A stretch of DNA of 64,000 nt, taken from positions 372,001 through 436,000 of the forward strand of contig NZ_CP033897.1 of NCBI RefSeq assembly GCF_003813985.1, in the 5' to 3' direction. The translations under genes were made by a program, and so were the position numbers. The notes below the pieces were generated by a model. The model saw nothing but the letters and a program-made list of their open reading frames with translations, ran no database searches and was not told where the DNA came from. Of this stretch, positions 1 to 64,000 are shown one piece after another. How positions within the stretch are numbered: the stretch's first letter is position 1; each line of letters opens with the position of its first letter. Source of the stretch: Corynebacterium gerontici (GTDB lineage Bacteria > Actinomycetota > Actinomycetes > Mycobacteriales > Mycobacteriaceae).

Positions 1-741
1 GTGAACCAAGCGGTAGTGGACGGATTCGTGGTTTATTCAGTGGCCAGAGAAGATCCATTCCTGGAAGCAGTTGTAGCCCGCAGCAAACCGACGGTGGTGT
101 GCGATCAGCCCAAGGACGGCCGCCTGCCATTCGTGGGCATCGACGATGCCGCCTCCATCGCCCCCGCGGCCCAGGCGCTCGTTGATGCGGGGCACCAACA
201 CATCGGTATCCTGTGCATCCGTTTAGATCCAGACCCAAACAACGGCCCCGTGAGTGCAGAGCGCCTTGAACACGCACGCCACGAGGTGCAGCGAAACCGC
301 GTCGGGGGAGCGCTCGCCGTGTTTGAACAAGCCGGACTAGCCCCGCAAACCATCCCGGTGATTGAAAGGCATATCAATGACATGGCGAACAACGTCGACG
401 CCGCTCGCGAGCTGCTGAGCACCCATCCAGAACTCACCGCCGTGTTGTGCACCACGGACACCATGGCGCTCGGCGTGCTGGAATTCGCCCGAACACAAGG
501 TCTGAAGGTGCCCGAGGATCTATCGCTGACGGGATTCGATGGCATCGCCCCGGCGCTGGACCGCGGCCTGAGTACCGTGATTCAGCCGAATAGGGAAAAG
601 GGCAGAGCCGCTGCAACCCTGTTGGCGAAGACCATTGCCGACCCAACGCTGCCGCGCCGAACCACCTTGCTGGCCACCACCTTCGCGCCGGGCAAGACTG
701 TGGCAGCGCCTAGGAAGAACGCAACGCTGCCAATTGTTTGA
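1..741 (+). CDS. ipsA: LacI-family transcriptional regulator, C-terminal part (probably IpsA)
   Basis: Only the ligand-binding and dimerisation half is in the window; the helix-turn-helix head must lie upstream, so the GTG at base 1 is not the true start. The visible part has the periplasmic-binding-protein-like fold of LacI regulators: FVGIDD, then the DAGHQHIGIL segment, TAVLCTTDTMALGVLEFA and the DLSLTGFDG segment near the end. In C. glutamicum the LacI gene beside otsB is ipsA, a regulator of inositol-derived lipid formation; the same position here makes that the best guess, but it is inference from gene order. Its 3' end overlaps the 3' end of the convergent otsB by 32 bp. Confidence 0.8.
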   Translation: MNQAVVDGFVVYSVAREDPFLEAVVARSKPTVVCDQPKDGRLPFVGIDDAASIAPAAQALVDAGHQHIGILCIRLDPDPNNGPVSAERLEHARHEVQRNRVGGALAVFEQAGLAPQTIPVIERHINDMANNVDAARELLSTHPELTAVLCTTDTMALGVLEFARTQGLKVPEDLSLTGFDGIAPALDRGLSTVIQPNREKGRAAATLLAKTIADPTLPRRTTLLATTFAPGKTVAAPRKNATLPIV

Positions 742-1456
742 GCACCTGCGATAACTCATGCACGCTGGCGACGCGATACCGAGCCTTCGTGTCACCTTCG
801 CCAACCTTGATGCTGAGGTCTTGCTGGCCGAGCACAGCGAAGGCGTGCTCATCGGTTGTGTCGTCGCCCATTACCAGGGTGGAGTCGGGGCGCAGGTGTT
901 CCTGCTGGGCGCGAACCCAGGTGCCCTTGTTCATGTCCACCACGCTGGCTTCTACGATCCACTTGCCGGTGTGGGTATGCACGCCGGGGATGTCCACCGC
1001 TAATGCGGCCTCGAGCGCTTGCTGGGCCCGCCCCTGATCTTCCACCTTGATCACATGCAGCACGCGGTGGAACGGTTTGTGCTCCACAAATGCACCTTCG
1101 AGGCCGTCGATGATCTGCTCGAAGGCATCCTCGACCGCCTGCAAAGCTGCCTTTTGATCTCCATTTAGTTCAGGGCCGTTGGCGCTACATTCTGCGCCGT
1201 GCGATCCGACGAGCGTGAACGTTGAGCCATCGAAGCCGCTGGCGGCCTCAAGCCCGGCTAAATGCCGGCCGGAAAGGATGGCAACCGAGGTGTCTGGCAA
1301 CCCGGCTAGGGTTTCAAGGGCTTCAACTGATGCCGTCTCCACGGGAACGTTTGCAGGGTCGGTGGAGAAATCCGCCAGGGTGCCGTCGAAATCGCTGACG
1401 ATCAGCAGCCTAGGCACGCGTGCGAGCTGCTGCAATCGTTCGTTTAGGCTTGGCAT
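710..1456 (-). CDS. otsB: Trehalose-6-phosphate phosphatase
   Basis: A 248-residue HAD-superfamily phosphatase that removes phosphate from trehalose 6-phosphate, the second step of the OtsAB route. The catalytic DFDGT motif is at residues 22-26, the family-typical GSHGAE at 84-89, and the metal-binding GDDTTDE at 197-203. I place the start at ATG 1456 (MPSLNERL), preceded by AAGAAAGAG; an earlier in-frame ATG would put a proline-rich stretch foreign to the family at the front. It is the last gene of a minus-strand run otsA - lipoprotein - otsB and lies 13 bp after the lipoprotein gene. Trehalose is the acyl carrier for mycolates in this group. Confidence 0.95.
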   Translation of the reverse strand: MPSLNERLQQLARVPRLLIVSDFDGTLADFSTDPANVPVETASVEALETLAGLPDTSVAILSGRHLAGLEAASGFDGSTFTLVGSHGAECSANGPELNGDQKAALQAVEDAFEQIIDGLEGAFVEHKPFHRVLHVIKVEDQGRAQQALEAALAVDIPGVHTHTGKWIVEASVVDMNKGTWVRAQQEHLRPDSTLVMGDDTTDEHAFAVLGQQDLSIKVGEGDTKARYRVASVHELSQVLKQLAALRSS

Positions 1457-1469
1457 TTTCAACTCTTTC

Positions 1470-1925
1470 TTAGGTGGTGGCCAGGCGCATGCCGGGGCGC
1501 TCCACGGCATCAACCTGCTTGCTCAGCACCTTGGTGGTGCCATTGGGTTCATTCTTAATGTCGAACGTGGCGTCTTGCAGCATGTCCACCATCGAGTTGT
1601 GCACGTAGAGGCGTTTGCCAACGCATGTTTGCTCGTCAATGGGATCGAACACGATCTCTTTCACGCTTATGGTGCTGGCCTCGCTCGGATCCTCAACGTC
1701 ATACTCGGCAACGCCTTGGAAACGGGCACAGCCAGTTGAACCGGTGAGGCTTCGCGCACCAAACGTGATGGTTGCAAGCCCCGCCACTTCATCGGGCACA
1801 GCGCTTGGATACTCCGGGGAGGTGTACAGGTTAGTCACCTGCCACTGCACGTTTTGCACTTGCGCGGGCTGGGAACACGCCACGAGCGTGAGGGCGCCAA
1901 CAACGATGGGGAGAAAACGCTTCAC
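1470..1925 (-). CDS. Small secreted lipoprotein between otsA and otsB
   Basis: A 151-residue protein with a lipoprotein signal: MKRF, a hydrophobic stretch, then lipobox LVAC with the lipidated cysteine at residue 17. The mature part has two further cysteines (in GCARF and EQTCVG) that could form a disulphide outside the membrane. Its ATG overlaps the otsA stop codon (ATGA), so it is probably translated by coupling with otsA. A gene in this slot also exists in C. glutamicum between otsA and otsB. I know of no function; the fixed position suggests a role in envelope trehalose or sugar metabolism, which is only inference. Confidence 0.85.
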   Translation of the reverse strand: MKRFLPIVVGALTLVACSQPAQVQNVQWQVTNLYTSPEYPSAVPDEVAGLATITFGARSLTGSTGCARFQGVAEYDVEDPSEASTISVKEIVFDPIDEQTCVGKRLYVHNSMVDMLQDATFDIKNEPNGTTKVLSKQVDAVERPGMRLATT

Positions 1926-3250
1926 TGCAACTCCTTGAGAAATTGTTCTGCCCAGCGTTGCACATCAAAGGTGCGCACTTGCTGGTGCATGGTGTGCATT
2001 CGACTTCGCGCTTCGGCGCTGCCCGCATGCTGGATCGCTTCGAGCACCTTCGAGGCAATGGAATCCACATCGTGCGGGTTGCACAAGTACGCCTGGTTGA
2101 GCTGCTCCGCCGCCCCCGCAAACTCGCTGAGCACTAAGGCGCCGCTCGCATCGGCGTGGCTTGCCACGTACTCCTTGGCCACCAAATTCATCCCATCCTT
2201 CAGGGGCGTGACCACCATGACGTCGGCGGCTTGATAGAGCTTGATCAGCTCCGATTTCCTCAGCGACTGATGGTGGTAGCGCACCACGGAATGACCAATC
2301 GAACCGAATCGACCGTTAATGCGTCCCACGGCTTCCTCCACCGCGGATCTGGTCTGTCGATAATGTTCAAGACGCTCTCGCGAGGGCGTCGCAACTTGCA
2401 CGAAGACGGTCGATTCGGCGTCGACAAGCCCCCGCTCCAGCAGTGATTCAAACGCCTCCAGTCGCTGCAAAATGCCCTTTGTGTAATCAAGGCGATCCAC
2501 GCCGAGCAGCAGCGTTCGCGGATTGCCGAACTTCTCCCGCGTCGCGGCGGTGTCAGTGGGCGCAAGGAATGGTTCAACGTCGATGGAGATTGGGAAGGCG
2601 CGCACCTTGCTTTTCGACGCCCCCAGCGCGCGAAAATTCGCAGCGCAGCTCTCAAGCTGAAACCCGAGCAAATCCGCGCCCCGCATACCGCTGAGGATCT
2701 GTTCTCTCCACGGAAGCTGGCGGAAAAGGCTCGGTGGCGGGAAGGGGATGTGCATGAACAACCCGATGGTGAGATCCGGGCGCAACTCACGCAACATGCC
2801 TGGTACGAGCTGCAGTTGATAGTCCTGCACCCACACCACGCCATCTTCCGCAGTTACCTCGGCAACGCGCTGCGCGAAGCGGCGATTCACCCGCTCATAG
2901 GCCTGCCACCATTGCGCATTGTAGATCGGGCGCATGATGAGGTCGTGGTACAGCGGCCACAGGGTGGCGTTTGAGAAGCCTTCATAAAACTCTTCGAAGT
3001 CTGCCTCATCCAAAACCACCGGGTGCAACGTGGTGCCGTCTTCGGTGGAGAAACTCGGCAAGGTTTCCCCCACGGTGCCGGGCCAGCCGACCCACCCGCC
3101 ACGTCGCCGCGCGAGCACTGGCTGCAGCGCCGCTACCAAACCGCCGGGACTTGGGCGCGCAGAAATGCTCCCCTCGGCATCGCGCTCCACATCCACCGGC
3201 AGGCGGTTAGCCACTACCACGAAATCGTGGGCTTTGGCAGCGGCGTTCAT
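1922..3250 (-). CDS. otsA: Trehalose-6-phosphate synthase
   Basis: A 442-residue GT-B glycosyltransferase (GT20) joining UDP- or GDP-glucose to glucose 6-phosphate. Family landmarks are readable in order: VVVANRLPVD at the N-terminus, SPGGLVAAL in the donor loop, VWVQDYQLQLVP, the sugar-nucleotide loop DRLDYTKGI, and the acidic PLKDGMNLVAKEYVA near the C-terminus. The protein is slightly shorter than most family members but nothing essential appears missing. The stop overlaps the start of the lipoprotein gene by 4 bp, and the lysine-tailed gene ends 6 bp upstream of its start, so all probably share a transcript. Confidence 0.96.
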   Translation of the reverse strand: MNAAAKAHDFVVVANRLPVDVERDAEGSISARPSPGGLVAALQPVLARRRGGWVGWPGTVGETLPSFSTEDGTTLHPVVLDEADFEEFYEGFSNATLWPLYHDLIMRPIYNAQWWQAYERVNRRFAQRVAEVTAEDGVVWVQDYQLQLVPGMLRELRPDLTIGLFMHIPFPPPSLFRQLPWREQILSGMRGADLLGFQLESCAANFRALGASKSKVRAFPISIDVEPFLAPTDTAATREKFGNPRTLLLGVDRLDYTKGILQRLEAFESLLERGLVDAESTVFVQVATPSRERLEHYRQTRSAVEEAVGRINGRFGSIGHSVVRYHHQSLRKSELIKLYQAADVMVVTPLKDGMNLVAKEYVASHADASGALVLSEFAGAAEQLNQAYLCNPHDVDSIASKVLEAIQHAGSAEARSRMHTMHQQVRTFDVQRWAEQFLKELQ

Positions 3251-3256
3251 GAAACC

Positions 3257-3595
3257 TTAGGCCTTCTTAGTGGTTTTCTTGGCGGCCTTTTTCGTGGTCT
3301 TCTTCGTGCTCTTCTTTGCAGCCTTCTTGGTGGTCTTCTTCGTCGTTTTCTTGGTGGCCTTCTTCGTGGCTTTCTTGGTTGCCTTCTTGGGCTTGGCTTC
3401 CTCGCGCTCCTCAGCAACCTTCTTGTAACTCAACCCCTCAGGCTCAACGCCGAGCATGCACATCAACGTGACGCCATCGAAGAAATCCTCGGCATAGTTG
3501 GCTACCACGCGACGAGCAGCCGCAGCGGTTTCCGCCTCCACTGCGTGCAGCGCCTCCGCAGAGGTATTCCTGGTATCCGTAACCTTAGGTGGCAA
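3257..3595 (-). CDS. Lysine-tailed basic protein (histone-H1-like tail)
   Basis: A 112-residue protein of two unlike parts. Residues 1-67 are ordinary and helix-friendly (AEALHAVEAETAAAARRVVANYAED). Residues 68-112 are almost only Lys, Thr and Ala, in repeats of the type KKATKK, KKTTKK and KKAAKK, with about half lysine. Such tails resemble those of eukaryotic H1 and of actinobacterial HU/Hlp-type nucleoid proteins and would bind DNA or RNA, but there is no HU fold in the N-terminal part. It lies upstream of otsA and downstream of thrE; a hypothetical gene occupies this slot in C. glutamicum. The tail-coding repeat is prone to length change by slippage. Confidence 0.8.
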   Translation of the reverse strand: MPPKVTDTRNTSAEALHAVEAETAAAARRVVANYAEDFFDGVTLMCMLGVEPEGLSYKKVAEEREEAKPKKATKKATKKATKKTTKKTTKKAAKKSTKKTTKKAAKKTTKKA

Positions 3596-3645
3596 GACGT
3601 GTCCTTCCTCGGTGCTTTAGGGCAGTGCAACGTTAAAATTCTACG

Positions 3646-5130
3646 CTATCGCCGCAAGGATTGTCGCGATGGCTTGCTATGGGTGCGCTTCGGGGCGATC
3701 ACCTGGGTTGCATGGCGGACGCTGCGTCCGGTGCGTCGAATAGCTGCGTAGGCGTGGAAACGGCGCGGGCGACGCAATTTGCGGGCAATCCACTCGCCAA
3801 AGACCACACCCGCTGCTAATCCGCAGGCGGTAGACAATGCCACCGCCATGTTAGTGAAGCCCAGCAGCATCTGATCGTTGAGCGCTGCATACATTGCGCG
3901 ATACATGGGCAACCCAGGCAGCATCCAAGCGATTCCCGAAAGCGCGGTGATCAGCGGGGGCACCAGGAACCTACGGGCCAAAAGACCGCCCGCCAAACCA
4001 ATGGCGGTGGCCGAAACCGCGAAGGCAAACACCGGGGAGACCCCAAGCGGCAGCAGCGCAAAATAATAAATCAGGGCACCAGTGCCACCCGTCAGCACAG
4101 ACACCACCACCGATGAAACCTCGGCAAAACACGCCACGGCAAAAGCCCCCGCGGCTACCGTTGCAGCGAGGACGCGCACGGTGTAATCCACATAACTGGT
4201 TTCACCAGCCGCTTCTAAAGGCGGGAGAGAGATGCCGACGACCTCCGCGAAACGGATGCCGGCAGCGACCCCGGCGATGATCGCACCCGTGAGCAAAATA
4301 GTTTCAAAGAAGCGAGCACTCGCAGTGACCGGCGCACCTGTAATACCGTCCTGGATGGACTGGACCAATGAAAGGTTCGCCAGCAACACCACGATGACGC
4401 CCGCAACCACATGGGAAGGGATAAACTCAATACCAAAGTGATTGGTGATCGCGTACACCACGGCAGTTGGCGCCGTAGCCACTAAGCCGCCCAAAGCATT
4501 TTGGAAAAACACGGGCAGCCTACGCTTGCCCAACAAGATTGAAGCAGCAACCCCGATGATCACCAGGCCAAAGGACAGAATCGCAGCGATCCAGTTGCCG
4601 CCGACCATCACCGATACCGCCGCTCCCAACATTCCCCAGCCCAAGAGGGAAGTGATGCGACCATAGGAGGGCGGGGAGCTGGTGATCCCGCTGAGAATTT
4701 TCTCCGCGACGTCGGGCGGGGTAGCGCCGGCCTGAATCGAGCGGATCAGGCGGTCCACCTCGATGAGCTTTGAAAAGTCCGTGGTCATGGTGCGCACCAC
4801 GCGCAGCACACTCACCGGCTGCTTATTGATGGTGCCGATGCTGGTGAAGATCGTGATGGTGTTCAGTGTGATATCAACGTGCGCGTAGTGCAATCCATAG
4901 GCAGAGGTCACAGCGTGGATTTGTGCCTTTGTGTCATGGTTCGAGGTACCGGAGGAAAGCAGAATTTCGCCAATACGCGCCGCTAACTCCATCACGGCCG
5001 ATACCTGCACCGGATCAGTGAGATCAATCGGGGCCAGCGGGGAAGGCGGGGGTGCTGCCTTGACGGCGTCGATGGTTGCGATGCGGCCACTGCGGTTGCT
5101 GAGCCTACGAATCGTATCTGCGAGTGACAT
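3646..5130 (-). CDS. thrE: Threonine/serine exporter ThrE
   Basis: A 494-residue inner-membrane protein close in length to the 489-residue ThrE of C. glutamicum. The N-terminal third is cytoplasmic (segments such as ARIGEILLSSGTSNHDTKAQI and the IEVDRLIRSIQ region), followed by about ten hydrophobic helices. I chose ATG 5130 (MSLADTIRR) over the upstream in-frame ATG 5163 because GGAAGGGG sits just before it. It exports L-threonine and L-serine using the proton-motive force. A plus-strand tRNA-Thr and a second ThrE-like gene lie directly upstream. The basic C-terminal tail (RKLRRPRRFHAY) is cytoplasmic by charge. Confidence 0.92.
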   Translation of the reverse strand: MSLADTIRRLSNRSGRIATIDAVKAAPPPSPLAPIDLTDPVQVSAVMELAARIGEILLSSGTSNHDTKAQIHAVTSAYGLHYAHVDITLNTITIFTSIGTINKQPVSVLRVVRTMTTDFSKLIEVDRLIRSIQAGATPPDVAEKILSGITSSPPSYGRITSLLGWGMLGAAVSVMVGGNWIAAILSFGLVIIGVAASILLGKRRLPVFFQNALGGLVATAPTAVVYAITNHFGIEFIPSHVVAGVIVVLLANLSLVQSIQDGITGAPVTASARFFETILLTGAIIAGVAAGIRFAEVVGISLPPLEAAGETSYVDYTVRVLAATVAAGAFAVACFAEVSSVVVSVLTGGTGALIYYFALLPLGVSPVFAFAVSATAIGLAGGLLARRFLVPPLITALSGIAWMLPGLPMYRAMYAALNDQMLLGFTNMAVALSTACGLAAGVVFGEWIARKLRRPRRFHAYAAIRRTGRSVRHATQVIAPKRTHSKPSRQSLRR

Positions 5131-5260
5131 CAGCGCGCCCCTTCCTTTCTCTCCCACGAACATGTACTGCGAACACTAGCAACCCACCCCGGATTCGTTG
5201 CTTTTGGCAACTTTGCCACCCAATCCGGTACTGTGTTGAGCCGTGCCCTTGAAGGCACGT

Positions 5261-5333
5261 GCTGGAGTGGCGCAATCGGTAGCGCAACGGTCTTGTAAAC
5301 CGTAGGTTGCGAGTTCAAGTCTCGTCTCCAGCT
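5261..5333 (+). tRNA. tRNA-Thr (anticodon TGT)
   Basis: A complete cloverleaf can be folded: acceptor stem GCTGGAG (5261-5267) with CTCCAGC (5326-5332), D arm GCGC/GCGC, anticodon stem ACGGT/ACCGT around loop CTTGTAA, and T arm GCGAG/CTCGT around TTCAAGT. The loop gives anticodon TGT, reading threonine codon ACA. CCA is not encoded. The discriminator base 5333 is also the first base of the stop-codon complement of the convergent thrE-like gene. A short T run follows at 5336-5340. Confidence 0.95.
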
Positions 5334-6796
5334 CATTTTTGTGTTCGCACCCCGAACTGAATTTGTGCTCGCCTTGTGCGAACCATCTTTTTCGCCAATT
5401 GTTTGTACGTAGCCATCTTCGGTGGCCTGCGCAAAAGACGCGCGACCCATTCCCCTAAGACGATGCCAGCGGCCAACATTGTGCAGGTGACAATGGCGTA
5501 CACGAGCCCAGCGAAGCCAGCGAGAAGTTGCTCGTGCATAAGCCCGTAGAGTCCTCGGTACACCGAAAGGCCAGGAAGTAGGGGAGTCGCTCCGGCGATG
5601 GCGATGATTAGCGGAGGAATTTGGAAACGGCGAGCCAATAAACCACCGGTCAGGCCGATCACCGCGGCCGTGCCGAACGTTGCGGACATTCCTTCAATCC
5701 CCACCGGAAGCAGGACAAAGTTATATACCAGCGAACCCCACAGGGCGGTGGCGCCAGCGATGATCGTGGTGTTCCAATCGGCAAAGCACGCGCGGGAAAA
5801 GCCCACGGTAGCGGTCGTGCCGCCCAAGATCGTCACTGCGGTGGACGCGAAGTTCGGCACGGGGGCCGTTTCCATTGGTGGAAGCTGCAGGCCTAAATAT
5901 GCAGAGATAGCAATGCCCATACCGACACCCGCGACTACGCCGGCGGTGATCATCATGGTGTCGAAAAGCCTGGCCATTGCCGTGATCGGTGCAGAGGTGA
6001 CGCCATTGTGGAACGCCTGCAACAACGTCAGTCCAGCCAGCATCACCACGATCGACGTGGAGATGACAATGGAGGGCTTTAAACTGATGTCAAACTGTCC
6101 TCCCAGGTGATAGGCATAGGTAGAGACGATCGCCGCTAGGACACCGCCGGCAGTGTTTTGATAAAACAGCGGTAAACCCTGCTTTCCCAACACCATGGAA
6201 AGCCACATGATCACCGCAGCGACCATCGTAGAGATGATCTGCACCGGGACATCGCCACCGATGAGCATGGACACGCCCAAACTCATCGTCGCCCAGGAAG
6301 CAATGACACCCAAATCGCCCATGCGTTCTTTCGACGCTTCGATAGCATTCAGGCGCACGATGGCGTCCGTGAGTCCGGCGCGACCAGTGTGAATATCCCG
6401 AATGAGCTTGTCTACAAGTGTGAGCTTGCGGAAGTTCTGCGCCTCAGGCTTGATGATGTGCACCACCTGCACACCCTGCTGACCACCAACGGAAGTGAAC
6501 AGGCGAATACGTTGGTGCGTGGCATCCACATGGCAGTTCCACACACCAAAAGACTCAGCCAGAGAGCGAACCTGCTCCTCAGCATCACCGTTAGGGGTGC
6601 CCGCGATAATTAGCAGCGCCCCGATGCGGGCAGAGACATCCAAAGCGGCCGTTATCTCCGAGCGATCACTCAGATTGACCGGCGCGAGCGGCGCGAGTGG
6701 GGGAGCCGCCGCGACGTCAATGGTGGCATTGTGAGGCGAGTGCTGCTGCCTGCGGCGCAGCGTTGCCAAATGATCAAAGCGCAAGATTTTCACCAT
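5333..6796 (-). CDS. ThrE-family exporter, second paralogue
   Basis: A 487-residue membrane protein of the same architecture as the neighbouring ThrE: cytoplasmic N-terminal domain (LDVSARIGALLIIAGTPNGD, then the KLTLVDKLIRDI region), then about ten transmembrane helices and a basic tail. Conserved positions line up with ThrE (ARIGxLL, LVDKLIR, the GGLLARRF and PPLI segments). It probably exports a small amino acid or peptide; the actual substrate is unknown. The stop codon touches the tRNA-Thr discriminator base. It may be an old duplication of thrE across the tRNA. Confidence 0.85.
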   Translation of the reverse strand: MVKILRFDHLATLRRRQQHSPHNATIDVAAAPPLAPLAPVNLSDRSEITAALDVSARIGALLIIAGTPNGDAEEQVRSLAESFGVWNCHVDATHQRIRLFTSVGGQQGVQVVHIIKPEAQNFRKLTLVDKLIRDIHTGRAGLTDAIVRLNAIEASKERMGDLGVIASWATMSLGVSMLIGGDVPVQIISTMVAAVIMWLSMVLGKQGLPLFYQNTAGGVLAAIVSTYAYHLGGQFDISLKPSIVISTSIVVMLAGLTLLQAFHNGVTSAPITAMARLFDTMMITAGVVAGVGMGIAISAYLGLQLPPMETAPVPNFASTAVTILGGTTATVGFSRACFADWNTTIIAGATALWGSLVYNFVLLPVGIEGMSATFGTAAVIGLTGGLLARRFQIPPLIIAIAGATPLLPGLSVYRGLYGLMHEQLLAGFAGLVYAIVTCTMLAAGIVLGEWVARLLRRPPKMATYKQLAKKMVRTRRAQIQFGVRTQK

Positions 6797-6837
6797 GGTT
6801 TCTCACAGCCTACTGCACTTGGGGATGATGGGCGTGG

Positions 6838-6850
6838 GACGTCGAAAAGC
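6838..6850 (+). repeat. Copy of dispersed CGTCGAAAAGC element
   Basis: GACGTCGAAAAGC in the 129-bp gap between the divergent thrE-like gene and pqo. It is one of eleven exact copies of the 11-base core in this window (see findings). Upstream bases are G/T-rich, as in other copies. Confidence 0.7.
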
Positions 6851-6925
6851 AAGGCAAGAGCAGGAAATATTGCAAAGTTTTTACTTTTTGCGGACACTTA
6901 AGAGCAAAACCAGAAAGGTAAACCT

Positions 6926-8662
6926 ATGGCAAAAACTTTTGCACACCAGATTGTTGAGGCGCTCGAGCGCCAGGGCGTCAAGCGCATCTACGGGCTCGTC
7001 GGGGACAGCCTTAACCCCATCGTAGACGCCGTACGCACCTCAGACATCGAATGGATCCACGTACGCAACGAAGAAGCTGCGGCCTTCGCAGCAGAAGCAG
7101 ACTCGCTGGTCAGTGGCGAACTGGCCGTGTGTGCGGCCTCTTGCGGCCCCGGCAACACCCACCTCATCCAGGGGCTCTACGACGCCCACCGCAACGGTGC
7201 CAAGGTGCTGGCCATCGCAAGCCACATCCCGTCGCGGCAGATCGGCTCCTCCTTCTTCCAGGAAACACACCCGCAGCAAATCTTCCAAGAATGCTCGGGC
7301 TACTGCGAGATGGTGAACTCGCCCGAACAAGGCGAAGTGATCCTCCACCACGCCATCCAATCCACCATGGCAGGCAAAGGTGTCTCCGTTCTGGTAATTC
7401 CTGGCGACATCACCATGCAAGACGCCTCTGAACTGGGCTTCGCCGAATCCGTCATCTCCAAAGGCAAGCCCGTGGTGTACCCGGATCCCGCAGAAGCCGG
7501 CGCCCTGGTTCAAGCCATCAACGAAGCCAAGACCGTCACCCTCTTCTGCGGCGCAGGCTGCAAAGATGCCCGCGAACAAGTTCTGGCGCTCGCCGAAAAA
7601 ATCAAAGCGCCCGTGGGACACGCGCTCGGCGGCAAAATGTACATCCAGCACGACAACCCATTCGACGTGGGCATGTCAGGCCTGCTCGGCTACGGCGCCT
7701 GCCACGACGCCTCCAACGACGCCGACCTGCTGATTCTGCTGGGCACCGACTTCCCCTACAACGACTTCCTCCCATCGAAGAACGTCGCACAGGTGGACAT
7801 CGACGGCCAGCGCATCGGCCGACGTACCCGCATCTCCTACCCGGTGGTGGGCGACGTTGCCGCAACGATCGAAAACATCCTCCCGCACGTCGAGGAGAAA
7901 ACCGACCGCAAGTTCCTGGACAAGATGCTCAAGGAACACCACAAGAAGCTCTCCAACGTGGTCGAGGCCTACACCCACGACGTGGAAAACCACACCCCCA
8001 TCCACCCCGAATTCGTCGCCAACATCATCGACGAAATCGCGGCGCCCGACGCAGTGTTCTCCGTAGACACCGGCATGTGCAACGTGTGGTCCGCGCGCTA
8101 CGTCACCCCCAATGGGCAGCGCGAAATGATCGGCTCCTTCCGCCACGGCACGATGGCCAACGCACTGCCAATGGCCATGGGTGCATCCGCGGCTGACCGC
8201 AATCGCCAGGTGGTGTCCTTCTCCGGCGACGGTGGACTGGGCATGCTCATGGGCGAACTGCTCACCGTCAAGCTGCACGAACTGCCCATCAAAATCTGTG
8301 TGTTCAACAACTCCTCGCTGGGCATGGTCAAGCTGGAGATGATGGTGGAAGGCCTGCCCGAGTTCGGCACCGACCACGAAGACGTCGACTATGCCGCCAT
8401 CGCCGCCGCAGTGGGCATCCCACACGTGCGCATCACCGATCCAGCCCGTGCCCGCCAACAGCTTGTCGACGCCTTCGCCCTCGAAGGGCCAGTGCTCATC
8501 GACATCGTGACGGACCCCAACGCCCTGTCCATCCCGCCAAACATCACCATCGAGCAAATGATGGGCTTCTCCAAGTCCGCCGTGAAAACCGTCCTCGACG
8601 GCGGAGTCGGCCACATGCTCGACCTGGCGGCCTCCAACCTGCGCAACATCCCCAAGCCTTAA
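6926..8662 (+). CDS. pqo: Pyruvate:quinone oxidoreductase
   Basis: A 578-residue thiamine-diphosphate and FAD flavoenzyme of the PoxB type that oxidises pyruvate to acetate and CO2 and passes electrons to menaquinone at the membrane. The ThDP-activating glutamate lies in RNEEAAAFAAEA (about residue 50), and the ThDP motif runs from GDG at 434-436 to NN at 461-462. The C-terminal tail (SAVKTVLDGGVGHMLDLAAS) is the position of the lipid-binding helix in PoxB. ATG 6926 is preceded by AGAAAGG. The neighbouring phoRS and MFS genes repeat the C. glutamicum arrangement around pqo. Confidence 0.95.
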   Translation: MAKTFAHQIVEALERQGVKRIYGLVGDSLNPIVDAVRTSDIEWIHVRNEEAAAFAAEADSLVSGELAVCAASCGPGNTHLIQGLYDAHRNGAKVLAIASHIPSRQIGSSFFQETHPQQIFQECSGYCEMVNSPEQGEVILHHAIQSTMAGKGVSVLVIPGDITMQDASELGFAESVISKGKPVVYPDPAEAGALVQAINEAKTVTLFCGAGCKDAREQVLALAEKIKAPVGHALGGKMYIQHDNPFDVGMSGLLGYGACHDASNDADLLILLGTDFPYNDFLPSKNVAQVDIDGQRIGRRTRISYPVVGDVAATIENILPHVEEKTDRKFLDKMLKEHHKKLSNVVEAYTHDVENHTPIHPEFVANIIDEIAAPDAVFSVDTGMCNVWSARYVTPNGQREMIGSFRHGTMANALPMAMGASAADRNRQVVSFSGDGGLGMLMGELLTVKLHELPIKICVFNNSSLGMVKLEMMVEGLPEFGTDHEDVDYAAIAAAVGIPHVRITDPARARQQLVDAFALEGPVLIDIVTDPNALSIPPNITIEQMMGFSKSAVKTVLDGGVGHMLDLAASNLRNIPKP

Positions 8663-8675
8663 GTTTTCGCTGAAG

Positions 8676-8700
8676 GCCGGAACCGGCGGAGCTCCGTTTT
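8676..8700 (+). terminator. Candidate terminator after pqo
   Basis: Two short adjoining stems, GCCGG-AA-CCGGC (8676-8687) and the palindrome CGGAGCTCCG (8687-8696), are followed by TTTT. The structure lies 14 bp after the pqo stop. The stems are short, so strength is uncertain. Confidence 0.4.
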
Positions 8701-8715
8701 GCGTCTAAGTAGAGT

Positions 8716-9615
8716 ATGAACACTCTCTGGACAACAAACCAGCTCCGCCTTCGCGGTATCAACCGCCGACAAATCCAAAACGCCCTCCGTCACGGCAAAC
8801 TCTTCCGCATCTACCGCGGTCACTACCTCAACCAAGAACCCACCCCCGACAACGTCCTCCAAGCCCTCCACCAGATCAAACCCCGCTGCAGAACAGCCGG
8901 AAAAACCGCCCACGAACAAGCCCAGGGCCAAGCACTGACGTTCCCCCTCATCATCGAAGTGCCACGCAACAAAGCCGTAATGAAATGCAAATACTTTCAA
9001 ATCTTTGAAACGCGCTGCAATGACTTCCGCAAGAAACAACCACCGCTTCGAGCCCTATCCCGCGAGCACACAAACACCAGCGCCGACGAGCGACGCGCCT
9101 TCCTAGAGCGGGCGTACGAAGGCAAAAACGGGGGACGTCGACTAGCTCAAGACCGGAAAGCGGTGCGCCACAAACCTGCGAGCATGATGCATGCGCTGGA
9201 GCAAGCACAAATCGGATGCGACTCCCACGCCGAAAGAAAATTCTTCAAAGCCGCAGCTCAAAGGGGCCTCAAATTTGAGCACAACGCGTGGGTAGGGCCG
9301 TATCGATACGACGGCGTCAACACCCGGCGGCGAATCATCGTCGAAATCGACGGGGAAACCTACCACCGTGCCGACACCGGACGCAGCGAAACCTTCGAAC
9401 AGTTCGAAATCGACCGCTGGAAAGACATCTCCGCAGGCTTTCGAGGATTCCGGGTGCTTCGCTTCACCAGCGACATGGTGGAGCGGTACTTCGAGAAAAT
9501 ACTCGACGTGCTGGAGGCTTTCATACGGGGAGGGGAGATGCCTAAGGAAGTGCGAGACCCAATTTGGACTTGGAAGACCTTGAAATTCGGGCAGAGGTGG
9601 GAGTGGATCGAGTAG
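8716..9615 (+). CDS. AbiEi-like winged-helix plus DUF559 nuclease-fold protein
   Basis: A 299-residue protein with two recognisable ends. The N-terminus (LWTTNQLRLRGINRRQIQ... LFRIYRGHYL, residues 4-37) resembles the wHTH head of AbiEi-type antitoxins. The C-terminus is a DUF559/Vsr-like PD-(D/E)XK fold: VEIDG at 209-213, YH at 216-217, then FEIDRW and GFRVLRFTSDMV. Such genes are common in actinobacteria, often called hypothetical; a nuclease or DNA-repair role is suggested by the fold, not shown. No AbiEii-type toxin partner is adjacent. No clear Shine-Dalgarno precedes ATG 8716. It ends just before the 106-bp repeat array. Confidence 0.75.
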   Translation: MNTLWTTNQLRLRGINRRQIQNALRHGKLFRIYRGHYLNQEPTPDNVLQALHQIKPRCRTAGKTAHEQAQGQALTFPLIIEVPRNKAVMKCKYFQIFETRCNDFRKKQPPLRALSREHTNTSADERRAFLERAYEGKNGGRRLAQDRKAVRHKPASMMHALEQAQIGCDSHAERKFFKAAAQRGLKFEHNAWVGPYRYDGVNTRRRIIVEIDGETYHRADTGRSETFEQFEIDRWKDISAGFRGFRVLRFTSDMVERYFEKILDVLEAFIRGGEMPKEVRDPIWTWKTLKFGQRWEWIE

Positions 9616-9620
9616 TTCGG

Positions 9621-9954
9621 GGTTTCGGTGCGGGGCGAGGTGTTGTGCCGGTGGAACGGGCGTGCGTGGTGTGCGTTTTCCCCCGGCGCTGGGTGGGATT
9701 TGGTGTGGAAAGCAGCTTGGTGCCGGGGTTTCGGTGCGAGGTGAGGTGTTGTGCCGGTGGAACGGGCGTGTGTGGTGTGCGTTTTCCCCCGGCGCTGGGT
9801 GGGATTTGGTGTGGAAAGCAGCTTGGTGCCGGGGTTTCGGTGCGAGGTGAGGTGTTGTGCCGGTGGAACGGGCGTGCGTGGTGTGCGTTTTCCCCCGGCG
9901 CTGTGCGGGATTTGGTGTGGAAAGCAGCTTGGTGCCGGGGTTTCGGTGCGGGAA
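9621..9954 (+). repeat. 106-bp tandem repeat, three copies plus a partial fourth
   Basis: Units begin at 9621, 9727 and 9833 with a partial copy from 9939. Each starts GGTTTCGGTGCG and contains GGTGTTGTGCCGG and GGCGCTGGGTGGG; the spacing measured at two internal markers is 106 in every case. Copies differ at only a few bases. The plus strand is strongly G+T-rich. The period is not a multiple of three, so it is not coding. The array fills the gap between the 3' ends of two convergent genes (stop at 9615 and stop at 10037). Confidence 0.95.
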
Positions 9955-10021
9955 GGGGCATCATGCCGAGGGGGTAGCGCACTCCCCTCCCGGGGTGGGG
10001 GGGGGACCCGAGGCGGCCCCG

Positions 10022-10033
10022 GCGTCGAAAAGC
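10022..10033 (+). repeat. Copy of dispersed CGTCGAAAAGC element
   Basis: GCGTCGAAAAGC, 3 bp beyond the stop codon of the minus-strand permease gene and after the repeat array. With the inverted copy at 11979-11990 it brackets the permease gene. Confidence 0.65.
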
Positions 10034-10036
10034 TTG

Positions 10037-11950
10037 CTACTCCACTTCGGTGAATTTGCGGTCCCAGGCGGAGCGGACGGGGTTGGCGTCGGCGAGCAGG
10101 AGGTCGAAGCGGTCGTTGGCGATCTCGATGATTTCGGAGAGGACGGTGCGGCGTTCCTGGGCATCGGAGTTGGCGAGACGGCGCACCCCGGCTTCGAGCA
10201 CCGTGTCGATGGAATCGTTTGTTCCCAGGTAGGAGACGAAGGGGAGGTCGAAGCGTTCGCGGTAGGCGGCGGAGAGGTCGAGCAGCTGGGCGGTTTGGAC
10301 ATCGTCGAGGTCCTCGAGGTTCAGGGAGCCGCGGGCGGCGCTCGTCTCCGTGGTCAGCAGCTCGGCCATGTCCGGGTAGTCGCGGATGAGCGCGGCCTGC
10401 TGCTCGGACACGCCGGTGAGCACCGCAACCTGGATGGCTTCGCGCAGGTCGTTGATGTCGGAGAATGGGCGCGATTCCCAGGCGTCGTGGAGCGGCCACG
10501 TCTGGGCATTAAACAGCGGTGCGAGCGTTTCGACGAACTCCGCCCGCTCCATCGAGTTCAGCTCATCAAGGGACACACCGCCGTTGGAGGTCCGGGCGAC
10601 ATCGGAACCCGACTGGCGGCCAACGTGGAAGAAGAGCAGGTTCAAGATGATCGCGGTGATCGCGCCGATGGACATGCCCGAAGAGACGAAGGTGCGCGTC
10701 CACTCTGGCATCGCTTCGGCAACGGAAGGCTTGAAGGTGATGAGCATCGCGAGCCCAAGCGCGGTGGTGACGATGACGGCATTGCGATTGTCGCTGAGGT
10801 CGGTCTTGGCGATGGTCTGCAGGCCAACCCATGCCACATTCGCGAACAGTGCCAAAGATGCGGCGCCGAGAACGGGGTGCGGAATGGACGCAACCACCGC
10901 ACCTGCTTTGGGCAGAAGTCCAAGCAGGATCATGAATCCAGCGGCGGAGGCCGCCACCCAGCGCGACTTCACGCCGGTGATGCGCACGAGCCCCACGTTT
11001 TGCGCGAAGCAGGTGTAGGGAAAGGAGTTCATGACGCCGCCGAGGAAGGTGGACAAGCCATCGGCGCGCAGGGCTCGCTGCACGTCACCGCGGCGGATGC
11101 GCTTCTTCACAATCTCGCCGGTGGCGAAGACGTCGCCGGTGGTTTCCACCATGGTGATGATCATGACCACGATCATGGAGAGCACGGCTCCGGCGTTGAA
11201 TTGTGGCACACCGAAGTAGAAGGGGGTGGTGATGCCGAATGCGCTGGCTTCGCCAACCGCGGAAAGAGAAGCATCGCCGAGTGCGAGCGCCACGAGCGTG
11301 CCCGCGACGAGGCCGATCAAGATTGACAAGGTGCCCAGGAATCCTTTGAAGAATCGCTGGACGAGGACGATGAGCAGCAGCGTGCCAAAACCGTAGGCCA
11401 GGTCGCGCGCGAGTGGCTCATCGGCATAGTTGACGAAGTCGTTGGCGGATACGGCGAGCAAAGAAGTGCCCATGACCAGCAGGACTGTGCCTGTGACCAC
11501 GGGCGGGAAGAATTTGAGGAACCGCGCGAACACTGGGGTGGCGAAGAATGTGAAGAGGCCTGCGGCGATGACGGCTCCGTAGACGGTGGGCAGCGATTCC
11601 ACCCCGCCTTCGCCGTTGCTGACCCCGAGTCCGATGGCGATGATCGGCGCTACGGCGGTGGTGGTGACGCCTTGGATGATTGGCAGTCGCACGCCGATGT
11701 GTTTGCCCAACCCGACGGACTGGATGATGGTGGCTAGGCCGCAGGTGAGGAGATCTGCGTTGATGAGGTGGATGGTGGTGGCGGTGTCGAGGTTCAGTGA
11801 GCCTGCGATCAGCAGTGGCACGATCACGGCACCGGCGTAGAAGGCGAGCACGTGTTGGAGGCCCAGCGCTGCGAGTTTGGGCGCTGAGGGGACGGCGTCC
11901 ACGGGGTGTGTTGGGGCGGTCAAAACAAAACTCCGAGGGTTAGTTGGCAT
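10037..11950 (-). CDS. NCS2 nucleobase permease fused to a degenerate OHCU-decarboxylase domain
   Basis: A 637-residue fusion. Residues about 20-450 are a 14-helix xanthine/uric-acid permease of the NCS2 (UacT/PbuX) family: GLQHVLAFYAGAVIVPLL at the start, VETTGDVFATGEI in the central substrate region, and the NVGLVRITGVKSRWV segment. Residues about 464-637 match OHCU decarboxylase, the enzyme completing urate breakdown to allantoin (RPFSDINDLREAI, LSAAYRERFDLPFV, EIIEIANDRF). The catalytic HPDL is DYPDM here (524-528) and the SxxEQ glutamate is replaced by alanine, so this domain looks inactive. Start ATG 11950; GTG 11959 is an alternative and neither has a clear Shine-Dalgarno. Confidence 0.88.
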   Translation of the reverse strand: MPTNPRSFVLTAPTHPVDAVPSAPKLAALGLQHVLAFYAGAVIVPLLIAGSLNLDTATTIHLINADLLTCGLATIIQSVGLGKHIGVRLPIIQGVTTTAVAPIIAIGLGVSNGEGGVESLPTVYGAVIAAGLFTFFATPVFARFLKFFPPVVTGTVLLVMGTSLLAVSANDFVNYADEPLARDLAYGFGTLLLIVLVQRFFKGFLGTLSILIGLVAGTLVALALGDASLSAVGEASAFGITTPFYFGVPQFNAGAVLSMIVVMIITMVETTGDVFATGEIVKKRIRRGDVQRALRADGLSTFLGGVMNSFPYTCFAQNVGLVRITGVKSRWVAASAAGFMILLGLLPKAGAVVASIPHPVLGAASLALFANVAWVGLQTIAKTDLSDNRNAVIVTTALGLAMLITFKPSVAEAMPEWTRTFVSSGMSIGAITAIILNLLFFHVGRQSGSDVARTSNGGVSLDELNSMERAEFVETLAPLFNAQTWPLHDAWESRPFSDINDLREAIQVAVLTGVSEQQAALIRDYPDMAELLTTETSAARGSLNLEDLDDVQTAQLLDLSAAYRERFDLPFVSYLGTNDSIDTVLEAGVRRLANSDAQERRTVLSEIIEIANDRFDLLLADANPVRSAWDRKFTEVE

Positions 11951-11978
11951 TGACCGCACTAGCTTATTACGTCACCGA

Positions 11979-11990
11979 GCTTTTCGACGT
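11979..11990 (-). repeat. Copy of dispersed CGTCGAAAAGC element (reverse)
   Basis: GCTTTTCGACGT, lying directly after the MFS stop codon and 28 bp upstream of the permease ATG. On the minus strand it reads ACGTCGAAAAGC towards the permease gene. Confidence 0.65.
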
Positions 11991-13412
11991 TCACTCGTGC
12001 GCATACGCAGTGTCCTTCGGGTTGTTTCTGAGCAACCATCCTGTAGTGGCTGCTCCGATGAGTGTGCTACCTGCAGCGAAGCCGAGCAGCCAAACAAACG
12101 AGGAATCGAGGGCGGGGGCATCGATTGCCCCCGCGAAGTTGGCTTCTAGGCCACTGTTGCGGGTGTAGATTGCGGCTAAGAGTGTGCCGAATACGGAGAC
12201 TGAAATGAGAGCACCGAACTCGTAGGAGACTTCTTCGATGGCCGATGCCATGCCGGAGCGTTGCTTGGGGGCGGATCCAACGATGGCGGTGGAGGCAACG
12301 GACATGGCGAACCCCGAACCTGCGCCTGCGCTGATAATTCCGAGTACGAACAGCGGGAAAATGGAATTCGAGGCCGCCAGGTAACAAAGTCCAAAGCCCG
12401 CAGCCATGATGGTGAGTCCGCCTGAGATCAGCGGGAGGAATCCGATTCGGTGAAGTATAAAACCGCCGATGAGTGATGTGGGAAAGGCGGAGATCGCGGC
12501 AACGCCGGTGAGCATTCCTGCTTGGAGAGGAGAGAAATGCTCGGTGAGCTGGAAGCGTTGGGTGGTGACGAGCATGACCCCCGAGTGCGCGAACATGGTG
12601 AACAACGCGGTGAGCACGCCGGCGCTGAACAGGCGGCTTCGGAAGATGTCCATGGCGATGAGTGGTTCGGGCAGGGAGGCATTTCGCCGCCAGAACGCAA
12701 TTGAACCGAGGATCGTGAACAGGATGCCCAGCCACAACAGCCCGGGGTGGGCAATTTCTTTGATCAGGAGCACCAGTCCGGTCATGGTGAGCATGGCAAA
12801 GATAGAGGCTGCCAGATCCCAGCGACTACCGGGGTGTTTCACATTCGCTGGTGCGAGAATGAAAGTGGCGATCAAGGCTGCCAGAGCTACCGGAATGTTC
12901 ACCACAAAAACTGAACCCCAGTAGAAGTGTTCGAGGAGAAAGCCCCCGAGCACCGGTCCTGCCGCTGCGCCGATGGTGGCAACTGAGCCCCAAATGGCGA
13001 TGGCAACATTGCGCTCTTGCACGTCCACGAATGTGATGCGCAGCAGCGCCAGCGTTGCGGGCATCATCACCGCAGCACCCATGCCCAGGAGCGCGCGGGC
13101 GGCGATGAGCACCGCGACGTTTGGGGAGGCCGCAGCCAAGGCCGAGGCCCCGGCGAAGATGATGAGGCCGATTTCGAACATGCGGCGATGGCCGATCCGG
13201 TCTCCAAGAGTGCCGGTTCCCAGAAGCAAGCCGGAGATGACCAGTGAATAGGCATTTAACACCCACAGGCCCTCCAGCTCGCTCATGTGCAGCTTGGTGC
13301 GTAGGGCGGGAAGCGCGGTGAACAGGATCGAATTATCCGCGCTGATTAGCAGCAGGCCGCAGGAGATGACGCCGAGAAAGACCCATCGGTTGGGTGTTTG
13401 TGAAGAAGCCAC
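11991..13412 (-). CDS. MFS multidrug efflux transporter, DHA2 (QacA/EmrB-like)
   Basis: About 473 residues with fourteen hydrophobic segments, typical of the 14-helix DHA2 group exporting drugs or cationic dyes by proton antiport. Landmarks: ISADNSILFTALPAL in helix 1, GLWVLNAYSLVISGLLLGTGTLGDRIGHRRMF region (motif A) and the motif-C stretch IGAAAGPVLGGFLLE in helix 5. I prefer GTG 13412 (MASSQTPNRW); the longer TTG frame from 13442 would begin upstream of the likely CATAAT -10 element. It is divergent from phoR with a 125-bp gap. Confidence 0.88.
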   Translation of the reverse strand: MASSQTPNRWVFLGVISCGLLLISADNSILFTALPALRTKLHMSELEGLWVLNAYSLVISGLLLGTGTLGDRIGHRRMFEIGLIIFAGASALAAASPNVAVLIAARALLGMGAAVMMPATLALLRITFVDVQERNVAIAIWGSVATIGAAAGPVLGGFLLEHFYWGSVFVVNIPVALAALIATFILAPANVKHPGSRWDLAASIFAMLTMTGLVLLIKEIAHPGLLWLGILFTILGSIAFWRRNASLPEPLIAMDIFRSRLFSAGVLTALFTMFAHSGVMLVTTQRFQLTEHFSPLQAGMLTGVAAISAFPTSLIGGFILHRIGFLPLISGGLTIMAAGFGLCYLAASNSIFPLFVLGIISAGAGSGFAMSVASTAIVGSAPKQRSGMASAIEEVSYEFGALISVSVFGTLLAAIYTRNSGLEANFAGAIDAPALDSSFVWLLGFAAGSTLIGAATTGWLLRNNPKDTAYAHE

Positions 13413-13453
13413 AAAGGGCAACCCTAACCGATTATGCTGCAATCTTGCGTAGC

Positions 13454-13475
13454 CTCACAGCGAACTCACAGCCAA
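13454..13475. promoter_or_regulatory. 11-bp direct repeat upstream of phoR
   Basis: CTCACAGCGAA followed at once by CTCACAGCCAA: two 11-base units, ten identical positions. OmpR/PhoB-family regulators bind such head-to-tail repeats at about one helical turn. It lies 62 bp before the phoR ATG and about 40 bp before the MFS start, so it could serve PhoR autoregulation, the MFS gene or both. Assignment is inference. Confidence 0.5.
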
Positions 13476-13537
13476 CGGGAGTTAGCTTGAGCCAATACTT
13501 CAATACACGGCACCCCAACCTAGGAGAGCACCCCTCG

Positions 13538-14239
13538 ATGAACGAAAAAGCCACCCGAGTACTGGTCGTCGACGATGAACCCAACATCGTGGAGCTGCTC
13601 AACGTTTCCCTGAAGTTCCAGGGTTTTGAGGTGGCCACCGCTACGTCCGGGGACGAGGCACTGGAGGTAGCCCAGGAATTTCAGCCGGACGCATTCATTC
13701 TTGACGTGATGATGCCGGGCATGGACGGCTTTGAGCTGCTGCCAAAGTTGCGAAGCGCGGGCCTGGACGGGCCGGTGCTGTACTTGACCGCAAAGGACGC
13801 CCTGGAACACAGGATTCACGGCTTGACCATCGGGGCGGATGACTACGTCACCAAACCGTTCTCTTTGGAGGAGGTGATTACGAGGCTCCGGGTGATTCTG
13901 CGCCGCGGCAATCACGTGGAAGAGCCCCAGGACGATGCCACGTTGACCTATGCCGATCTCACACTCAACGACGACACCCATGAGGTAACCAAAGCCGGGC
14001 GAGTGGTGGAACTTTCGCCAACCGAGTTCAATCTGTTGCGCTACCTGATGATCAATGCCGAGGTCGTGCTGAGCAAAGCTAAGATTTTGGACAACGTGTG
14101 GCACTACGACTTCGGCGGAGACGGAAACGTGGTGGAGAGTTACATCTCCTATCTGCGCCGGAAGGTGGATACCACCGACATGCCCTTGATCCACACCGTC
14201 CGCGGGGTGGGCTACGTGCTTCGCAAGCCTCGGAAGTAG
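13538..14239 (+). CDS. phoR: OmpR-family response regulator PhoR (phosphate starvation)
   Basis: A 233-residue two-domain regulator. The receiver has the acidic pocket VVDDEP, the phosphoacceptor Asp56 in LDVMMPGMDG and the conserved Lys106 in DDYVTKPFS. The second half is a winged-helix DNA-binding domain with LSPTEFNLLRYLM and the ending HTVRGVGYVLR. ATG 13538 is set by AGGAGAG 10 bp upstream. In C. glutamicum this regulator, in the same place beside pqo, is PhoR, activated by PhoS to induce pstSCAB and other phosphate-starvation genes; its M. tuberculosis counterpart is called PhoP. The kinase gene follows 6 bp later. Confidence 0.9.
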   Translation: MNEKATRVLVVDDEPNIVELLNVSLKFQGFEVATATSGDEALEVAQEFQPDAFILDVMMPGMDGFELLPKLRSAGLDGPVLYLTAKDALEHRIHGLTIGADDYVTKPFSLEEVITRLRVILRRGNHVEEPQDDATLTYADLTLNDDTHEVTKAGRVVELSPTEFNLLRYLMINAEVVLSKAKILDNVWHYDFGGDGNVVESYISYLRRKVDTTDMPLIHTVRGVGYVLRKPRK

Positions 14240-14245
14240 TGCTGC

Positions 14246-15697
14246 ATGAGCGTTGCAAACCCTTACGCCAGGGCTGTGATCCAGGAGCCCCTTAAGAAGC
14301 GGAAGTGGGTGCCGGAGGTGGGGCGTCGAAAAGCAAAAGAAATTCCTCTCAGGCTTGGGCTCATCATCATCATTGTGGTGGTGTCCGGGATGGGGCTGGC
14401 GGCGAGCTCGGTGGCGGTGAATCGCACCATGGTGGAGCTTGTGTATTCGCGTATCGACGCCGACCTGGAGCGTGGTCTGGGCGGATGGGCCTCCCAAGAT
14501 TCACTCTTTAATGATTCGGGGAACGTGGCAACGCGCCCGCCCACAGATTTCTACGCGGTCAAGATCTTCCCTGATGGCTCGGCGCTGGAATTCAATGAGC
14601 ACCAATCCGCCCCGAATTTGCAGCAGATTCAGCCAGGCGGCGGGCCGATCACGGTCGAGTCGAAGGACGGTTCAGAGACGCATTGGCGAGTGCTCGCGCA
14701 AATCGACAATGGCGTGACCACGGTGGTGGCCAAAGACATCACCCAAGAGTCGGTGATTCTGCAAAGGCTTGCAACCGGTCAGGTGGTGATTGGACTCTCG
14801 GTTCTGCTCATCACCGCGCTGTTTGCCTTCTTCCTCGTGCATCGCGCCCTCAGGCGCCTGCGGGAAGTCGAAGCGACCGCCAAGGCGATCGCCTCTGGTG
14901 ACCTGGACCGGCGGGTGCCCGAAGGGGCGGACAATACTGAGGTGGGGGAGCTATCGCATTCGCTGAACGTGATGCTCGAAAGGCTGCAGGGTTCCATCGT
15001 GGAACTGAAAAGCAAAGAGGAACAGATGCGGCGCTTCGTGGGCGACGCCTCCCACGAGCTGCGGACCCCCTTGACCAGTGTGAAGGGATACGCGGAGCTC
15101 TACCGATCCGGTGCAACCGACGACGCCAAACTGGTGCTAGAGAAAATCGAGGCCGAGGCCAGCCGGATGAGCGTGCTGGTGGAAGACCTCCTGGCGCTCA
15201 CCAGGGCAGAAGGCTCGCGCTTTGAGGAAGCCGACGTGGACATGCTCGAGCTTTCGCTTTCCGTCGCCTCATCACTGCGCGCCGCCTACCCGGAGCGTTG
15301 CATTGATGTGCGAAGCGAGTGCGCCGAGATCCCGGTGGTGCGAGGCGACGCAGCTCGACTCCACCAGGTGCTCACCAATCTCAGCGTGAATGCTCTAAAA
15401 CACGGCGGTGAAGACGCAAAAGTGTCCATTCAGTTGGCGCAGGACGATCCCGGTTGGCTCAGCATCGAGGTTGCGGATGATGGCATTGGGCTTAGCCACG
15501 AAGATGCAGCGCACATTTTTGAGCGCTTCTACCGCGCCGACACCTCCAGGGCCAGAGCTACCGGTGGCAGCGGGCTTGGCCTCGCGATCACCAAGACGCT
15601 GGTGGAAGCACACCACGGCACCATCGAGGTGGAAAGTGAATTGGGCGAGGGCACCACGTTTAAGGTTCGTCTGCCTCGGCAGCATAGCGCTGAGTGA
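14246..15697 (+). CDS. phoS: Sensor histidine kinase PhoS
   Basis: A 483-residue membrane sensor kinase. Transmembrane helices lie near residues 34-58 and 177-197 and enclose an extracytoplasmic domain of about 120 residues. A HAMP linker follows, then the phosphoacceptor His270 in the GDASHELRTPLTSVKGY H-box, the N-box around NLSVNALKHGG, and the G-boxes ADDGIGL and GGSGLGLAI. It should phosphorylate the PhoR regulator encoded just upstream. GGAAGTAG precedes ATG 14246. Its 3' end overlaps the convergent hydrolase gene by 38 bp. An exact CGTCGAAAAGC word lies inside the coding sequence at 14324. Confidence 0.9.
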   Translation: MSVANPYARAVIQEPLKKRKWVPEVGRRKAKEIPLRLGLIIIIVVVSGMGLAASSVAVNRTMVELVYSRIDADLERGLGGWASQDSLFNDSGNVATRPPTDFYAVKIFPDGSALEFNEHQSAPNLQQIQPGGGPITVESKDGSETHWRVLAQIDNGVTTVVAKDITQESVILQRLATGQVVIGLSVLLITALFAFFLVHRALRRLREVEATAKAIASGDLDRRVPEGADNTEVGELSHSLNVMLERLQGSIVELKSKEEQMRRFVGDASHELRTPLTSVKGYAELYRSGATDDAKLVLEKIEAEASRMSVLVEDLLALTRAEGSRFEEADVDMLELSLSVASSLRAAYPERCIDVRSECAEIPVVRGDAARLHQVLTNLSVNALKHGGEDAKVSIQLAQDDPGWLSIEVADDGIGLSHEDAAHIFERFYRADTSRARATGGSGLGLAITKTLVEAHHGTIEVESELGEGTTFKVRLPRQHSAE

Positions 15698-16334
15698 TTT
15701 GCTCCAGCGCTTCCAAAATGGGCAGCGTTTGCCGGGGAAGCTCTTCGTGGCGGACCCCTTTGAGCTCAATGGTGTGCCCCAGTTGGCTTGAAGCCGCAGG
15801 CACAATGAGGTCAGCGGTGGAATACACGGAGATCAGCTCTAAGCCCTCGGGCACGCTCGCGGGCAGGGCCTCAGTGATATCTACGAACACCTGCCCAGCG
15901 ACGAAGCGCACCACCGGGCTCAGCAGCGGCCGCGAAACTTTATTCAGTGGAAGGCTCCGCGGAACGCCTTTGAACGCCGCACCCAGTCCCACCAGGCCGC
16001 GTACGAGTGTCGGGTGCATGTGAGCAAGTCGCAACCCGAGCAGACCACCCGCAGAATGTCCCACGATGTCGAGCTGCTGCACCCCCAATCCCTGCAGTGA
16101 GCGCATGTAGGCGCTGAGCTCGCGCGTTGAATCCTCCAGGGAATTCGTGCCGTGCTCGCCATATTTGGGTGCGAAAAATGGCCGCCCCCGGTTGGCGAGT
16201 GCGCGCGCCGGGTGGGCGAAATTCCCCGGCGAGCCGAGTGTGCCGTGCAGAAAGAGCACCGGCACCTCACCAGGCTTGTAGGCGGGGGAGGGTGGGAGCA
16301 TACCCATGGGCGGCACCCATTTCAGCAGGGCCAT
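15660..16334 (-). CDS. Alpha/beta hydrolase (lipase/esterase type)
   Basis: A 224-residue single-domain alpha/beta hydrolase. The oxyanion-hole segment is VLFLHGTLGSPGNF (27-39), the nucleophile elbow GHSAG has Ser94, the acid is probably Asp175 in YSTADLIVP, and the base His196 in VRHEELP. The layout resembles triacylglycerol lipases and cell-envelope esterases of the LipA/EstA kind; there is no signal peptide. The substrate cannot be inferred. It follows directly on the HIT gene (1-bp junction), so they probably form one minus-strand operon. Confidence 0.85.
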   Translation of the reverse strand: MALLKWVPPMGMLPPSPAYKPGEVPVLFLHGTLGSPGNFAHPARALANRGRPFFAPKYGEHGTNSLEDSTRELSAYMRSLQGLGVQQLDIVGHSAGGLLGLRLAHMHPTLVRGLVGLGAAFKGVPRSLPLNKVSRPLLSPVVRFVAGQVFVDITEALPASVPEGLELISVYSTADLIVPAASSQLGHTIELKGVRHEELPRQTLPILEALEQITQRYAAEADEP

Positions 16335-16736
16335 TTAGGCGTCGAGTGCCGCTCGGATGCGCTCGGCTGCATCGTCCATGCGTTCGGGATCAGTCTCGTC
16401 CATCGCCATGGCCTGCGAGAAGTCGTAGTCCGCCATGCGAGAGGTTGGGAAGACATGGATGTGGGTGTGAGGTACGTCGAATCCCGCAATCACATACCCC
16501 GCGCGCGGGGCGTCGAAGGTCTTGATAATCGCCTGGCCAACCTTTTGAGCGACTTCGTTCAGGCGCCCCCACGTGTGGGCATCCAGATCCGTCCAACGGT
16601 CTACTTCTTTCACCGGAACCACCAGCACATGCCCGTACGTGAGGGGCTCGATGGTCAAAAATGCCACCACATCCTCGCTGCGGTACACGAATCGCCCGGG
16701 CAATTCACCTTCGATGATCTTGCTAAATACGCTCAT
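16335..16736 (-). CDS. HIT-family nucleotide hydrolase
   Basis: A 133-residue histidine-triad protein. The signature HTHIHVF places His90, His92 and His94 in the usual active site; the N-terminal FSKIIEGELPGRFVY and PLTYGHVLVVPV are standard for Hint-like phosphoramidases that hydrolyse AMP-linked adducts. Translation most likely starts at ATG 16736, next to TTGGAGGG. The reading frame stays open far upstream, antisense to purD, but that part is not protein-like. A dispersed repeat element lies 27 bp before the start. Confidence 0.92.
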   Translation of the reverse strand: MSVFSKIIEGELPGRFVYRSEDVVAFLTIEPLTYGHVLVVPVKEVDRWTDLDAHTWGRLNEVAQKVGQAIIKTFDAPRAGYVIAGFDVPHTHIHVFPTSRMADYDFSQAMAMDETDPERMDDAAERIRAALDA

Positions 16737-16762
16737 GCCCTCCAAGACTAATGGTATTGCCA

Positions 16763-16774
16763 GCTTTTCGACGC
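16763..16774 (-). repeat. Copy of dispersed CGTCGAAAAGC element (reverse)
   Basis: GCTTTTCGACGC in the 108-bp gap between the divergent HIT and purD genes. On the minus strand it reads GGGGCGTCGAAAAGC and ends 27 bp before the HIT ATG. Confidence 0.65.
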
Positions 16775-16844
16775 CCCACGCCGCCCTTTTCGCACCCGCT
16801 TCAATGGGGGTACCCGCCGTGAGGTCGAAAGATACACTGGTTGC

Positions 16845-18119
16845 ATGCGCATTCTTCTGATTGGTTCCGGTGCCCGTGAGCATGCGCTCGCGCTTGGCCT
16901 TCATCACGATCCGGCAGTGAAAGCACTGCATGCGGCTCCCGGCAATCCCGGCATCGCCAAGATTGCCACCTGCCACCCAGAAGCCACCCAAGTGGATGAT
17001 GCACAGGTGATGCTTGAGCTTGCTAAGCAGGTGGAAGCCGATCTGGTGGTGATTGGCCCCGAGGTGCCGCTGGTATCGGGCGTGGCCGACGTGCTGCGTG
17101 AGGCCGGCTTCCTGGTGTTTGGCCCCAGTAAGGCTGCGGCGCAGATCGAGGGTTCCAAGGCCTTTGCTAAGGACGTGATGGCGGCCGCCGGTGTGCGCAC
17201 CGCCCGGGCCGAAAGTATTCAGCCAGATCAAAACCAAGCAGCCGTGGATGCTGCACTGGATCGCTTTGGACCTCATTACGTTGTCAAGGATGATGGCCTC
17301 GCGGGTGGCAAGGGCGTGGTAGTTACGGACGACCGCGAGGTTGCTCGCGATCATGCCCGCAGCGTGCTCGACGCTGGTAACCCGGTGTTGCTCGAAAGCT
17401 TCCTCGACGGCCCTGAAGTTTCCCTCTTCTGTCTGGTTGATGGCGAGACAGTGGTGCCCTTGCTGCCAGCCCAAGATCACAAGCGCGCCTATGAAAATGA
17501 TGAGGGACCGAACACCGGTGGCATGGGTGCTTATGCACCGCTGCCGTGGCTGCCTGAAGATGCAACCCAGCGAATCGTGGATGAAATCTGTGTGCCTGTG
17601 GCTAAGGAGATGGTGAAACGAGGCACCCCCTATTCCGGACTGCTCTATGCGGGATTGGCCTGGGGCGCAGATGGCCCTGCGGTGGTGGAATTCAACTGTC
17701 GCTTCGGTGATCCAGAAACTCAAGCGGTGCTGGCGCTGCTCAAAACACCACTTGGTGGGGTGCTGCGCGCGGTGGCAGAGGGGCGACTCGACGAACTCCC
17801 GCCTCTTGAGTGGAGCGAAGGCTATGCGCTGACCGTGGTGCTGGCTGCTGAGGGCTACCCTCAGGATCCGGTGACCGGCGCGGAGATTTATGGTGCTGAT
17901 TGTGAAGGGGTGCTGCATGCGGGGACCTCAGTGCGCGACGGGCAGTTGCTTTCGGCTGGAGGTCGGGTGCTCAATGTGATTGGTGTCGGCGAGTCTCTGG
18001 CGGATGCACGGGCCCGGGCGTATGAGATCATGCACACCATTTCTTTGGTGGGATCTTTCTACCGCAGCGATATTGCTGCGAAGGCTGAGCAAGGCGAGAT
18101 CAGCATCTCGGGTAAATGA
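16845..18119 (+). CDS. purD: Phosphoribosylamine-glycine ligase
   Basis: A 424-residue ATP-grasp enzyme making glycinamide ribonucleotide, the second step of purine synthesis. [16 protein letters not shown] is the classic GAR-synthetase start; LAGGKGVVV marks the ATP-grasp P-loop; [10 protein letters not shown] and [13 protein letters not shown] are family signatures. There is no Shine-Dalgarno; a TACACT -10 element (16833-16838) ends 6 bp before ATG 16845, so the mRNA is probably leaderless. No other purine gene is adjacent; the next, purB, is 11 kb away. Confidence 0.96.
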
Positions 18120-18169
18120 GTCTTTCGAGGGATTGTAGGGGCTGACATGCGCGAGTAAGGTACTGCGTC

Positions 18170-19504
18170 GTGCATAAAACACCAGCTCGATTAGTGGCGG
18201 GCAGTTTCGCGAGTCTGATTCTCGTTGGCTGCCTGCTGCTTTTGTTGCCAATAGCAACGGTGGGGGACGGGGGCTCAGATGTAGTTACTGCACTCTTCAC
18301 CGCGACATCATCGGTGTGTCTGACGGGCCTGATTGTGGTCGATACTGCCACTTACTGGACCCATTTTGGTCAGCTCGTCATTCTCATCCTCATTCAGCTT
18401 GGTGGTTTGGGCATTATGACCCTCACAACTTTTGTGAGCTGGGTGCTGGCTGGAAGAATTGGTGTGCGAAGCCGCCTCAACGCCGCAGCGGAGGGCCGCG
18501 GGAGGCAATTGGGTGAGGTGAAAGGCCTGCTCATTGCCACCATCTCCTTCACACTGGCGGTGGAAACCGTGGTGGGTATCATCCTTACAACGCGTTTCCG
18601 CTCTCTTGGCTACGAGTGGCCAGCGGCGCTTTGGGAGGGCACCTTTCACTCGATCTCCGCCTTCAACAATGCGGGCTTCTCGCTCAAGAGCGACAACCTG
18701 GTGGGCTTCGTGGGGGATTGGGTCATCATTCTCCCGATTTCCTTCGCCATCATTATCGGTGGCTTAGGTTTTCCGCTGCTGCTTGAGTTTTATCGTCGAT
18801 GGAGGTCACGGAGGCGTCGACAAGCTCCTCCTCGCTTCTCTATCTCTGCAGTTTTCGTGATGGTAGGTACTGTCACGCTCCTCACAGTAGGATTTCTTGG
18901 AACTGTGATTAGTGAATGGACCGGGGTGCTTAAGGATCTCGATACGCAGACCAAGGTGCTTGCGGCGTTTTTCCACTCGGTGAGTTCGCGTACCGCGGGC
19001 TTTAACTCCGTGGACATTGGCGCGATGCACCCCAATACCCTGGTGCTCACCGATATTTTGATGTTCATCGGTGGCGGTACCGGTGGTACCGCTGGTGGCA
19101 TGAAGATCACGACCATGGCCGTGATTCTCGCCGTGATGGTGGCTGAAGTTCGCGGTGATGAACATGTACTCGTGCATAAGCGTCGCATCCCCAACCGCTC
19201 AGTGCGTCAGGCCATCGCCGTGACCGTGATGGCTGGGCTGCTGGTGGTCAGCGCCATCATGGTGATTATGCTGGTCGCACCGCAATTTGACCCTATGCGC
19301 GTAAGCTTCGAGGTGGTCAGTGCTTTCGGTACTGTTGGGCTTTCTACCGGCATCACCGGAGATTTACCCGAAGTGGCGCAGCTCGTCATTGTTGTGCTGA
19401 TGTTCGCTGGCCGTATCGGTCCAGTCTCTCTAGTTTCTGCACTTGCTAGCCGAGACAGTAAACGTTTGTACTGTTTCCCCGACGAAAGGCCCCTCATTGG
19501 CTAA
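18170..19504 (+). CDS. ktrB: Potassium uptake channel subunit, KtrB/TrkH type
   Basis: A 444-residue membrane protein of the SKT family. Four M1-P-M2 repeats can be followed by their filter loops: ATSSVCLTGLIV, SAFNNAGFSL, SSRTAGFNSVD and SAFGTVGLSTG, each with the selectivity-filter glycine. The flexible MFIGGGTGGTAGGMKITT segment is the intramembrane gate loop typical of KtrB. It takes up K+ with a cytoplasmic RCK ring, here encoded by the overlapping downstream gene. GTG 18170 is preceded by AAGG about 12 bp upstream. Confidence 0.9.
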   Translation: MHKTPARLVAGSFASLILVGCLLLLLPIATVGDGGSDVVTALFTATSSVCLTGLIVVDTATYWTHFGQLVILILIQLGGLGIMTLTTFVSWVLAGRIGVRSRLNAAAEGRGRQLGEVKGLLIATISFTLAVETVVGIILTTRFRSLGYEWPAALWEGTFHSISAFNNAGFSLKSDNLVGFVGDWVIILPISFAIIIGGLGFPLLLEFYRRWRSRRRRQAPPRFSISAVFVMVGTVTLLTVGFLGTVISEWTGVLKDLDTQTKVLAAFFHSVSSRTAGFNSVDIGAMHPNTLVLTDILMFIGGGTGGTAGGMKITTMAVILAVMVAEVRGDEHVLVHKRRIPNRSVRQAIAVTVMAGLLVVSAIMVIMLVAPQFDPMRVSFEVVSAFGTVGLSTGITGDLPEVAQLVIVVLMFAGRIGPVSLVSALASRDSKRLYCFPDERPLIG

Positions 19505-20147
19505 GCACCACAATCACGCCCCCGTAGTCATCCTCGGCCTGGGCCGCTTCGGCATGGCGCTCGGCGAGGAGCTCGTGAATACCGGCGTAGAAGTTCTAGG
19601 CATCGACAGCAATGAGTCCGTAGTGGACAAAGCATCGCAGGTGCTCACTTTCGCGGCCGCTGCCGACACCACCAACGTGGAAGCGTTACGTCAGCTTTCC
19701 GTTGACGAGGCTTCGCGCGTAGTAGTTGGGATCGGTACCGACATGGGCGCCTCCCTGCTCACTGCTTCCACCGTGGTGGACTTGAAAGTGCCCAGCATCT
19801 GGGCCAAAGCAGTGAACAATCCACACGCGAAAATTCTGCGCCAGATCGGCGTGCACCATGTGATCCGCCCGGAGCAGGACACCGGCCGACGCATTGCGCA
19901 CCTCATGAATGGTCGCGTCCAGGAATATGCCGAGTTTGATCGTGACTACGCCATTGAAAAGGTTGCGCCCCCGGTGTCCTACCTAGGCAAGAAGGTGTCG
20001 GACATCAAGGGCGTGCAAATCATCGCGGTTCGTCGCGCTGGTGGGCGTTTCGGGCCCTCCGAGTCGGATATGGTTCTACGCGCGGGTGACCTGGTATTAG
20101 CAGCAGGCCACCCGGACGAGCTAGAGCGCTTCGGTACCACCGACTAG
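19497..20147 (+). CDS. ktrA: Potassium uptake regulatory subunit, KtrA/TrkA type
   Basis: A 216-residue RCK protein with the Rossmann motif GLGRFG (14-19), an acidic residue ending strand 2 (LGIDSNES) and a C-terminal RCK_C domain (KKVSDIKGVQII... LRAGDLVLAAGHPDELE). It forms the nucleotide-binding gating ring of the K+ channel encoded upstream. I set the start at TTG 19497 because GAAAGG lies 7 bp before it and the protein then begins MAKHHNHAPVVILGLG; this start overlaps the ktrB stop by 8 bp, implying coupled translation. Confidence 0.88.
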   Translation: MAKHHNHAPVVILGLGRFGMALGEELVNTGVEVLGIDSNESVVDKASQVLTFAAAADTTNVEALRQLSVDEASRVVVGIGTDMGASLLTASTVVDLKVPSIWAKAVNNPHAKILRQIGVHHVIRPEQDTGRRIAHLMNGRVQEYAEFDRDYAIEKVAPPVSYLGKKVSDIKGVQIIAVRRAGGRFGPSESDMVLRAGDLVLAAGHPDELERFGTTD

Positions 20148-20160
20148 CGCGGGCTGTGGC

Positions 20161-22194
20161 CTAGGCCTCCAGACGGTCCACTCCTGCATCGTTGAGCATA
20201 GGCACCTCGGCAACCTCATGGGGGACGCCGAGGGCATCGACGAGCACCATGGACCAAGGGGCGAGCGAATCCACCAGGTCATTGATGGCCGCCCGTGCTG
20301 CCTTCAGGCGTCCGGCTGGCAGGAGGTTGTGCTCCTGGTACCAACCGGCGTGCTCTACCACGGTAGAGAAGAAGAACAGGTGGCGCAGTTGCTCGAAGAC
20401 CATGCGCGCTTCGGAGTCCTCGGGAAGCTGCTCCTCTGCTGCGACCATCGCCTGGATAAGGAGCGCATCGATACGCGCCCAACCGGCATTGATCATATGA
20501 TCCTGGGCTTTATCGACCGTCGCGGCTGCGGCAATCTGATCTTGTTTGCGCGCGGCCTGAATACGGCGCACCAGTGAGCCGAGGACGTTCTTGGCGCGAT
20601 CGTCAAGCAGTCGAGCCTGGTAGTCCGGGTCGAAGAGGGACTTCTCGCGATCCGACACCACATCGATCATGCCCTGCAGGCGGGTGGTGAAGCCGCTGCG
20701 GCGTGAGACCACATCGCCTGCGGTGTTGGCCGCGTACTTCACAATGTCCCAGGGCGAGAGGTTGTTCATTTCGCGGGCGTAGGCGGTGAGTAGGTTCTTG
20801 CCCACCATTTGGATGAGCACGGCATTATCGCCCTCGAAGGTGGCAAAGACGTCGGCGTCGCTGCGGTAGGTGGTGAGGCGATTTTCGCTCATGTAACCAG
20901 CGCCGCCGCATGCCTCGCGGCATTCCTGGATGGTCTTGTTGGCGTGCGCCGTCTGCGCTACCTTTACTGCGGCTGCCAGTGATTCCATCTCGCGCGCAGC
21001 GTACATCTGCTCCTTGGTGGGCTCGGTGACGGACCACTCTCCGGATGCTTGCGCTGAGGTCTGCTCCTGGAAACGCTCCATGATCTGGTTTTGCAGCAGG
21101 GACAGCGCGTAGGTGCGTGCTAGAGGGATGAGCAGGCGACGTCGGTGGTTGCGGTGCTCCATGAGGTGCTTTTCTTCGCCGGTGGCGCCGGGGAATTGTC
21201 GCCTGCGCATGCCGTAGCGAATCGCGATGTCCAGGGAGGCCTTCGTGGCTCCTCCTGCAGCACCCGCTACGGCGATGCGCCCGCGGATTAGGGTTCCGAG
21301 CATGGTGAAGAAGCGCCCGTTGCGCGATTCGATTGGGGAGGAGTACTTGCCGTTTTCGTCGACGTCGGCGAAGCGGTTGAGCAGGTTCTCGCGTGGGATG
21401 CGCACGTGGTCGAACATGAGCGTGCCGTTGTCTACGCCCAGCAGGCCGCCTTTGTGGCCGTGGTCGCCGATGGAAACGCCCGGCATGGGGTTGCCGTCCT
21501 CGTCGCGGATGGGCACGATCAGGCAGTGCACGCCGTGGGATCGGCGCTCGCCGTCGGGGGTGAAAAGCTGCGCGAATACTGCCGCCGCGCGGCCATGTGC
21601 TGCGGCGTTGCCGATGTAGTTCTTTGCCGCGGAGGGGCTGGGGGAGTGGATGATGAACTCATCCGTCTCTGGGTCGTAGGTGGCGGTGGTCTCGAGGTTT
21701 TGCACGTCGGAGCCGTGGCCGCGCTCGGTCATGGCGAAGCAGCCGGGCAGTTCCAAGCTGGCTGCCTTTCGTACCCATTCCTTGTGGCGTTCGGTGCCGA
21801 GCTGATCCACGGCCCCGCCCCATAGGCCCCATTGCACGCCGGACTTGACGGCGAGCGAGCCATTGACCATGGCCACGGATTCCAGTGCGGCTACTCCGGG
21901 GAGTGAATCCCCTTGGCCACCGGAGTCAGGCGCGAAGCCGGACTGGAAGACGCCCAGTTCGCCGATGCGCTTAGTCAGTTCGAGGGTTATTTCGCGCTGT
22001 TCCAGGTAGGAAGCGTCGTCATCGGGGAAGAATGCTGGGTCGTTGAGGGTTTCGCGCAGCAGTTGGCGTGTTTCGCGCGAGTTGCCGTCGAGAAGCTTGA
22101 GCAGATCTTGGGCAACGGAGGCCTTGGGTTCGAGCGGCAGTTGCTTGGGGGAACGCTCTTCGGGTTGGGCGGCTTGGGTGTTCTTGGTGATCAT
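20161..22194 (-). CDS. fadE5: Acyl-CoA dehydrogenase/oxidase-like flavoprotein (FadE5 type)
   Basis: A large 677-residue acyl-CoA dehydrogenase-superfamily protein introducing the alpha-beta double bond in fatty acyl-CoA. It has the FAD and substrate loops FAMTERGHGSDVQNLET and NYIGNAAAHG, the ECREACGGAGYMSENR motif, and the FEGDNAVLIQMVGKNLL segment typical of long, oxidase-like members. About 200 extra C-terminal residues follow, as in M. tuberculosis FadE5. It is downstream of the fadA2-type thiolase with a 14-bp gap, and divergent from fabG4-htdX; this four-gene set also occurs as Rv0241c-Rv0244c. Confidence 0.88.
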   Translation of the reverse strand: MITKNTQAAQPEERSPKQLPLEPKASVAQDLLKLLDGNSRETRQLLRETLNDPAFFPDDDASYLEQREITLELTKRIGELGVFQSGFAPDSGGQGDSLPGVAALESVAMVNGSLAVKSGVQWGLWGGAVDQLGTERHKEWVRKAASLELPGCFAMTERGHGSDVQNLETTATYDPETDEFIIHSPSPSAAKNYIGNAAAHGRAAAVFAQLFTPDGERRSHGVHCLIVPIRDEDGNPMPGVSIGDHGHKGGLLGVDNGTLMFDHVRIPRENLLNRFADVDENGKYSSPIESRNGRFFTMLGTLIRGRIAVAGAAGGATKASLDIAIRYGMRRRQFPGATGEEKHLMEHRNHRRRLLIPLARTYALSLLQNQIMERFQEQTSAQASGEWSVTEPTKEQMYAAREMESLAAAVKVAQTAHANKTIQECREACGGAGYMSENRLTTYRSDADVFATFEGDNAVLIQMVGKNLLTAYAREMNNLSPWDIVKYAANTAGDVVSRRSGFTTRLQGMIDVVSDREKSLFDPDYQARLLDDRAKNVLGSLVRRIQAARKQDQIAAAATVDKAQDHMINAGWARIDALLIQAMVAAEEQLPEDSEARMVFEQLRHLFFFSTVVEHAGWYQEHNLLPAGRLKAARAAINDLVDSLAPWSMVLVDALGVPHEVAEVPMLNDAGVDRLEA

Positions 22195-22208
22195 GATCTT
22201 CTCCTGTT

Positions 22209-23513
22209 CTAGCGTTCGATGATTGCTGCGACGCCCTGGCCACCTGCGGCGCAGATGGAGATGAGGGTGCGTCCGGAGCCGCGCTGCGCCAAGGTCTTGG
22301 CGGCGGTGGCGAGGATTCGGGTGCCGGTGGCGGCGAATGGATGCCCGGCGGCAAGCGAGGAACCCTTGACGTTGAGTTTTGTCCGGTCGATGGAGCCGAG
22401 GGCGTGGTCGAGGCCGAGGTTCGTGCGACAGTATTCCTCGGATTCCCAGGCGGCGAGCGTGGCGAGCACCTGGGAGGCGAAGGCCTCGTGGATCTCGTAG
22501 TAGTCAAAGTCTTGGAGGGTGAGGTTGTTGCGCTCAAGAAGCTTTGCGACGGCATGCGTGGGCGCCATCAGCAGTCCCTCATTGCCGTGCACGAAATCGA
22601 CGGCGGCGACTTCCGCGTCCACCAGGTAAGCCAGGACGTCCAGGCCGTGCTCATTGGCGAATTCCTCGGTGCCCAGCAGTGCTGCGGAGGCCCCGTCTGT
22701 AAGAGGCGTGGAGTTACCTGCGGTCATGGTTGCGACGGTGCCGTGCGCCTCGGCGTCTTTCTTGCCAAAGACGGGCTTGAGCTTGGCTAGCGATTCCAGG
22801 GAGGCGTCGGCGCGAAGGTTCGTGTCACGATTGACGCCGAGGTAGCTGGTGGTGAGATCGTCGAAGAAGCCTGCATCCCAGGCGGCGGCCAGGTGCTGGT
22901 GGCTCGCGAGCGCAAGTTCGTCCTGCGCCTCACGGCTGATGCCGAATTCGCGGGCGGTGATCGCGGCATGCTCGCCCATGGAAAGTCCGGTGCGGGGCTC
23001 GCCATTTTGTGGTGCTTCGGGTGCGAGCTGGGCGGGGCGGATGGAAGCGAGGGCCTTGAGCTTATCCCCTACGGATCGGGCGGAGGCTGCACGCAGGAGG
23101 GTGCGGCGGAGGTCGTCGCCAAGCACGAGTGGCACGTCCGATGCTGTGTCGCTACCTGCGGCGATGCCGGACTCGATGCGGCCGAGCGCGATGGCGTCCG
23201 CTACGGCGATGGTGACCGCGAGGGAGGTTCCGCACGCCTGTTGCACGTCGAGCGCTGGGGTGGCGGAATTGAGGTGGGATCCCATCACGGCTTCGCGGGT
23301 GAGGTTGAAATCGCGCGAGTGCTTGAGCACTGCACCGCCAGCGACCAGCCCGAGGCGGGCGTCTTGGAGCCCGTAGCGGGCGATGAGACCGTCGAGGACG
23401 GAGGTGAGCATGTCCTGGTTTGAAGCCTTCGCGTACTGCTTGTTGGAGCGTGCGAAGGGGATGCGGTTGCCGCCGAGGATACCCACGCGGCGTTGAGTGT
23501 TCTCATAGGTCAT
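22209..23513 (-). CDS. fadA2: Acetyl-CoA acyltransferase (FadA2-type thiolase)
   Basis: A 434-residue thiolase. The nucleophilic cysteine is Cys94 in VQQACGTSL; the other active-site elements are HEAFASQ, GHPFAATG and Cys421 in CAAGGQG. It cleaves 3-ketoacyl-CoA with CoA, or condenses acetyl-CoA in reverse. Its length and the insert around residues 130-165 resemble the FadI/FadA2 group rather than the shorter PhaA group. It heads a minus-strand pair with the acyl-CoA dehydrogenase gene and shares a 127-bp divergent promoter region with fabG4. Confidence 0.92.
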   Translation of the reverse strand: MTYENTQRRVGILGGNRIPFARSNKQYAKASNQDMLTSVLDGLIARYGLQDARLGLVAGGAVLKHSRDFNLTREAVMGSHLNSATPALDVQQACGTSLAVTIAVADAIALGRIESGIAAGSDTASDVPLVLGDDLRRTLLRAASARSVGDKLKALASIRPAQLAPEAPQNGEPRTGLSMGEHAAITAREFGISREAQDELALASHQHLAAAWDAGFFDDLTTSYLGVNRDTNLRADASLESLAKLKPVFGKKDAEAHGTVATMTAGNSTPLTDGASAALLGTEEFANEHGLDVLAYLVDAEVAAVDFVHGNEGLLMAPTHAVAKLLERNNLTLQDFDYYEIHEAFASQVLATLAAWESEEYCRTNLGLDHALGSIDRTKLNVKGSSLAAGHPFAATGTRILATAAKTLAQRGSGRTLISICAAGGQGVAAIIER

Positions 23514-23527
23514 GATGAACTCCTCCG

Positions 23528-23553
23528 TTATATTTGTTAGTGAAAGAATATAA
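23528..23553. promoter_or_regulatory. Candidate operator between fadA2 and fabG4
   Basis: A perfect inverted repeat TTATATT - 12 bp - AATATAA in the divergent promoter region of the two lipid transcripts. It starts 15 bp upstream of the fadA2 ATG. TetR-type repressors of fatty-acid genes bind such dyads, but the A/T-rich arms could also partly be -10 elements. Confidence 0.4.
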
Positions 23554-23640
23554 AGTGACTCAAAGCGCTTTTACCTTGAAATGTAAGCGTTGTCACGTTA
23601 GGCTGTGATTCACATCCTATACAAACTTTGGAGGAATGTC

Positions 23641-25005
23641 GTGGCCGCAAAGAAAAAAGGCTCCAACAATGCCGGATCATCCCTGCTCACCCGGGTTATC
23701 AACTCATCGGTGGCAGCCAAGGCAGGCGTGCCCCAGGGCTATCCGCTGAGGCGATTCGACCCCACCAAGCCTTCGCTCGACGGGCTCCTCGTGCTCGGGG
23801 GAGCGGGGCGCTTCAGCCAAGAGATCCGCCAGGCGTTGCAGGCCGACTATGAAATCGCGGGCCCAGAATTCCAGCTTGCTTCGGAAACCAAACGCGCAGC
23901 CCTCGTCTTTGACGCCACCGCGCTGCGCAGCCTCGAGGATCTTTGCGAGCTCTACACCTTCATCCACCCGCAACTCCGCCACTTGCAACCCAGCGCCCGC
24001 GTGGTCGTGATCGGCGCGGAACCGGGCGAACTTGACGGTGAGGCGCGCATCGTCGCCCGCGCGCTGGAGGGATTTACCCGCTCGCTTGCCAAAGAAATGC
24101 GCAAGGGCGGCACCGTGCAGTTGGTGTACGTTGCGCAGGGCGTGGAAACGCTCGCCCCGCTGGAGTCCACCTTGCGCTTCCTGCTTTCGGGCAAATCTGC
24201 ATTCGTGGATGGCCAGATCATCCGGGTGGGCACGCAAGACGCCACCCCGGCAGAGAATTGGCATGCGCCGCTGGAAGGACGTTTGGCGCTGGTCACCGGC
24301 GCTGCAAGAGGCATCGGCGCCACCATCGCCGAGGTGCTGGCCCGCGATGGAGCCCAGGTGATCTGCGTGGACGTGCCGGGCGCAAGTGAGCACCTGAGCG
24401 CCACCGCGAACAAGGTCAAGGGGACCGCGCTCCCGCTGGACGTCACCGCCGAGGACGCCGCGCAGCAAATCGCCGAGCACGCGCAGTCCCGCTACGGGCG
24501 CAGCATCGACGTGCTGGTGCACAACGCCGGCATCACCCGCGACAAGTTGCTGGTGAACATGAGCGAGCAGCAGTGGGATCAAGTGCTCGCCGTGAACCTC
24601 ATGGCACCGGTGCGCATCACCCAGAGCCTACTGGATTCCGGCGATTTGGCCGAAGGCGCCGCGGTGATCGGCGTGAGCTCCATGGCGGGTATCTCCGGCA
24701 ATCGCGGCCAAACCAATTACGCCACCACCAAGGCGGGCATTATCGGGCTTGTCGACGCCCTCCGTGGCCCACTTGCAGCGCAAGGATCCACCATCAACGC
24801 GGTCGCGCCGGGCTTCATCGAAACGGCGATGACCGACGCGATGCCCACTGGCCCCCGCGAGATTGGCAAGCGAATGAACTCCCTCCAACAGGGTGGCAAG
24901 CCGGTGGACGTGGCCGAAACCGTGGCGTTTTTCGCCCAGCGCGCATCCTCCGCAGTCAGCGGCAACGTGGTACGCGTGTGCGGTCAGAACATCATGGGCG
25001 CATAA
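23641..25005 (+). CDS. fabG4: 3-oxoacyl-CoA/ACP reductase, long FabG4 type
   Basis: An SDR-family reductase with an extra N-terminal flavodoxin-like domain. With GTG 23641 as start (TTGGAGG just upstream) the protein is 454 residues, the length of M. tuberculosis FabG4. The second Rossmann domain has TGAARGIG (219-226), NNAG-type HNAG, and the catalytic Ser347, Tyr360 and Lys364 in SSMAG and NYATTK; those numbers agree with FabG4 as I recall it. It reduces 3-ketoacyl thioesters with NADH. htdX follows 9 bp later, giving the next step, dehydration. Confidence 0.92.
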   Translation: MAAKKKGSNNAGSSLLTRVINSSVAAKAGVPQGYPLRRFDPTKPSLDGLLVLGGAGRFSQEIRQALQADYEIAGPEFQLASETKRAALVFDATALRSLEDLCELYTFIHPQLRHLQPSARVVVIGAEPGELDGEARIVARALEGFTRSLAKEMRKGGTVQLVYVAQGVETLAPLESTLRFLLSGKSAFVDGQIIRVGTQDATPAENWHAPLEGRLALVTGAARGIGATIAEVLARDGAQVICVDVPGASEHLSATANKVKGTALPLDVTAEDAAQQIAEHAQSRYGRSIDVLVHNAGITRDKLLVNMSEQQWDQVLAVNLMAPVRITQSLLDSGDLAEGAAVIGVSSMAGISGNRGQTNYATTKAGIIGLVDALRGPLAAQGSTINAVAPGFIETAMTDAMPTGPREIGKRMNSLQQGGKPVDVAETVAFFAQRASSAVSGNVVRVCGQNIMGA

Positions 25006-25014
25006 GGGGAAGGC

Positions 25015-25893
25015 ATGCAGATTCAAACTCTTGAAAGCGTCCCCGAGCTCAGCGCGCTGTACCGGCGCGCTGCCGTCGAGGCACTTGGGGCAAAGCGCAG
25101 CGCCGACGATGACCCGCAGGTGGGCTTTCGTGTTGAAGGTTTAAGCATCGACGTGGATCACCTGGCCTCATACTGCGAGGCCACGGGCTTTCGTCTCGGC
25201 AATGAGGCGCCGATGCTCTACCCCTATGTGCTGGCGTTTCCCCTGGCCATCCTGTGCATGAACCATCCCACCTTCCCCTTCGCACCCATGGGCGTGGTGC
25301 ACCTGGCCAATGAGATCCAGCAGCACCGCCCGCTTCGGGTGGGGGAGGAGTTTAGTGCTGAGGTGCGCGCCGAGAATCTGCGCCCGCATCGCCGTGGGTT
25401 GCTGGTGGACATGATCACGCGGGTGTTCGTGGGTGAAGAACTGGTGTGGGAACAAAACTCCACCTTCCTCAAAGTGGGGGCGAAGTTCTCATCCAAGGCG
25501 CCCACGGCCGTGCGAACCCGGGGCCAAGATGGTGCCCGCAGGCTAGAAGCGCAGGTGGATCGCGCGCGCACCCCCGAGGCACTCTTGCGTTTCACCCCTG
25601 CCGATGTGGCCCGCTACGCCGAGGCATCGGGGGATAAGAACCCCATCCACACCTCAAAGCTGGGTGCCAAGCTCTTCGGCTTCCCGCGCACCATCGCCCA
25701 CGGCATGTTCACGCTAGCGGCGGTGCTCGCGGGACAAGAGGGGCGCATGGGCGAGGCTGTTCGGGTGCGCGCGGAGTTCCACAAGCCAGTGCTCCTGCCC
25801 GCACGCGTGGAAGTGATCCGCAATGGCGATGTGCTCACCGTCATCAAAGCGGGTGACCACCAGAAGGTGCACCTGGTGGTGGAGGTTTCCTAG
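25015..25893 (+). CDS. htdX: MaoC-like (R)-3-hydroxyacyl thioester dehydratase, HtdX type
   Basis: A 292-residue double-hotdog protein. The C-terminal hotdog carries the hydratase-2 motif YAEASGDKNPIHTS with the catalytic pair Asp207 and His212, and the following FPRTIAHGMFT segment. The N-terminal hotdog (to about residue 150) lacks this motif and is structural, as in HtdX (Rv0241c). It dehydrates (R)-3-hydroxyacyl-CoA or -ACP made by FabG4. Coupled with fabG4 by a 9-bp gap containing AAGGGGAAGG. Its end overlaps the convergent ligase-like gene by 4 bp. Confidence 0.9.
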   Translation: MQIQTLESVPELSALYRRAAVEALGAKRSADDDPQVGFRVEGLSIDVDHLASYCEATGFRLGNEAPMLYPYVLAFPLAILCMNHPTFPFAPMGVVHLANEIQQHRPLRVGEEFSAEVRAENLRPHRRGLLVDMITRVFVGEELVWEQNSTFLKVGAKFSSKAPTAVRTRGQDGARRLEAQVDRARTPEALLRFTPADVARYAEASGDKNPIHTSKLGAKLFGFPRTIAHGMFTLAAVLAGQEGRMGEAVRVRAEFHKPVLLPARVEVIRNGDVLTVIKAGDHQKVHLVVEVS

Positions 25894-27431
25894 ATCTCCG
25901 TGGGCCAGGTGTGCACCGGATCGCCGCTTTGCTGATTGGCGATATAGGCCTTGAGCATCCGAGCGATGGCCTCGCGGCGACGCGGCGAATCGGGAGCATC
26001 CAGCAGATCGATTGCTGAATGCTCGCCCTTCGACTCAGCCAGAATGGCGGCGGTGGCGTTTTCTAGGGTCACGAGCTGCCATGTGGCACCGTTTTGCTGG
26101 GTGCGGGCACGGCCTTCGATGATGCTCAGGTTTTCGTCGATAAGCTCACGATCCACCTCAAGCTGCTTTAAGCCCTGCTCGGCGTACTCCAGCAGGTGAT
26201 CGGTGACGAGCTTAGATACGGGAATGCGGCCAAGGGTAGGCCACTCAAGGTGGGCGTAGAGGCCATCGCGGGCGCCGGCGAAGAAGTTGCTGGTGGCGTC
26301 CTGGTAGGAAAGGCGCGACCACACGGGACGAGTTTGGCCAACCAAGAAATTGACCAAGCCGTAGTAGAAGGCGGCGTCGGCGACGATATCTGCCACACTC
26401 GGGCCTGCCGGAAGCAGGCGGTTTTCCACGCGGATGTGCGAAAGCTCAGTGTTTGGATCATAGATCGGACGATTCCAACGCCAGATCGTGCCGTTTTGCA
26501 GGTTCAAGTAGTGCAGGCCGGGCTTGCCGTCGGTGATGATCGGGGTGCCTGCCTCCACGCGGTCCTCGGGCAGGAGCGGGGAGAAGTAGCGAACGTTTTC
26601 CTCGAAGAGGTCGAAGGCACTGGTAATCCAGCGCTCGCCAAACCACACGCGCGGGCGTACACCCTGGGTGATCAACTCGGGCGTGCGGGTATCGATGGAC
26701 TGCTCGAATACGGGAATGCGCGACTCGTGCCACAGCTTATGGCCTGCGAAGAGCGGAGAGTTGGCACTCAACGCTGCCTGCACACCGGCGATGGCCTGCG
26801 AGGCATTCCACGCCGCGGCGAAGCGATCGGGGGCTACCTGCAGATGAAGCTGGATGGAGGTGCAGGTGGATTCGGGCGCAACATCTTCAAAATCCTCGTG
26901 ATAGCGCTCCTGGCGCTCCACATCGATGCGCACCAGCTCGCCGCGCGATTCCAAAACGGAATTAGAAAGCGCCTTATAGCGATTCTCGGGCGTCATCCAA
27001 TCCGGGTTGTGCAAAAAATCGGTGGTGACACTGGGCAGGGTGCCGATCATGGCCACCTCCGCGCCGGCCTTGTGTGCGGCATCGCGGATGGTGGTGAGGC
27101 GTTTGGTCAGCCCATCACGCAGTTCGCGCAGGCCATCGCCAGAAATAGAAAGCGGCGGGTGATTGAGCTCTACGTTGTAGGCGCCGATCTCGGACTGGTA
27201 TTCATCGGCGTGCTCCTTGGGCAGCGCGTCAAGCACATCGGCATTGCAGAGCTTTGGCTGCATATCCTCATCCACGAGGTTGAGCTCCAGCTCCAGGCCG
27301 ATGGTGCCCTTATCAATGAATTCTGCTTCTTGCAGATGCCTATCAAACACCTCCAGGTCATCCATGAGGCGTTGGCGGTAGCGCGTGCGTTGGCGGGGCG
27401 TATAAGACTCGGTGCTCACTGCATCTCCCAT
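25890..27431 (-). CDS. Glutamate-cysteine ligase-like carboxylate-amine ligase
   Basis: About 513 residues of the GCS2/YbdK-like glutamate-cysteine ligase superfamily: KGTIGLELELNLVDE at the N-terminus is the ATP/metal-binding start, followed by YNVELNHPPL, TSIQLHLQVAP, and IRVENRLLPAGPSV, all typical. Actinobacteria make mycothiol, not glutathione, so it probably joins glutamate or another acid to an amine in an unknown pathway. The start is ATG 27431 (MGDAVSTES) or GTG 27419 (MSTESYT), the latter with GGGAG upstream; a TATACT -10 element lies about 6 bp before the ATG. A repeat cluster lies 107-172 bp upstream. Confidence 0.8.
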   Translation of the reverse strand: MGDAVSTESYTPRQRTRYRQRLMDDLEVFDRHLQEAEFIDKGTIGLELELNLVDEDMQPKLCNADVLDALPKEHADEYQSEIGAYNVELNHPPLSISGDGLRELRDGLTKRLTTIRDAAHKAGAEVAMIGTLPSVTTDFLHNPDWMTPENRYKALSNSVLESRGELVRIDVERQERYHEDFEDVAPESTCTSIQLHLQVAPDRFAAAWNASQAIAGVQAALSANSPLFAGHKLWHESRIPVFEQSIDTRTPELITQGVRPRVWFGERWITSAFDLFEENVRYFSPLLPEDRVEAGTPIITDGKPGLHYLNLQNGTIWRWNRPIYDPNTELSHIRVENRLLPAGPSVADIVADAAFYYGLVNFLVGQTRPVWSRLSYQDATSNFFAGARDGLYAHLEWPTLGRIPVSKLVTDHLLEYAEQGLKQLEVDRELIDENLSIIEGRARTQQNGATWQLVTLENATAAILAESKGEHSAIDLLDAPDSPRRREAIARMLKAYIANQQSGDPVHTWPTEI

Positions 27432-27473
27432 GGAACCTGAGTATATGCGCGGTTTGGCATGGATGTTTGCTTC

Positions 27474-27485
27474 GCTTTTCGACGT
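27474..27485 (-). repeat. Copy of dispersed CGTCGAAAAGC element (reverse)
   Basis: GCTTTTCGACGT, 42 bp upstream of the ligase-like gene. Reads ACGTCGAAAAGC on the minus strand, in the direction of that gene. Confidence 0.65.
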
Positions 27486-27537
27486 TCCCGCGTGGTGGAT
27501 CTTTTGTGGGGTTGCGGGGAGGTGGTGGGGTTGGGGG

Positions 27538-27603
27538 CGTGGAAGTTTCCACGAATAATCGTGGAAGTTTCCATTGCTCAGCGTGGAAGTTTCCATGGCT
27601 CGG
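27538..27603. repeat. Triple 22-bp repeat with TGGAA-N2-TTCCA dyads
   Basis: Three 22-bp units begin at 27538, 27560 and 27582, each opening with CGTGGAAGTTTCCA. The inner TGGAAGTTTCCA is an inverted repeat with a 2-bp centre. The spacing is exactly two helical turns, so bound dimers would lie on one face of the DNA. The remaining 8 bp of each unit vary. This looks like an operator array, probably for the ligase-like gene (start 27431), but the binding protein is unknown. A further dyad GGAAG-TATT-CTTCC lies at 27638-27651. Confidence 0.75.
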
Positions 27604-28129
27604 CTGTTTTTGGCGCCAGGGGGGGGCGAAAATTGGAGGAAGTATTCTTCCCTTTAAGGCGATTTGTGCGTCCGTTGGAAGCTGAAATTGGTTGAATCGG
27701 AAGAAAGGTTCCACCAGGTTGGCCGAGAGCCGGGAAGAGCGTATTGAACTCTCGGTCGGCGTGGGATGGGCGCCTCGCCCGCTGGCGTTGCATCTGCGGA
27801 TGAACTCGGCATTTCGATTCGGAACGCGAGGAAATGATTCATGCTGACTAGATAGCAGCGTGCCGATTTGATCGGCGCATCCGGCCTTGCCCTCCGTAAC
27901 ATTGAAAAAGGACAGCACTAGCCTCGGCATTGGCGTGGTGCTCGTGGCGGTAGGGTTGTCCGAGTCCTACATGTCTACGATTGGTGGGCGATACTGCAGG
28001 TTATTTTTCCATACGCTGTGCGTCACAGACTGACGATCTGGCCGGATGTCCCAGCTATTGCATCGCGTTCTGTCATTGGCTAACCTATAAAGCACTTGGG
28101 CTGATCGAGAGATCCTGGTCCACCCCCGA
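27604..28129. other. Non-coding stretch with a possible RNA hairpin
   Basis: No convincing gene on either strand; the open frames here have no family features. At 27718-27729 and 27749-27760 twelve bases can pair completely if G:U pairs are allowed (GGCCGAGAG with CTCTCGGTC and the three bases beyond), closing a 19-base loop. It may be an RNA hairpin, a relic, or chance. Confidence 0.3.
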
Positions 28130-28181
28130 GGTGGGGATATCCCCACCAAAAGGAGGCGAGGCTTAAGCCTCGCCTCCTTTT
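28130..28181. terminator. Two adjoining perfect palindromes, the second a bidirectional terminator
   Basis: 28130-28147 is a perfect 18-bp palindrome (GGTGGGGAT and its complement). It abuts 28148-28181, a perfect 34-bp palindrome with 17-base arms starting AAAAGGAGGCGAGG, so transcripts in either direction end the hairpin in a T run. It lies 17 bp before the DUF3800 gene. No annotated gene reads into it from the left, so the transcript it ends is unknown. Confidence 0.7.
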
Positions 28182-28198
28182 CAATTGGGGCTTAAACG

Positions 28199-28912
28199 AT
28201 GCATGGCGGGGTGAAATTGCGGGAACTGAGTGTGTTTGTCGATGAATCCGGTGATTTCGGCCCCTTCGCCCCTCACTCGCCGTACTACATCTTAGGCCTA
28301 GTTCTGCACGACCAGGGTGAGAGTATCGAGTCTGAATTGCAGCAAATTCACTATGTCTTGGAGCAGCATGGCTGGTCAGGGTGCCATAGCATCCACACCG
28401 CTCCGCTCATTCGCAGAGAGTCAGACTATCGCTTTGTAGACAAGAAAGAGAGGTGGGCTCTCTTCTCGGCGCTTGCTACTTTTACGAGAAATAGCGAGAT
28501 TTTGTGGAATTCCTTCCTGGTAGAGAAAAGTCGAAACGGCAGCGCTGACCAGATATACCGTGAATTGAATAACCGGGTTGAAGACTGGCTTGGTGAAATT
28601 GGGGAATATCTTCGTCAATTCGGCAGGATCATTGTTTACTATGATGGTGGCCAGGCGGAAATCAGCGCCCTCCTGCAAGCGATTTTTGAAAAGATGCCTA
28701 TCGAGACTCAATTCCGAAAGGTGAAACCTGCTGACTATTCTCTGTTTCAATCGGCGGACCTATTGTGCACGCTGACGCTTTTGGCTGAGAAAGTTAGCCG
28801 AAACCACTTGTCCAAATCAGAAGAAGACTTCTTTCGGACCCCAAAATTTCCAGCGCACAGAAATTTGAGAAAGAACTTCCTGAAACTATTAAAACAAAAG
28901 CAGAGATGGTGA
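28199..28912 (+). CDS. DUF3800 domain protein
   Basis: A 237-residue protein with the DUF3800 hallmarks: VFVDESGDFG at residues 12-21, a central IIVYYDGG strand and the late DYSLFQSADLLCT segment, all positions of conserved acidic residues suggesting a metal-dependent nuclease-like fold. The function is unknown; relatives are frequent in mobile or defence-linked regions. Base composition is clearly more AT-rich than its neighbours and the flanks contain palindromes, which suggests transfer. Start ATG 28199; GTG 28211 (MKLRELSVF) is an alternative. No partner gene is adjacent. Confidence 0.75.
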   Translation: MHGGVKLRELSVFVDESGDFGPFAPHSPYYILGLVLHDQGESIESELQQIHYVLEQHGWSGCHSIHTAPLIRRESDYRFVDKKERWALFSALATFTRNSEILWNSFLVEKSRNGSADQIYRELNNRVEDWLGEIGEYLRQFGRIIVYYDGGQAEISALLQAIFEKMPIETQFRKVKPADYSLFQSADLLCTLTLLAEKVSRNHLSKSEEDFFRTPKFPAHRNLRKNFLKLLKQKQRW

Positions 28913-29141
28913 ACGAGTCCGTCAGTGTGAAGATTTATGGCAGGTCTCTTGGTAGTACAAATTTGTTTGAGAGAGGGCTGGATAAAAACCGTTCGTGCCA
29001 CTGAAATCTTTACAGCTTGAAAATTGGGTCTTATCGTAAATCGCTCGTGACTTGGGGCACCTACACCTACTTCAGCCCAACCCCCACCCACCGGGTGCAA
29101 CCACCAAACCCCATCGGCGCCTTCGTGCGATACTAAAAGGC

Positions 29142-30569
29142 GTGGCTAAAAAGAAAATCGCGAACGTCCTGTCCAACCGCTACGCATCCGAGGCGCTGGC
29201 AAGCCTGTGGAGCCCTGAGTCCAAGGTGGTGCTTGAACGCCAGCTCTGGATCGCTGTGATGAAGGCGCAGCGCGAACTGGGCGTGGACGTCCCCGCCGAA
29301 GCCATCCGCACATACGAAGATGTGCTGGATCAGGTGGATCTGGCCAGCATCGCGGAGCGTGAGAAGGTCACCCGCCACGACGTGAAGGCGCGCATCGAGG
29401 AGTTCAACGCCTTGGCTGGCTATGAGCACGTGCACAAGGGCATGACCTCCCGCGATCTCACCGAGAACGTTGAGCAGCTCCAAGTCTTCCGTTCCCTGGA
29501 GCTCATCCACGGCAAGGCTGTGGCCGTCGTGTCCCGCCTGGCTGAGCACGCCGCGAGTTACAAAACCTTGGTGATGGCTGGCCGTTCCCACAACGTTGCC
29601 GCACAAGCCACCACTTTGGGCAAGCGCTTCGCCTCCGCCGCAGAAGAGATGCTCGTCGCCATCGAGCGGGTAGAAAACCTGCTCAGCCGCTACCCGCTGC
29701 GCGGCATCAAGGGTCCGATGGGTACCGCTCAGGACATGCTCGACCTTCTTGGTGGCGACGAGGCCAAGCTCGCCTCCCTGGAAACGCAGATCGCTGATTA
29801 TCTGGGCTTCGCCAATGTCTTCGATTCCGTGGGCCAGGTCTACCCGCGTTCCCTGGACTTCGACGCCGTATCCGCCCTGGTGCAGTTGGGCGCTGGCCCA
29901 TCCAGCCTCGCAACCACCATCCGCCTGATGGCTGGTAATGAAACGGTCACGGAGGGCTTCAAGGAAGGCCAAGTGGGCTCCTCGGCCATGCCGCACAAGA
30001 TGAATGCCCGCTCCTGCGAGCGCGTGGGCGGCATGCAGGTGATCTTGCGCGGTTACCTCACCATGCTGGCTGATCTTTCTGGCCAGCAGTGGAATGAGGG
30101 CGACGTGTTCTGCTCCGTGGTGCGCCGCGTAGCTCTGCCGGACGCTTTCTTCACTATCGACGGCATGTTTGAAACCTTCCTCACCGTCTTGGATGAGTTC
30201 GGCGCTTTCCCGGCGATGATCGATCGCGAATTGGAGCGCTACCTGCCCTTCCTCGCCACCACCCGCATCCTCATGGCCGCGGTGCGCGCCGGCGTGGGCC
30301 GCGAGACCGCCCACGAAGTGATCAAGGAAAATGCCGTGGCAGTGGCGCTGAATATGCGCGAAAACGGTGGGGAACAGGAGCTCGTCGAAAAGCTTGCAGC
30401 GGATGAGCGTCTGCCCATGAACCAGCAGGAGATTGAGGCGGCGCTGGCGGACCGTCATGCGTTTATTGGCTCCGCGGAGTCGCAGGTGGAGCGTGTGCTG
30501 GCTCGTGTGCGTGACCTGATCAATCGTTACCCAGAGGCCGCCCAATACACCCCCGGTGAGATTCTCTAG
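29142..30569 (+). CDS. purB: Adenylosuccinate lyase
   Basis: A 475-residue fumarase/aspartase-superfamily lyase acting twice in purine synthesis (SAICAR to AICAR, adenylosuccinate to AMP). Signatures: MTSRDLTENVEQ, AGRSHNVAAQATTLGKR with the general-acid histidine, and the flexible loop GSSAMPHKMNAR with the catalytic serine. I place the start at GTG 29142 (MAKKKIANVLSNRY); a GATACT -10 (29129-29134) ends 7 bp upstream, so the mRNA is probably leaderless. The longer upstream frame is proline-rich and not family-like. purC follows after 47 bp. Confidence 0.95.
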   Translation: MAKKKIANVLSNRYASEALASLWSPESKVVLERQLWIAVMKAQRELGVDVPAEAIRTYEDVLDQVDLASIAEREKVTRHDVKARIEEFNALAGYEHVHKGMTSRDLTENVEQLQVFRSLELIHGKAVAVVSRLAEHAASYKTLVMAGRSHNVAAQATTLGKRFASAAEEMLVAIERVENLLSRYPLRGIKGPMGTAQDMLDLLGGDEAKLASLETQIADYLGFANVFDSVGQVYPRSLDFDAVSALVQLGAGPSSLATTIRLMAGNETVTEGFKEGQVGSSAMPHKMNARSCERVGGMQVILRGYLTMLADLSGQQWNEGDVFCSVVRRVALPDAFFTIDGMFETFLTVLDEFGAFPAMIDRELERYLPFLATTRILMAAVRAGVGRETAHEVIKENAVAVALNMRENGGEQELVEKLAADERLPMNQQEIEAALADRHAFIGSAESQVERVLARVRDLINRYPEAAQYTPGEIL

Positions 30570-30616
30570 AGCATCTGAGTTTCGGGCGCGGGGCGTGAAG
30601 TCTACACTGTGGATTT

Positions 30617-31510
30617 ATGCGCCCTGAGCTTTCAACTTATGCACACTTGTCTGCGGGCAAAGTCCGTGAGATGTACGAAATCGACGAGGACCGCCTGCTC
30701 ATGGTGGTTTCCGATCGGATTTCCGCATACGACCACATCCTGGATCCCGAAATTCCCGACAAGGGGCGCGTGCTCACCGCGATGAGCATGTACTTTTTCG
30801 AGAATCTTGACTTCCCCAATCACCTGGCTGGGTCTATCGACGATCCCGCGATCCCCGAATCGGTACTGGGTCGCGCGATGGTGTGCAAGAAGCTCAAGAT
30901 GCTGCCGTTTGAATGCGTGGCGCGCGGCTACCTCACCGGCTCTGGCCTGAAGGAATACGAGGCCACGGGCTCCGTGTGTGGCGTGAAGCTGCCCGAAGGC
31001 CTGGAAGAGGCAAGCAAACTGCCCGAGCCGATCTTCACTCCCGCCACCAAGGCTGACCTGGGCGACCACGACGAAAACGTGAGCTTTGAGTACGTGGCGG
31101 AGAAACTGGGGGAGGCCCGTGCCAACGAGCTTCGCGACGCCACCCTCGCCATCTACAGCAAAGCCGCCAAACTGGCCGAAGAGCGCGGCATCATTCTCGC
31201 CGACACCAAACTGGAATTCGGCATCGATGAAAACGGCACCTTGGTGCTTGCCGACGAAGTCCTCACCCCCGACAGCTCCCGCTACTGGCCGGCGGATGGA
31301 TATGAGCCCGGCCAGGTGCAGCCGAGCTTTGACAAGCAGTATGTGCGCAATTGGCTTACCAGCCCCAAGTCAGGTTGGGACATGAAGTCCACCGCGAACC
31401 CGCCACACCTGCCTGGTTCAGTGGTGGAGGCAACGCGTGAGCGCTATATCGAGGCCTTTGAGCGAATCACCGGCAAGAAGTTCCACGATTGGATCGGCTG
31501 CTGCGTCTAA
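30617..31510 (+). CDS. purC: SAICAR synthase
   Basis: A 297-residue phosphoribosylaminoimidazole-succinocarboxamide synthase, adding aspartate to CAIR with ATP. Family landmarks: [46 protein letters not shown], and [11 protein letters not shown] followed by [14 protein letters not shown]. The length agrees with other actinobacterial members. TACACT (30603-30608) ends 8 bp before ATG 30617 and no Shine-Dalgarno is present, so it too looks leaderless with its own promoter despite following purB. Confidence 0.96.
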
Positions 31511-31760
31511 GTGGTGTGTAGGTGGTGTGCCCGACGTAAGCAGGCGCTCACGCTAAGAGCAATGTTGCCCCATCTCTTTTGAGGTTGAGCTTTGTTGTGG
31601 AAATAGCGCAGCACCCCCGTTTGAGGGTAGATTGGGGTGATCAGTGCTTTAGGGGGCTTGTTAGATGACTGCCGTGCTCGCCATTGAAAGAGCGCAACCG
31701 ATGTCACCTCACGCTCTCGGTTATCTTCTCCGGAGCAACCCCCTGTATTCGTCAAAAAGT
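31511..31760. other. Non-coding gap after purC
   Basis: No gene, repeat or strong terminator is visible. The one open frame on the minus strand lacks codon bias and family features. The stretch leads into the iron-regulated promoter. Confidence 0.5.
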
Positions 31761-31779
31761 TAAGCCTTGCCTAATCTTT
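31761..31779. promoter_or_regulatory. DtxR-like box before the iron ABC importer
   Basis: TAAGCCTTGCCTAATCTTT matches 14 of 19 positions of the DtxR consensus TWAGGTTAGSCTAACCTWA. It lies 49 bp before the start of an iron-type binding-protein gene. DtxR represses iron-uptake genes when iron is plentiful; use here is inference from match and position. Confidence 0.5.
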
Positions 31780-31828
31780 CCCTGTTCCGGTTTTTCACGC
31801 CATAAACAAGGGAAAAGGGAGGCAATCC

Positions 31829-33007
31829 ATGCTGAAACCCATTAAGCGCTTGGGCGCCATCGTTGCCGCGAGCGGCCTGATCCTCGCGGGCTGCTCGGAT
31901 GCGCAGCAGGGGGCGTCGACAAGCGAAGAAGCAGCGAGCAAAGGCAACTTCACCATCACTGACGTCGCCGGCCGCGAAGTCAGCCTGGACAAAGCTCCCG
32001 AGCGCGTGGTGCTTGGCGAGGGGCGCGGCGTGTTTGCCACCGGCATCCTGAACAAAGAGGAGCCACTGGAGCATGTGGTGGCCCTGGGTAGCGACCTCAA
32101 GAGTGCAACCCCTGATTACTACAAGCACTTTGAGCAGCAATTCCCCAAGGTCAATGATCTGCCCGAGATCGGTTCGGTGAAAAAGGGCGACGTCACGGTA
32201 GAAAACCTCGTGAGCCTCGACGCTGACCTCCTGCTGCTCACCATGGATCAATACGACGCCGCCAAAACCACCGGCCTGGATAAGCAGATGGATGACGCTG
32301 GCCTGAAGTACGCGATGATCGACTTCCGCCAGCATCCCATCGAGAACACCACGCGTTCCATGGCCATCTTTGGCAAGGTCTTCGGCCACGAGGACAAGGC
32401 TGAGGAGTTCAACGACCAGTGGCAGAAGGTGGTCGATGAGGTGAAGGAAAAGGCCGCCAAGGGCGAAGGCAAGCGCACCTTCCTCTGGCGCGCGGCGGGC
32501 ATTAGCGATTGCTGCGGCACCTGGAATGATGCCAACATTGGCGAGCTCATCAACTTCGCTGGGGGCAAGAACCTCGGCGATGAAGTCCTCGACGCCGAAT
32601 CGGGTGCGGTGACCCCCGAAAAGGTGCTCGAAATGCAGCCTGAGGCCATCATCGCCACCGGCGGCGACTGGGGCTCCAAGGTAGGCAAAGATGGTGCTGT
32701 TGGCTACATCGCACTCGGCTACGACATTGACCAAGCCAAGGCTCAGGCCTCCGTGGATAAGGCCGTTGAGCTGCAGCCCGGCTTTGATCAGCTCAAAGCC
32801 TTCGAAGATGGCACCTTCCACGCCATGTGGCACCAGTTCTACAACTCGCCTTTCAACTACGTAGCTCTGTTGCAGATTGCAAAGTGGGTCAACCCGGATC
32901 ACTTCAAGGACGTTGACGTGGACGCCGCTTGGAGCGAATCCCAGGAGCAGTACTCGCCGATTGGCGATGAGGGCACCTTCTTCAGCACCGCAAAGGCAAG
33001 CAAGTGA
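31829..33007 (+). CDS. Iron-complex ABC transporter, substrate-binding lipoprotein
   Basis: A 392-residue lipoprotein: signal peptide with lipobox LAGC, Cys22, then a short linker and a class III binding fold (TDVAGREVSLDKAPERVV near the start, ENLVSLDADLLLLT, and AMWHQFYNSPFNYVALLQ near the end). This is the FepB/FhuD-type family for ferric siderophores, haem or cobalamin. GGGAGG precedes ATG 31829. It heads an operon with permease and ATPase, each overlapping the next. The DtxR-like box upstream favours an iron source, but which one is not readable. Confidence 0.88.
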   Translation: MLKPIKRLGAIVAASGLILAGCSDAQQGASTSEEAASKGNFTITDVAGREVSLDKAPERVVLGEGRGVFATGILNKEEPLEHVVALGSDLKSATPDYYKHFEQQFPKVNDLPEIGSVKKGDVTVENLVSLDADLLLLTMDQYDAAKTTGLDKQMDDAGLKYAMIDFRQHPIENTTRSMAIFGKVFGHEDKAEEFNDQWQKVVDEVKEKAAKGEGKRTFLWRAAGISDCCGTWNDANIGELINFAGGKNLGDEVLDAESGAVTPEKVLEMQPEAIIATGGDWGSKVGKDGAVGYIALGYDIDQAKAQASVDKAVELQPGFDQLKAFEDGTFHAMWHQFYNSPFNYVALLQIAKWVNPDHFKDVDVDAAWSESQEQYSPIGDEGTFFSTAKASK

Positions 33008-34068
33008 CGGCTCTTGCCACCAAGCCTGACGCCCAGGCGCTCGTAGCCCAGCACCGGCATACCGTTCGTAAACGGCTCGCCATCGTGCTGGGCCTCACGG
33101 CTGTCACCCTTGTGGCATTTGTGGTTTCTACTGCCGTTGGCGCACTGGACATTTCGCTTTTCGACGTCCTCCGTGCCATCTTCAACCCCTCCTCCCTGGA
33201 CGAACAGACCAAAACTGTTCTGTGGAAACTTCGTCTGCCCATGGCGGTGATGGCGCTACTGGTTGGGGCTGGACTGTCGCTGGCTGGCGCGCAGATGCAG
33301 ACCATTCTGAGCAACCCTTTGGCCGAACCTTTCACGCTTGGGATCTCGGCGTCGGCGGCGTTTGGCGGGGCAGCGTCCATCGTTTTGCAAATCCAGGTCA
33401 TCAGCCAGCCGCAGCTCAATATCGCACTCATGGCTTGGTGTTCCGCGGCGATCGCCACGGTGGTGATTGTGGTGGCCTCCATCTTCCGCGGTGCGAGTGC
33501 TGAGACTATGGTGCTACTGGGCATCGGCCTGGTGTTCTTCTTCCAGGCGTTGCTTGCGTTGATGCAGTACCACTCCTCGGCCGACGCGCTGCAGCAGATC
33601 GTGTTCTGGTCCATGGGTTCGCTTACCCGCGCCAATTGGATGGCGAACGCGATTCTCTTCGGCGTGCTAGTTGTGACTGTGCCGATTTTCTGGGCACTGA
33701 GCTGGAAACTTACCGCTTTAAGGCTTGGCGACGCCCGCGCCGCCGCCATGGGTATCGACGTAGCCAGGCTACGCATCGTGGTTTTGGTGCTGGTGTCGTT
33801 GATTGCTGCCACCACGGTGGCCTTTGCCGGCATCATAGGATTCATTGGCCTGGTTGGCCCGCACATTGCCCGCATGCTCGTTGGTGAAGATCAGCGCACA
33901 TTCTTGCCCGCATCGATGGCTGCAGGAGCTGCGGTGATGTGCGCTGCACACGCGCTCAGTCTGCTCGTGCGCCCGGGGCTGGCCATCCCCATCGGCATTG
34001 TCACCGCAGTGCTCGGCGTTCCCTTCTTCATTGCCATCGTCCTTACAAGGAGGCGTTCTCTATGGTGA
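33004..34068 (+). CDS. Iron-complex ABC transporter, FecCD-type permease
   Basis: A 354-residue permease with about ten helices of the BtuC/FecCD family: WKLRLPMAVMALLVGAGLSLAGAQMQT region at the start, GISASAAFGG, and the ATPase-coupling loop GFIGLVGPHIAR before the last helices. One permease gene suggests a homodimer, as in HmuU or BtuC systems. The GTG start overlaps the preceding stop (GTGA), giving tight coupling. An exact GCTTTTCGACGT word of the dispersed repeat lies inside the gene at 33156-33167. Confidence 0.92.
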   Translation: MTALATKPDAQALVAQHRHTVRKRLAIVLGLTAVTLVAFVVSTAVGALDISLFDVLRAIFNPSSLDEQTKTVLWKLRLPMAVMALLVGAGLSLAGAQMQTILSNPLAEPFTLGISASAAFGGAASIVLQIQVISQPQLNIALMAWCSAAIATVVIVVASIFRGASAETMVLLGIGLVFFFQALLALMQYHSSADALQQIVFWSMGSLTRANWMANAILFGVLVVTVPIFWALSWKLTALRLGDARAAAMGIDVARLRIVVLVLVSLIAATTVAFAGIIGFIGLVGPHIARMLVGEDQRTFLPASMAAGAAVMCAAHALSLLVRPGLAIPIGIVTAVLGVPFFIAIVLTRRRSLW

Positions 34069-34838
34069 GCTTGGAACTTCGCAATGTATCGGTAGGCTAC
34101 GGCTCGCGCGTGGTGCTTGAAGGCGTGAGCTGCGCGCCACTTGAAGGCGGGAAGCTGGTCGGGCTGCTGGGCCCCAACGCCTGCGGCAAGTCCACGCTGA
34201 TCAAGACCATCGCCGGGGTGCACAAAAGCTTGGGCGGCGAGGTGCTGCTTCGGGGAACACGGGAGCGGCCAGGATATGTGCCCCAAGGCCTTCCGGAATC
34301 GGTGGCGCTCAGCGCCTTTGAGTCCGTGCTGATCTCCGCGCGGCGGGTCTGCGAGGACCCGATGCAAGCCACAGGCGAAGTGCTTGCCGCCCTGGGATTC
34401 GGCGAGATCGCCGGGCGCTACCTCTCGGAGCTGTCTGGTGGGCAGCGTCAAATGGTGGCCGTGGCCCAAATGCTGGTGAGCAACCCCGAGGTCATGCTCT
34501 TAGACGAGCCCACCTCCGCCCTTGACCTGCACCGACAACTCTTCGTGCTTCAAACAGTGCGCGAGCGGGCGCGCGCCACTGGGGCATTGGGCGTGGTGGC
34601 GATCCACGACATCAATCTGGCCGCCAGGCTTTGCGACGAGCTTATCGTCCTACACGCAGGCAAGTTGCTGGCTCAGGGCACGCCCGAAGATGTGCTCACC
34701 CCGGAGCTGTTGCAGCAGGTGTACCAGGTGCACACCGACATTTTCAGCCACCGCGATCTACCCGTCGTGATTCCGACTGCCGTGGCGGGGGAGGCTGAAG
34801 ACTCTGCGCCTGAGCAGGCGCGCCTTCGGGTGGGCTAA
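34062..34838 (+). CDS. Iron-complex ABC transporter, ATPase
   Basis: A 258-residue ATPase of the FepC/HmuV type. Walker A GPNACGKST (37-45), Q-loop around YVPQG, signature LSGGQRQ (124-130), Walker B VMLLDEP (144-150) and switch His182 (AIHDIN) are complete. ATG 34062 is fixed by AAGGAGG and overlaps the permease end by 7 bp. It powers import of the complex captured by the upstream lipoprotein. Confidence 0.94.
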   Translation: MVSLELRNVSVGYGSRVVLEGVSCAPLEGGKLVGLLGPNACGKSTLIKTIAGVHKSLGGEVLLRGTRERPGYVPQGLPESVALSAFESVLISARRVCEDPMQATGEVLAALGFGEIAGRYLSELSGGQRQMVAVAQMLVSNPEVMLLDEPTSALDLHRQLFVLQTVRERARATGALGVVAIHDINLAARLCDELIVLHAGKLLAQGTPEDVLTPELLQQVYQVHTDIFSHRDLPVVIPTAVAGEAEDSAPEQARLRVG

Positions 34839-34858
34839 CACCTAATGAGCGCGTTCTA

Positions 34859-34920
34859 TTGCTGCTGAATAACCGGGACAAACGCGCAAGGTCCCGGAAC
34901 AGACGCCGAAACAGCAGTAA
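34859..34920 (+). ncRNA. Possible structured RNA element after the ATPase gene
   Basis: A nested fold can be drawn: outer stem TTGCTGCTG (34859-34867) with CAGCAGTAA (34912-34920), all nine positions paired with one G:U, enclosing an inner stem CCGGGAC (34873-34879) with GTCCCGG (34891-34897). There is no T run, so it is not a simple terminator. It could be an mRNA 3' element, a leader of the next ORF or a small RNA. Confidence 0.3.
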
Positions 34921-34968
34921 GGGGCTTCGTGCGGCGGAAGCGCAAGGAAAAACAGAGATGTTGGAACC

Positions 34969-35166
34969 ATGCGAACTTTCGTCGTCGTCGCACAACGCGG
35001 TGCCCAGGACGTGTGGGTATTGGAATGCCCAGCGCTGGGCGCCGTCTCCCAGGTGCAGGATCTGGATCGCGCCACTGAAGAAATGCGCGAGCCCATCAGT
35101 TATCTTTCAAGCCTTGATCAATCAGCATCAGGATCGAGGTGCGCGAAGTCGCCTCAGCCCGCCTGA
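34969..35166 (+). CDS. Small HicB-like protein, apparently frameshifted
   Basis: A 65-residue ORF whose first 50 residues resemble actinobacterial HicB-like small proteins: MRTFVVVAQRG, then VWVLECPALGAVSQVQDLDRATEEMREPISYLSSLD. After residue 50 the frame turns into serine/basic sequence, while the -1 frame reads SISIRIEVREVASARL, which looks like the natural continuation. So either a one-base frameshift broke the gene or the short form is the product. No HicA toxin gene is adjacent. A weak GGAA precedes the ATG. Confidence 0.45.
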   Translation: MRTFVVVAQRGAQDVWVLECPALGAVSQVQDLDRATEEMREPISYLSSLDQSASGSRCAKSPQPA

Positions 35167-35237
35167 ATCCTCAGGCTAGCCCCACATCCGAGTCCGGCAC
35201 CCCCAGCAATCGGACCCCACTGGCTACGATGGGGCGC

Positions 35238-37328
35238 ATGCTCAATCCACCCATTGCCCCCATCCATCCCAAGACCCGCACCCACCACGGCTTTGAGTTC
35301 GTGGATAACTACGAGTGGCTGCGTGACAAGGAATCGGATGAGACCATCCAGTACCTGGAGGCGGAAAACGCCTACACCGAGCAGGAAACCGAGCACCTGG
35401 CCACGCTTCGCAAGAACATCTTTGAAGAGATCAAGAAGCACACCAAGGAAACGGACATGTCCGTGCCGCAGCGCAAGGGCGCGTATTGGTATTACAGCCG
35501 CTCCGTGGAGGGCAAGAGCTATGGGCTTTCTTGCCGTGTTCCCGCTGAGCTGGGCACCTGGGTGCCGCCGGTGATCGACGAGTCCACCCCGCCTGCCGAT
35601 GAGCAGGTGCTGCTCGATTTGAACGAGCTCGCCCAAGGCCACGAGTTCTTCTCCCTCGGCGCGGCGTCGATAAGCGATTCAGGCAAGCTACTGGCTTATT
35701 CCACCGACACCTCCGGCGATGAGCGCTTCACCATCCGGATCAAAAACCTTGATAGCGGCGAGTTGCTTGTCGACGAAATCCCCGATGCCTTCTACGGCGC
35801 GACGTGGGCGGGGGAGGACTACCTGTTTTATCAGCGCGTGGACGAGGCCTGGCGCCCGGATTCGGTGTGGCGCCATAAGCTTGGCACCCCTGTTGAGCAG
35901 GACGTATGCGTGTTCCGTGAAGAAGACGGGCGCTTCAACGTCGGCATTGGTGCCACACGCAGCGATCGCTTTCTCATGATCGAGGTGGCCTCCAAGATCA
36001 CCTCCGAGGTGTGGGTGCTGGAGCAAACCAACCCCGAAGGCGAATTCGAGTGTGTGATTCCGCGTGAAAAGGGCAAGGAATACGACCTTGACCACGCCAT
36101 CGTGGAAGGCGAGGACTTGTGGATTGTCACCCACAACTTCTCCGGCCCGAACTTCGAGGTGGCCTGGGCGCCGCTGGATCGCCCAACCGAGATGACCACC
36201 CTGATCCCGCACCGCGATGACGTACGCATCGAAGGCGTGGATACCTACCTTGGTCAAATCGTAGTGGGCTACCGCGCAGGTGCCATCGGGCGCGTTGCGG
36301 TGATGAAGCTCGATCCTGGCTTTAGCACCTTCGAGGAGCTCGAATTTGAAGAGGAGCTCTACTCTGTGGGCTCTTCAGGCAATCCTGAGTGGGACGCACC
36401 GGTGTTGCGCATGAGCTATGGCTCTTTCACCGTGCCGGGTGAAGTCTTTGACTACGAGGTAGCCACCGGCAAACGCACCGTGCTCAAAGAGCGCGAGGTG
36501 TACCACTACAACGCCGATGATTATGTAGCCACTCGCCTGTGGGCGCAGGCTGAAGACGGCATCCGCATCCCGATCTCCCTGGTGCGCCGCAAGGACCTGG
36601 ATATAAGCAAACCCAACCCCACCTTGCTCTATGGCTATGGCTCCTATGAGATGTCCATTGATCCGGGCTTTTCTGTGGCGCGCCTATCGCTGATGGATCG
36701 CGGCATGATCTTCGCCGTGGCCCATGTTCGCGGCGGTGGCGAGATGGGCCGTGGCTGGTACGACACGGGCAAGACCGTGACCAAGAAGAACACCTTTACC
36801 GATTTCATCGCCGTTGCAGATCACCTGATCAAACGCGGTGTGACCACACCAGAGCAGCTTGTGGCCGAGGGTGGCTCCGCTGGGGGCATGCTGGTGGGGG
36901 CTGTGGCCAACCTTGCTGGGGATCGCTTCAAGGCCATCGAGGCCGTGGTGCCCTTCGTGGATCCGCTGACCTCCATGCTCATGCCCGAGCTTCCACTGAC
37001 CATCACTGAATGGGATGAGTGGGGCGACCCGCTGCACGAGCAGGAGGTATATGAGTACATGGCCTCCTACGCTCCCTATGAGAACGTTGAGGCCAAGGAT
37101 TACCCCAATATCTTGGCAGTAACCTCGCTGAACGATACGCGCGTGCTCTACGTGGAGCCGGCTAAGTGGATTGCCAAACTGCGCGCCACCGCCACTGGTG
37201 GGCAGTTCCTGCTCAAAACGGAGATGGTGGCAGGTCATGGTGGTGTGTCTGGCCGCTATGAAAAGTGGCACCAAACCGCATTCGAGTACGCATGGCTTGC
37301 CAATCAGGCTGCGGGCGTGCGCGAATAA
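35238..37328 (+). CDS. ptrB: Prolyl oligopeptidase family serine protease (protease II type)
   Basis: About 696 residues: an N-terminal seven-bladed propeller and a C-terminal alpha/beta hydrolase. The catalytic serine is Ser547 in GGSAGGML, with Asp633 in NDTRVLYVEPAKW and His667 in GHGGVSGRYEKW; the FAVAHVRGGGEMGRGWY segment is typical of oligopeptidase B. It cleaves short peptides, usually after basic residues, in the cytoplasm; no signal peptide is present. I prefer ATG 35238 (MLNPPIAPIHP): TACGAT (35225-35230) ends 7 bp upstream, giving a leaderless start. ATG 35229 is the alternative. Confidence 0.9.
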   Translation: MLNPPIAPIHPKTRTHHGFEFVDNYEWLRDKESDETIQYLEAENAYTEQETEHLATLRKNIFEEIKKHTKETDMSVPQRKGAYWYYSRSVEGKSYGLSCRVPAELGTWVPPVIDESTPPADEQVLLDLNELAQGHEFFSLGAASISDSGKLLAYSTDTSGDERFTIRIKNLDSGELLVDEIPDAFYGATWAGEDYLFYQRVDEAWRPDSVWRHKLGTPVEQDVCVFREEDGRFNVGIGATRSDRFLMIEVASKITSEVWVLEQTNPEGEFECVIPREKGKEYDLDHAIVEGEDLWIVTHNFSGPNFEVAWAPLDRPTEMTTLIPHRDDVRIEGVDTYLGQIVVGYRAGAIGRVAVMKLDPGFSTFEELEFEEELYSVGSSGNPEWDAPVLRMSYGSFTVPGEVFDYEVATGKRTVLKEREVYHYNADDYVATRLWAQAEDGIRIPISLVRRKDLDISKPNPTLLYGYGSYEMSIDPGFSVARLSLMDRGMIFAVAHVRGGGEMGRGWYDTGKTVTKKNTFTDFIAVADHLIKRGVTTPEQLVAEGGSAGGMLVGAVANLAGDRFKAIEAVVPFVDPLTSMLMPELPLTITEWDEWGDPLHEQEVYEYMASYAPYENVEAKDYPNILAVTSLNDTRVLYVEPAKWIAKLRATATGGQFLLKTEMVAGHGGVSGRYEKWHQTAFEYAWLANQAAGVRE

Positions 37329-37344
37329 AGGCAAAGTAGGGGAT

Positions 37345-37797
37345 ATGAATTTCTTTGATATCCCCATCACCTATGCCGATGGCCGTGACTCCACCATGGC
37401 CGACTTCCAAGGCCACTGCCTGCTCATTGTCAATACCGCCTCGAAGTGCGGCTACACGGAGCAGTTGGAAACCTTAGAAGAACTCTTCCAGGACTATATG
37501 CAGCGCGGGCTGTTTGTTATCGGCGTGCCAAGCGATGATTTCCAAGAAGAGCCTTTGAGCAATAAGCAGATTGCTAAGGAATACGCCAAGTACGGCGTGA
37601 GCTTCCCGCTGCTGGCCAAAGGCTCTTTGGATACCGCGCTGTATAGCTACCTCATTGGGGACGGGCCGGGAATCGAGTGGAACTTTGAAAAGTTCGTGGT
37701 CTCACCCGAGGGCAAGGTGGTTGGGCGTTTTGCCCCCAGCCTGGAGCCGGATGAGATGAAGATAATCGAGGCGCTGGAAAAATATCTTCCGGTGTAA
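37345..37797 (+). CDS. Glutathione-peroxidase-fold thiol peroxidase
   Basis: A 150-residue GPx-family protein. The peroxidatic cysteine is Cys35 in NTASKCGYT, and the later WNF of the catalytic site is present (EWNFEKFVV). The usual PCNQF segment reads PSDDF here, so the cysteine used for resolution in thioredoxin- or mycothiol-coupled members is missing. The neighbourhood matches the mycothiol peroxidase gene of C. glutamicum, so mycothiol is the likely reductant, but a one-cysteine mechanism would be needed. It follows ptrB by 16 bp and ends in a strong terminator. Confidence 0.85.
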   Translation: MNFFDIPITYADGRDSTMADFQGHCLLIVNTASKCGYTEQLETLEELFQDYMQRGLFVIGVPSDDFQEEPLSNKQIAKEYAKYGVSFPLLAKGSLDTALYSYLIGDGPGIEWNFEKFVVSPEGKVVGRFAPSLEPDEMKIIEALEKYLPV

Positions 37798-37801
37798 ATA
37801 A

Positions 37802-37833
37802 CAAACTGGGCAGTCTTTCGACTGCCCAGTTTG
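37802..37833 (+). terminator. Terminator after the peroxidase gene
   Basis: A 14-bp perfect stem, CAAACTGGGCAGTC and its complement, around the loop TTTC. It starts 5 bp after the stop codon. The descending arm ends in TTTG rather than a long T run. Confidence 0.75.
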
Positions 37834-38502
37834 CGTAACCCTCTATCTCAAAAGGAAGATGCCTCACACCAGCTCTCGCTTGCTCACCTTCACCTCGGGC
37901 TTGGCCCCTCAACCAAGTCATTCCCGTGGTGCCCTCATGGTGGGCAACTGTGAAAATTACAATGTCCCTCAACGCGCAATTTTCTTCGAGCTGGTTTTCC
38001 GGCGCTAGCGGTCTGATTGCTCGTTCCTGCTAGCCGGATGAAGCGGCGAAGCTATCAAACAACCCTCTCCTTCCATCTTGACTTCCCTTGTATCGAGTCG
38101 ATCGTTGCTGACCGGCTGATGAACCCAAGTGTGGCACGCGGGTGTGTGCCCAGCAAGGGGCCTGTTTAGCTCTCTGACCTGCACAAATGTGGCACCTTGA
38201 GAAATCCTGAGAATGATTGAAACTCTCTGATTTTCCTTCTGAGCAGCAGAAATGACCATGAGCTGGGGTATATGTTCGGGGGTTGAATGCAAAGTTTAAA
38301 GCTAGCTGGCAGTTTGTATGCACTTCCCGCAAAACAGTAAAAGTCCTGCTCAGCGAGGCGTGGAAGCGGGTGGGGGTAGCGGTGGGTTGAGTCTTGGCTA
38401 CTTGTAGAGCGACACAGGTAACGTGAGGGGCGATACGTCCCCTTGGGGCGATCGCCGTCAAACACCGACACTCACCATCCTTAATTAGGGAGCTTTATCA
38501 AC
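37834..38502. other. Long non-coding region upstream of purS
   Basis: About 670 bp with no convincing gene. A 49-codon ORF at 37859-38008 has AAAAGGAAG touching its ATG but no recognisable family, and several minus-strand frames lack coding character. TTAGGGAGC 11 bp before GTG 38503 is the purS ribosome site. I see no known purine riboswitch; the stretch may hold an untranslated leader or a small RNA. Confidence 0.5.
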
Positions 38503-38745
38503 GTGGCCCGTGTAGTTGTGAATGTGATGCCCAAGACGGAAATCCTGGACCCCCAGGGTCAGGCCGTCGTCCGAGCCCTTGGACGCATTGGCGTTGAGGG
38601 GGTGGCCGATGTGCGTCAGGGCAAACGCTTCGAAATTGAAGTGAATGACTCCGTTACCCGCGAAGACATTGAAAAAATGGCGGAAACCCTGCTTGCCAAC
38701 ACCGTGATTGAGAACTTCGACGTGGTTTTTGAGGCGGCGGAATGA
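38503..38745 (+). CDS. purS: FGAM synthase subunit PurS
   Basis: An 80-residue PurS, the small dimeric subunit that bridges PurL and PurQ and passes ammonia. It shows the family pattern [36 protein letters not shown] and a C-terminal acidic helix. GTG 38503 has TTAGGGAGC upstream. Its stop overlaps the purQ start (ATGA), so purSQL are translated in series. Confidence 0.95.
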
Positions 38746-39413
38746 GCGCCAGAATCGGAGTCATTACCTTTCCAGGCACGCTTGACGACGTCGACGCTGC
38801 CCGCGCCGCACGACTCGCAGGCGCCGAGGCGGTATCGCTGTGGCACGCCGACGAAGATCTAAAAAACGTGGATGCCGTGGTAGTTCCTGGCGGATTTTCC
38901 TATGGTGACTACCTTCGCACCGGCGCCATCTCTGCACTCGCGCCCGTGATGCGCGCGGTCGTCAATGCAGCGCACAAAGGCATGCCGGTGCTCGGCATCT
39001 GCAATGGCTTCCAGATCCTCACCGAGGCGCACCTCCTACCCGGTGCGCTCACCCGCAACCAGGGCTTGCACTTCCACTGCGTAGACACGCATCTGGTGGT
39101 GGAAAACAACAGCACCGCGTGGACCAGCGCCTGCGAACACGGCGAGAAAATCTTTGTGCCCGCCAAGCACGGCGAGGGGCGCTTCCAGGCGGATGCGCGG
39201 ACCGTCGAAAAGCTAGAAGGCGAAGGCCAAGTCGTGTTCCGCTATACCGACAACTTCAACGGCTCAATCAATGGCATCGCCGGCATCACCAATGACACCG
39301 GCCGCGTGGTGGGGCTCATGCCGCACCCGGAACATGCGGTGGAAACGCTTACGGGGCCTTCCGTTGATGGCCTGAAACTGTTTGTCTCTGCAATCGGCTC
39401 GATCGCGGCATAG
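38742..39413 (+). CDS. purQ: FGAM synthase glutaminase subunit PurQ
   Basis: A 223-residue class I glutamine amidotransferase. The nucleophile is Cys87 in GICNGFQ, and the His/Glu pair is in [27 protein letters not shown] and [10 protein letters not shown] are typical PurQ segments. It releases ammonia for PurL. A CCGTCGAAAAGC word resembling the dispersed repeat lies within the gene at 39202-39213. purL follows after 10 bp. Confidence 0.96.
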
Positions 39414-39423
39414 GGGAAACGTT

Positions 39424-41721
39424 ATGACTCACACTTTCAACGACACCGTCGAGGCAGCCCAACAGCAGCCTGACCTGGAACAGCCCTTTGCATCGCTGGG
39501 CCTCAAAGACGACGAATATGCGCGCATCAAGGAAATTTTGGGGCGCAGGCCAACCGACGCCGAGCTCGCCATGTACTCGGTGATGTGGTCCGAGCACTGC
39601 TCATATAAGTCCTCTAAGGTGCACCTGCGCTACTTCGGTGAAACCACCACCGAGGAGATGGGGTCGAAGATCCTCGCGGGCATCGGCGAAAACGCCGGCG
39701 TGGTAGATATCGGCGATGGCAACGCGGTGACTTTCCGCGTGGAATCCCACAACCACCCCTCCTTTGTGGAACCCCACCAAGGTGCAGCCACCGGCATCGG
39801 CGGCATCGTGCGCGACATCATGGCCATGGGCGCACGCCCCATCGCGGTGATGGACCAACTGCGTTTCGGTCCTGCCGATGCCCCCGATACCTCCCGCGTA
39901 CTACCCGGTGTGGTGGATGGCATTTCCCACTACGGCAACTGCCTGGGTCTGCCCAATATCGGCGGCGAAACCGTCTTCGATGCTTCTTACGCAGGCAACC
40001 CTCTAGTCAACGCACTGTGCGTGGGCACGCTCAAAGTGGAAGACCTCAAACTCGCCTTCGCCTCTGGCCTTGGCAATAAGGTCATGCTCTTTGGTTCGCG
40101 CACCGGACTCGATGGCATCGGTGGCGTTTCCGTTCTAGCCTCCGACAGCTTTGAAGACGGCGCCGAGCGCAAACTGCCCGCAGTGCAGGTGGGCGACCCC
40201 TTCGCGGAAAAGGTGCTCATCGAATGCTGCCTTGAACTGTACAAAGCCGGCGTTGTGGTTGGTATTCAAGACCTCGGCGGCGCGGGCCTTGCCTGTGCCA
40301 CCTCCGAACTTGCGGCCGCTGGAGATGGCGGCATGGAGATCAACCTCGACGCCGTGCCCTTGCGTGCCGCCAATATGACGGCAGCCGAAATCCTCTCCTC
40401 CGAATCCCAAGAGCGCATGTGCGCCGTGGTCAAACCCGAGGATGTGGATCGCTTTAAGGAAATCTGCGCCCACTGGGACGTCACCTGTGCCGAGATCGGC
40501 GAGGTTACTGACGGCCAGCACCTGCTCATCCGCCACAAGGGCGAGTTGGTGGTGGACGCGCCTGCGCACACCATCGCCCACGAAGGCCCCGTCTACGAGC
40601 GCCCCTTCGCACGCCCCGAATGGCAGGACGAACTGCAGCAACTCCAGGCGATGCCGCGCCCCGCCACGGGCGAGGAACTGCGCGAGGCGCTGCTCAAGAT
40701 GGTCGGCTCACCCGCGCTGTGTTCCCGCGAGTTCATCACCAATCAATATGACCGCTACGTGCGCGGCAACACCGTGAAGGCCCAGCATGCCGATGCCGGC
40801 GTGCTGCGCATCGACGAGGAAACTGGCCGCGGCGTTGCCGTATCCGCAGATGCTTCAGGTCGCTACACCAAGCTCGACCCCAACATGGGCGCGCGCCTCG
40901 CCTTGGCAGAGGCGTATCGCAACGTTGCTGTCAGCGGAGCGCGGCCGATCGCCGTAACCAACTGCCTGAATTTCGGCTCCCCGGAAGATCCAGGCGTGAT
41001 GTGGCAATTCCGCGAGGCCGTGCACGGGCTTGCCGATGGCGCTAAGGAACTTGGCATCCCGGTCTCCGGCGGCAACGTCTCCTTCTATAACCAGACCGGC
41101 GAGGAAGCCATCCTGCCCACCCCAGTGGTGGGTGTGCTCGGTGTGATCGAGAACGTGGCAGACGCCATCGGGCACGATCTTGACGCCACCGAAGAAGAAG
41201 TGCTCTTTGTTCTGGGTAAGACCGGCGATGAATTCGGCGGCTCCATCTGGCAGGACGTCTCCGGCTCTGGCCTCTCGGGCCTGCCGCCGCAGGTTGATCT
41301 GGCCAATGAGCAGCGCCTGGCTGACTTCTTTGTGGGGAACACTCTGCTCACCGCAGCGCACGACGTATCCGAGGGTGGCATTGCGCAAACGCTAGTGGAA
41401 ATGGCGATCCGCTCCGGTGGTGGCCTCGATGTGGATTTGGGCGAGGTGCACGAGGATCTCTTTGTCGCGCTCTTCTCCGAGTCTGCATCGCGTGCAGTGA
41501 TCGCAAGCACTGCTGACAATGCTGAAGCCGTAGCGTCGCGCGCTGCTGAGTGCGGTGTGCCAATCACCCGGATCGGGCGCACCATCCAGGATCGCAGCTT
41601 CAAGGCTGCCGCTGGCGAGGTGGTAGTTGAGACTGCGATGGAGGAGCTGGAAGCCACCTGGAAAGCCACGCTACCTGGTATTTTCGGGCATGCGGTAGGT
41701 GCAAACTCCGTGGTGGAATAA
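39424..41721 (+). CDS. purL: FGAM synthase large subunit PurL
   Basis: A 765-residue PurL of the short (PurS/PurQ-dependent) type, making formylglycinamidine ribonucleotide with ATP and ammonia. [16 protein letters not shown], the [13 protein letters not shown] metal site, [20 protein letters not shown] and the second repeat [10 protein letters not shown] are all present. ATG 39424 ([10 protein letters not shown]) is set by AGGGGAA; the ORF extends upstream over the purQ end without a better start. A terminator hairpin follows 10 bp after the stop. Confidence 0.97.
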
Positions 41722-41731
41722 GGTACAACAT

Positions 41732-41765
41732 TGCTACGCCTCGCCTTGATGGGGCGTAGCATTTT
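41732..41765 (+). terminator. Rho-independent terminator after purL
   Basis: TGCTACGCC (41732-41740) pairs with GGCGTAGCA (41753-41761) and is followed by TTTT. It closes the purSQL unit before the hemolysin III gene. Confidence 0.8.
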
Positions 41766-41805
41766 CAATGAAGCACACCATGCACGAAAGCTCGAAGGAG
41801 ATGGG

Positions 41806-42531
41806 ATGGCCTCCGCATCACAGCAGCCGCAAACGTTGAGCGAACAGCTCATCGAAAGGCGGGTGTTGCTCGCCGACCGTGGTGTGCGGCCATTGATTCG
41901 CGGCTGGTTCCACTTCTTCGCCGCTCTGGGCTCCCTGATTTTCGGCTCGGTTCTTTCCACCATCGCCTGGTTAAAGCTGCCCGGTGTCGAAGCCTTCGGT
42001 GTCACCGTATATGCCGTGGGCGTTTTCGTGCTCTTTGGCGTGTCCGCCGCCTATCACCGAGGCCCCTGGCGATCCACGCGCACAGTGAAGTGGTGGCGGC
42101 GTGCAGATCACGCCACTATCGCGGTGTTTATCGCCGCAACCTATACGCCCCTATGCTTGATCGCCCTGCCGGGAACACCGGGGCTGATCATGCTGCTCAT
42201 CGCCTGGATCGGTGCACTGGCCGGTGTGGTGATGAACCTGGTGTGGATTGACCACCCGCGCTGGCTGGCCGTTGCCGTGTACCTGGTGCTGGGCTGGCTG
42301 ATCGTGCCCTTGATCCCGCAACTGTGGAGCAATATCGGCCATCTTGTGGTGTGGCTGCTGCTTGCCGGCGGCTTGGTATACACCATGGGTGCTGTGGTGT
42401 ATGGGCTGCGCTGGCCTGGGCGCAACGCCAAGATCTACGGCTATCACGAGCATTTTCACACCGCCACCATCATCGCGGCGGCCTTGCACTTTGTTGCCAT
42501 CTGGATGGTGGTTGGTGCAGTTGCCTCCTAA
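41806..42531 (+). CDS. Hemolysin III/PAQR-family membrane protein
   Basis: A 241-residue protein with seven hydrophobic helices of the YqfA/HlyIII family. Family residues expected to bind zinc are present: FGVSAAYHRGPW (His and Ser), RRADHATI (Asp, His) and the C-terminal HEHFHTATIIAAALHF. The name hemolysin III is historical; related proteins are thought to be metal-dependent hydrolases or to sense lipids. GAAGGAG precedes ATG 41806, and the upstream part of the frame overlaps the purL terminator. Confidence 0.88.
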   Translation: MASASQQPQTLSEQLIERRVLLADRGVRPLIRGWFHFFAALGSLIFGSVLSTIAWLKLPGVEAFGVTVYAVGVFVLFGVSAAYHRGPWRSTRTVKWWRRADHATIAVFIAATYTPLCLIALPGTPGLIMLLIAWIGALAGVVMNLVWIDHPRWLAVAVYLVLGWLIVPLIPQLWSNIGHLVVWLLLAGGLVYTMGAVVYGLRWPGRNAKIYGYHEHFHTATIIAAALHFVAIWMVVGAVAS

Positions 42532-42581
42532 TAGGGCAGCGCTAGTTATCTGCGCTTCGCTTTCGTTGCTGCAGCCTTAAT

Positions 42582-42620
42582 ACGCCCGGTTACTCCAGGG
42601 GAGAAGCTGGGCGTGTTTTT
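42582..42620 (+). terminator. Terminator after the hemolysin III gene
   Basis: ACGCCC (42582-42587) pairs with GGGCGT (42609-42614), with an inner CTCC/GGAG stem, followed by GTTTTT. It separates the gene from the DtxR-box operon downstream. G/T-rich near-repeats (AAGTCGGGGG) occupy 42630-42680. Confidence 0.65.
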
Positions 42621-42687
42621 GGGTAGGCCAAGTCGGGGGCGGACAGCTCAGGTCGGGGTAGGCGAAGTCGGGGGTGGGCCAAGGTTA

Positions 42688-42706
42688 TTAGGTGAGGGTT
42701 CCCTAA
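42688..42706. promoter_or_regulatory. DtxR-like box before the methyltransferase/ABC operon
   Basis: TTAGGTGAGGGTTCCCTAA matches 15 of 19 positions of TWAGGTTAGSCTAACCTWA with both outer arms intact. It lies 56 bp before ATG 42763, near where a promoter is expected (possible -10 TACATT at 42716-42721). This implies iron-dependent repression of the four genes that follow. Confidence 0.6.
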
Positions 42707-42762
42707 TCCATGCGCTACATTAGATACGGAAATACTCGTTAGTAACTGGATTGAGGCTGCCC

Positions 42763-43554
42763 ATGTCCCCAGCGCTTCCAATGGATCAGCGTCCCACCGA
42801 ATCCGTGCCCGGCCACTGGCTACTCGCACGCCTAGGCAAGCGCGTGCTACGCCCCGGAGGCCTAGAGCTCACCACCGCCCTCCTTGATGCCGCACAGCTT
42901 CAAGGCAAAAAGGTCGCGGAATTTGCTCCCGGTATTGGTAAGACCGCCAAGCTGATCCTGCAACGCCACCCGGCAAGCTATATCGGCATCGATGAAGACC
43001 CCCAAGCGGTGGCGCTGAGCCAAGAAGCCATCGGTGATCAAGGCCAGATCCGCCAAGCCCAAGCCCAGGCCACTGGGCTTGAAAGCGAGAGCCTGGAAGT
43101 AGTGGTGGGCGAAGCCATGCTCACCATGCAAGGCGCAAAGGGCAAAAGCGCGATTATCAACGAGGCGTATCGGGTGCTCGAACCCGGCGGAAGGTATTGC
43201 ATTCACGAGCTTTCCTTGCGCCCCGATGGCATTGCAGAGGAGATCAAGCAGGAAATTTCCAAAGCACTCGCCCGGAGCATCCATGTAAATGCCCGACCCC
43301 TTACGCAGTCTGAATGGCAAGCGGCGCTTGAGCAGGCCGGATTCAAGGTCATCAGCGTCAAACATGCCGGGATGGAATTGCTCGATCTCAAGCGCAACAT
43401 CGACGATGAAGGGATAGCAGGAACCACCAAGATCCTGTTCAACCTGCTGCGCATGCCAGCGGTCAGGAAACGCGTGATGGCCATGCGCAAGGTATTCCAC
43501 CAGTACTCCGACTCATTGGCAGCCATTGCGATTGTGGCGGAGAAACCAGCATGA
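42763..43554 (+). CDS. SAM-dependent methyltransferase (class I)
   Basis: A 263-residue class I methyltransferase. The SAM-binding motif EFAPGIG is at 53-59 with the acidic residue of strand 2 in GIDEDP (Asp77), and the post-motif segment ALSQEAIG follows. The rest (AYRVLEPGGRYCIHELSL) is the strand 5 region of UbiE-like small-molecule methyltransferases. The substrate is unknown. It is first in an operon: its stop overlaps the start of the anchored-protein gene (ATGA), and a DtxR-like box lies upstream, so its substrate may relate to iron or haem metabolism. Confidence 0.85.
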   Translation: MSPALPMDQRPTESVPGHWLLARLGKRVLRPGGLELTTALLDAAQLQGKKVAEFAPGIGKTAKLILQRHPASYIGIDEDPQAVALSQEAIGDQGQIRQAQAQATGLESESLEVVVGEAMLTMQGAKGKSAIINEAYRVLEPGGRYCIHELSLRPDGIAEEIKQEISKALARSIHVNARPLTQSEWQAALEQAGFKVISVKHAGMELLDLKRNIDDEGIAGTTKILFNLLRMPAVRKRVMAMRKVFHQYSDSLAAIAIVAEKPA

Positions 43555-44357
43555 AATCAGGCCAACGGTTTTCTCGCCAGCAGCTTTTGAGCACCGTGAT
43601 CACCTCGGCTGTTGTCTCCTTCGTGGTAGCGGCCTTGCTGATCACCCTGGCGGTCCAAGCCCTACAGCGCGAAGATCGCACCAGCTTGCAGGCAGATTCG
43701 AGCGTTGCCACCCAAAGCGAGGCAGCAACGCCCAGCGCAAAACAAACCGCAGAGGCTGAAACGAGCACCAAGCCTGAGCCATCGAGTAGCACCGAGGCGC
43801 CGGATTCCGAGCAGGCCTTGGCCGCGGCCACCCCAACCGCCGAAGCAGACCCGAGCCGCCAAACAAGCCCAAGCACCCAAGCAACCCCGACCACCCAAGC
43901 AGACCCAGACGCCGGGGAAAGCGAGGACGCACCCACCGCAGCCCAAACAGCGCGAGGCTGGCAACCAGCAACGCCACTTCCTGCTAATTTCCGGGTCACC
44001 AACCCAAACCCCAGCCTGGATGAGCTCAATGCGATCATCCACTTTCTTGTGGCCACACCTGCTAGTGATGAGGCCAAAGCTGCGAACCTTGAAGGCGGGC
44101 GTGCTGCGGTGATGATCCCTCAAACGGTGTATCGCCTGGGGCTGTTTCGTGCGCCGCTTGGCTGGAAGGAAGTTACCGGCCCGCTCGAACTTGGCCAGGA
44201 TAGGGCAGTGGCCACACTGATTTCCGAGTCGGCTGGGCGCCCCGGCGTGCATACCCGAATCCAGTTTGTGTACCGCGATGGCAATTGGCGCTTGGCTAAT
44301 GCCTCGATCTGCGAAGGCGTGCGCACCGTCGGATTGCCTTTGGAATGCCCCGCATGA
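43551..44357 (+). CDS. Membrane-anchored extracytoplasmic protein with low-complexity linker
   Basis: A 268-residue protein with one N-terminal helix (about residues 12-37) and no signal-peptidase site, so it is probably anchored and faces outward. Residues about 45-138 are a Thr/Ser/Pro/Ala/Glu-rich linker (SSSTEAPD, TSPSTQATPTTQADP). The C-terminal 130 residues are compact (FRVTNPNPSLDELNAIIHFL... WKEVTGPLELGQDRAVAT... IQFVYRDGNWRLANASIC). I do not recognise the family. It overlaps its neighbours by 4 bp on both sides, so it is very likely part of the same machine as the ABC exporter downstream. Confidence 0.8.
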   Translation: MKSGQRFSRQQLLSTVITSAVVSFVVAALLITLAVQALQREDRTSLQADSSVATQSEAATPSAKQTAEAETSTKPEPSSSTEAPDSEQALAAATPTAEADPSRQTSPSTQATPTTQADPDAGESEDAPTAAQTARGWQPATPLPANFRVTNPNPSLDELNAIIHFLVATPASDEAKAANLEGGRAAVMIPQTVYRLGLFRAPLGWKEVTGPLELGQDRAVATLISESAGRPGVHTRIQFVYRDGNWRLANASICEGVRTVGLPLECPA

Positions 44358-45070
44358 CGCCCGCGATCGAAGTAGAGCACCTGCAATGCCGCTTCGGCGC
44401 CAAGGTCATTTTCCAAGACCTCAACTTGCGCATCAATCAGGGCAGTACTTGCGCGCTGCTCGGGGCCAATGGCGTTGGCAAAACCACACTGCTCGCCATG
44501 CTCGTCGGCGCTTTGGAGCCAAGTGCTGGCAGCATCCGCATCGATGGGTATGACCCAAGGAAGTTCGCACAACCGTTGCATCAGGTGGGTTTCCATTTCG
44601 ATGTCGCAGCCTTACACCCCCACCACAGCCCGCGCCGGCATTTGCAGTGGATGGCGACTGCGCTGGGCGTTGACAAGCAAAGAGTAGACATGCTCATCCA
44701 CCACGCCGGCTTGGAGGCCTTTGCGCACCGTCGCCTCAAGCATTGTTCGCTGGGTATTCGCCAAAGAGCCGGCATTGCCTCAGCGATGCTGGCCGATCCT
44801 CCGATTTTGCTTTTCGACGAACCCCTCAACGGCCTCGACCTCCAAGGCATCCTGTGGTTTCGCGGGCTGCTCGATACCTGGCGCGCGGAAGCGAAAACGG
44901 TGGTCTTATCCACCCACGACCTGCCAGAAGCCCAGCGCAGCGTGGATCAGGTGTGCATTATTGCCGACAAGCAGGTGCGCTTGCAGGCCGGCATGGAGCA
45001 GGTCTTAGCTACTTTTGGTGGGCTTGAGCCGGCCATGATTGCGCACATCCCAGAATTGGCGGGGAGGTAG
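44354..45070 (+). CDS. ABC exporter ATPase
   Basis: A 238-residue ATPase: Walker A GANGVGKTT (37-45), Walker B ILLFDEP (151-157) and the switch histidine in STHDLPEAQ. The signature is unusual: CSLGIRQR (131-138) where LSGGQ is normal, a form seen in ABC-2 and CcmA-like exporters. ATG 44354 overlaps the preceding stop. An exact GCTTTTCGACGA word covers the Walker B codons. With the next gene it should export a lipid, drug or metal complex. Confidence 0.88.
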   Translation: MTPAIEVEHLQCRFGAKVIFQDLNLRINQGSTCALLGANGVGKTTLLAMLVGALEPSAGSIRIDGYDPRKFAQPLHQVGFHFDVAALHPHHSPRRHLQWMATALGVDKQRVDMLIHHAGLEAFAHRRLKHCSLGIRQRAGIASAMLADPPILLFDEPLNGLDLQGILWFRGLLDTWRAEAKTVVLSTHDLPEAQRSVDQVCIIADKQVRLQAGMEQVLATFGGLEPAMIAHIPELAGR

Positions 45071-45073
45071 CCC

Positions 45074-45850
45074 ATGCATACGTTGATCCGCAATGTTCGC
45101 GCCGAGGCCACACGCCTTTCAGGCCTAGGGCCTTGGCTGTGCTGGGTACTGCCCCTAGCGGTGTGCGCCCCTTTGCTGATCACCCTCGCGGTGGCCGCGG
45201 TTGCCAGCCGTATTGCTGCTGAAAGCTCGATCTTAAAAGTCCAGGGAGTTAGCAGCGATAACGCCGCCTACTGGGTGGTGCATCTAGGCGTGCTGATCTG
45301 CGTGATCGGTGCGGCCCTGGCCCAAACCAGCACCACCCAATTAGCACCCGTCGCGCTGCTACACCAACGCCTCCAGCCTCACAGCCTGCACATCCTGTTC
45401 GCCCGGTGGTTGCTCTGCGGTGCGGTGGCCTGCATGGTGGTGTGGCTTGATATCTTCCTCTTGCTCGTGGTGCTGCCCCAAGCATTCGGGCAGGTATATG
45501 CCGGGGTAGATCTCTTTTCTTTCACCGGCGCGCGCCTGCTGTGGGCAGGCCCTGTATGGGCGTGGATTGCCTGCGGCTTTGGCATTGGCCTCGGTGCGGT
45601 GCTGCGCACCCCCGCTGCCACCATCGCGGTGCTCAGCGTGTGGGCGCTGTTGATAGAAAACGCCATCGCCTTATTGCCACACGGCGGCACACTGCTGCAA
45701 TTCATGCCCTTTATCAACGGCACCTTCGCCACGGGGCAGGCCGTAGCCATCGAACCTGGATGGGGCCAAAATGGCGCACTGCTGTATGTTGCCATCCTGG
45801 CGCTAGCCGTGGTGTTTTTAGGTGCATTGCTGCGCAAACGTAACTACTAG
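45074..45850 (+). CDS. ABC exporter permease (ABC-2 type)
   Basis: A 258-residue protein with six hydrophobic helices separated by short loops, and no binding-protein partner, as in ABC-2-type exporters. It begins 3 bp after the ATPase gene and ends with the basic LRKRNY. I cannot assign the substrate. The grouping methyltransferase, anchored protein, ATPase and permease behind a DtxR-like box suggests export of a methylated or iron-linked compound, which is inference. Confidence 0.82.
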   Translation: MHTLIRNVRAEATRLSGLGPWLCWVLPLAVCAPLLITLAVAAVASRIAAESSILKVQGVSSDNAAYWVVHLGVLICVIGAALAQTSTTQLAPVALLHQRLQPHSLHILFARWLLCGAVACMVVWLDIFLLLVVLPQAFGQVYAGVDLFSFTGARLLWAGPVWAWIACGFGIGLGAVLRTPAATIAVLSVWALLIENAIALLPHGGTLLQFMPFINGTFATGQAVAIEPGWGQNGALLYVAILALAVVFLGALLRKRNY

Positions 45851-45877
45851 CACCTGCGGCAGATAGAATCACCGCTC

Positions 45878-47173
45878 ATGAACTCCCTGCGGTACAAAAT
45901 CGCCTCGTACTTCCAAACCTTCTGGTTTATCCCGGCAGTGATGGTGGTCTTTTCCATCGTGCTGGCGCAGTTCCTGATCTGGCTGGAATTGCGATTCGGC
46001 GTACCAAGCCAGCTCAGCTTCATTTATCAAGGTGGCGAATCCGGTGCTCGAAGCCTACTGAGCTCCATCACCACCGCCAGCATCGGCGTGGCGGGCACCA
46101 TGTTCTCCATTACGATCGCGGCGCTTTCCTCGGTGGTGTCCACGATGGGCCCACGCCTGTTGCATAGCTTCTTGCAGGATCGCGGCATTAAGATCACCCT
46201 GGGCATCTTCGTTGCCACCTTCGCCTTTGCTCTCTTCTCCCTGCGCTCGATCAGCGCTGGCCAGGAGGGTGAAGAGGTATTCGTGCCGCACTACAACGTC
46301 ACGATGGTGATGATTTACTCCACGGCCTACATCGCCGCAGTTGTTTACTACATTGGCCACATGGCGGGCAGCATTTCCATGACGCGGGTGGTGAACCTGC
46401 TTGCCGACGACCTCTCCAACGCCCTGCACAAAGGCACCAAGCAGGCGGAGGATGAGCGAGACCTCACCCCGCCTACCGAGGGATACTTCTTAAGCGGGGA
46501 TGAGATCACCGCTGATCGAGGCGGCTATGTGCAATACGTGGATTATCAGGGGTTAGCGCAGGCTGCGGAAAAACACGAAGCGGCCATTGAGTTGCTCGTG
46601 CGTCCCGGCACACATGTTACGGAATGTGATCTCCTCGCTCGCTGCGTGCCAGAGCGCTTCGACATTAACGAGTACCTGGTAATCGGCAATGTGCGCAGTG
46701 ATAAGCAAGACATGGAATTCTCGGTGCGCCAATTGCTTGAAGTGGCCGTGCGTGCGCTGAGCCCAGGTACCAATGATCCTTTCACTGCAATGGACATCAT
46801 TGATCGCTTCGCCGAGGTCTTAAGCCAGTTGCGTGACCGCGCGCTGCCCGAAGGCGTGATCCAGCGTGATGATGCCATTCGCGTGATCTATGACGTCACC
46901 ACGTACGAGGGCCTTCTGGATGAAATGTTCCTGCAAATCAGGCAGAACGCTAACGGCACCGTGGCGGTATACATCCGCATGATGGAGGCGTTCAGCAAGG
47001 TGGTGTGCAGCACCAAGCGCCCTGAGCGCAGAGAAGCGCTCAAGCATCATGCGGACCTGGTGATGAGCGATGCGCGCGACTTGGTCAGTACACCCCAGGA
47101 TTTGCAAACGCTTGAGCGCCGCTATGAGCGTTTCATCCAGCTGATGGAATCCCCGAAAACGCCGCGTTCCTAA
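45878..47173 (+). CDS. DUF2254 membrane protein
   Basis: A 431-residue protein with four N-terminal helices in the first 175 residues and a large soluble C-terminal part. Family features include TASIGVAGTMFSITIAALSSVVSTMGPRLL split over helix 2, and the SPGTNDPFTAMDIIDRF segment. The function is unknown. It starts 27 bp after the ABC permease and may be read from the same transcript. Its end overlaps the convergent thioesterase gene by 4 bp. Confidence 0.85.
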   Translation: MNSLRYKIASYFQTFWFIPAVMVVFSIVLAQFLIWLELRFGVPSQLSFIYQGGESGARSLLSSITTASIGVAGTMFSITIAALSSVVSTMGPRLLHSFLQDRGIKITLGIFVATFAFALFSLRSISAGQEGEEVFVPHYNVTMVMIYSTAYIAAVVYYIGHMAGSISMTRVVNLLADDLSNALHKGTKQAEDERDLTPPTEGYFLSGDEITADRGGYVQYVDYQGLAQAAEKHEAAIELLVRPGTHVTECDLLARCVPERFDINEYLVIGNVRSDKQDMEFSVRQLLEVAVRALSPGTNDPFTAMDIIDRFAEVLSQLRDRALPEGVIQRDDAIRVIYDVTTYEGLLDEMFLQIRQNANGTVAVYIRMMEAFSKVVCSTKRPERREALKHHADLVMSDARDLVSTPQDLQTLERRYERFIQLMESPKTPRS

Positions 47174-48150
47174 TCCACCTGTTGGTAGCCGCTGCGGGAC
47201 ACCAAGGGCAGCGGCGAATACTGGGCGCGTAGCTCTCGCAGGGTATTCGCGTGTTCGGCGAGGCGCTTGTCCTCCACCGTGCGCGGATTGAACTGCCGGG
47301 CGGGTAGGGGATTGCCGTCGATATCCATGCCGATATAGGTGACTGTGGCGTGAATGGCGGTCTGCAGCGCATCGCGGCCGCCCTTGGGATCACCGGCGCG
47401 CACGTGGACTGAGGTTTGCATGGAGCGGGCGTCGGTGCGCATGAGCCGAGCATCCACTTCAATCAGGTCGCCGATGGAGATGGGGCGGTAGAAACGGATG
47501 CCACCGGCGTATACCGCCACGGTGTGCTCGCCGGACCACTCCATGGTGCAGGCGGTCCCGGCTTCGTCGATCCATTCCATGGCGGAGCCGCCGTGGACTT
47601 TGCCGCCCCAGTTCACATCCGTTGGCCGGGCGAGGAAGCGGTTGATCAACCTTGGTGCTTCCGATGGGCCGTCGTAGGTCTGCTTTTCCATTTCTTCTTC
47701 AATGGCCTTGCGCAGCTCGATGCGTGACTCCGCAGCATCGTGAACCCTTCGGCCTTCCTCGCTGCTGGGCTCGTACTTTGGCACGGTAACGGGTTTGCCG
47801 GAGCCGGGATCTTTGGCCACGAAGATCACTAGGCAGTCGCAGGCGCGGGTAAACACACCTTCGCGAGGATCAGCGGAGAGCACTTCGTTGACGATGTGCA
47901 TGGAGGATCGGCCGGTCATGGCGATGCGTGAGCGCACTTCAACCATGTCGCCGGATTTGATGGGGCGTGTGAAGTGGATGTGTCCAACGTAGGCGGTTAC
48001 GCAGTAGGTACCGGACCATTGCACCGCGCAGGCGTATGCGGCTTTGTCGATCCATTCCAGGAGCCTGCCGCCGCCGACGCCGTGGCTTCCGGCCATGATG
48101 ATGTCTGTGGGGGCAGCAAGAAAGCGCAGAGTCACCGAAGATTTGCTCAT
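47170..48150 (-). CDS. Acyl-CoA thioesterase, double hotdog
   Basis: A 326-residue protein made of two similar hotdog domains of the YciA/ACOT7 type. Each carries the family pattern: MAGSHGVGGGRLLEWIDKAAYACA in the first, then WGGKVHGGSAMEWIDEAGTACT in the second, each followed by HFTRPI or RFYRPI. The paired Asn/Asp positions of ACOT7 are partly changed (Ser/Gly-Gly-Gly), so activity may lie in one half. It hydrolyses acyl-CoA to free acid and CoA. Confidence 0.88.
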   Translation of the reverse strand: MSKSSVTLRFLAAPTDIIMAGSHGVGGGRLLEWIDKAAYACAVQWSGTYCVTAYVGHIHFTRPIKSGDMVEVRSRIAMTGRSSMHIVNEVLSADPREGVFTRACDCLVIFVAKDPGSGKPVTVPKYEPSSEEGRRVHDAAESRIELRKAIEEEMEKQTYDGPSEAPRLINRFLARPTDVNWGGKVHGGSAMEWIDEAGTACTMEWSGEHTVAVYAGGIRFYRPISIGDLIEVDARLMRTDARSMQTSVHVRAGDPKGGRDALQTAIHATVTYIGMDIDGNPLPARQFNPRTVEDKRLAEHANTLRELRAQYSPLPLVSRSGYQQVD

Positions 48151-48188
48151 GGAAGAACTGTAGCAATTGTGGCTTAGACTGCATTCTT

Positions 48189-48581
48189 ATGGCACGTATC
48201 GATCCCGCTGAAACCCGTGAAGCAATCGCTGCGCTCGCACCTTGGCTTTTCGACGCCACCGTGACCCAGCCTCCCCGTCCCGCATTGGCGCGGGCGGTTC
48301 GTTTGAGCGCGCGGCTGTTGGCGCAGGAAAGTCCGGGTCATTCTGTCGAGGTGCGGGTGCCCCCCTTTGTGGCGGTGCAGTGCATTGAGGGGCCGAGGCA
48401 TACACGCGGCACGCCCCCGAATGTGGTGGAGTGTTCACCGCGCACTTGGCTGCGCTTAGTTGCGGGCTTGGACCGCTGGGATGATGCGGATATCGACGCC
48501 TCCGGCACCCGGGCCGCCGAGGTGGCAGCGCTGTTGCCATTCGTGCCGCTGCATCCCGATGCTGGCGCCGAAGTTGGATGA
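48189..48581 (+). CDS. Sterol-carrier-like protein (bacterial SCP orthologue)
   Basis: A 130-residue soluble protein. RVPPFVAVQCIEGPRHTRGTPPNVVE and the WLRLVAGLDRWDDA segment fit the small actinobacterial SCP-like family that lies upstream of purF (Rv0807 in M. tuberculosis). The role is unknown; the fold suggests lipid binding. The first codons contain GCTTTTCGACGC, another exact copy of the dispersed word (48245-48256), and a second copy lies 5 bp after the stop. Confidence 0.8.
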   Translation: MARIDPAETREAIAALAPWLFDATVTQPPRPALARAVRLSARLLAQESPGHSVEVRVPPFVAVQCIEGPRHTRGTPPNVVECSPRTWLRLVAGLDRWDDADIDASGTRAAEVAALLPFVPLHPDAGAEVG

Positions 48582-48586
48582 GATGG

Positions 48587-48599
48587 GACGTCGAAAAGC
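48587..48599 (+). repeat. Copy of dispersed CGTCGAAAAGC element
   Basis: GACGTCGAAAAGC between the SCP-like gene and purF. With the reverse copy at 48245-48256 it makes an inverted pair around most of the SCP-like gene. Confidence 0.65.
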
Positions 48600-48665
48600 G
48601 CTAATTTCCGGGGCCGGTACCCCAACATGGGGCGGGGATGCGGGGTAGTGGGTTAGCATGGCTGC

Positions 48666-50186
48666 GTGGTAAATACACAAGTGCCTCAAGGTGTTACCCC
48701 CGCACCATTCGATGACCACGGCGAGCAATCGCCCCGCGAAGAGTGCGGCGTTTTCGGTGTGTGGGCGCCAGGTGAAGAAGTATCTAAGCTGACCTATTTT
48801 GGCCTTTTCGCCTTGCAGCACCGTGGCCAGGAAGCCGCCGGTATTGCCGTTGGGGATGGCGACCAGGTGGTGGTGTTCAAAGACCTCGGGCTGGTCAGCC
48901 AAGTGTTTGATGAACCCACCCTGGAATCCCTGCGCGGTGACGTGGGCATTGGCCACACGCGTTACTCCACTGCTGGCGGTGTGACCTGGGAGAATTCGCA
49001 GCCGATGTTTCGGGTGGCTCCCGATGGCACCGACGTGGCCCTGTGCCACAACGGCAATCTGGTGAATTTCCTGGAGCTGCTGGATGAGGCCGCCGAAAAG
49101 GATCTCGTGCGCAAAGAAGACGCGCCCTCGGATTCCGACGTGATGACAGCGCTGCTCTCTCACGCAATTCACGATGGGCAAACACTTTTCGACGCCGCGC
49201 GTGACCTCCTCCCACGCATCCGAGGCGCATTCTGCCTCACCTTCACTGACGGCCATACGCTTTACGCCGCCCGCGATCCCTGGGGCATCCGCCCGCTGGT
49301 GCTGGGCAGGCTCGACGGGGGATGGACGGTGGCTTCGGAAACTTGCGCCCTCGACATCGTCGGTGCTTCCTTTGTCCGCGAAATTGAGCCGGGCGAAATG
49401 GTGGCGATCGATGGCTCTGGGGTTCGCTCGGTCCGCTTCGCCGAGGTGGAGCGCAAAACCTGCGTGTTCGAGTACGTCTATCTTGCCCGCCCCGACTCCA
49501 CAATTCACGGGCGAAACGTGAACGCAACCCGCTTGGAAATCGGGCGCCGTTTGGCCAGAGAATTCCCCGCCGAGGCGGATCTGGTGATCCCCGTGCCGGA
49601 GTCCGGCAACCCAGCGGCGGTGGGCTATGCCCAAGAGTCGGGTATTCCCTTCGGCCAGGGCCTGGTGAAAAATGCCTACGTTGGGCGCACCTTCATCCAA
49701 CCTTCCCAAACACTGCGTCAACTCGGCATTCGCTTGAAGCTCAATCCGCTGCGAGAGGTGATTCAAGGCAAGCGCCTGGTGGTGGTGGATGATTCGATCG
49801 TGCGCGGCAATACGCAGCGAGCCTTGATTCGGATGTTGCGCGAGGCCGGCGCCAAAGAGGTGCATGTGCGCATTGCATCGCCGCCGGTGAAGTGGCCCTG
49901 CTTCTACGGGATTGACTTCGCAAGCCCCGGCGAGCTCATCGCCAACGCCGTCACCGGCGACAATGATGCAGAGCTCGCGGCACAGGTTAGCACCGCTATC
50001 GGTTCGGATTCCCTCGGATATGTCTCCACCGAAGCCATGATCGAGGCAACCTCGCAGCCCGCCAGCGAATTGTGCGCAGCTTGCTTCGACGGGCACTATC
50101 CCATTGGCATGCCTGCGGGAAATAAGAACGCCGAGTTGGTTTCCGCCATGAAGCGCGGGAGCTGCGGTGGCCCGGAACACGACTAG
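48666..50186 (+). CDS. purF: Amidophosphoribosyltransferase
   Basis: A 506-residue enzyme for the committed step of purine synthesis (PRPP plus glutamine to phosphoribosylamine). The catalytic cysteine is Cys27 in EECGVFGVW, exposed by removal of a propeptide as in the B. subtilis type. Cysteines in KTCVF, WPCFYG and LCAAC match the 4Fe-4S ligands of that type. The PRPP loop is VVVDDSIVRGNT. A TAGCAT -10 (48654-48659) ends 6 bp before GTG 48666 and there is no Shine-Dalgarno, so it is probably leaderless. purM follows after 41 bp. Confidence 0.96.
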   Translation: MVNTQVPQGVTPAPFDDHGEQSPREECGVFGVWAPGEEVSKLTYFGLFALQHRGQEAAGIAVGDGDQVVVFKDLGLVSQVFDEPTLESLRGDVGIGHTRYSTAGGVTWENSQPMFRVAPDGTDVALCHNGNLVNFLELLDEAAEKDLVRKEDAPSDSDVMTALLSHAIHDGQTLFDAARDLLPRIRGAFCLTFTDGHTLYAARDPWGIRPLVLGRLDGGWTVASETCALDIVGASFVREIEPGEMVAIDGSGVRSVRFAEVERKTCVFEYVYLARPDSTIHGRNVNATRLEIGRRLAREFPAEADLVIPVPESGNPAAVGYAQESGIPFGQGLVKNAYVGRTFIQPSQTLRQLGIRLKLNPLREVIQGKRLVVVDDSIVRGNTQRALIRMLREAGAKEVHVRIASPPVKWPCFYGIDFASPGELIANAVTGDNDAELAAQVSTAIGSDSLGYVSTEAMIEATSQPASELCAACFDGHYPIGMPAGNKNAELVSAMKRGSCGGPEHD

Positions 50187-50227
50187 CATCGAATACGACC
50201 TCCCCATCTACTAGGAAGATCATCACT

Positions 50228-51283
50228 ATGACCGAAGAAGTGTCCTACGCCGCTGCTGGCGTCGATATCGAAGCTGGCGATCGCGCAGTCGAACTCTTCG
50301 CGCCCCATGCAAAGCGTGCCACGCGCCCCGAGGTGCGAGGTGGCCTCGGCGGCTTTGCCGGGCTGTTCGCCCTGGGTAAATACCGGGAGCCGCTTCTTGC
50401 CGCAGGTTCCGATGGGGTGGGCACAAAATTGGCTATTGCCCAGGCAATGGACAAGCACGACACCATCGGCATCGACTTGGTAGCCATGTGCGTTGATGAT
50501 CTCGTGGTCTGCGGCGCGGAGCCGCTTTTCCTCCAGGATTACATTGCCATTGGCAAGGTGGTGCCCGAACACGTCGCGGGAATTGTCAAGGGCATTGCCG
50601 AAGGCTGCGTTCAAGCCGGGTGCGCGCTGCTCGGCGGCGAAACCGCAGAGCACCCCGGCGTGATGGAGCCCGGTGAATACGACGTCTCTGCCACCGCCGT
50701 CGGCGTCGTGGAGGCCGACGAGCTACTGGGTCCGGATCGCGTGCGCAAGGGCGACGTGGTGATCGCCATGGCATCTTCCGGTCTGCACTCGAACGGCTAC
50801 TCCCTGGCCCGCCACGTCTTGCTGGATAAGGCGGGCCTCCAACTGGATGTGAAGATGGAGGAACTGGATCGTACCCTCGGTGAGGAGCTGCTCGAGCCAA
50901 CGCGCATCTACACCAAAGATTGCCTGGCGCTGGCGGGCGAATGCGAAGTGCACACCTTCTGCCACGTCACCGGCGGTGGACTCGCGGGGAATCTGGCTCG
51001 CGTGATCCCGGAGGGGCTCAGTGCCGAGCTTTCCCGAGCAACCTGGACACCAGGGCCCATTTTCAAAACGATCCAATCGGTGGGGCAAGTGCCTCAAGAG
51101 GAGATGGAAAAAACCTTCAACATGGGCGTGGGCATGGTGGCCGTAGTGGCGGCAAAGGATCGCGACCGCGCTCTGGCGATGCTCACCGCTCGCCACATTG
51201 AGGCCTGGGAACTCGGCCAGGTAGTAGCAGCAGAATCTCATGCCGAACCGGTAGTGCTTAGTGGCACCCACCCCGGCTACTAA
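50228..51283 (+). CDS. purM: AIR synthase
   Basis: A 351-residue phosphoribosylformylglycinamidine cyclo-ligase, closing the imidazole ring. Landmarks: YAAAGVDIEAGDRAVE at the start, LLAAGSDGVGTKLAIAQ, GIDLVAMCVDDLVVCGAEPLFLQDY (split here), GGETAEHPGVM, ALASSGLHSNGYS-type and HVTGGGLAGNLARVIP. AGGAAGAT lies 10 bp before ATG 50228. It shares a transcript with purF and ends before a strong terminator. Confidence 0.96.
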   Translation: MTEEVSYAAAGVDIEAGDRAVELFAPHAKRATRPEVRGGLGGFAGLFALGKYREPLLAAGSDGVGTKLAIAQAMDKHDTIGIDLVAMCVDDLVVCGAEPLFLQDYIAIGKVVPEHVAGIVKGIAEGCVQAGCALLGGETAEHPGVMEPGEYDVSATAVGVVEADELLGPDRVRKGDVVIAMASSGLHSNGYSLARHVLLDKAGLQLDVKMEELDRTLGEELLEPTRIYTKDCLALAGECEVHTFCHVTGGGLAGNLARVIPEGLSAELSRATWTPGPIFKTIQSVGQVPQEEMEKTFNMGVGMVAVVAAKDRDRALAMLTARHIEAWELGQVVAAESHAEPVVLSGTHPGY

Positions 51284-51301
51284 GCCAACTGCGCGAACAG
51301 C

Positions 51302-51339
51302 AAAAAGGGGAAATGGAGTTTTTCCACTTCCCCTTTTTT
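51302..51339 (+). terminator. Rho-independent terminator after purM
   Basis: AAAAAGGGGAA and TGGA pair with TCCA and TTCCCCTTTTTT around a GTTTT loop. The A and T runs make it able to work in both directions, also for the convergent DUF3073 gene. Confidence 0.88.
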
Positions 51340-51383
51340 AGCGTTGCATGTAAAGCTGTGTTCGCAAGAACGGAATCAGACGG

Positions 51384-51545
51384 CTAGTCGCGCCAATCGT
51401 AATCCGAATAGTCGTCTTCACGGTCATCGTCGTGAGACTTGCCGGCAAGTTCACGCTGAAGCCGCTCCAAGTCCATTTCTGGCGTGTTGTACTTGAGCTG
51501 GCGTGCAACCTTGGTCTGCTTAGCCTTCGCGCGTCCGCGACCCAT
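51384..51545 (-). CDS. DUF3073 small basic/acidic protein
   Basis: A 53-residue protein: MGRGRAKAKQTKVARQLKY, then an amphipathic helix and an acidic tail rich in Asp and Tyr (DDDREDDYSDYDWRD). This is the actinobacterial DUF3073 family found next to purM (Rv0810c). The basic head suggests nucleic-acid binding, but the function is unknown. ATG 51545 has AAGGGGG upstream. The acid tail repeats D/Y, D/W in a way typical of the family. Confidence 0.88.
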   Translation of the reverse strand: MGRGRAKAKQTKVARQLKYNTPEMDLERLQRELAGKSHDDDREDDYSDYDWRD

Positions 51546-51707
51546 GGCATGACCCCCTTGGAGTAACTTCGATCGGCCCACGGAATTCACCGGGGCCGCT
51601 CGCTATCTTGTGCTATTTCGTATATTCCTACCAGACACAATAGCCCGAAAGGTGGTCATTTGTCGCCCTAGGGGGTATGACCTCGCTTTTTGCTTGGGCG
51701 TTTGTGC

Positions 51708-52799
51708 TTATCGACGCCCCTGTAAACGCTCAATCGCCTCACGCCCAGCGGGGGTACCGCCGTCCACGGGAACCGAGTCGTGATCCACCGCCACGGCTAC
51801 CTCGCCGGCGCGCAGATCCTTTTTGTTCACAGCCGAACGCTTCAACACGGCCAACGCCACGGGTCCGTACTCATAGTCGTGCACCACCGTGCCGATTCTG
51901 CCGAGTGCGCGCGATGAAGCACCAGCGGTAATCGGTTCGCCTGTCAGCGGCAGGGTGGGAGCTGAACCATCGAGGTGGACGAGCACCACCACGCGCGGAG
52001 ATCGTCCCAAGTTTTCTACCCGCGCCACCGTCTCTTGACCCCGATAGCAGCCTTTGTGCAGATGCACTGCCTGAGCAAGCAACACCGGGGACTCATGCGG
52101 GATGGACTTCTCATCGAGATCCAAGGAGCGCTCAGGCATGAGGGAACGAACGCGCTGCGCCTGGTACGCCATGAGGCCCGTGGCAGTGGCGCCGTCGCGA
52201 ATGAGAGACGTGGCGACGTCGAAAAGCTCTGTCTTGGCTACCAAAAGATCAAGACGCGGCAAACCAAATCCCTCAACCATCCTGTGCGGGTGCTCCCAAT
52301 CCCGTGCCGGAAGCGTGCCAATTAAGGTGAGAATCCCGATCTCAGGCGTGCTGATTTCCACCTTGGACCAAAACACCATCTTTTGCAGGTAATCCAGCAG
52401 CGTAGGCGCATCGGCTGGTTCGCAGTCTAGATAGAAGATGTCATTCCAAAACAGCACATCCATCTGGTGCACAATCCTGCCTTGTGCGTCCAAATTCAGC
52501 GCCTGCGCCGCGAAGCCGTGCTCGGCCTGGTCAAGTTTTTGGCTCAGCAGATTGTTCAAAAACGCCGGAGCATCCTCGCCGCTGACGGCAATGACAGTGC
52601 GGTGCGAACGGTCGATCAACGCCAAGGAAGGTTCAAAGACGCGCTGCTCGCTCAGCGGATCGCCATAATGCCACGCCACGCCCGGGTGGGCGGCTTGAGC
52701 CGTGGGATCGTCTTCGGGTGAAAGTGCCGTGGCACCGGGGAGTTGTAGGAGCGGGGAAACGGCATGAAGGGAGTCAGTATTTTTCATCGTAGTGGCCAT
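51708..52799 (-). CDS. ygfZ: Folate-binding protein YgfZ
   Basis: A 363-residue member of the GcvT-like family with the YgfZ signature KGCYRGQE, whose cysteine is essential in the E. coli protein. YgfZ uses tetrahydrofolate in maintenance of iron-sulphur enzymes. The N-terminal FLNNLLSQKLDQ and the middle ALNLDAQGRIVHQMDV segments are typical. I choose ATG 52799 (MATTMKNTD), with AAAGGGTGG upstream; ATG 52787 is possible. It is divergent from the aminotransferase gene with start sites 31 bp apart, so their promoters overlap. Confidence 0.9.
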   Translation of the reverse strand: MATTMKNTDSLHAVSPLLQLPGATALSPEDDPTAQAAHPGVAWHYGDPLSEQRVFEPSLALIDRSHRTVIAVSGEDAPAFLNNLLSQKLDQAEHGFAAQALNLDAQGRIVHQMDVLFWNDIFYLDCEPADAPTLLDYLQKMVFWSKVEISTPEIGILTLIGTLPARDWEHPHRMVEGFGLPRLDLLVAKTELFDVATSLIRDGATATGLMAYQAQRVRSLMPERSLDLDEKSIPHESPVLLAQAVHLHKGCYRGQETVARVENLGRSPRVVVLVHLDGSAPTLPLTGEPITAGASSRALGRIGTVVHDYEYGPVALAVLKRSAVNKKDLRAGEVAVAVDHDSVPVDGGTPAGREAIERLQGRR

Positions 52800-52830
52800 T
52801 TTTACACCACCCTTTGGGCATAATGAAGGT

Positions 52831-53733
52831 ATGGCCGCCTCAACGCGCACGCCCGCGCCGCAACCGATCATCATCGCTGTTGAACCCTTCGGGGGTTCCA
52901 TCCGGAATCACAGTCCCCTTTTGCCACTGGTGTACTGGGATGATGCCGCGGTCACTCGGGGGGACGGGGTGTTTGAAACATTGCTGATTCGCAATGGAAA
53001 GGCATGTCAGCTTGAGCAACACCTCGAACGCTTCCAGCGTTCAGCGGCGCGATTAGATCTACCGGTGCCCAAAGCCGAAGATTGGCGCAAGGCCACTTCC
53101 ATGGCGGTGGAACAGTGGGCGGAGAAAACCGAGGCAGACGCCAAATGCGTTTGGACCTACACTCGCGGGCGCCCCACTGCCAATCCCAACGAACCGCACC
53201 CGAGCGCCTGGCTCACCATCAACCCCCTCGATGCCGAAATGCTGCGTCAGCGCGAGGAGGGGATCAAGGTGCTTACCGCTCCGCGTGGCTATTCAGTAGA
53301 GACGATTGATGAAGATCTGCCTTGGCTGCAGGTGGGCGCCAAAACGCTCAATTATGCAGCCAATATGTCGGCCCTGCGATGGGCGAAACGCCGGGGCTTC
53401 GATGACGTGATCTTCACCGAGGGGGACCGCGTACTTGAGGGCGCCACTTCGACGGTGCTCGCTGTTCGGGGTAATAAGCTTCGCACACCAGCGGGCTCCG
53501 GCATTTTGGCGGGCACCACGCAGGCGGCGCTGTTTGCCAAAGCGGAGCAAGAAGGCTGGAATTGCCGCGCGAAAGAAATGGATTTGGAGTACCTCTGCGA
53601 AAAGGCCGACAGCGTCTGGTTGCTCAGCTCCGTGAGGATGGCAGCGCGGGTGCGTCGCATTAACGAAAAAAAATTGCCCAAGCCAGACAACGAAGCCACC
53701 ATTCAGCAGCTCGTTGCGTCCAGCTTGGGGTAG
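52831..53733 (+). CDS. pabC: Aminodeoxychorismate lyase-like PLP enzyme
   Basis: A 300-residue fold-type IV PLP enzyme of the branched-chain aminotransferase/ADC lyase family. TRGDGVFET (42-50) is the family start, the PLP lysine is Lys171 in VGAKTLNYAANM, and the cofactor-phosphate loop is EGATSTVLAV. As ADC lyase it would make 4-aminobenzoate for folate, in keeping with its folate-linked neighbour ygfZ; a D-amino-acid aminotransferase cannot be excluded. CATAAT (52819-52824) ends 6 bp before ATG 52831, so the start is probably leaderless. Confidence 0.82.
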   Translation: MAASTRTPAPQPIIIAVEPFGGSIRNHSPLLPLVYWDDAAVTRGDGVFETLLIRNGKACQLEQHLERFQRSAARLDLPVPKAEDWRKATSMAVEQWAEKTEADAKCVWTYTRGRPTANPNEPHPSAWLTINPLDAEMLRQREEGIKVLTAPRGYSVETIDEDLPWLQVGAKTLNYAANMSALRWAKRRGFDDVIFTEGDRVLEGATSTVLAVRGNKLRTPAGSGILAGTTQAALFAKAEQEGWNCRAKEMDLEYLCEKADSVWLLSSVRMAARVRRINEKKLPKPDNEATIQQLVASSLG

Positions 53734-53738
53734 AAGGC

Positions 53739-54392
53739 TTAGCCAATCACGCGCGACAGCTCGGCGGACATACGGGGGCGAAGCTCCTCGCCCACCATGC
53801 GCTCGTCGACCCAGCCCAAGTTATTGTTCGGCATGAGGCCGTAGAGACGCTTGCCGGGCCCGAGCGTGGTCGGGCCAGTGGCGGTGACCATGGTGGACGC
53901 GGATTCAATCTGCCAGGCGCGCTCATTCACCGGGTGGCCGTAGTAAATCTCAGAAACGCCAGTGGAGTGGGTGCACACCACTTCGATTTCGTCCTGCTCA
54001 TTAATGCGCCAGTAACCTGACTCGCGCACATCGAGACCGTTGGGCTTTCCTTCCTCATCCAACTTCCACATCCTGGAGCTATAGGTGAGGTAATTCTCGC
54101 CATCGTGGGCAAAAGTAATCTGCTGTCCAAAGTTGTACTGGCCGTCTTCTGCAGTATCGGCCTGGCCGGTGCCGCGCCACACGCCCACGAGGGGGAGTAG
54201 GGCAAGCAAACCGTCGTGCAGACTGGGGCCTTCGCGAAGATTGGCGGTGTCATCGGGGATTGGTAGATCGCCCAAACCCGGAATATTGCGGTGGGAGGTA
54301 TCTTTCCACTGCTCTGCGGCGCGATTGACCACGTCACTTCCGGAAAGCGAGACCTCTGGTTGTTGGGGTGTTTGATCTTGAGAATCGCTCAT
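53739..54392 (-). CDS. Nitrobindin-like beta-barrel protein lacking the haem histidine
   Basis: A 217-residue protein with the nitrobindin/FABP-like motif GVWRGTG (70-76) and barrel strands such as FGQQITFAHDGENYLTYSS. In true nitrobindins a histidine near the C-terminus binds haem; here that region reads EELRPRMSAELSRV, without histidine. This loss is recorded, as I recall, for many corynebacterial relatives. The M. tuberculosis counterpart in the same place is Rv0813c. It may bind another hydrophobic ligand. ATG 54392 is preceded by AAGGTGG. Confidence 0.85.
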   Translation of the reverse strand: MSDSQDQTPQQPEVSLSGSDVVNRAAEQWKDTSHRNIPGLGDLPIPDDTANLREGPSLHDGLLALLPLVGVWRGTGQADTAEDGQYNFGQQITFAHDGENYLTYSSRMWKLDEEGKPNGLDVRESGYWRINEQDEIEVVCTHSTGVSEIYYGHPVNERAWQIESASTMVTATGPTTLGPGKRLYGLMPNNNLGWVDERMVGEELRPRMSAELSRVIG

Positions 54393-54470
54393 AAGCCACC
54401 ACCTTAGTGCCAATGATGGTGAGCTTGAAGCCGCCCCGGCACCGCGGTTGTTTGTTAGGAGAAGTGACCT

Positions 54471-55529
54471 ATGCGCACTAAGCTATGGGTGGTGCGCACA
54501 CTATTGATTGCAAATCCTAACTCCACAACACAGTCACCACGACTCTTCTCCCGCCTGATTCCTACATTGCGCGAGGTAGAAGGCCTAGAAATGAAGGCCG
54601 TGTTCACCCACTACGCGGGCCATGCCAAGGAAATTTGTGCCGGACTGAGTACCGATGACTACGACGTGGTCATTGCCGTCGGTGGCGACGGAACAGTGAA
54701 CGAAGCAATCAATGGGCTGCTCGGTGCCGTCGATCAGGCGAAAGATCCCAACGCTGTTCCTGCTCTTGCCGTCATTCCAACGGGTTCAGCCAACGTGTTT
54801 GTCCGTGCGCTCGGCTTTTCCGCCGAACCGATCCGCGCCACCGAGGGGCTCGCACGATCCCTATCAACTGGGCGCATCCGTACCGTCGAGCTCGGAACCT
54901 GGAACAATGAATGGTTCGCCGTCAACGCTGGCTTCGGTATCGACGCCGACGTGATCGCTGGCGTTGATCGCGTGCGAAGCAAAGGGGCGTCCGCCACACC
55001 ATTTCGTTACCTGCAGGTGGCGGTGAAAGCGTGGCGTCGCATCCACCGAAATCCGCCGCAGATCGACATCAGCGGCACCACCAAGGATGGAAGGCATTTT
55101 GAGGAACACCGCCTTCCGCTTCTTATTGCATCCAATACCAACCCCTGGACATTCCTCGGCCCTCTGCCGGTGGTGACCAATCCCGACAATTCCTTTGACC
55201 AGGGGCTCGGGCTCTTTGGCCTCCGGGATATCTCGGGATTTGGCGGCATGGCTGCGATGGCGCACCTGTTGGGCTTTGGGCATAACAAAGTGATGGACGC
55301 CTACGTGGAGCCCAGGACCGCCACCGTGGACGACGTTGCCGAGGTGCATATCCGGTGCCACGAAAAGCGCCGCTTCCAAGTAGACGGCGAATACGTCGAC
55401 CAGATGGAATCAGTGACTTTGGGGGCCGTGCCGGATGCCCTCCGCGTCTTCGCGCCAGATGCCGAGTCTGGTGACACCACCGCCTCAAGGCTGCGCCGCC
55501 TGCTGAGCTTCCTTGACCCGAGGGATTAG
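54471..55529 (+). CDS. Diacylglycerol/lipid kinase, YegS-BmrU type
   Basis: A 352-residue soluble lipid kinase. The nucleotide loop GGDGTVNE is at 71-78, preceded by NPNS (15-18) and followed by PTGSANVFVRALG, all classic of the diacylglycerol-kinase catalytic domain. It phosphorylates a lipid hydroxyl; candidates in this group include diacylglycerol, sphingoid or phosphatidylinositol-mannoside precursors. GGAGAAG precedes ATG 54471. After the stop a short GC hairpin (CGGGGCT-C-AGCCCCG) lies before the convergent lmeA-like gene. Confidence 0.9.
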   Translation: MRTKLWVVRTLLIANPNSTTQSPRLFSRLIPTLREVEGLEMKAVFTHYAGHAKEICAGLSTDDYDVVIAVGGDGTVNEAINGLLGAVDQAKDPNAVPALAVIPTGSANVFVRALGFSAEPIRATEGLARSLSTGRIRTVELGTWNNEWFAVNAGFGIDADVIAGVDRVRSKGASATPFRYLQVAVKAWRRIHRNPPQIDISGTTKDGRHFEEHRLPLLIASNTNPWTFLGPLPVVTNPDNSFDQGLGLFGLRDISGFGGMAAMAHLLGFGHNKVMDAYVEPRTATVDDVAEVHIRCHEKRRFQVDGEYVDQMESVTLGAVPDALRVFAPDAESGDTTASRLRRLLSFLDPRD

Positions 55530-55572
55530 GCTCGTGACGGCGGGGCTCAGCCCCGAGCTCTCGTCGGCGGCT

Positions 55573-56334
55573 CTAGCCCACGTCGGTGGGGGAGAAGTCC
55601 TTCAAGCTTAAGGTGACGTCTCGTTGTTGTGCTTGGAAGTACAAAGTGCCGCCGGAAACGTAGACGAATCCCGCTTGATCGCGCATGGGTAAAAGGCGAG
55701 TGTCGATGCGCCACTCGAAGGCGCGGAAAATCTCCTCCTCGCTGAGGGATCCGTCTCCGGGGTCCACAACGCTGGTGGGCGTTAGCCGGAAATCGGAGCC
55801 TTCGATGCGCAGATCGCACATCACCGTGATGGGCTTTGCCTGGCCGTCGGGAGCGCCCCGCAACTGCGCCTCGCTCGCTGGCCCGCCATTGGGTGAGATG
55901 TCGTAGGGATTTGAAATATCTAGGTCAGCGATGCCAAGCTGCTTGCCTACGCTCACGCCGTCCAGCCCGATAGTTTGCGTGAGTAGCAACGCGCGCCGCC
56001 CATCGATGTTGCCCGAGAACACCTGCGCAGGATCCACCTGAACATCTACTGCATCGGTGCTGGTGCTAATCAGGCCAAACTGCGACGTTTCAACGTCGGA
56101 AACAGATACCGTAGCGGACTTGATCTTCCCGCTGATCAGCGCAGAAGTATAAGGAACGCCCCCGAAATACACGCTCGGGCTTAACTCCAACCCGGCTGAA
56201 TCCCGAACTTGCGCCGCCAAATGTCGTTCCGCGCGCGCCGCAATAGCGGAATCTGCCACCCAAGCCACGAAGAGTAGGGCAAGCACTGCCAGGATTATGC
56301 GACGTAGCGCTGTTGAACGACCCACGTGTCTCAT
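55573..56334 (-). CDS. LmeA-like phospholipid-binding protein (DUF2993)
   Basis: A 253-residue exported or anchored protein: N-terminal helix at about 11-31 (IILAVLALLFVAWVADSAIA), then a DUF2993 domain with VYFGGVPYTSALISGKI, an IGLDGVSVGKQLGIADLDISNP segment and the C-terminal strand GTLYFQAQQRDVTL. In M. tuberculosis the relative Rv0817c (LmeA) binds phospholipid and supports lipomannan elongation. It lies between a lipid kinase gene and mshD, matching the mycobacterial order. Confidence 0.85.
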   Translation of the reverse strand: MRHVGRSTALRRIILAVLALLFVAWVADSAIAARAERHLAAQVRDSAGLELSPSVYFGGVPYTSALISGKIKSATVSVSDVETSQFGLISTSTDAVDVQVDPAQVFSGNIDGRRALLLTQTIGLDGVSVGKQLGIADLDISNPYDISPNGGPASEAQLRGAPDGQAKPITVMCDLRIEGSDFRLTPTSVVDPGDGSLSEEEIFRAFEWRIDTRLLPMRDQAGFVYVSGGTLYFQAQQRDVTLSLKDFSPTDVG

Positions 56335-56411
56335 TCTCGCATACCGCCTCTGAAGGCCTTGTCAATGCTCGTCCGGCGCGCATCGGGGCAGCCCGGGTAC
56401 GTTCAATAAGT

Positions 56412-57308
56412 ATGGAACTACGCGAATTGTCCCTGCCAGAGCATCCCGAGTTGCACGAGGCCGTCCACGACATGCTGGAGCGCGCCCACCACGAGGACGG
56501 CGTTGAACCCCTCTCCGAGCAGTATCTCCGGGGAATTTTGGAGGCTTCACTAGGCCACCGGCATATCCTCGCACTTGAGCAGGGGCAGCCAGTGGGCATC
56601 CTCGCCATGCAGGAGCAGGCAGAATTGTGTGTGCATCCAGCTTGTCGACGCCACGGGATCGGATCATCACTGTTGCGCGCCGGGAGGGACGCTGGGATCA
56701 AAGACTTCTGGGCGCACGGGAACCTCGTGCCCGCGCAGCACCTCGCCGCAAGTGAACACCTGGACGCAAGCAGGGAATTGCTGGTGATGAGCGTTGAAGG
56801 TGAAGCGCTTGAGCGTGCCGCTTGCACCTCCGTGCCCGATGGATTTCGGACCACCAACCTAGAGCAAAGCGAGCTTGTCGAGCCATTACAGGAGTGGCTG
56901 CGTGTGAATAATGAGGCGTTTAGCTGGCACCCAGAGCAGGGGGGATGGGATATGCAGCAGCTCGATCAAGCGCGCCAGGCGCAGTGGTACCGCGCCGATG
57001 ACGTGCTGTTTTTGGAAAAGCAGGGAGCACTTGCGGGATTTCACTGGGTAAAACGCCACGGTGATCTTTCTAAAGGCGCGATTGGTGAAGTCTACGTTGT
57101 CGGTCTTGCAGATGCCTTCCGGGGACAAGGGCTGGGAGGTCCGCTGCTGAATCTAGGATTACAGCGTTTGTACGAACAAGGTGCTCGCAAAGTGATCCTG
57201 TATGTAGAAGCGGATAATAAGCCGGCAGTCGCTGTGTATGAGCGACTTGGTTTTGAGGTGCAAGAACGCCACGTCGTCTACAGTGCCGAGCGTGCTGAAA
57301 ACTTCTAG
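56412..57308 (+). CDS. mshD: Mycothiol synthase
   Basis: A 298-residue tandem GNAT acetyltransferase that acetylates Cys-GlcN-Ins, the last step of mycothiol synthesis. The first domain has CVHPACRRHGIGSSLL, the second VVGLADAFRGQGLGGPLLNLGL, both with the acetyl-CoA loop; the active one is the C-terminal domain in MshD. NEAFSWHPEQGGW is a recognisable MshD segment. ATG 56412 (MELRELSLPE) has no Shine-Dalgarno; AATAAG immediately upstream may be part of a -10 element. Confidence 0.92.
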   Translation: MELRELSLPEHPELHEAVHDMLERAHHEDGVEPLSEQYLRGILEASLGHRHILALEQGQPVGILAMQEQAELCVHPACRRHGIGSSLLRAGRDAGIKDFWAHGNLVPAQHLAASEHLDASRELLVMSVEGEALERAACTSVPDGFRTTNLEQSELVEPLQEWLRVNNEAFSWHPEQGGWDMQQLDQARQAQWYRADDVLFLEKQGALAGFHWVKRHGDLSKGAIGEVYVVGLADAFRGQGLGGPLLNLGLQRLYEQGARKVILYVEADNKPAVAVYERLGFEVQERHVVYSAERAENF

Positions 57309-57665
57309 GATTGCGGCGGATTTTGGGGTAGTGCATTGGCAAACAGAAAGTGAACAATTCTGTTTTAGAGGGGCACCTTCGCGCGCAGGGGGCTGAACGG
57401 CGCTATTAGGTTACTCACTTTAAGGTGAACTTTCGGGAAACTCTCCTGCTTGTCCATTGCATTTCTGCACTTCAGGGGGTTGTTCACTTTAAAGCTTTGC
57501 GAGTTTACCTGTTGTTTACCTGCGGGGTCTTTTTCCTTCATATTGCTCTTCTAAGTTGTCTGTTGTGAGCGTGAGCAGCTCTAGCAGTCTGCTCATTCGA
57601 GGCCTCGAAGCTCCATGCAAATAAGACCGTAGTGTGACAATAGAGATAACCGGAGAGGTTACCCC
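57309..57665. promoter_or_regulatory. pstS promoter region with PHO-type direct repeats
   Basis: GTTTACCTG occurs at 57503-57511 and again at 57514-57522, an 11-bp period direct repeat (CAGGTAAAC on the other strand). GTGAAC motifs also occur at 57350-57355 and 57425-57430, with GTTCAC at 57482-57487. PhoB/PhoR-type regulators bind 11-bp head-to-tail repeats, and PhoR is encoded 44 kb upstream in this window. GGAGAGG at 57652-57658 is the pstS ribosome site. Confidence 0.65.
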
Positions 57666-58769
57666 GTGACTCGTTCGATCAAGCGCACCGCCCTTGCTGG
57701 CCTGATGGCTGGCTCCTTGGTGCTCTCCGCATGCTCCGAGACTGACAGCTCATCTTCAAACTCCAACGCATCCGACGCAACCGCCATCGAGGGCCTGAGC
57801 GGCGCTACCGGCGAGCTTGTTGCAGAGGGCGCTTCCTCGCAGCAAAACGCGATGAATTACTTCGCCACTCAGTATCAGTCTGCGGTGTCCGGCGCTTCAC
57901 TGGCGTACAACGCCACTGGGTCGGGCTCGGGCGTGAAGAACTTCATCGCTGGCCAGGTCGCTTTCGGTGGTTCTGACTCCCCACTGAAGACCGATCAGAT
58001 TGATCCCGCCAAGCAACGCTGCGGAGGCAACGAGGCCTGGCACCTGCCAATGGTCGTTGGGCCCGTAGCGATCGCCTATCACCTTGAGGGCGTTGAGGAC
58101 CTGAATCTCTCAACTGCCACTGTTGCCAAGATTTTCAAGGGTGACATCAAGAAGTGGAACGATCCCCAGATTGCCAAGGAGAATGAAGGCAAAGACCTCC
58201 CTGATAAGGACATCAAGGTGGTCTACCGCTCTGATGAGTCCGGCACTTCCGATAACTTCCAGAAGTTCCTGAAGGCGTCCACCGGCGAATGGGACACCGA
58301 AGGCAAATCCTTCCCCTCCGCCGTTGGCGCGGGCGCTTCCGGTTCCAATGGCGTTGCCAGCGAAGTGGCCAACATCGACGGCGGTATTACCTACGTCGAA
58401 TCCGGTTTTGCAAAGCAGCAGAATCTCGGCATTGCAAACCTGGACTTCGGTGCAGGTCCGGTCAAGCTCGACGCGGACACCGTTGGCGTGGCGCTTGACA
58501 ACCTCGCCTTCAAGACTGAAGGCAACAACATGGTGGTGGACACCGAAAAGCTCTTCTCCATGAAGGATCAGGGCGCATACCCGCTGGTGCTGACCACCTA
58601 CGAACTCGTCTGCTCCAAGGGATACGACGAGAAAACCCGTGATCAGGTCAAGGACTTCCTAACTGTGGTACTGAACTCCCAGGACGCACAGCTTGAAGAG
58701 CTTGGCTACATACCAGTGAAGGGTTCCCTCCACGATCGCTTGCAGAAGGCCGTCGAAGCCATCTCCTAG
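57666..58769 (+). CDS. pstS: Phosphate ABC transporter, binding lipoprotein
   Basis: A 367-residue phosphate-binding lipoprotein. Lipobox LSAC gives Cys23, then a Ser/Asn-rich linker (SSSSNSNASDA). Binding residues are in GASSQQNAM, YNATGSGSGVKNF, FGGSDSPLK and the RSDESGTSDNF loop, all typical of PstS. It captures phosphate outside the membrane for PstCA-PstB. GTG 57666 is set by GGAGAGG. A stable hairpin just after the stop probably protects this part of the mRNA and gives more PstS than membrane parts. Confidence 0.95.
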   Translation: MTRSIKRTALAGLMAGSLVLSACSETDSSSSNSNASDATAIEGLSGATGELVAEGASSQQNAMNYFATQYQSAVSGASLAYNATGSGSGVKNFIAGQVAFGGSDSPLKTDQIDPAKQRCGGNEAWHLPMVVGPVAIAYHLEGVEDLNLSTATVAKIFKGDIKKWNDPQIAKENEGKDLPDKDIKVVYRSDESGTSDNFQKFLKASTGEWDTEGKSFPSAVGAGASGSNGVASEVANIDGGITYVESGFAKQQNLGIANLDFGAGPVKLDADTVGVALDNLAFKTEGNNMVVDTEKLFSMKDQGAYPLVLTTYELVCSKGYDEKTRDQVKDFLTVVLNSQDAQLEELGYIPVKGSLHDRLQKAVEAIS

Positions 58770-58779
58770 CAATCGGGAG

Positions 58780-58802
58780 CGCCTCCCAAGTTGCGGGAGG
58801 CG
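58780..58802 (+). promoter_or_regulatory. Stem-loop after pstS
   Basis: CGCCTCCC and GGGAGGCG form an 8-bp stem around AAGTTGC, 10 bp after the pstS stop. No T run follows, so it is more likely an attenuating or mRNA-stabilising hairpin than a full terminator. Confidence 0.5.
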
Positions 58803-58848
58803 GCGAAATCCAAAACGCACAACAATACGCATACAAAGGATGAAAACT

Positions 58849-59055
58849 ATGGCAGCCACCATCGCTCAGAAGCTCGATCTCCCCACCGCTGAGCAGCTCA
58901 TCGTCGCCGCCGATGTTGCTTTCGACAACATGGAACGCATGAACGAAGGAAAGAAGTCCTCCGTCGGCTCCACCGTCGCACGTATGAGCAACAAGGTAGT
59001 TGCCAAGCTTTCTCCTTCCACCGAGCTTTCCTTGGCGAACACGCGCACCGCATAA
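58849..59055 (+). CDS. Small unknown protein between pstS and pstC
   Basis: A 68-residue ORF from ATG 58849 with AAAGGATG 8 bp upstream; ATG 58840 is an alternative. The product (MAATIAQKLDLPTAEQL, VAADVAFDNMERMNEGKKSS, TVARMSNKVVAKL) looks like a real soluble, largely helical protein, and its codon use matches the neighbours. There is no signal peptide or membrane helix and I know no family. The canonical pst operon has no gene here. Its place downstream of the pstS hairpin and before pstC suggests phosphate-starvation expression. Confidence 0.6.
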   Translation: MAATIAQKLDLPTAEQLIVAADVAFDNMERMNEGKKSSVGSTVARMSNKVVAKLSPSTELSLANTRTA

Positions 59056-59217
59056 GCGCTACCGCATCATCACAATCTCACCCAGGGGTCGGGGATTCCT
59101 CCAGGAAAGCCCGTACCTCTAGGTTTCTTATGTCTCAAACAGGTTTCTGTTTGCGCTGTGGAGATTGGCGGTGAAAAGGAAAACCTCATCGATTCCGCAA
59201 AAGGAATACAGCCTCCC

Positions 59218-60243
59218 ATGGACAGCACACTCCAGCCCGCCGTCATTACACGCGACATTCCCACCACCACCGCGACGCCACCGGCGAAGGAACCTGAAAC
59301 GACAAAACCCAGCCGTGGCGCGCGACGCTTGGGCGACGTGGTGTTCAAGGGCATTGCAACCTCCTCGGCAACAACGATCACGCTCGTGATCGGCGCCATC
59401 GGCCTGTTCCTCCTCTGGCGCGCAGTGCCAGCCCTGCAAAACAATGTGGCGAATTTCTTCACCTACGCAGGCGACTGGAATCTCGCCGACACCGCTGCCA
59501 TGCAATTCGGCATCCCCAACCTGCTGGCGGCCACGGTGCTGATCTCAGCAATCGCCCTGATCCTTGCCATGCCAGTAGCGCTCGGCATTGCCATCTTTCT
59601 TTCCAATTACGCCCCTGCGCGTTTGGTGAAACCACTGGGTTTCCTGGTGGACATGCTGGCTGCGGTGCCCTCGATTGTGTTCGGCCTCTGGGGCTGGCAA
59701 GTGCTAGGGCCGTCACTCTCGGGCTTCTACAACTGGCTCCACGAAGTTGCAGGCGGCATTCCACTGTTTGCCACCTACGCAAACTCCCCATCTTTTGATA
59801 CTGGCCGCAACATGCTCACCGGCGGCATCGTCCTCGCGGTCATGATTCTGCCCGTGATCGCTGCGACTGCCCGTGAAATCTTCGTCCAAACCCCAGTAGG
59901 GCAACGCGAGGCGGCACTGGCTTTGGGGGCCACTCGTTGGGAGGTCGTCCGTATGACTGTCCTGCCCTTCGGTATGCCCGGTTTCATTTCCGGATCGATG
60001 CTGGGGCTGGGACGCGCACTCGGCGAAACCATGGCGCTGTACCTGGTGGTCTCCCCATCGAGCCAATTCCGCTTCTCCCTTTTCGACGGTGGCACCACCT
60101 TCGCCACGGCCATCGCCAATGCGGCACCTGAATTCAACGATGACCTGCGCGCCGGCGCATACATCGCTGCTGGCCTCATGCTGTTTGCCTTGACGTTCGT
60201 GGTGAACTCCATCGCCCGCGGGATTATTACCAAGCGCAAGTAA
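59218..60243 (+). CDS. pstC: Phosphate ABC transporter permease PstC
   Basis: A 341-residue permease with six main helices after a proline/threonine-rich cytoplasmic start. The ATPase-coupling EAA loop reads QREAALALGATRWEVVRMTVLPFGMPG (in two parts), and MLAAVPSIVFGLWG is typical of PstC. I choose ATG 59218 (MDSTLQPAV) with AAAGGAA upstream; GTG 59158 would add 20 residues without family support. A hairpin CAAACAG-GTTT-CTGTTTG lies at 59136-59153 in the 162-bp gap before it. Confidence 0.93.
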   Translation: MDSTLQPAVITRDIPTTTATPPAKEPETTKPSRGARRLGDVVFKGIATSSATTITLVIGAIGLFLLWRAVPALQNNVANFFTYAGDWNLADTAAMQFGIPNLLAATVLISAIALILAMPVALGIAIFLSNYAPARLVKPLGFLVDMLAAVPSIVFGLWGWQVLGPSLSGFYNWLHEVAGGIPLFATYANSPSFDTGRNMLTGGIVLAVMILPVIAATAREIFVQTPVGQREAALALGATRWEVVRMTVLPFGMPGFISGSMLGLGRALGETMALYLVVSPSSQFRFSLFDGGTTFATAIANAAPEFNDDLRAGAYIAAGLMLFALTFVVNSIARGIITKRK

Positions 60244-60256
60244 GGAACACGCAGCC

Positions 60257-61168
60257 ATGACGATGACCATTGACGCAAAGAATTTAAAGAAGCAGTCAAC
60301 CTTTAGCCACATCTCTAAACGTCGTAAAGCAAGCAACTCGGTGGCCACGGTAGCGATCACCGCCTCCATGGCATTCGCACTCATTCCCCTCGGATGGGTG
60401 CTGTACACGGTGATCTCACGCGGCATCGGGGCGATTGCGAACGTCACCTGGTGGACCACTTCCCAAAAGGGCGTGCTCTATTCAATCGAAGGCGGCGGTG
60501 CGCTGCACGCCATCATTGGCACGTTCACACAAACGGCAATCTGCTCGCTCATTTCTATTCCCATCGGCGTCGCCACGGCCATTTACCTGGTGGAATACGC
60601 CGGTACGTCGAGGCTTGGCAAAGTTACGACGTTCATGGTGGATATCCTCACCGGTGTCCCCTCCATAGTGGCGGCGCTGTTCGTGTACTCGCTGTGGATT
60701 GTTATGTTCGGGTTCGACCGCTCCGGTATCGCGGTATCCCTGGCCCTGGTGATTTTGATGATCCCCGTCATCATCCGCAACACCGAAGAAATGCTCCGGG
60801 TGGTTCCCGCCGATCTTCGCGAGGCTTCCTACGCGCTTGGCGTGCCGAAATGGAAGACGATTGTGAAAATCGTGCTGCCAACCGCGTTGTCTGGCATCGT
60901 CACGGGCGTCATGCTCGCCATTGCACGTGTGATGGGTGAATCGGCTCCCGTGCTGATCCTCGTGGGATCCACCCAGTCCATCAACTGGGACGCAATGAAC
61001 GGCCCGCAATCATCACTGCCGCTGATGATGCTCGACATGTTCAAAGCCGGCACCGCACCTGCCGTCCTGGACAAGCTCTGGGGCGCCGCACTCACCCTGG
61101 TACTCATCATTGCCGTGTTGAACATTGGTGCCCGGCTGATCTCTGCCAAGTTTGCTGCAAAGCACTAA
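60257..61168 (+). CDS. pstA: Phosphate ABC transporter permease PstA
   Basis: A 303-residue permease pairing with Pst[20 protein letters not shown] is the PstA/PstC signature, and the EAA loop reads [22 protein letters not shown]. Six helices follow a short basic N-terminus. It starts 13 bp after pstC; pstB follows after 46 bp. Together they form the membrane channel of the high-affinity phosphate importer. Confidence 0.95.
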
Positions 61169-61214
61169 GCGAATCCGAACTCCACACTCACCCACAAAGG
61201 CTAGGCGCACACAC

Positions 61215-61988
61215 ATGTCAAAGCTTTCCATCCGTGACCTCAACATCTACTACGGCGATTTCCACGCAGTACAAGACGTCAACCTGGACGTGGAGCCCCG
61301 CTCCGTCACCGCCTTTATCGGTCCTTCCGGTTGCGGCAAATCTACTGTGCTTCGCACCCTCAACCGCATGCACGAAGTCACCCCAGGCGCCAGCGTCAAA
61401 GGTACGGTGCTTCTCGACGGCAAAGACATCTACGCAAAGGACGTTGATCCCGTCAGCGTCCGCAACACCATCGGCATGGTATTCCAAAAAGCTAACCCTT
61501 TCCCCACAATGTCAATCGAAGAAAACGTGGTGGCCGGGCTCAAACTCGCGGGCGTGAAAGACAAAAAGAAGCTGCGCGAGGTAGCCGAGCGCTCTTTGCG
61601 TGGCGCCAACCTGTGGGAAGAAGTAAAGGATCGCCTGGATAAGCCCGGTGGGGGACTTTCCGGTGGCCAACAGCAGCGCCTGTGCATCGCGCGCGCCATC
61701 GCCGTCGAACCGGAAGTCCTCCTCATGGACGAGCCCTGTTCCGCACTGGACCCGATTTCTACGCTGGCGGTGGAAGACCTCATTCACGAACTGAAAGAGG
61801 AATACACCATCGTGATCGTCACCCACAACATGCAGCAGGCGTCCCGTGTGTCCGACCAGACAGCCTTCTTCTCCCTCGAAGCCACGGGCAAACCAGGCCG
61901 CTTGGTGGAAGTAGCGGACACCAAGAAAATCTTCTCCAACCCGGAAAAGCAGGAAACCGAGGACTACATCTCCGGCCGCTTCGGATAA
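61215..61988 (+). CDS. pstB: Phosphate ABC transporter ATPase
   Basis: A 257-residue ATPase. Walker [10 protein letters not shown] (36-44), the PstB-typical [16 protein letters not shown], signature LSGGQ (148-152), Walker B LLMDEP (169-174) and [12 protein letters not shown] are all complete. ATG 61215 ([10 protein letters not shown]) is the family start; AAAGGCTAGG lies upstream. It energises phosphate import and signals with PhoU to the kinase PhoS. Confidence 0.97.
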
Positions 61989-62009
61989 AACACGATTAAG
62001 CTCGGGAAT

Positions 62010-63125
62010 ATGAATCGCAGTGAAGATCCCCGAGTAGACGCAGACACTCAGCTCGCGGTCCATGAATTAGGCGGCGAGCCTTTGTGTGCTTACAGCAACC
62101 AGGCAGTTCGTTCAATCGTGAATGATCCCGCAACGTTTAGTTCCGCTGTAAGCAGACATCTGCAAATCCCCAATGGGCTCGACGGTGAGGAACACGCAAG
62201 ATTCCGAACCCTCATCGATGCTTACCTTGCCCCAGAGGTAGTCGCACCTTTGGAATCGAGGTTCCAAAAAGTGGCAGCAGACGTTTTGGAAGCTCTGCCA
62301 CCCTCGGAAGCAATCGATGCGGTAATGGAAATTGGGGCACCCTTCGCCGTCAAGGCAATGATCGCGTGGCTTGGCTGGCCGGTCAGTATGGCACCACAGT
62401 TGGTGCAGTGGGTGAAGGACAATCAAAAGGCCACCCGTTCTCAGGATCCGAAGCAGACCGCAGAAATTGCGCGGCGCTATGACGAAATGATCCGAGCAGT
62501 GATCACGCCACTGATGGAGCACCCAGACCAGACAGTGACCTCCCAACTCGTGCACGATCGCAGCGCTGGCCGGGAGCTCGAACCTCCGGAAATTGTTTCG
62601 ATCTTGCGTAATTGGACGGCCGGTGATTTGGGTTCAATGGCCGCGTGCATTGCGGTGGTGCTCGAAGGCCTGAGCGATCAACCGCATTTGCAGGAACATT
62701 TGGCAAAGGGCGCAAGCCAGCGTGAGTGGGACGCCATCATCAACGAATTTCTCCGCATTGACGATCCCTTCGTGAGTAATCGTCGAGTAGCCACTCGTGA
62801 CGTTGAAGTAGCTGGCGTTCGAATCCGCAAAGGCCAGCAATTGCGGGTGCATTGGACTGCGGCAAACCGCGATCCCCAGGCTTTTGAGGTGGATGAGTTT
62901 CGGCCAGAAGAACACGCCAGCAACAATGTGGTGTGGGGCGAGGGACCACATGCTTGCCCTGGTCGCGCGTTGTCGTTGTTAGAAATTCGCGTGTGCGTCC
63001 AAGAGCTGTTGAGCCGCTATCGCGTTCGTCGCACACACGGGCGGGACGAGCGTGAGCGTTATCCTGTTGGCGGTTGGCGTCGCCTGGAAGTGGAGTTGCT
63101 GCCCCTCGGCGCGAGCGTTGTTTAG
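62010..63125 (+). CDS. Cytochrome P450
   Basis: A 371-residue P450. The haem loop WGEGPHACPGRAL has the thiolate Cys316 (usual Phe replaced by Trp), the ExxR motif is E246-FL-R249, and the VHWTAANRDPQAF segment is family-typical. The I-helix reads NWTAGDLGSM (201-210), lacking the common acid-threonine pair, which may alter oxygen activation. At 371 residues it is shorter than most (about 400), mainly at the N-terminus. It starts 21 bp after pstB and overlaps phoU by 4 bp. No ferredoxin or reductase gene is adjacent; substrate unknown. Confidence 0.88.
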   Translation: MNRSEDPRVDADTQLAVHELGGEPLCAYSNQAVRSIVNDPATFSSAVSRHLQIPNGLDGEEHARFRTLIDAYLAPEVVAPLESRFQKVAADVLEALPPSEAIDAVMEIGAPFAVKAMIAWLGWPVSMAPQLVQWVKDNQKATRSQDPKQTAEIARRYDEMIRAVITPLMEHPDQTVTSQLVHDRSAGRELEPPEIVSILRNWTAGDLGSMAACIAVVLEGLSDQPHLQEHLAKGASQREWDAIINEFLRIDDPFVSNRRVATRDVEVAGVRIRKGQQLRVHWTAANRDPQAFEVDEFRPEEHASNNVVWGEGPHACPGRALSLLEIRVCVQELLSRYRVRRTHGRDERERYPVGGWRRLEVELLPLGASVV

Positions 63126-63874
63126 TCGATCGCTTTGGGCCACTGGTAATTGCTGAATTGGCGCTCGAGTTCGTTGAAGCGGCGCTCGATTTCGGCGCGT
63201 TCTTCCCCCTCACGCCGTTTCGCGCGATAGTCGCGGGGGGTAAGCCCGGTGGCGAGGTACACGATGTGGCTTGCCACCGCCACGGCATGATCAGCAAAGC
63301 GCTCAAAGTAGCGAACAATCAGTGTGCAATCCACGGCGGCTCGGGTGCCGTAGTCCCATGGCCTTGTGGTGAGCATGCCCATCAAGTGATCGTGGAGATC
63401 ATCCACGGCGTCATCATCGGCGGAAAGGACCAGCGCAACGTCGGCGTCTGGGTCTTGGAGGATGGTCTGGATTTTTTCGGCCATCTCGATGCATAGGCGG
63501 GACATTTCGCGGAAGTACCCCATGATGGGCTCTTCGATGACGGGATCCGGATAGCGCTTTCGCGCCGTCGACGCAATGTGTTTTGCCAGGGATACCATGC
63601 GATCGAGGTCTTCGATGATGTAGATCGAGCTCAGAATTTGGCGCAAGTCGCGAGCAACCGGGCCTTCCAATGCAAGAAGCTGAAACGCCCGAGCGGTGGA
63701 GCGTTGCTTTATGGCGGTCAGTTCGTCGCCAAGCGAAAGTGCGTGTTCCGAAGCCTGCAGTGAGTTGTTGCAAAGCCCTTTGCTGGCGTCCCGCAACACT
63801 TGGATGACCAGATCGCACATTTCGGTGAGATCGTGGGAGAAGGCGTCCAGGTGTTCACGGTAGGCGGTGCGCAT
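63122..63874 (-). CDS. phoU: Phosphate signalling regulator PhoU
   Basis: A 250-residue protein of two PhoU three-helix repeats. Metal-binding acidic motifs are present: ILSSIYIIEDLDRMVSLAKHIA in the first repeat and LIVRYFERFADHAVAVASHIVY in the second (the ExxD pattern in each). PhoU dampens phosphate-starvation signalling and limits Pst uptake. The C-terminal extension after residue 215 is highly charged (RAKRREGEERAEIERRF). It is on the opposite strand to pstSCAB, as in C. glutamicum and M. tuberculosis, with a P450 gene inserted between. Confidence 0.94.
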   Translation of the reverse strand: MRTAYREHLDAFSHDLTEMCDLVIQVLRDASKGLCNNSLQASEHALSLGDELTAIKQRSTARAFQLLALEGPVARDLRQILSSIYIIEDLDRMVSLAKHIASTARKRYPDPVIEEPIMGYFREMSRLCIEMAEKIQTILQDPDADVALVLSADDDAVDDLHDHLMGMLTTRPWDYGTRAAVDCTLIVRYFERFADHAVAVASHIVYLATGLTPRDYRAKRREGEERAEIERRFNELERQFSNYQWPKAID

Positions 63875-63965
63875 GGCGATATTCTAAACCGTTTTGTGTT
63901 GATGCGCGCGCTGAGAAATCGATTGTGGAAACGAGCTCAACTTCGTCACAAAAACGGCCCGCCTC

Positions 63966-64000
63966 TTGAACAGTGTTCAGTAGAATGAGCTGTTATGGAA
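63966..64000 (+). promoter_or_regulatory. Promoter and probable leaderless start of the next gene
   Basis: TAGAAT (63981-63986) is a good -10 element, ending 8 bp before ATG 63995; no Shine-Dalgarno lies between, so the gene beginning at 63995 is probably leaderless. Only two codons are in the window. An imperfect palindrome TGAACA-G-TGTTCA (63967-63979) overlaps the upstream part of the promoter and could be an operator. The region 63875-63965 holds nothing else I recognise. Confidence 0.45.

Follow-up and report, generated by a model that had tools for sequence, protein, structure and literature searches.

The fusion gene and its surroundings

A single gene on the minus strand of the window (the 64,000-nucleotide stretch of the Corynebacterium gerontici genome analyzed here) encodes a permease joined to an OHCU-decarboxylase domain, as a sequence-only reading of this DNA had stated. 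It is one uninterrupted open reading frame (10037 to 11950) that starts with the ATG at 11950 and encodes 637 amino acids; an alternative GTG start at 11959, three codons upstream of the ATG, would give 640 amino acids. Residues 25 to 408 (10727 to 11878, minus strand) match the NCS2 permease family PF00860 with 308 bits (Pfam cutoff, 27), and the protein passes the NCBIfam cutoff of TIGR03173 (pbuX, xanthine permease) with 467 against 414 bits. Residues 465 to 615 (10106 to 10558, minus strand) match PF09349 (OHCU_decarbox) with 104 bits (Pfam cutoff, 24). The protein ends with a C-terminal extension, LLADANPVRSAWDRKFTEVE (10040 to 10105, minus strand), which has no counterpart in active UraDs and is conserved in the Corynebacterium branch with the pattern ADANPVRSAW.RKF. 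A chance open reading frame or a frameshift is ruled out by orthologues with 61 to 91% identity and by the dN/dS ratios given below.

Structure prediction gave a permease fold and a tail with the UraD fold, separated by a flexible linker (mean pLDDT of the whole-protein AlphaFold model, 81). The membrane part (model residues 12 to 442) contains the full 14-helix UapA/UraA fold and superimposes on UapA (5i6c) with a Z score of 46.9 and an rmsd of 2.8 and on UraA (8omz) with a Z score of 43.3. The transport-site signatures VETTGDV, ADGLST, and FAQNVG are kept, with E, D, and QN aligned as in UapA. The permease is an ordinary family member on all features tested: it shares fold, family profile, and transport-site signature with the NCS2/NAT permeases of the PbuX/UacT/UapA group, but these have no soluble C-terminal domain, whereas the fusion has one of about 170 residues. 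In the model, the last transmembrane helix is followed by the short linker (about residues 444 to 458; 10577 to 10622, minus strand; pLDDT of <50 for model residues 443 to 456) and then by the tail, which probably lies on the cytoplasmic side of the membrane. Predicted alone, the tail reached a pLDDT of 88 and a pTM of 0.82, and a Foldseek search with this model retrieved the zebrafish OHCU decarboxylase 2o70 (E value of 2e-7) and, above noise, only OHCU decarboxylases.

The neighbors of the fusion gene in the window are an MFS transporter gene and a gene for a DUF559 (endonuclease-like) protein (8716 to 9615, plus strand; weak AbiEi_4 match). Between the latter and the fusion gene, directly downstream of the fusion gene, lie 3.1 copies of a 106-bp unit (9618 to 9968; 97% matches), a VNTR-like array that occurs nowhere else in the genome. 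No Rfam match, and hence no riboswitch, was found upstream of the fusion gene. Elsewhere in the window, we noted two paralogous membrane proteins resembling ThrE-type exporters (3646 to 5163 and 5333 to 6796, minus strand; about 39% identical) with a tRNA gene between them (5261 to 5333), and an Rfam DUF3800-XI RNA motif (28097 to 28145, plus strand; 45 bits against a gathering score of 37.8).

Loss of the catalytic residues and absence of the urate pathway

The active site of the tail was aligned with that of the zebrafish enzyme 2o70, with residue numbers counted from the printed chain. His67 and Glu87 are reportedly catalytic in OHCU decarboxylase, and Arg161 is said to bind the substrate. 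In the tail, His67 is replaced by Tyr525 (10376 to 10378, minus strand), which turns HPDL into YPDM, and Glu87 and Gln88 are replaced by Ala539 and Arg540 (10331 to 10336, minus strand); Arg161 is kept as Arg614 (10109 to 10111, minus strand). The proposed loss of the catalytic residues is therefore borne out. Shifted catalytic residues were considered as well and are ruled out when the tail is aligned with 2o70 and 57 standalone UraDs.

The loss is a property of the whole family of fusions. We compared 124 distinct permease-fused tails with the 57 standalone UraDs, both drawn from three sources: the genus, the order, and a scan of named genomes. The histidine column holds Tyr in 121 and Phe in 3 of the fused tails and His in none, whereas all 57 standalone enzymes have His. 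Glu-Gln is likewise present in 57 of 57 standalone UraDs; in the fused tails, the glutamate column reads mainly Asp (95 of 124), followed by Phe (10), Ala (9), Glu (6), and others. The arginine column, in contrast, is Arg in all 181 sequences, fused and standalone (124 and 57). The named-genome scan used a search motif derived from fused tails, but two surveys unselected for the active site, the PF09349 searches and a full-length search across the phylum, also found His missing from every permease-fused tail read. Altogether, more than 130 relatives with a fused tail were examined, none of which has the catalytic His, and divergent fusions elsewhere in the phylum lack it, too. No replacement His was found among the invariant or near-invariant columns of the fused tails.

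The distribution of residues, rather than an ancestral reconstruction, suggests an order of loss in which His went first, followed by the change of Glu to Asp, the loss of Gln, and finally the change of Asp to Ala in the relatives of the window's gene. Glu to Ala is restricted to the closest relatives of this gene, most fused tails having Asp, and the fusion on a Rubrobacter radiotolerans plasmid has lost His alone and kept Glu-Gln. Two further residues on the pocket side, Gln88 and the Arg/Lys that follows the PFxx strand, are altered in the Corynebacterium branch, where new invariant positions have also appeared. These pocket changes cast doubt on a simple model in which the domain senses OHCU or allantoin; judging from them, the tails of the Corynebacterium branch may have lost the ability to bind the original ligand, and any ligand there may differ. 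The conservation of Arg614, Pro495, Tyr563, Phe567, Arg591, and Glu599 may also reflect folding instead of ligand binding.

The pathway that would supply a decarboxylase is absent as well. Family searches of the genome (2.26 Mb, one contig) found no second PF09349 domain, no uricase (PF01014), no HIUase (PF00576), no xanthine dehydrogenase (PF02738), and no PuuD-type oxidase (PF06181), so that no known supply of substrate is left for catalysis by the tail. The earlier statement that no uricase gene is nearby thus extends to the whole genome for the families tested; the allantoinase-like and HpxO-like matches in the genome fall far below the curated cutoffs. With His and Glu gone and the pathway absent, the UraD reaction is impossible in the tail by any known route, and the tail is presumably catalytically dead.

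PF01014 uricase is absent from the entire genus (0 of 242 genomes). HIUase occurs in 19 of these genomes, the same 19 that have a standalone UraD, and 13 of them also carry the fusion; about 70 of the 83 fusion-bearing genomes have neither standalone UraD nor HIUase. One of the HIUase-positive genomes (G007; L134, 6077 to 12828) has a cluster of permease, HIUase, intact UraD, and urease genes, and the other 18 have clusters of permease, HIUase, and intact UraD, in all 19 without a PF01014 uricase. Since this uricase is absent, the urate oxidase of the HIUase-positive Corynebacterium species must be of another kind.

Profile scores reflect the degeneration only in part. The protein fails both UraD equivalog models of NCBIfam (UHCUDC, about 70.8 to 74.8 against a cutoff of 96.25; UraD_2, 31.6 against 139.4 bits), but several operonic fused tails pass the UHCUDC cutoff despite the missing His, and therefore, this cutoff alone cannot separate tails from enzymes. 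Compared with the UraD enzymes of zebrafish (2o70) and Klebsiella (3o7h), the tail shares fold, family profile, and the Arg161 equivalent but lacks His67, Glu87, and Gln88, is fused to a permease, carries an extra C-terminal extension, and resides in a genome without uricase and HIUase. Lacking the defining catalytic features, it should not be called UraD.

Spread, selection, and genomic context

The fusion was found in the genus, the order, and the wider phylum. Orthologues with at least 60% identity are present in 83 of 242 genus genomes, and all but one have kept the tail, either intact or broken up by a frameshift or a contig end: in G138 a frameshift lies within the tail, and in G203 the gene is split at a contig end and the PF09349 domain starts another contig. 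G179 has lost about two thirds of the tail but has an intact permease frame, and so the tail is not essential in every genome. The next-best permeases of the genus (<50% identity) have no tail. A C. glutamicum genome used as a control also has a PF09349 match, which may be the fusion. In the eight computable pairs, dN/dS was 0.04 to 0.44 for the tail and 0.04 to 0.17 for the permease part (simple Nei-Gojobori estimates, some with synonymous distances near saturation), and in most pairs the tail was the faster-evolving part. A maximum-likelihood tree places the fused tails on one side of a single branch (96/83; 94% of bootstraps, with the bootstrap not fully settled), where they adjoin the HPDL-type UraDs of one family (f32), away from the HPRI-type UraDs. 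The tails are hence under purifying selection, belong to one clade, and keep the UraD fold. Local pseudogene decay is ruled out, the loss of His being common to all fusions. In the order-level survey, many long open frames ran over OHCU domains in high-GC DNA; the ones examined had no permease and an intact His.

Two further observations concern individual fusions. A subgroup from Rubrobacter (L228 to L231, L235, and L241) has an insertion of at least about 20 residues between the former HPDL and SxxEQ motifs. A full-length fusion with 62% identity is found in MT835675.1 (56964 to 58854), an entry named "Bacteriophage sp." from human feces, and probably stems from bacterial DNA that ended up in a viral assembly.

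Outside the window's own lineage, the fused gene is embedded in purine operons. It lies between a PucR regulator gene and XdhABC in Nocardioides and Kribbella; in Mycobacterium, Rhodococcus, and Gordonia, intact uraD and HIUase genes come next, mostly along with uricase; and in Knoellia, Pedococcus, and family f32, the gene is located among uricase, uraD, and HIUase genes. The XdhABC and uricase genes in these operons point indirectly to a purine of the xanthine/urate type as the probable substrate class of the permease. In M. smegmatis, msmeg_1293 to msmeg_1296 are coinduced under nitrogen limitation, 1293 being the permease (with or without the tail), 1294 the OHCU decarboxylase, and 1296 the uricase (PMC4617892). 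On plasmids of Deinococcus and Priestia, an unfused permease gene is directly followed by uraD, an arrangement that likely represents the state before fusion.

In the branch of Corynebacterium, Dermabacteraceae, and Actinomycetaceae, the fusion stands outside xanthine/urate operons. No uricase, HIUase, or second UraD was found near it at the loci read from Corynebacterium, Brachybacterium, Dermabacteraceae, and Actinomycetaceae; two Brachybacterium loci have weak Xdh-like matches about 6 kb away. Across Corynebacterium, no conserved purine-related neighbor was found, and the neighbors are lineage specific: another species group has a PFL-family glycyl-radical enzyme, a radical-SAM protein, RNase PH, and Ham1/RdgB.

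Two fusions outside the genus have the architecture of the window's protein and the His-to-Tyr/Phe exchange. WP_084264147.1 of Rubrobacter radiotolerans differs by its kept Glu-Gln and an insertion, and WP_064688719.1 of Rhodococcus qingshengii differs by the adjoining intact uraD-uraH-pucL. RefSeq names the former "uraD" and the latter "solute carrier family 23 protein."

Possible roles of the tail

The data leave little doubt that the gene encodes a transporter fused to a pseudoenzyme, as the sequence-only reading had it and as now seen family-wide. For the function of the tail, we favor, at a probability of about one half, that it regulates the purine permease as a domain on the cytoplasmic side. 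A regulatory role is favored because of the invariant Arg in the former pocket and because the fusion was born in operons whose intermediates the domain once bound; selection, fold, the kept Arg, and the branch-specific C-terminal extension indicate that the tail is not merely decaying. In our model, permease and uraD would first have been adjacent genes within a urate operon, and an HPDL-type UraD would then have been joined in frame to the permease, with the catalytic His lost early after fusion. Uricolytic relatives would have retained an intact UraD in the same operon, whereas in the Corynebacterium branch the fusion would have outlasted the urate pathway. The present protein would be a proton- or cation-coupled NCS2 permease for purines (xanthine/urate type) whose C-terminal pseudo-UraD hangs beneath the membrane with the UraD fold and the old-pocket Arg kept. 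Occupancy by a ligand, pairing of two tails, or both would set the activity or stability of the permease, comparable to the STAS domain in SLC26 transporters. SLC26/SulP proteins have a related transporter fold (Z score of about 30 for SLC26 chains against the fusion model) and a cytoplasmic C-terminal domain as well, but the analogy is functional only, since the helical, UraD-like tail and the STAS domain are unrelated. The earlier suggestion of a domain that gates the permease on sensing a purine intermediate is plausible in this light and would fit the kept Arg161 equivalent and the selection on the tail.

UraD is a dimeric enzyme, and NCS2 permeases likewise function as dimers. It is therefore imaginable, if rather less likely, that the tails of two subunits simply pair and stabilize the permease and that no ligand is sensed. 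The fully kept UraD fold, the selection on the tail, the short linker that puts the tail beside the membrane, and the further altered pocket of the Corynebacterium branch all suit such a clamp or stability module; a clamp alone, however, leaves the invariant Arg161 (124 of 124 fused tails) unexplained. Improbable is a weakly constrained relic of the old enzyme domain that is tolerated because it is harmless. Its faster evolution in most pairs, its truncation in G179, and the frameshift in G138 could be read this way, but dN/dS is well below 1 in every measured pair, nearly all of the 83 orthologues keep the tail, and the Corynebacterium branch has gained invariant positions of its own as well as a conserved C-terminal extension.

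The sequence-only reading had also raised a scaffold for the real enzyme. That the tail generally acts as a docking site for active UraD or other urate enzymes, in a membrane metabolon with mixed dimers of the dead and the active form, is very improbable. Such docking would agree with the intact uraD directly 3′ of the fused gene in many relatives and with the coinduction in M. smegmatis (PMC4617892), provided that 1293 carries the tail, and in relatives with uraD as the next gene a scaffold is possible. In the window's genome, in contrast, a scaffold for active UraD is excluded because there is no second UraD, HIUase, PF01014 uricase, and XDH are missing as well, and some 70 of the 83 fusion-bearing genus genomes speak against it by their lack of both standalone UraD and HIUase. 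Least credible of all is a tail that still acts as an enzyme through other residues: Arg161 and the fold are kept and a few fused tails (Rubrobacter, Occultella, and L235) retain Glu, but the catalytic His is missing from every fused tail, that of the window lacks Glu and Gln besides, no conserved His replaces the lost one, and the genome holds no known source of OHCU.

Our preferred reading of the tail as a regulatory domain can be carried one step further, to the tentative and on balance rather doubtful proposal that an enzyme of urate breakdown became, once in Actinomycetota, a ligand-binding feedback sensor of its own transporter, which was kept and retuned in Corynebacterium and relatives after the pathway was lost. 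We found no description of the fusion or of the catalytic loss in the literature searched (open-licence papers), and secondary transporters with enzyme-derived regulatory domains are, to our knowledge, rarely known. One immediate consequence is a correction of annotation: one fusion is named uraD and carries the GO term for urate catabolism, and urate-pathway predictions from such tails would be wrong, since the UraD name is given or the cutoff reached without the catalytic His. Furthermore, four stages can be aligned, namely, the unfused genes (Priestia and Deinococcus), the loss of His only (Rubrobacter), the fusion beside an intact paralogue, and the fusion after loss of the pathway, and the change from an enzyme to a nonenzyme is thereby testable step by step.
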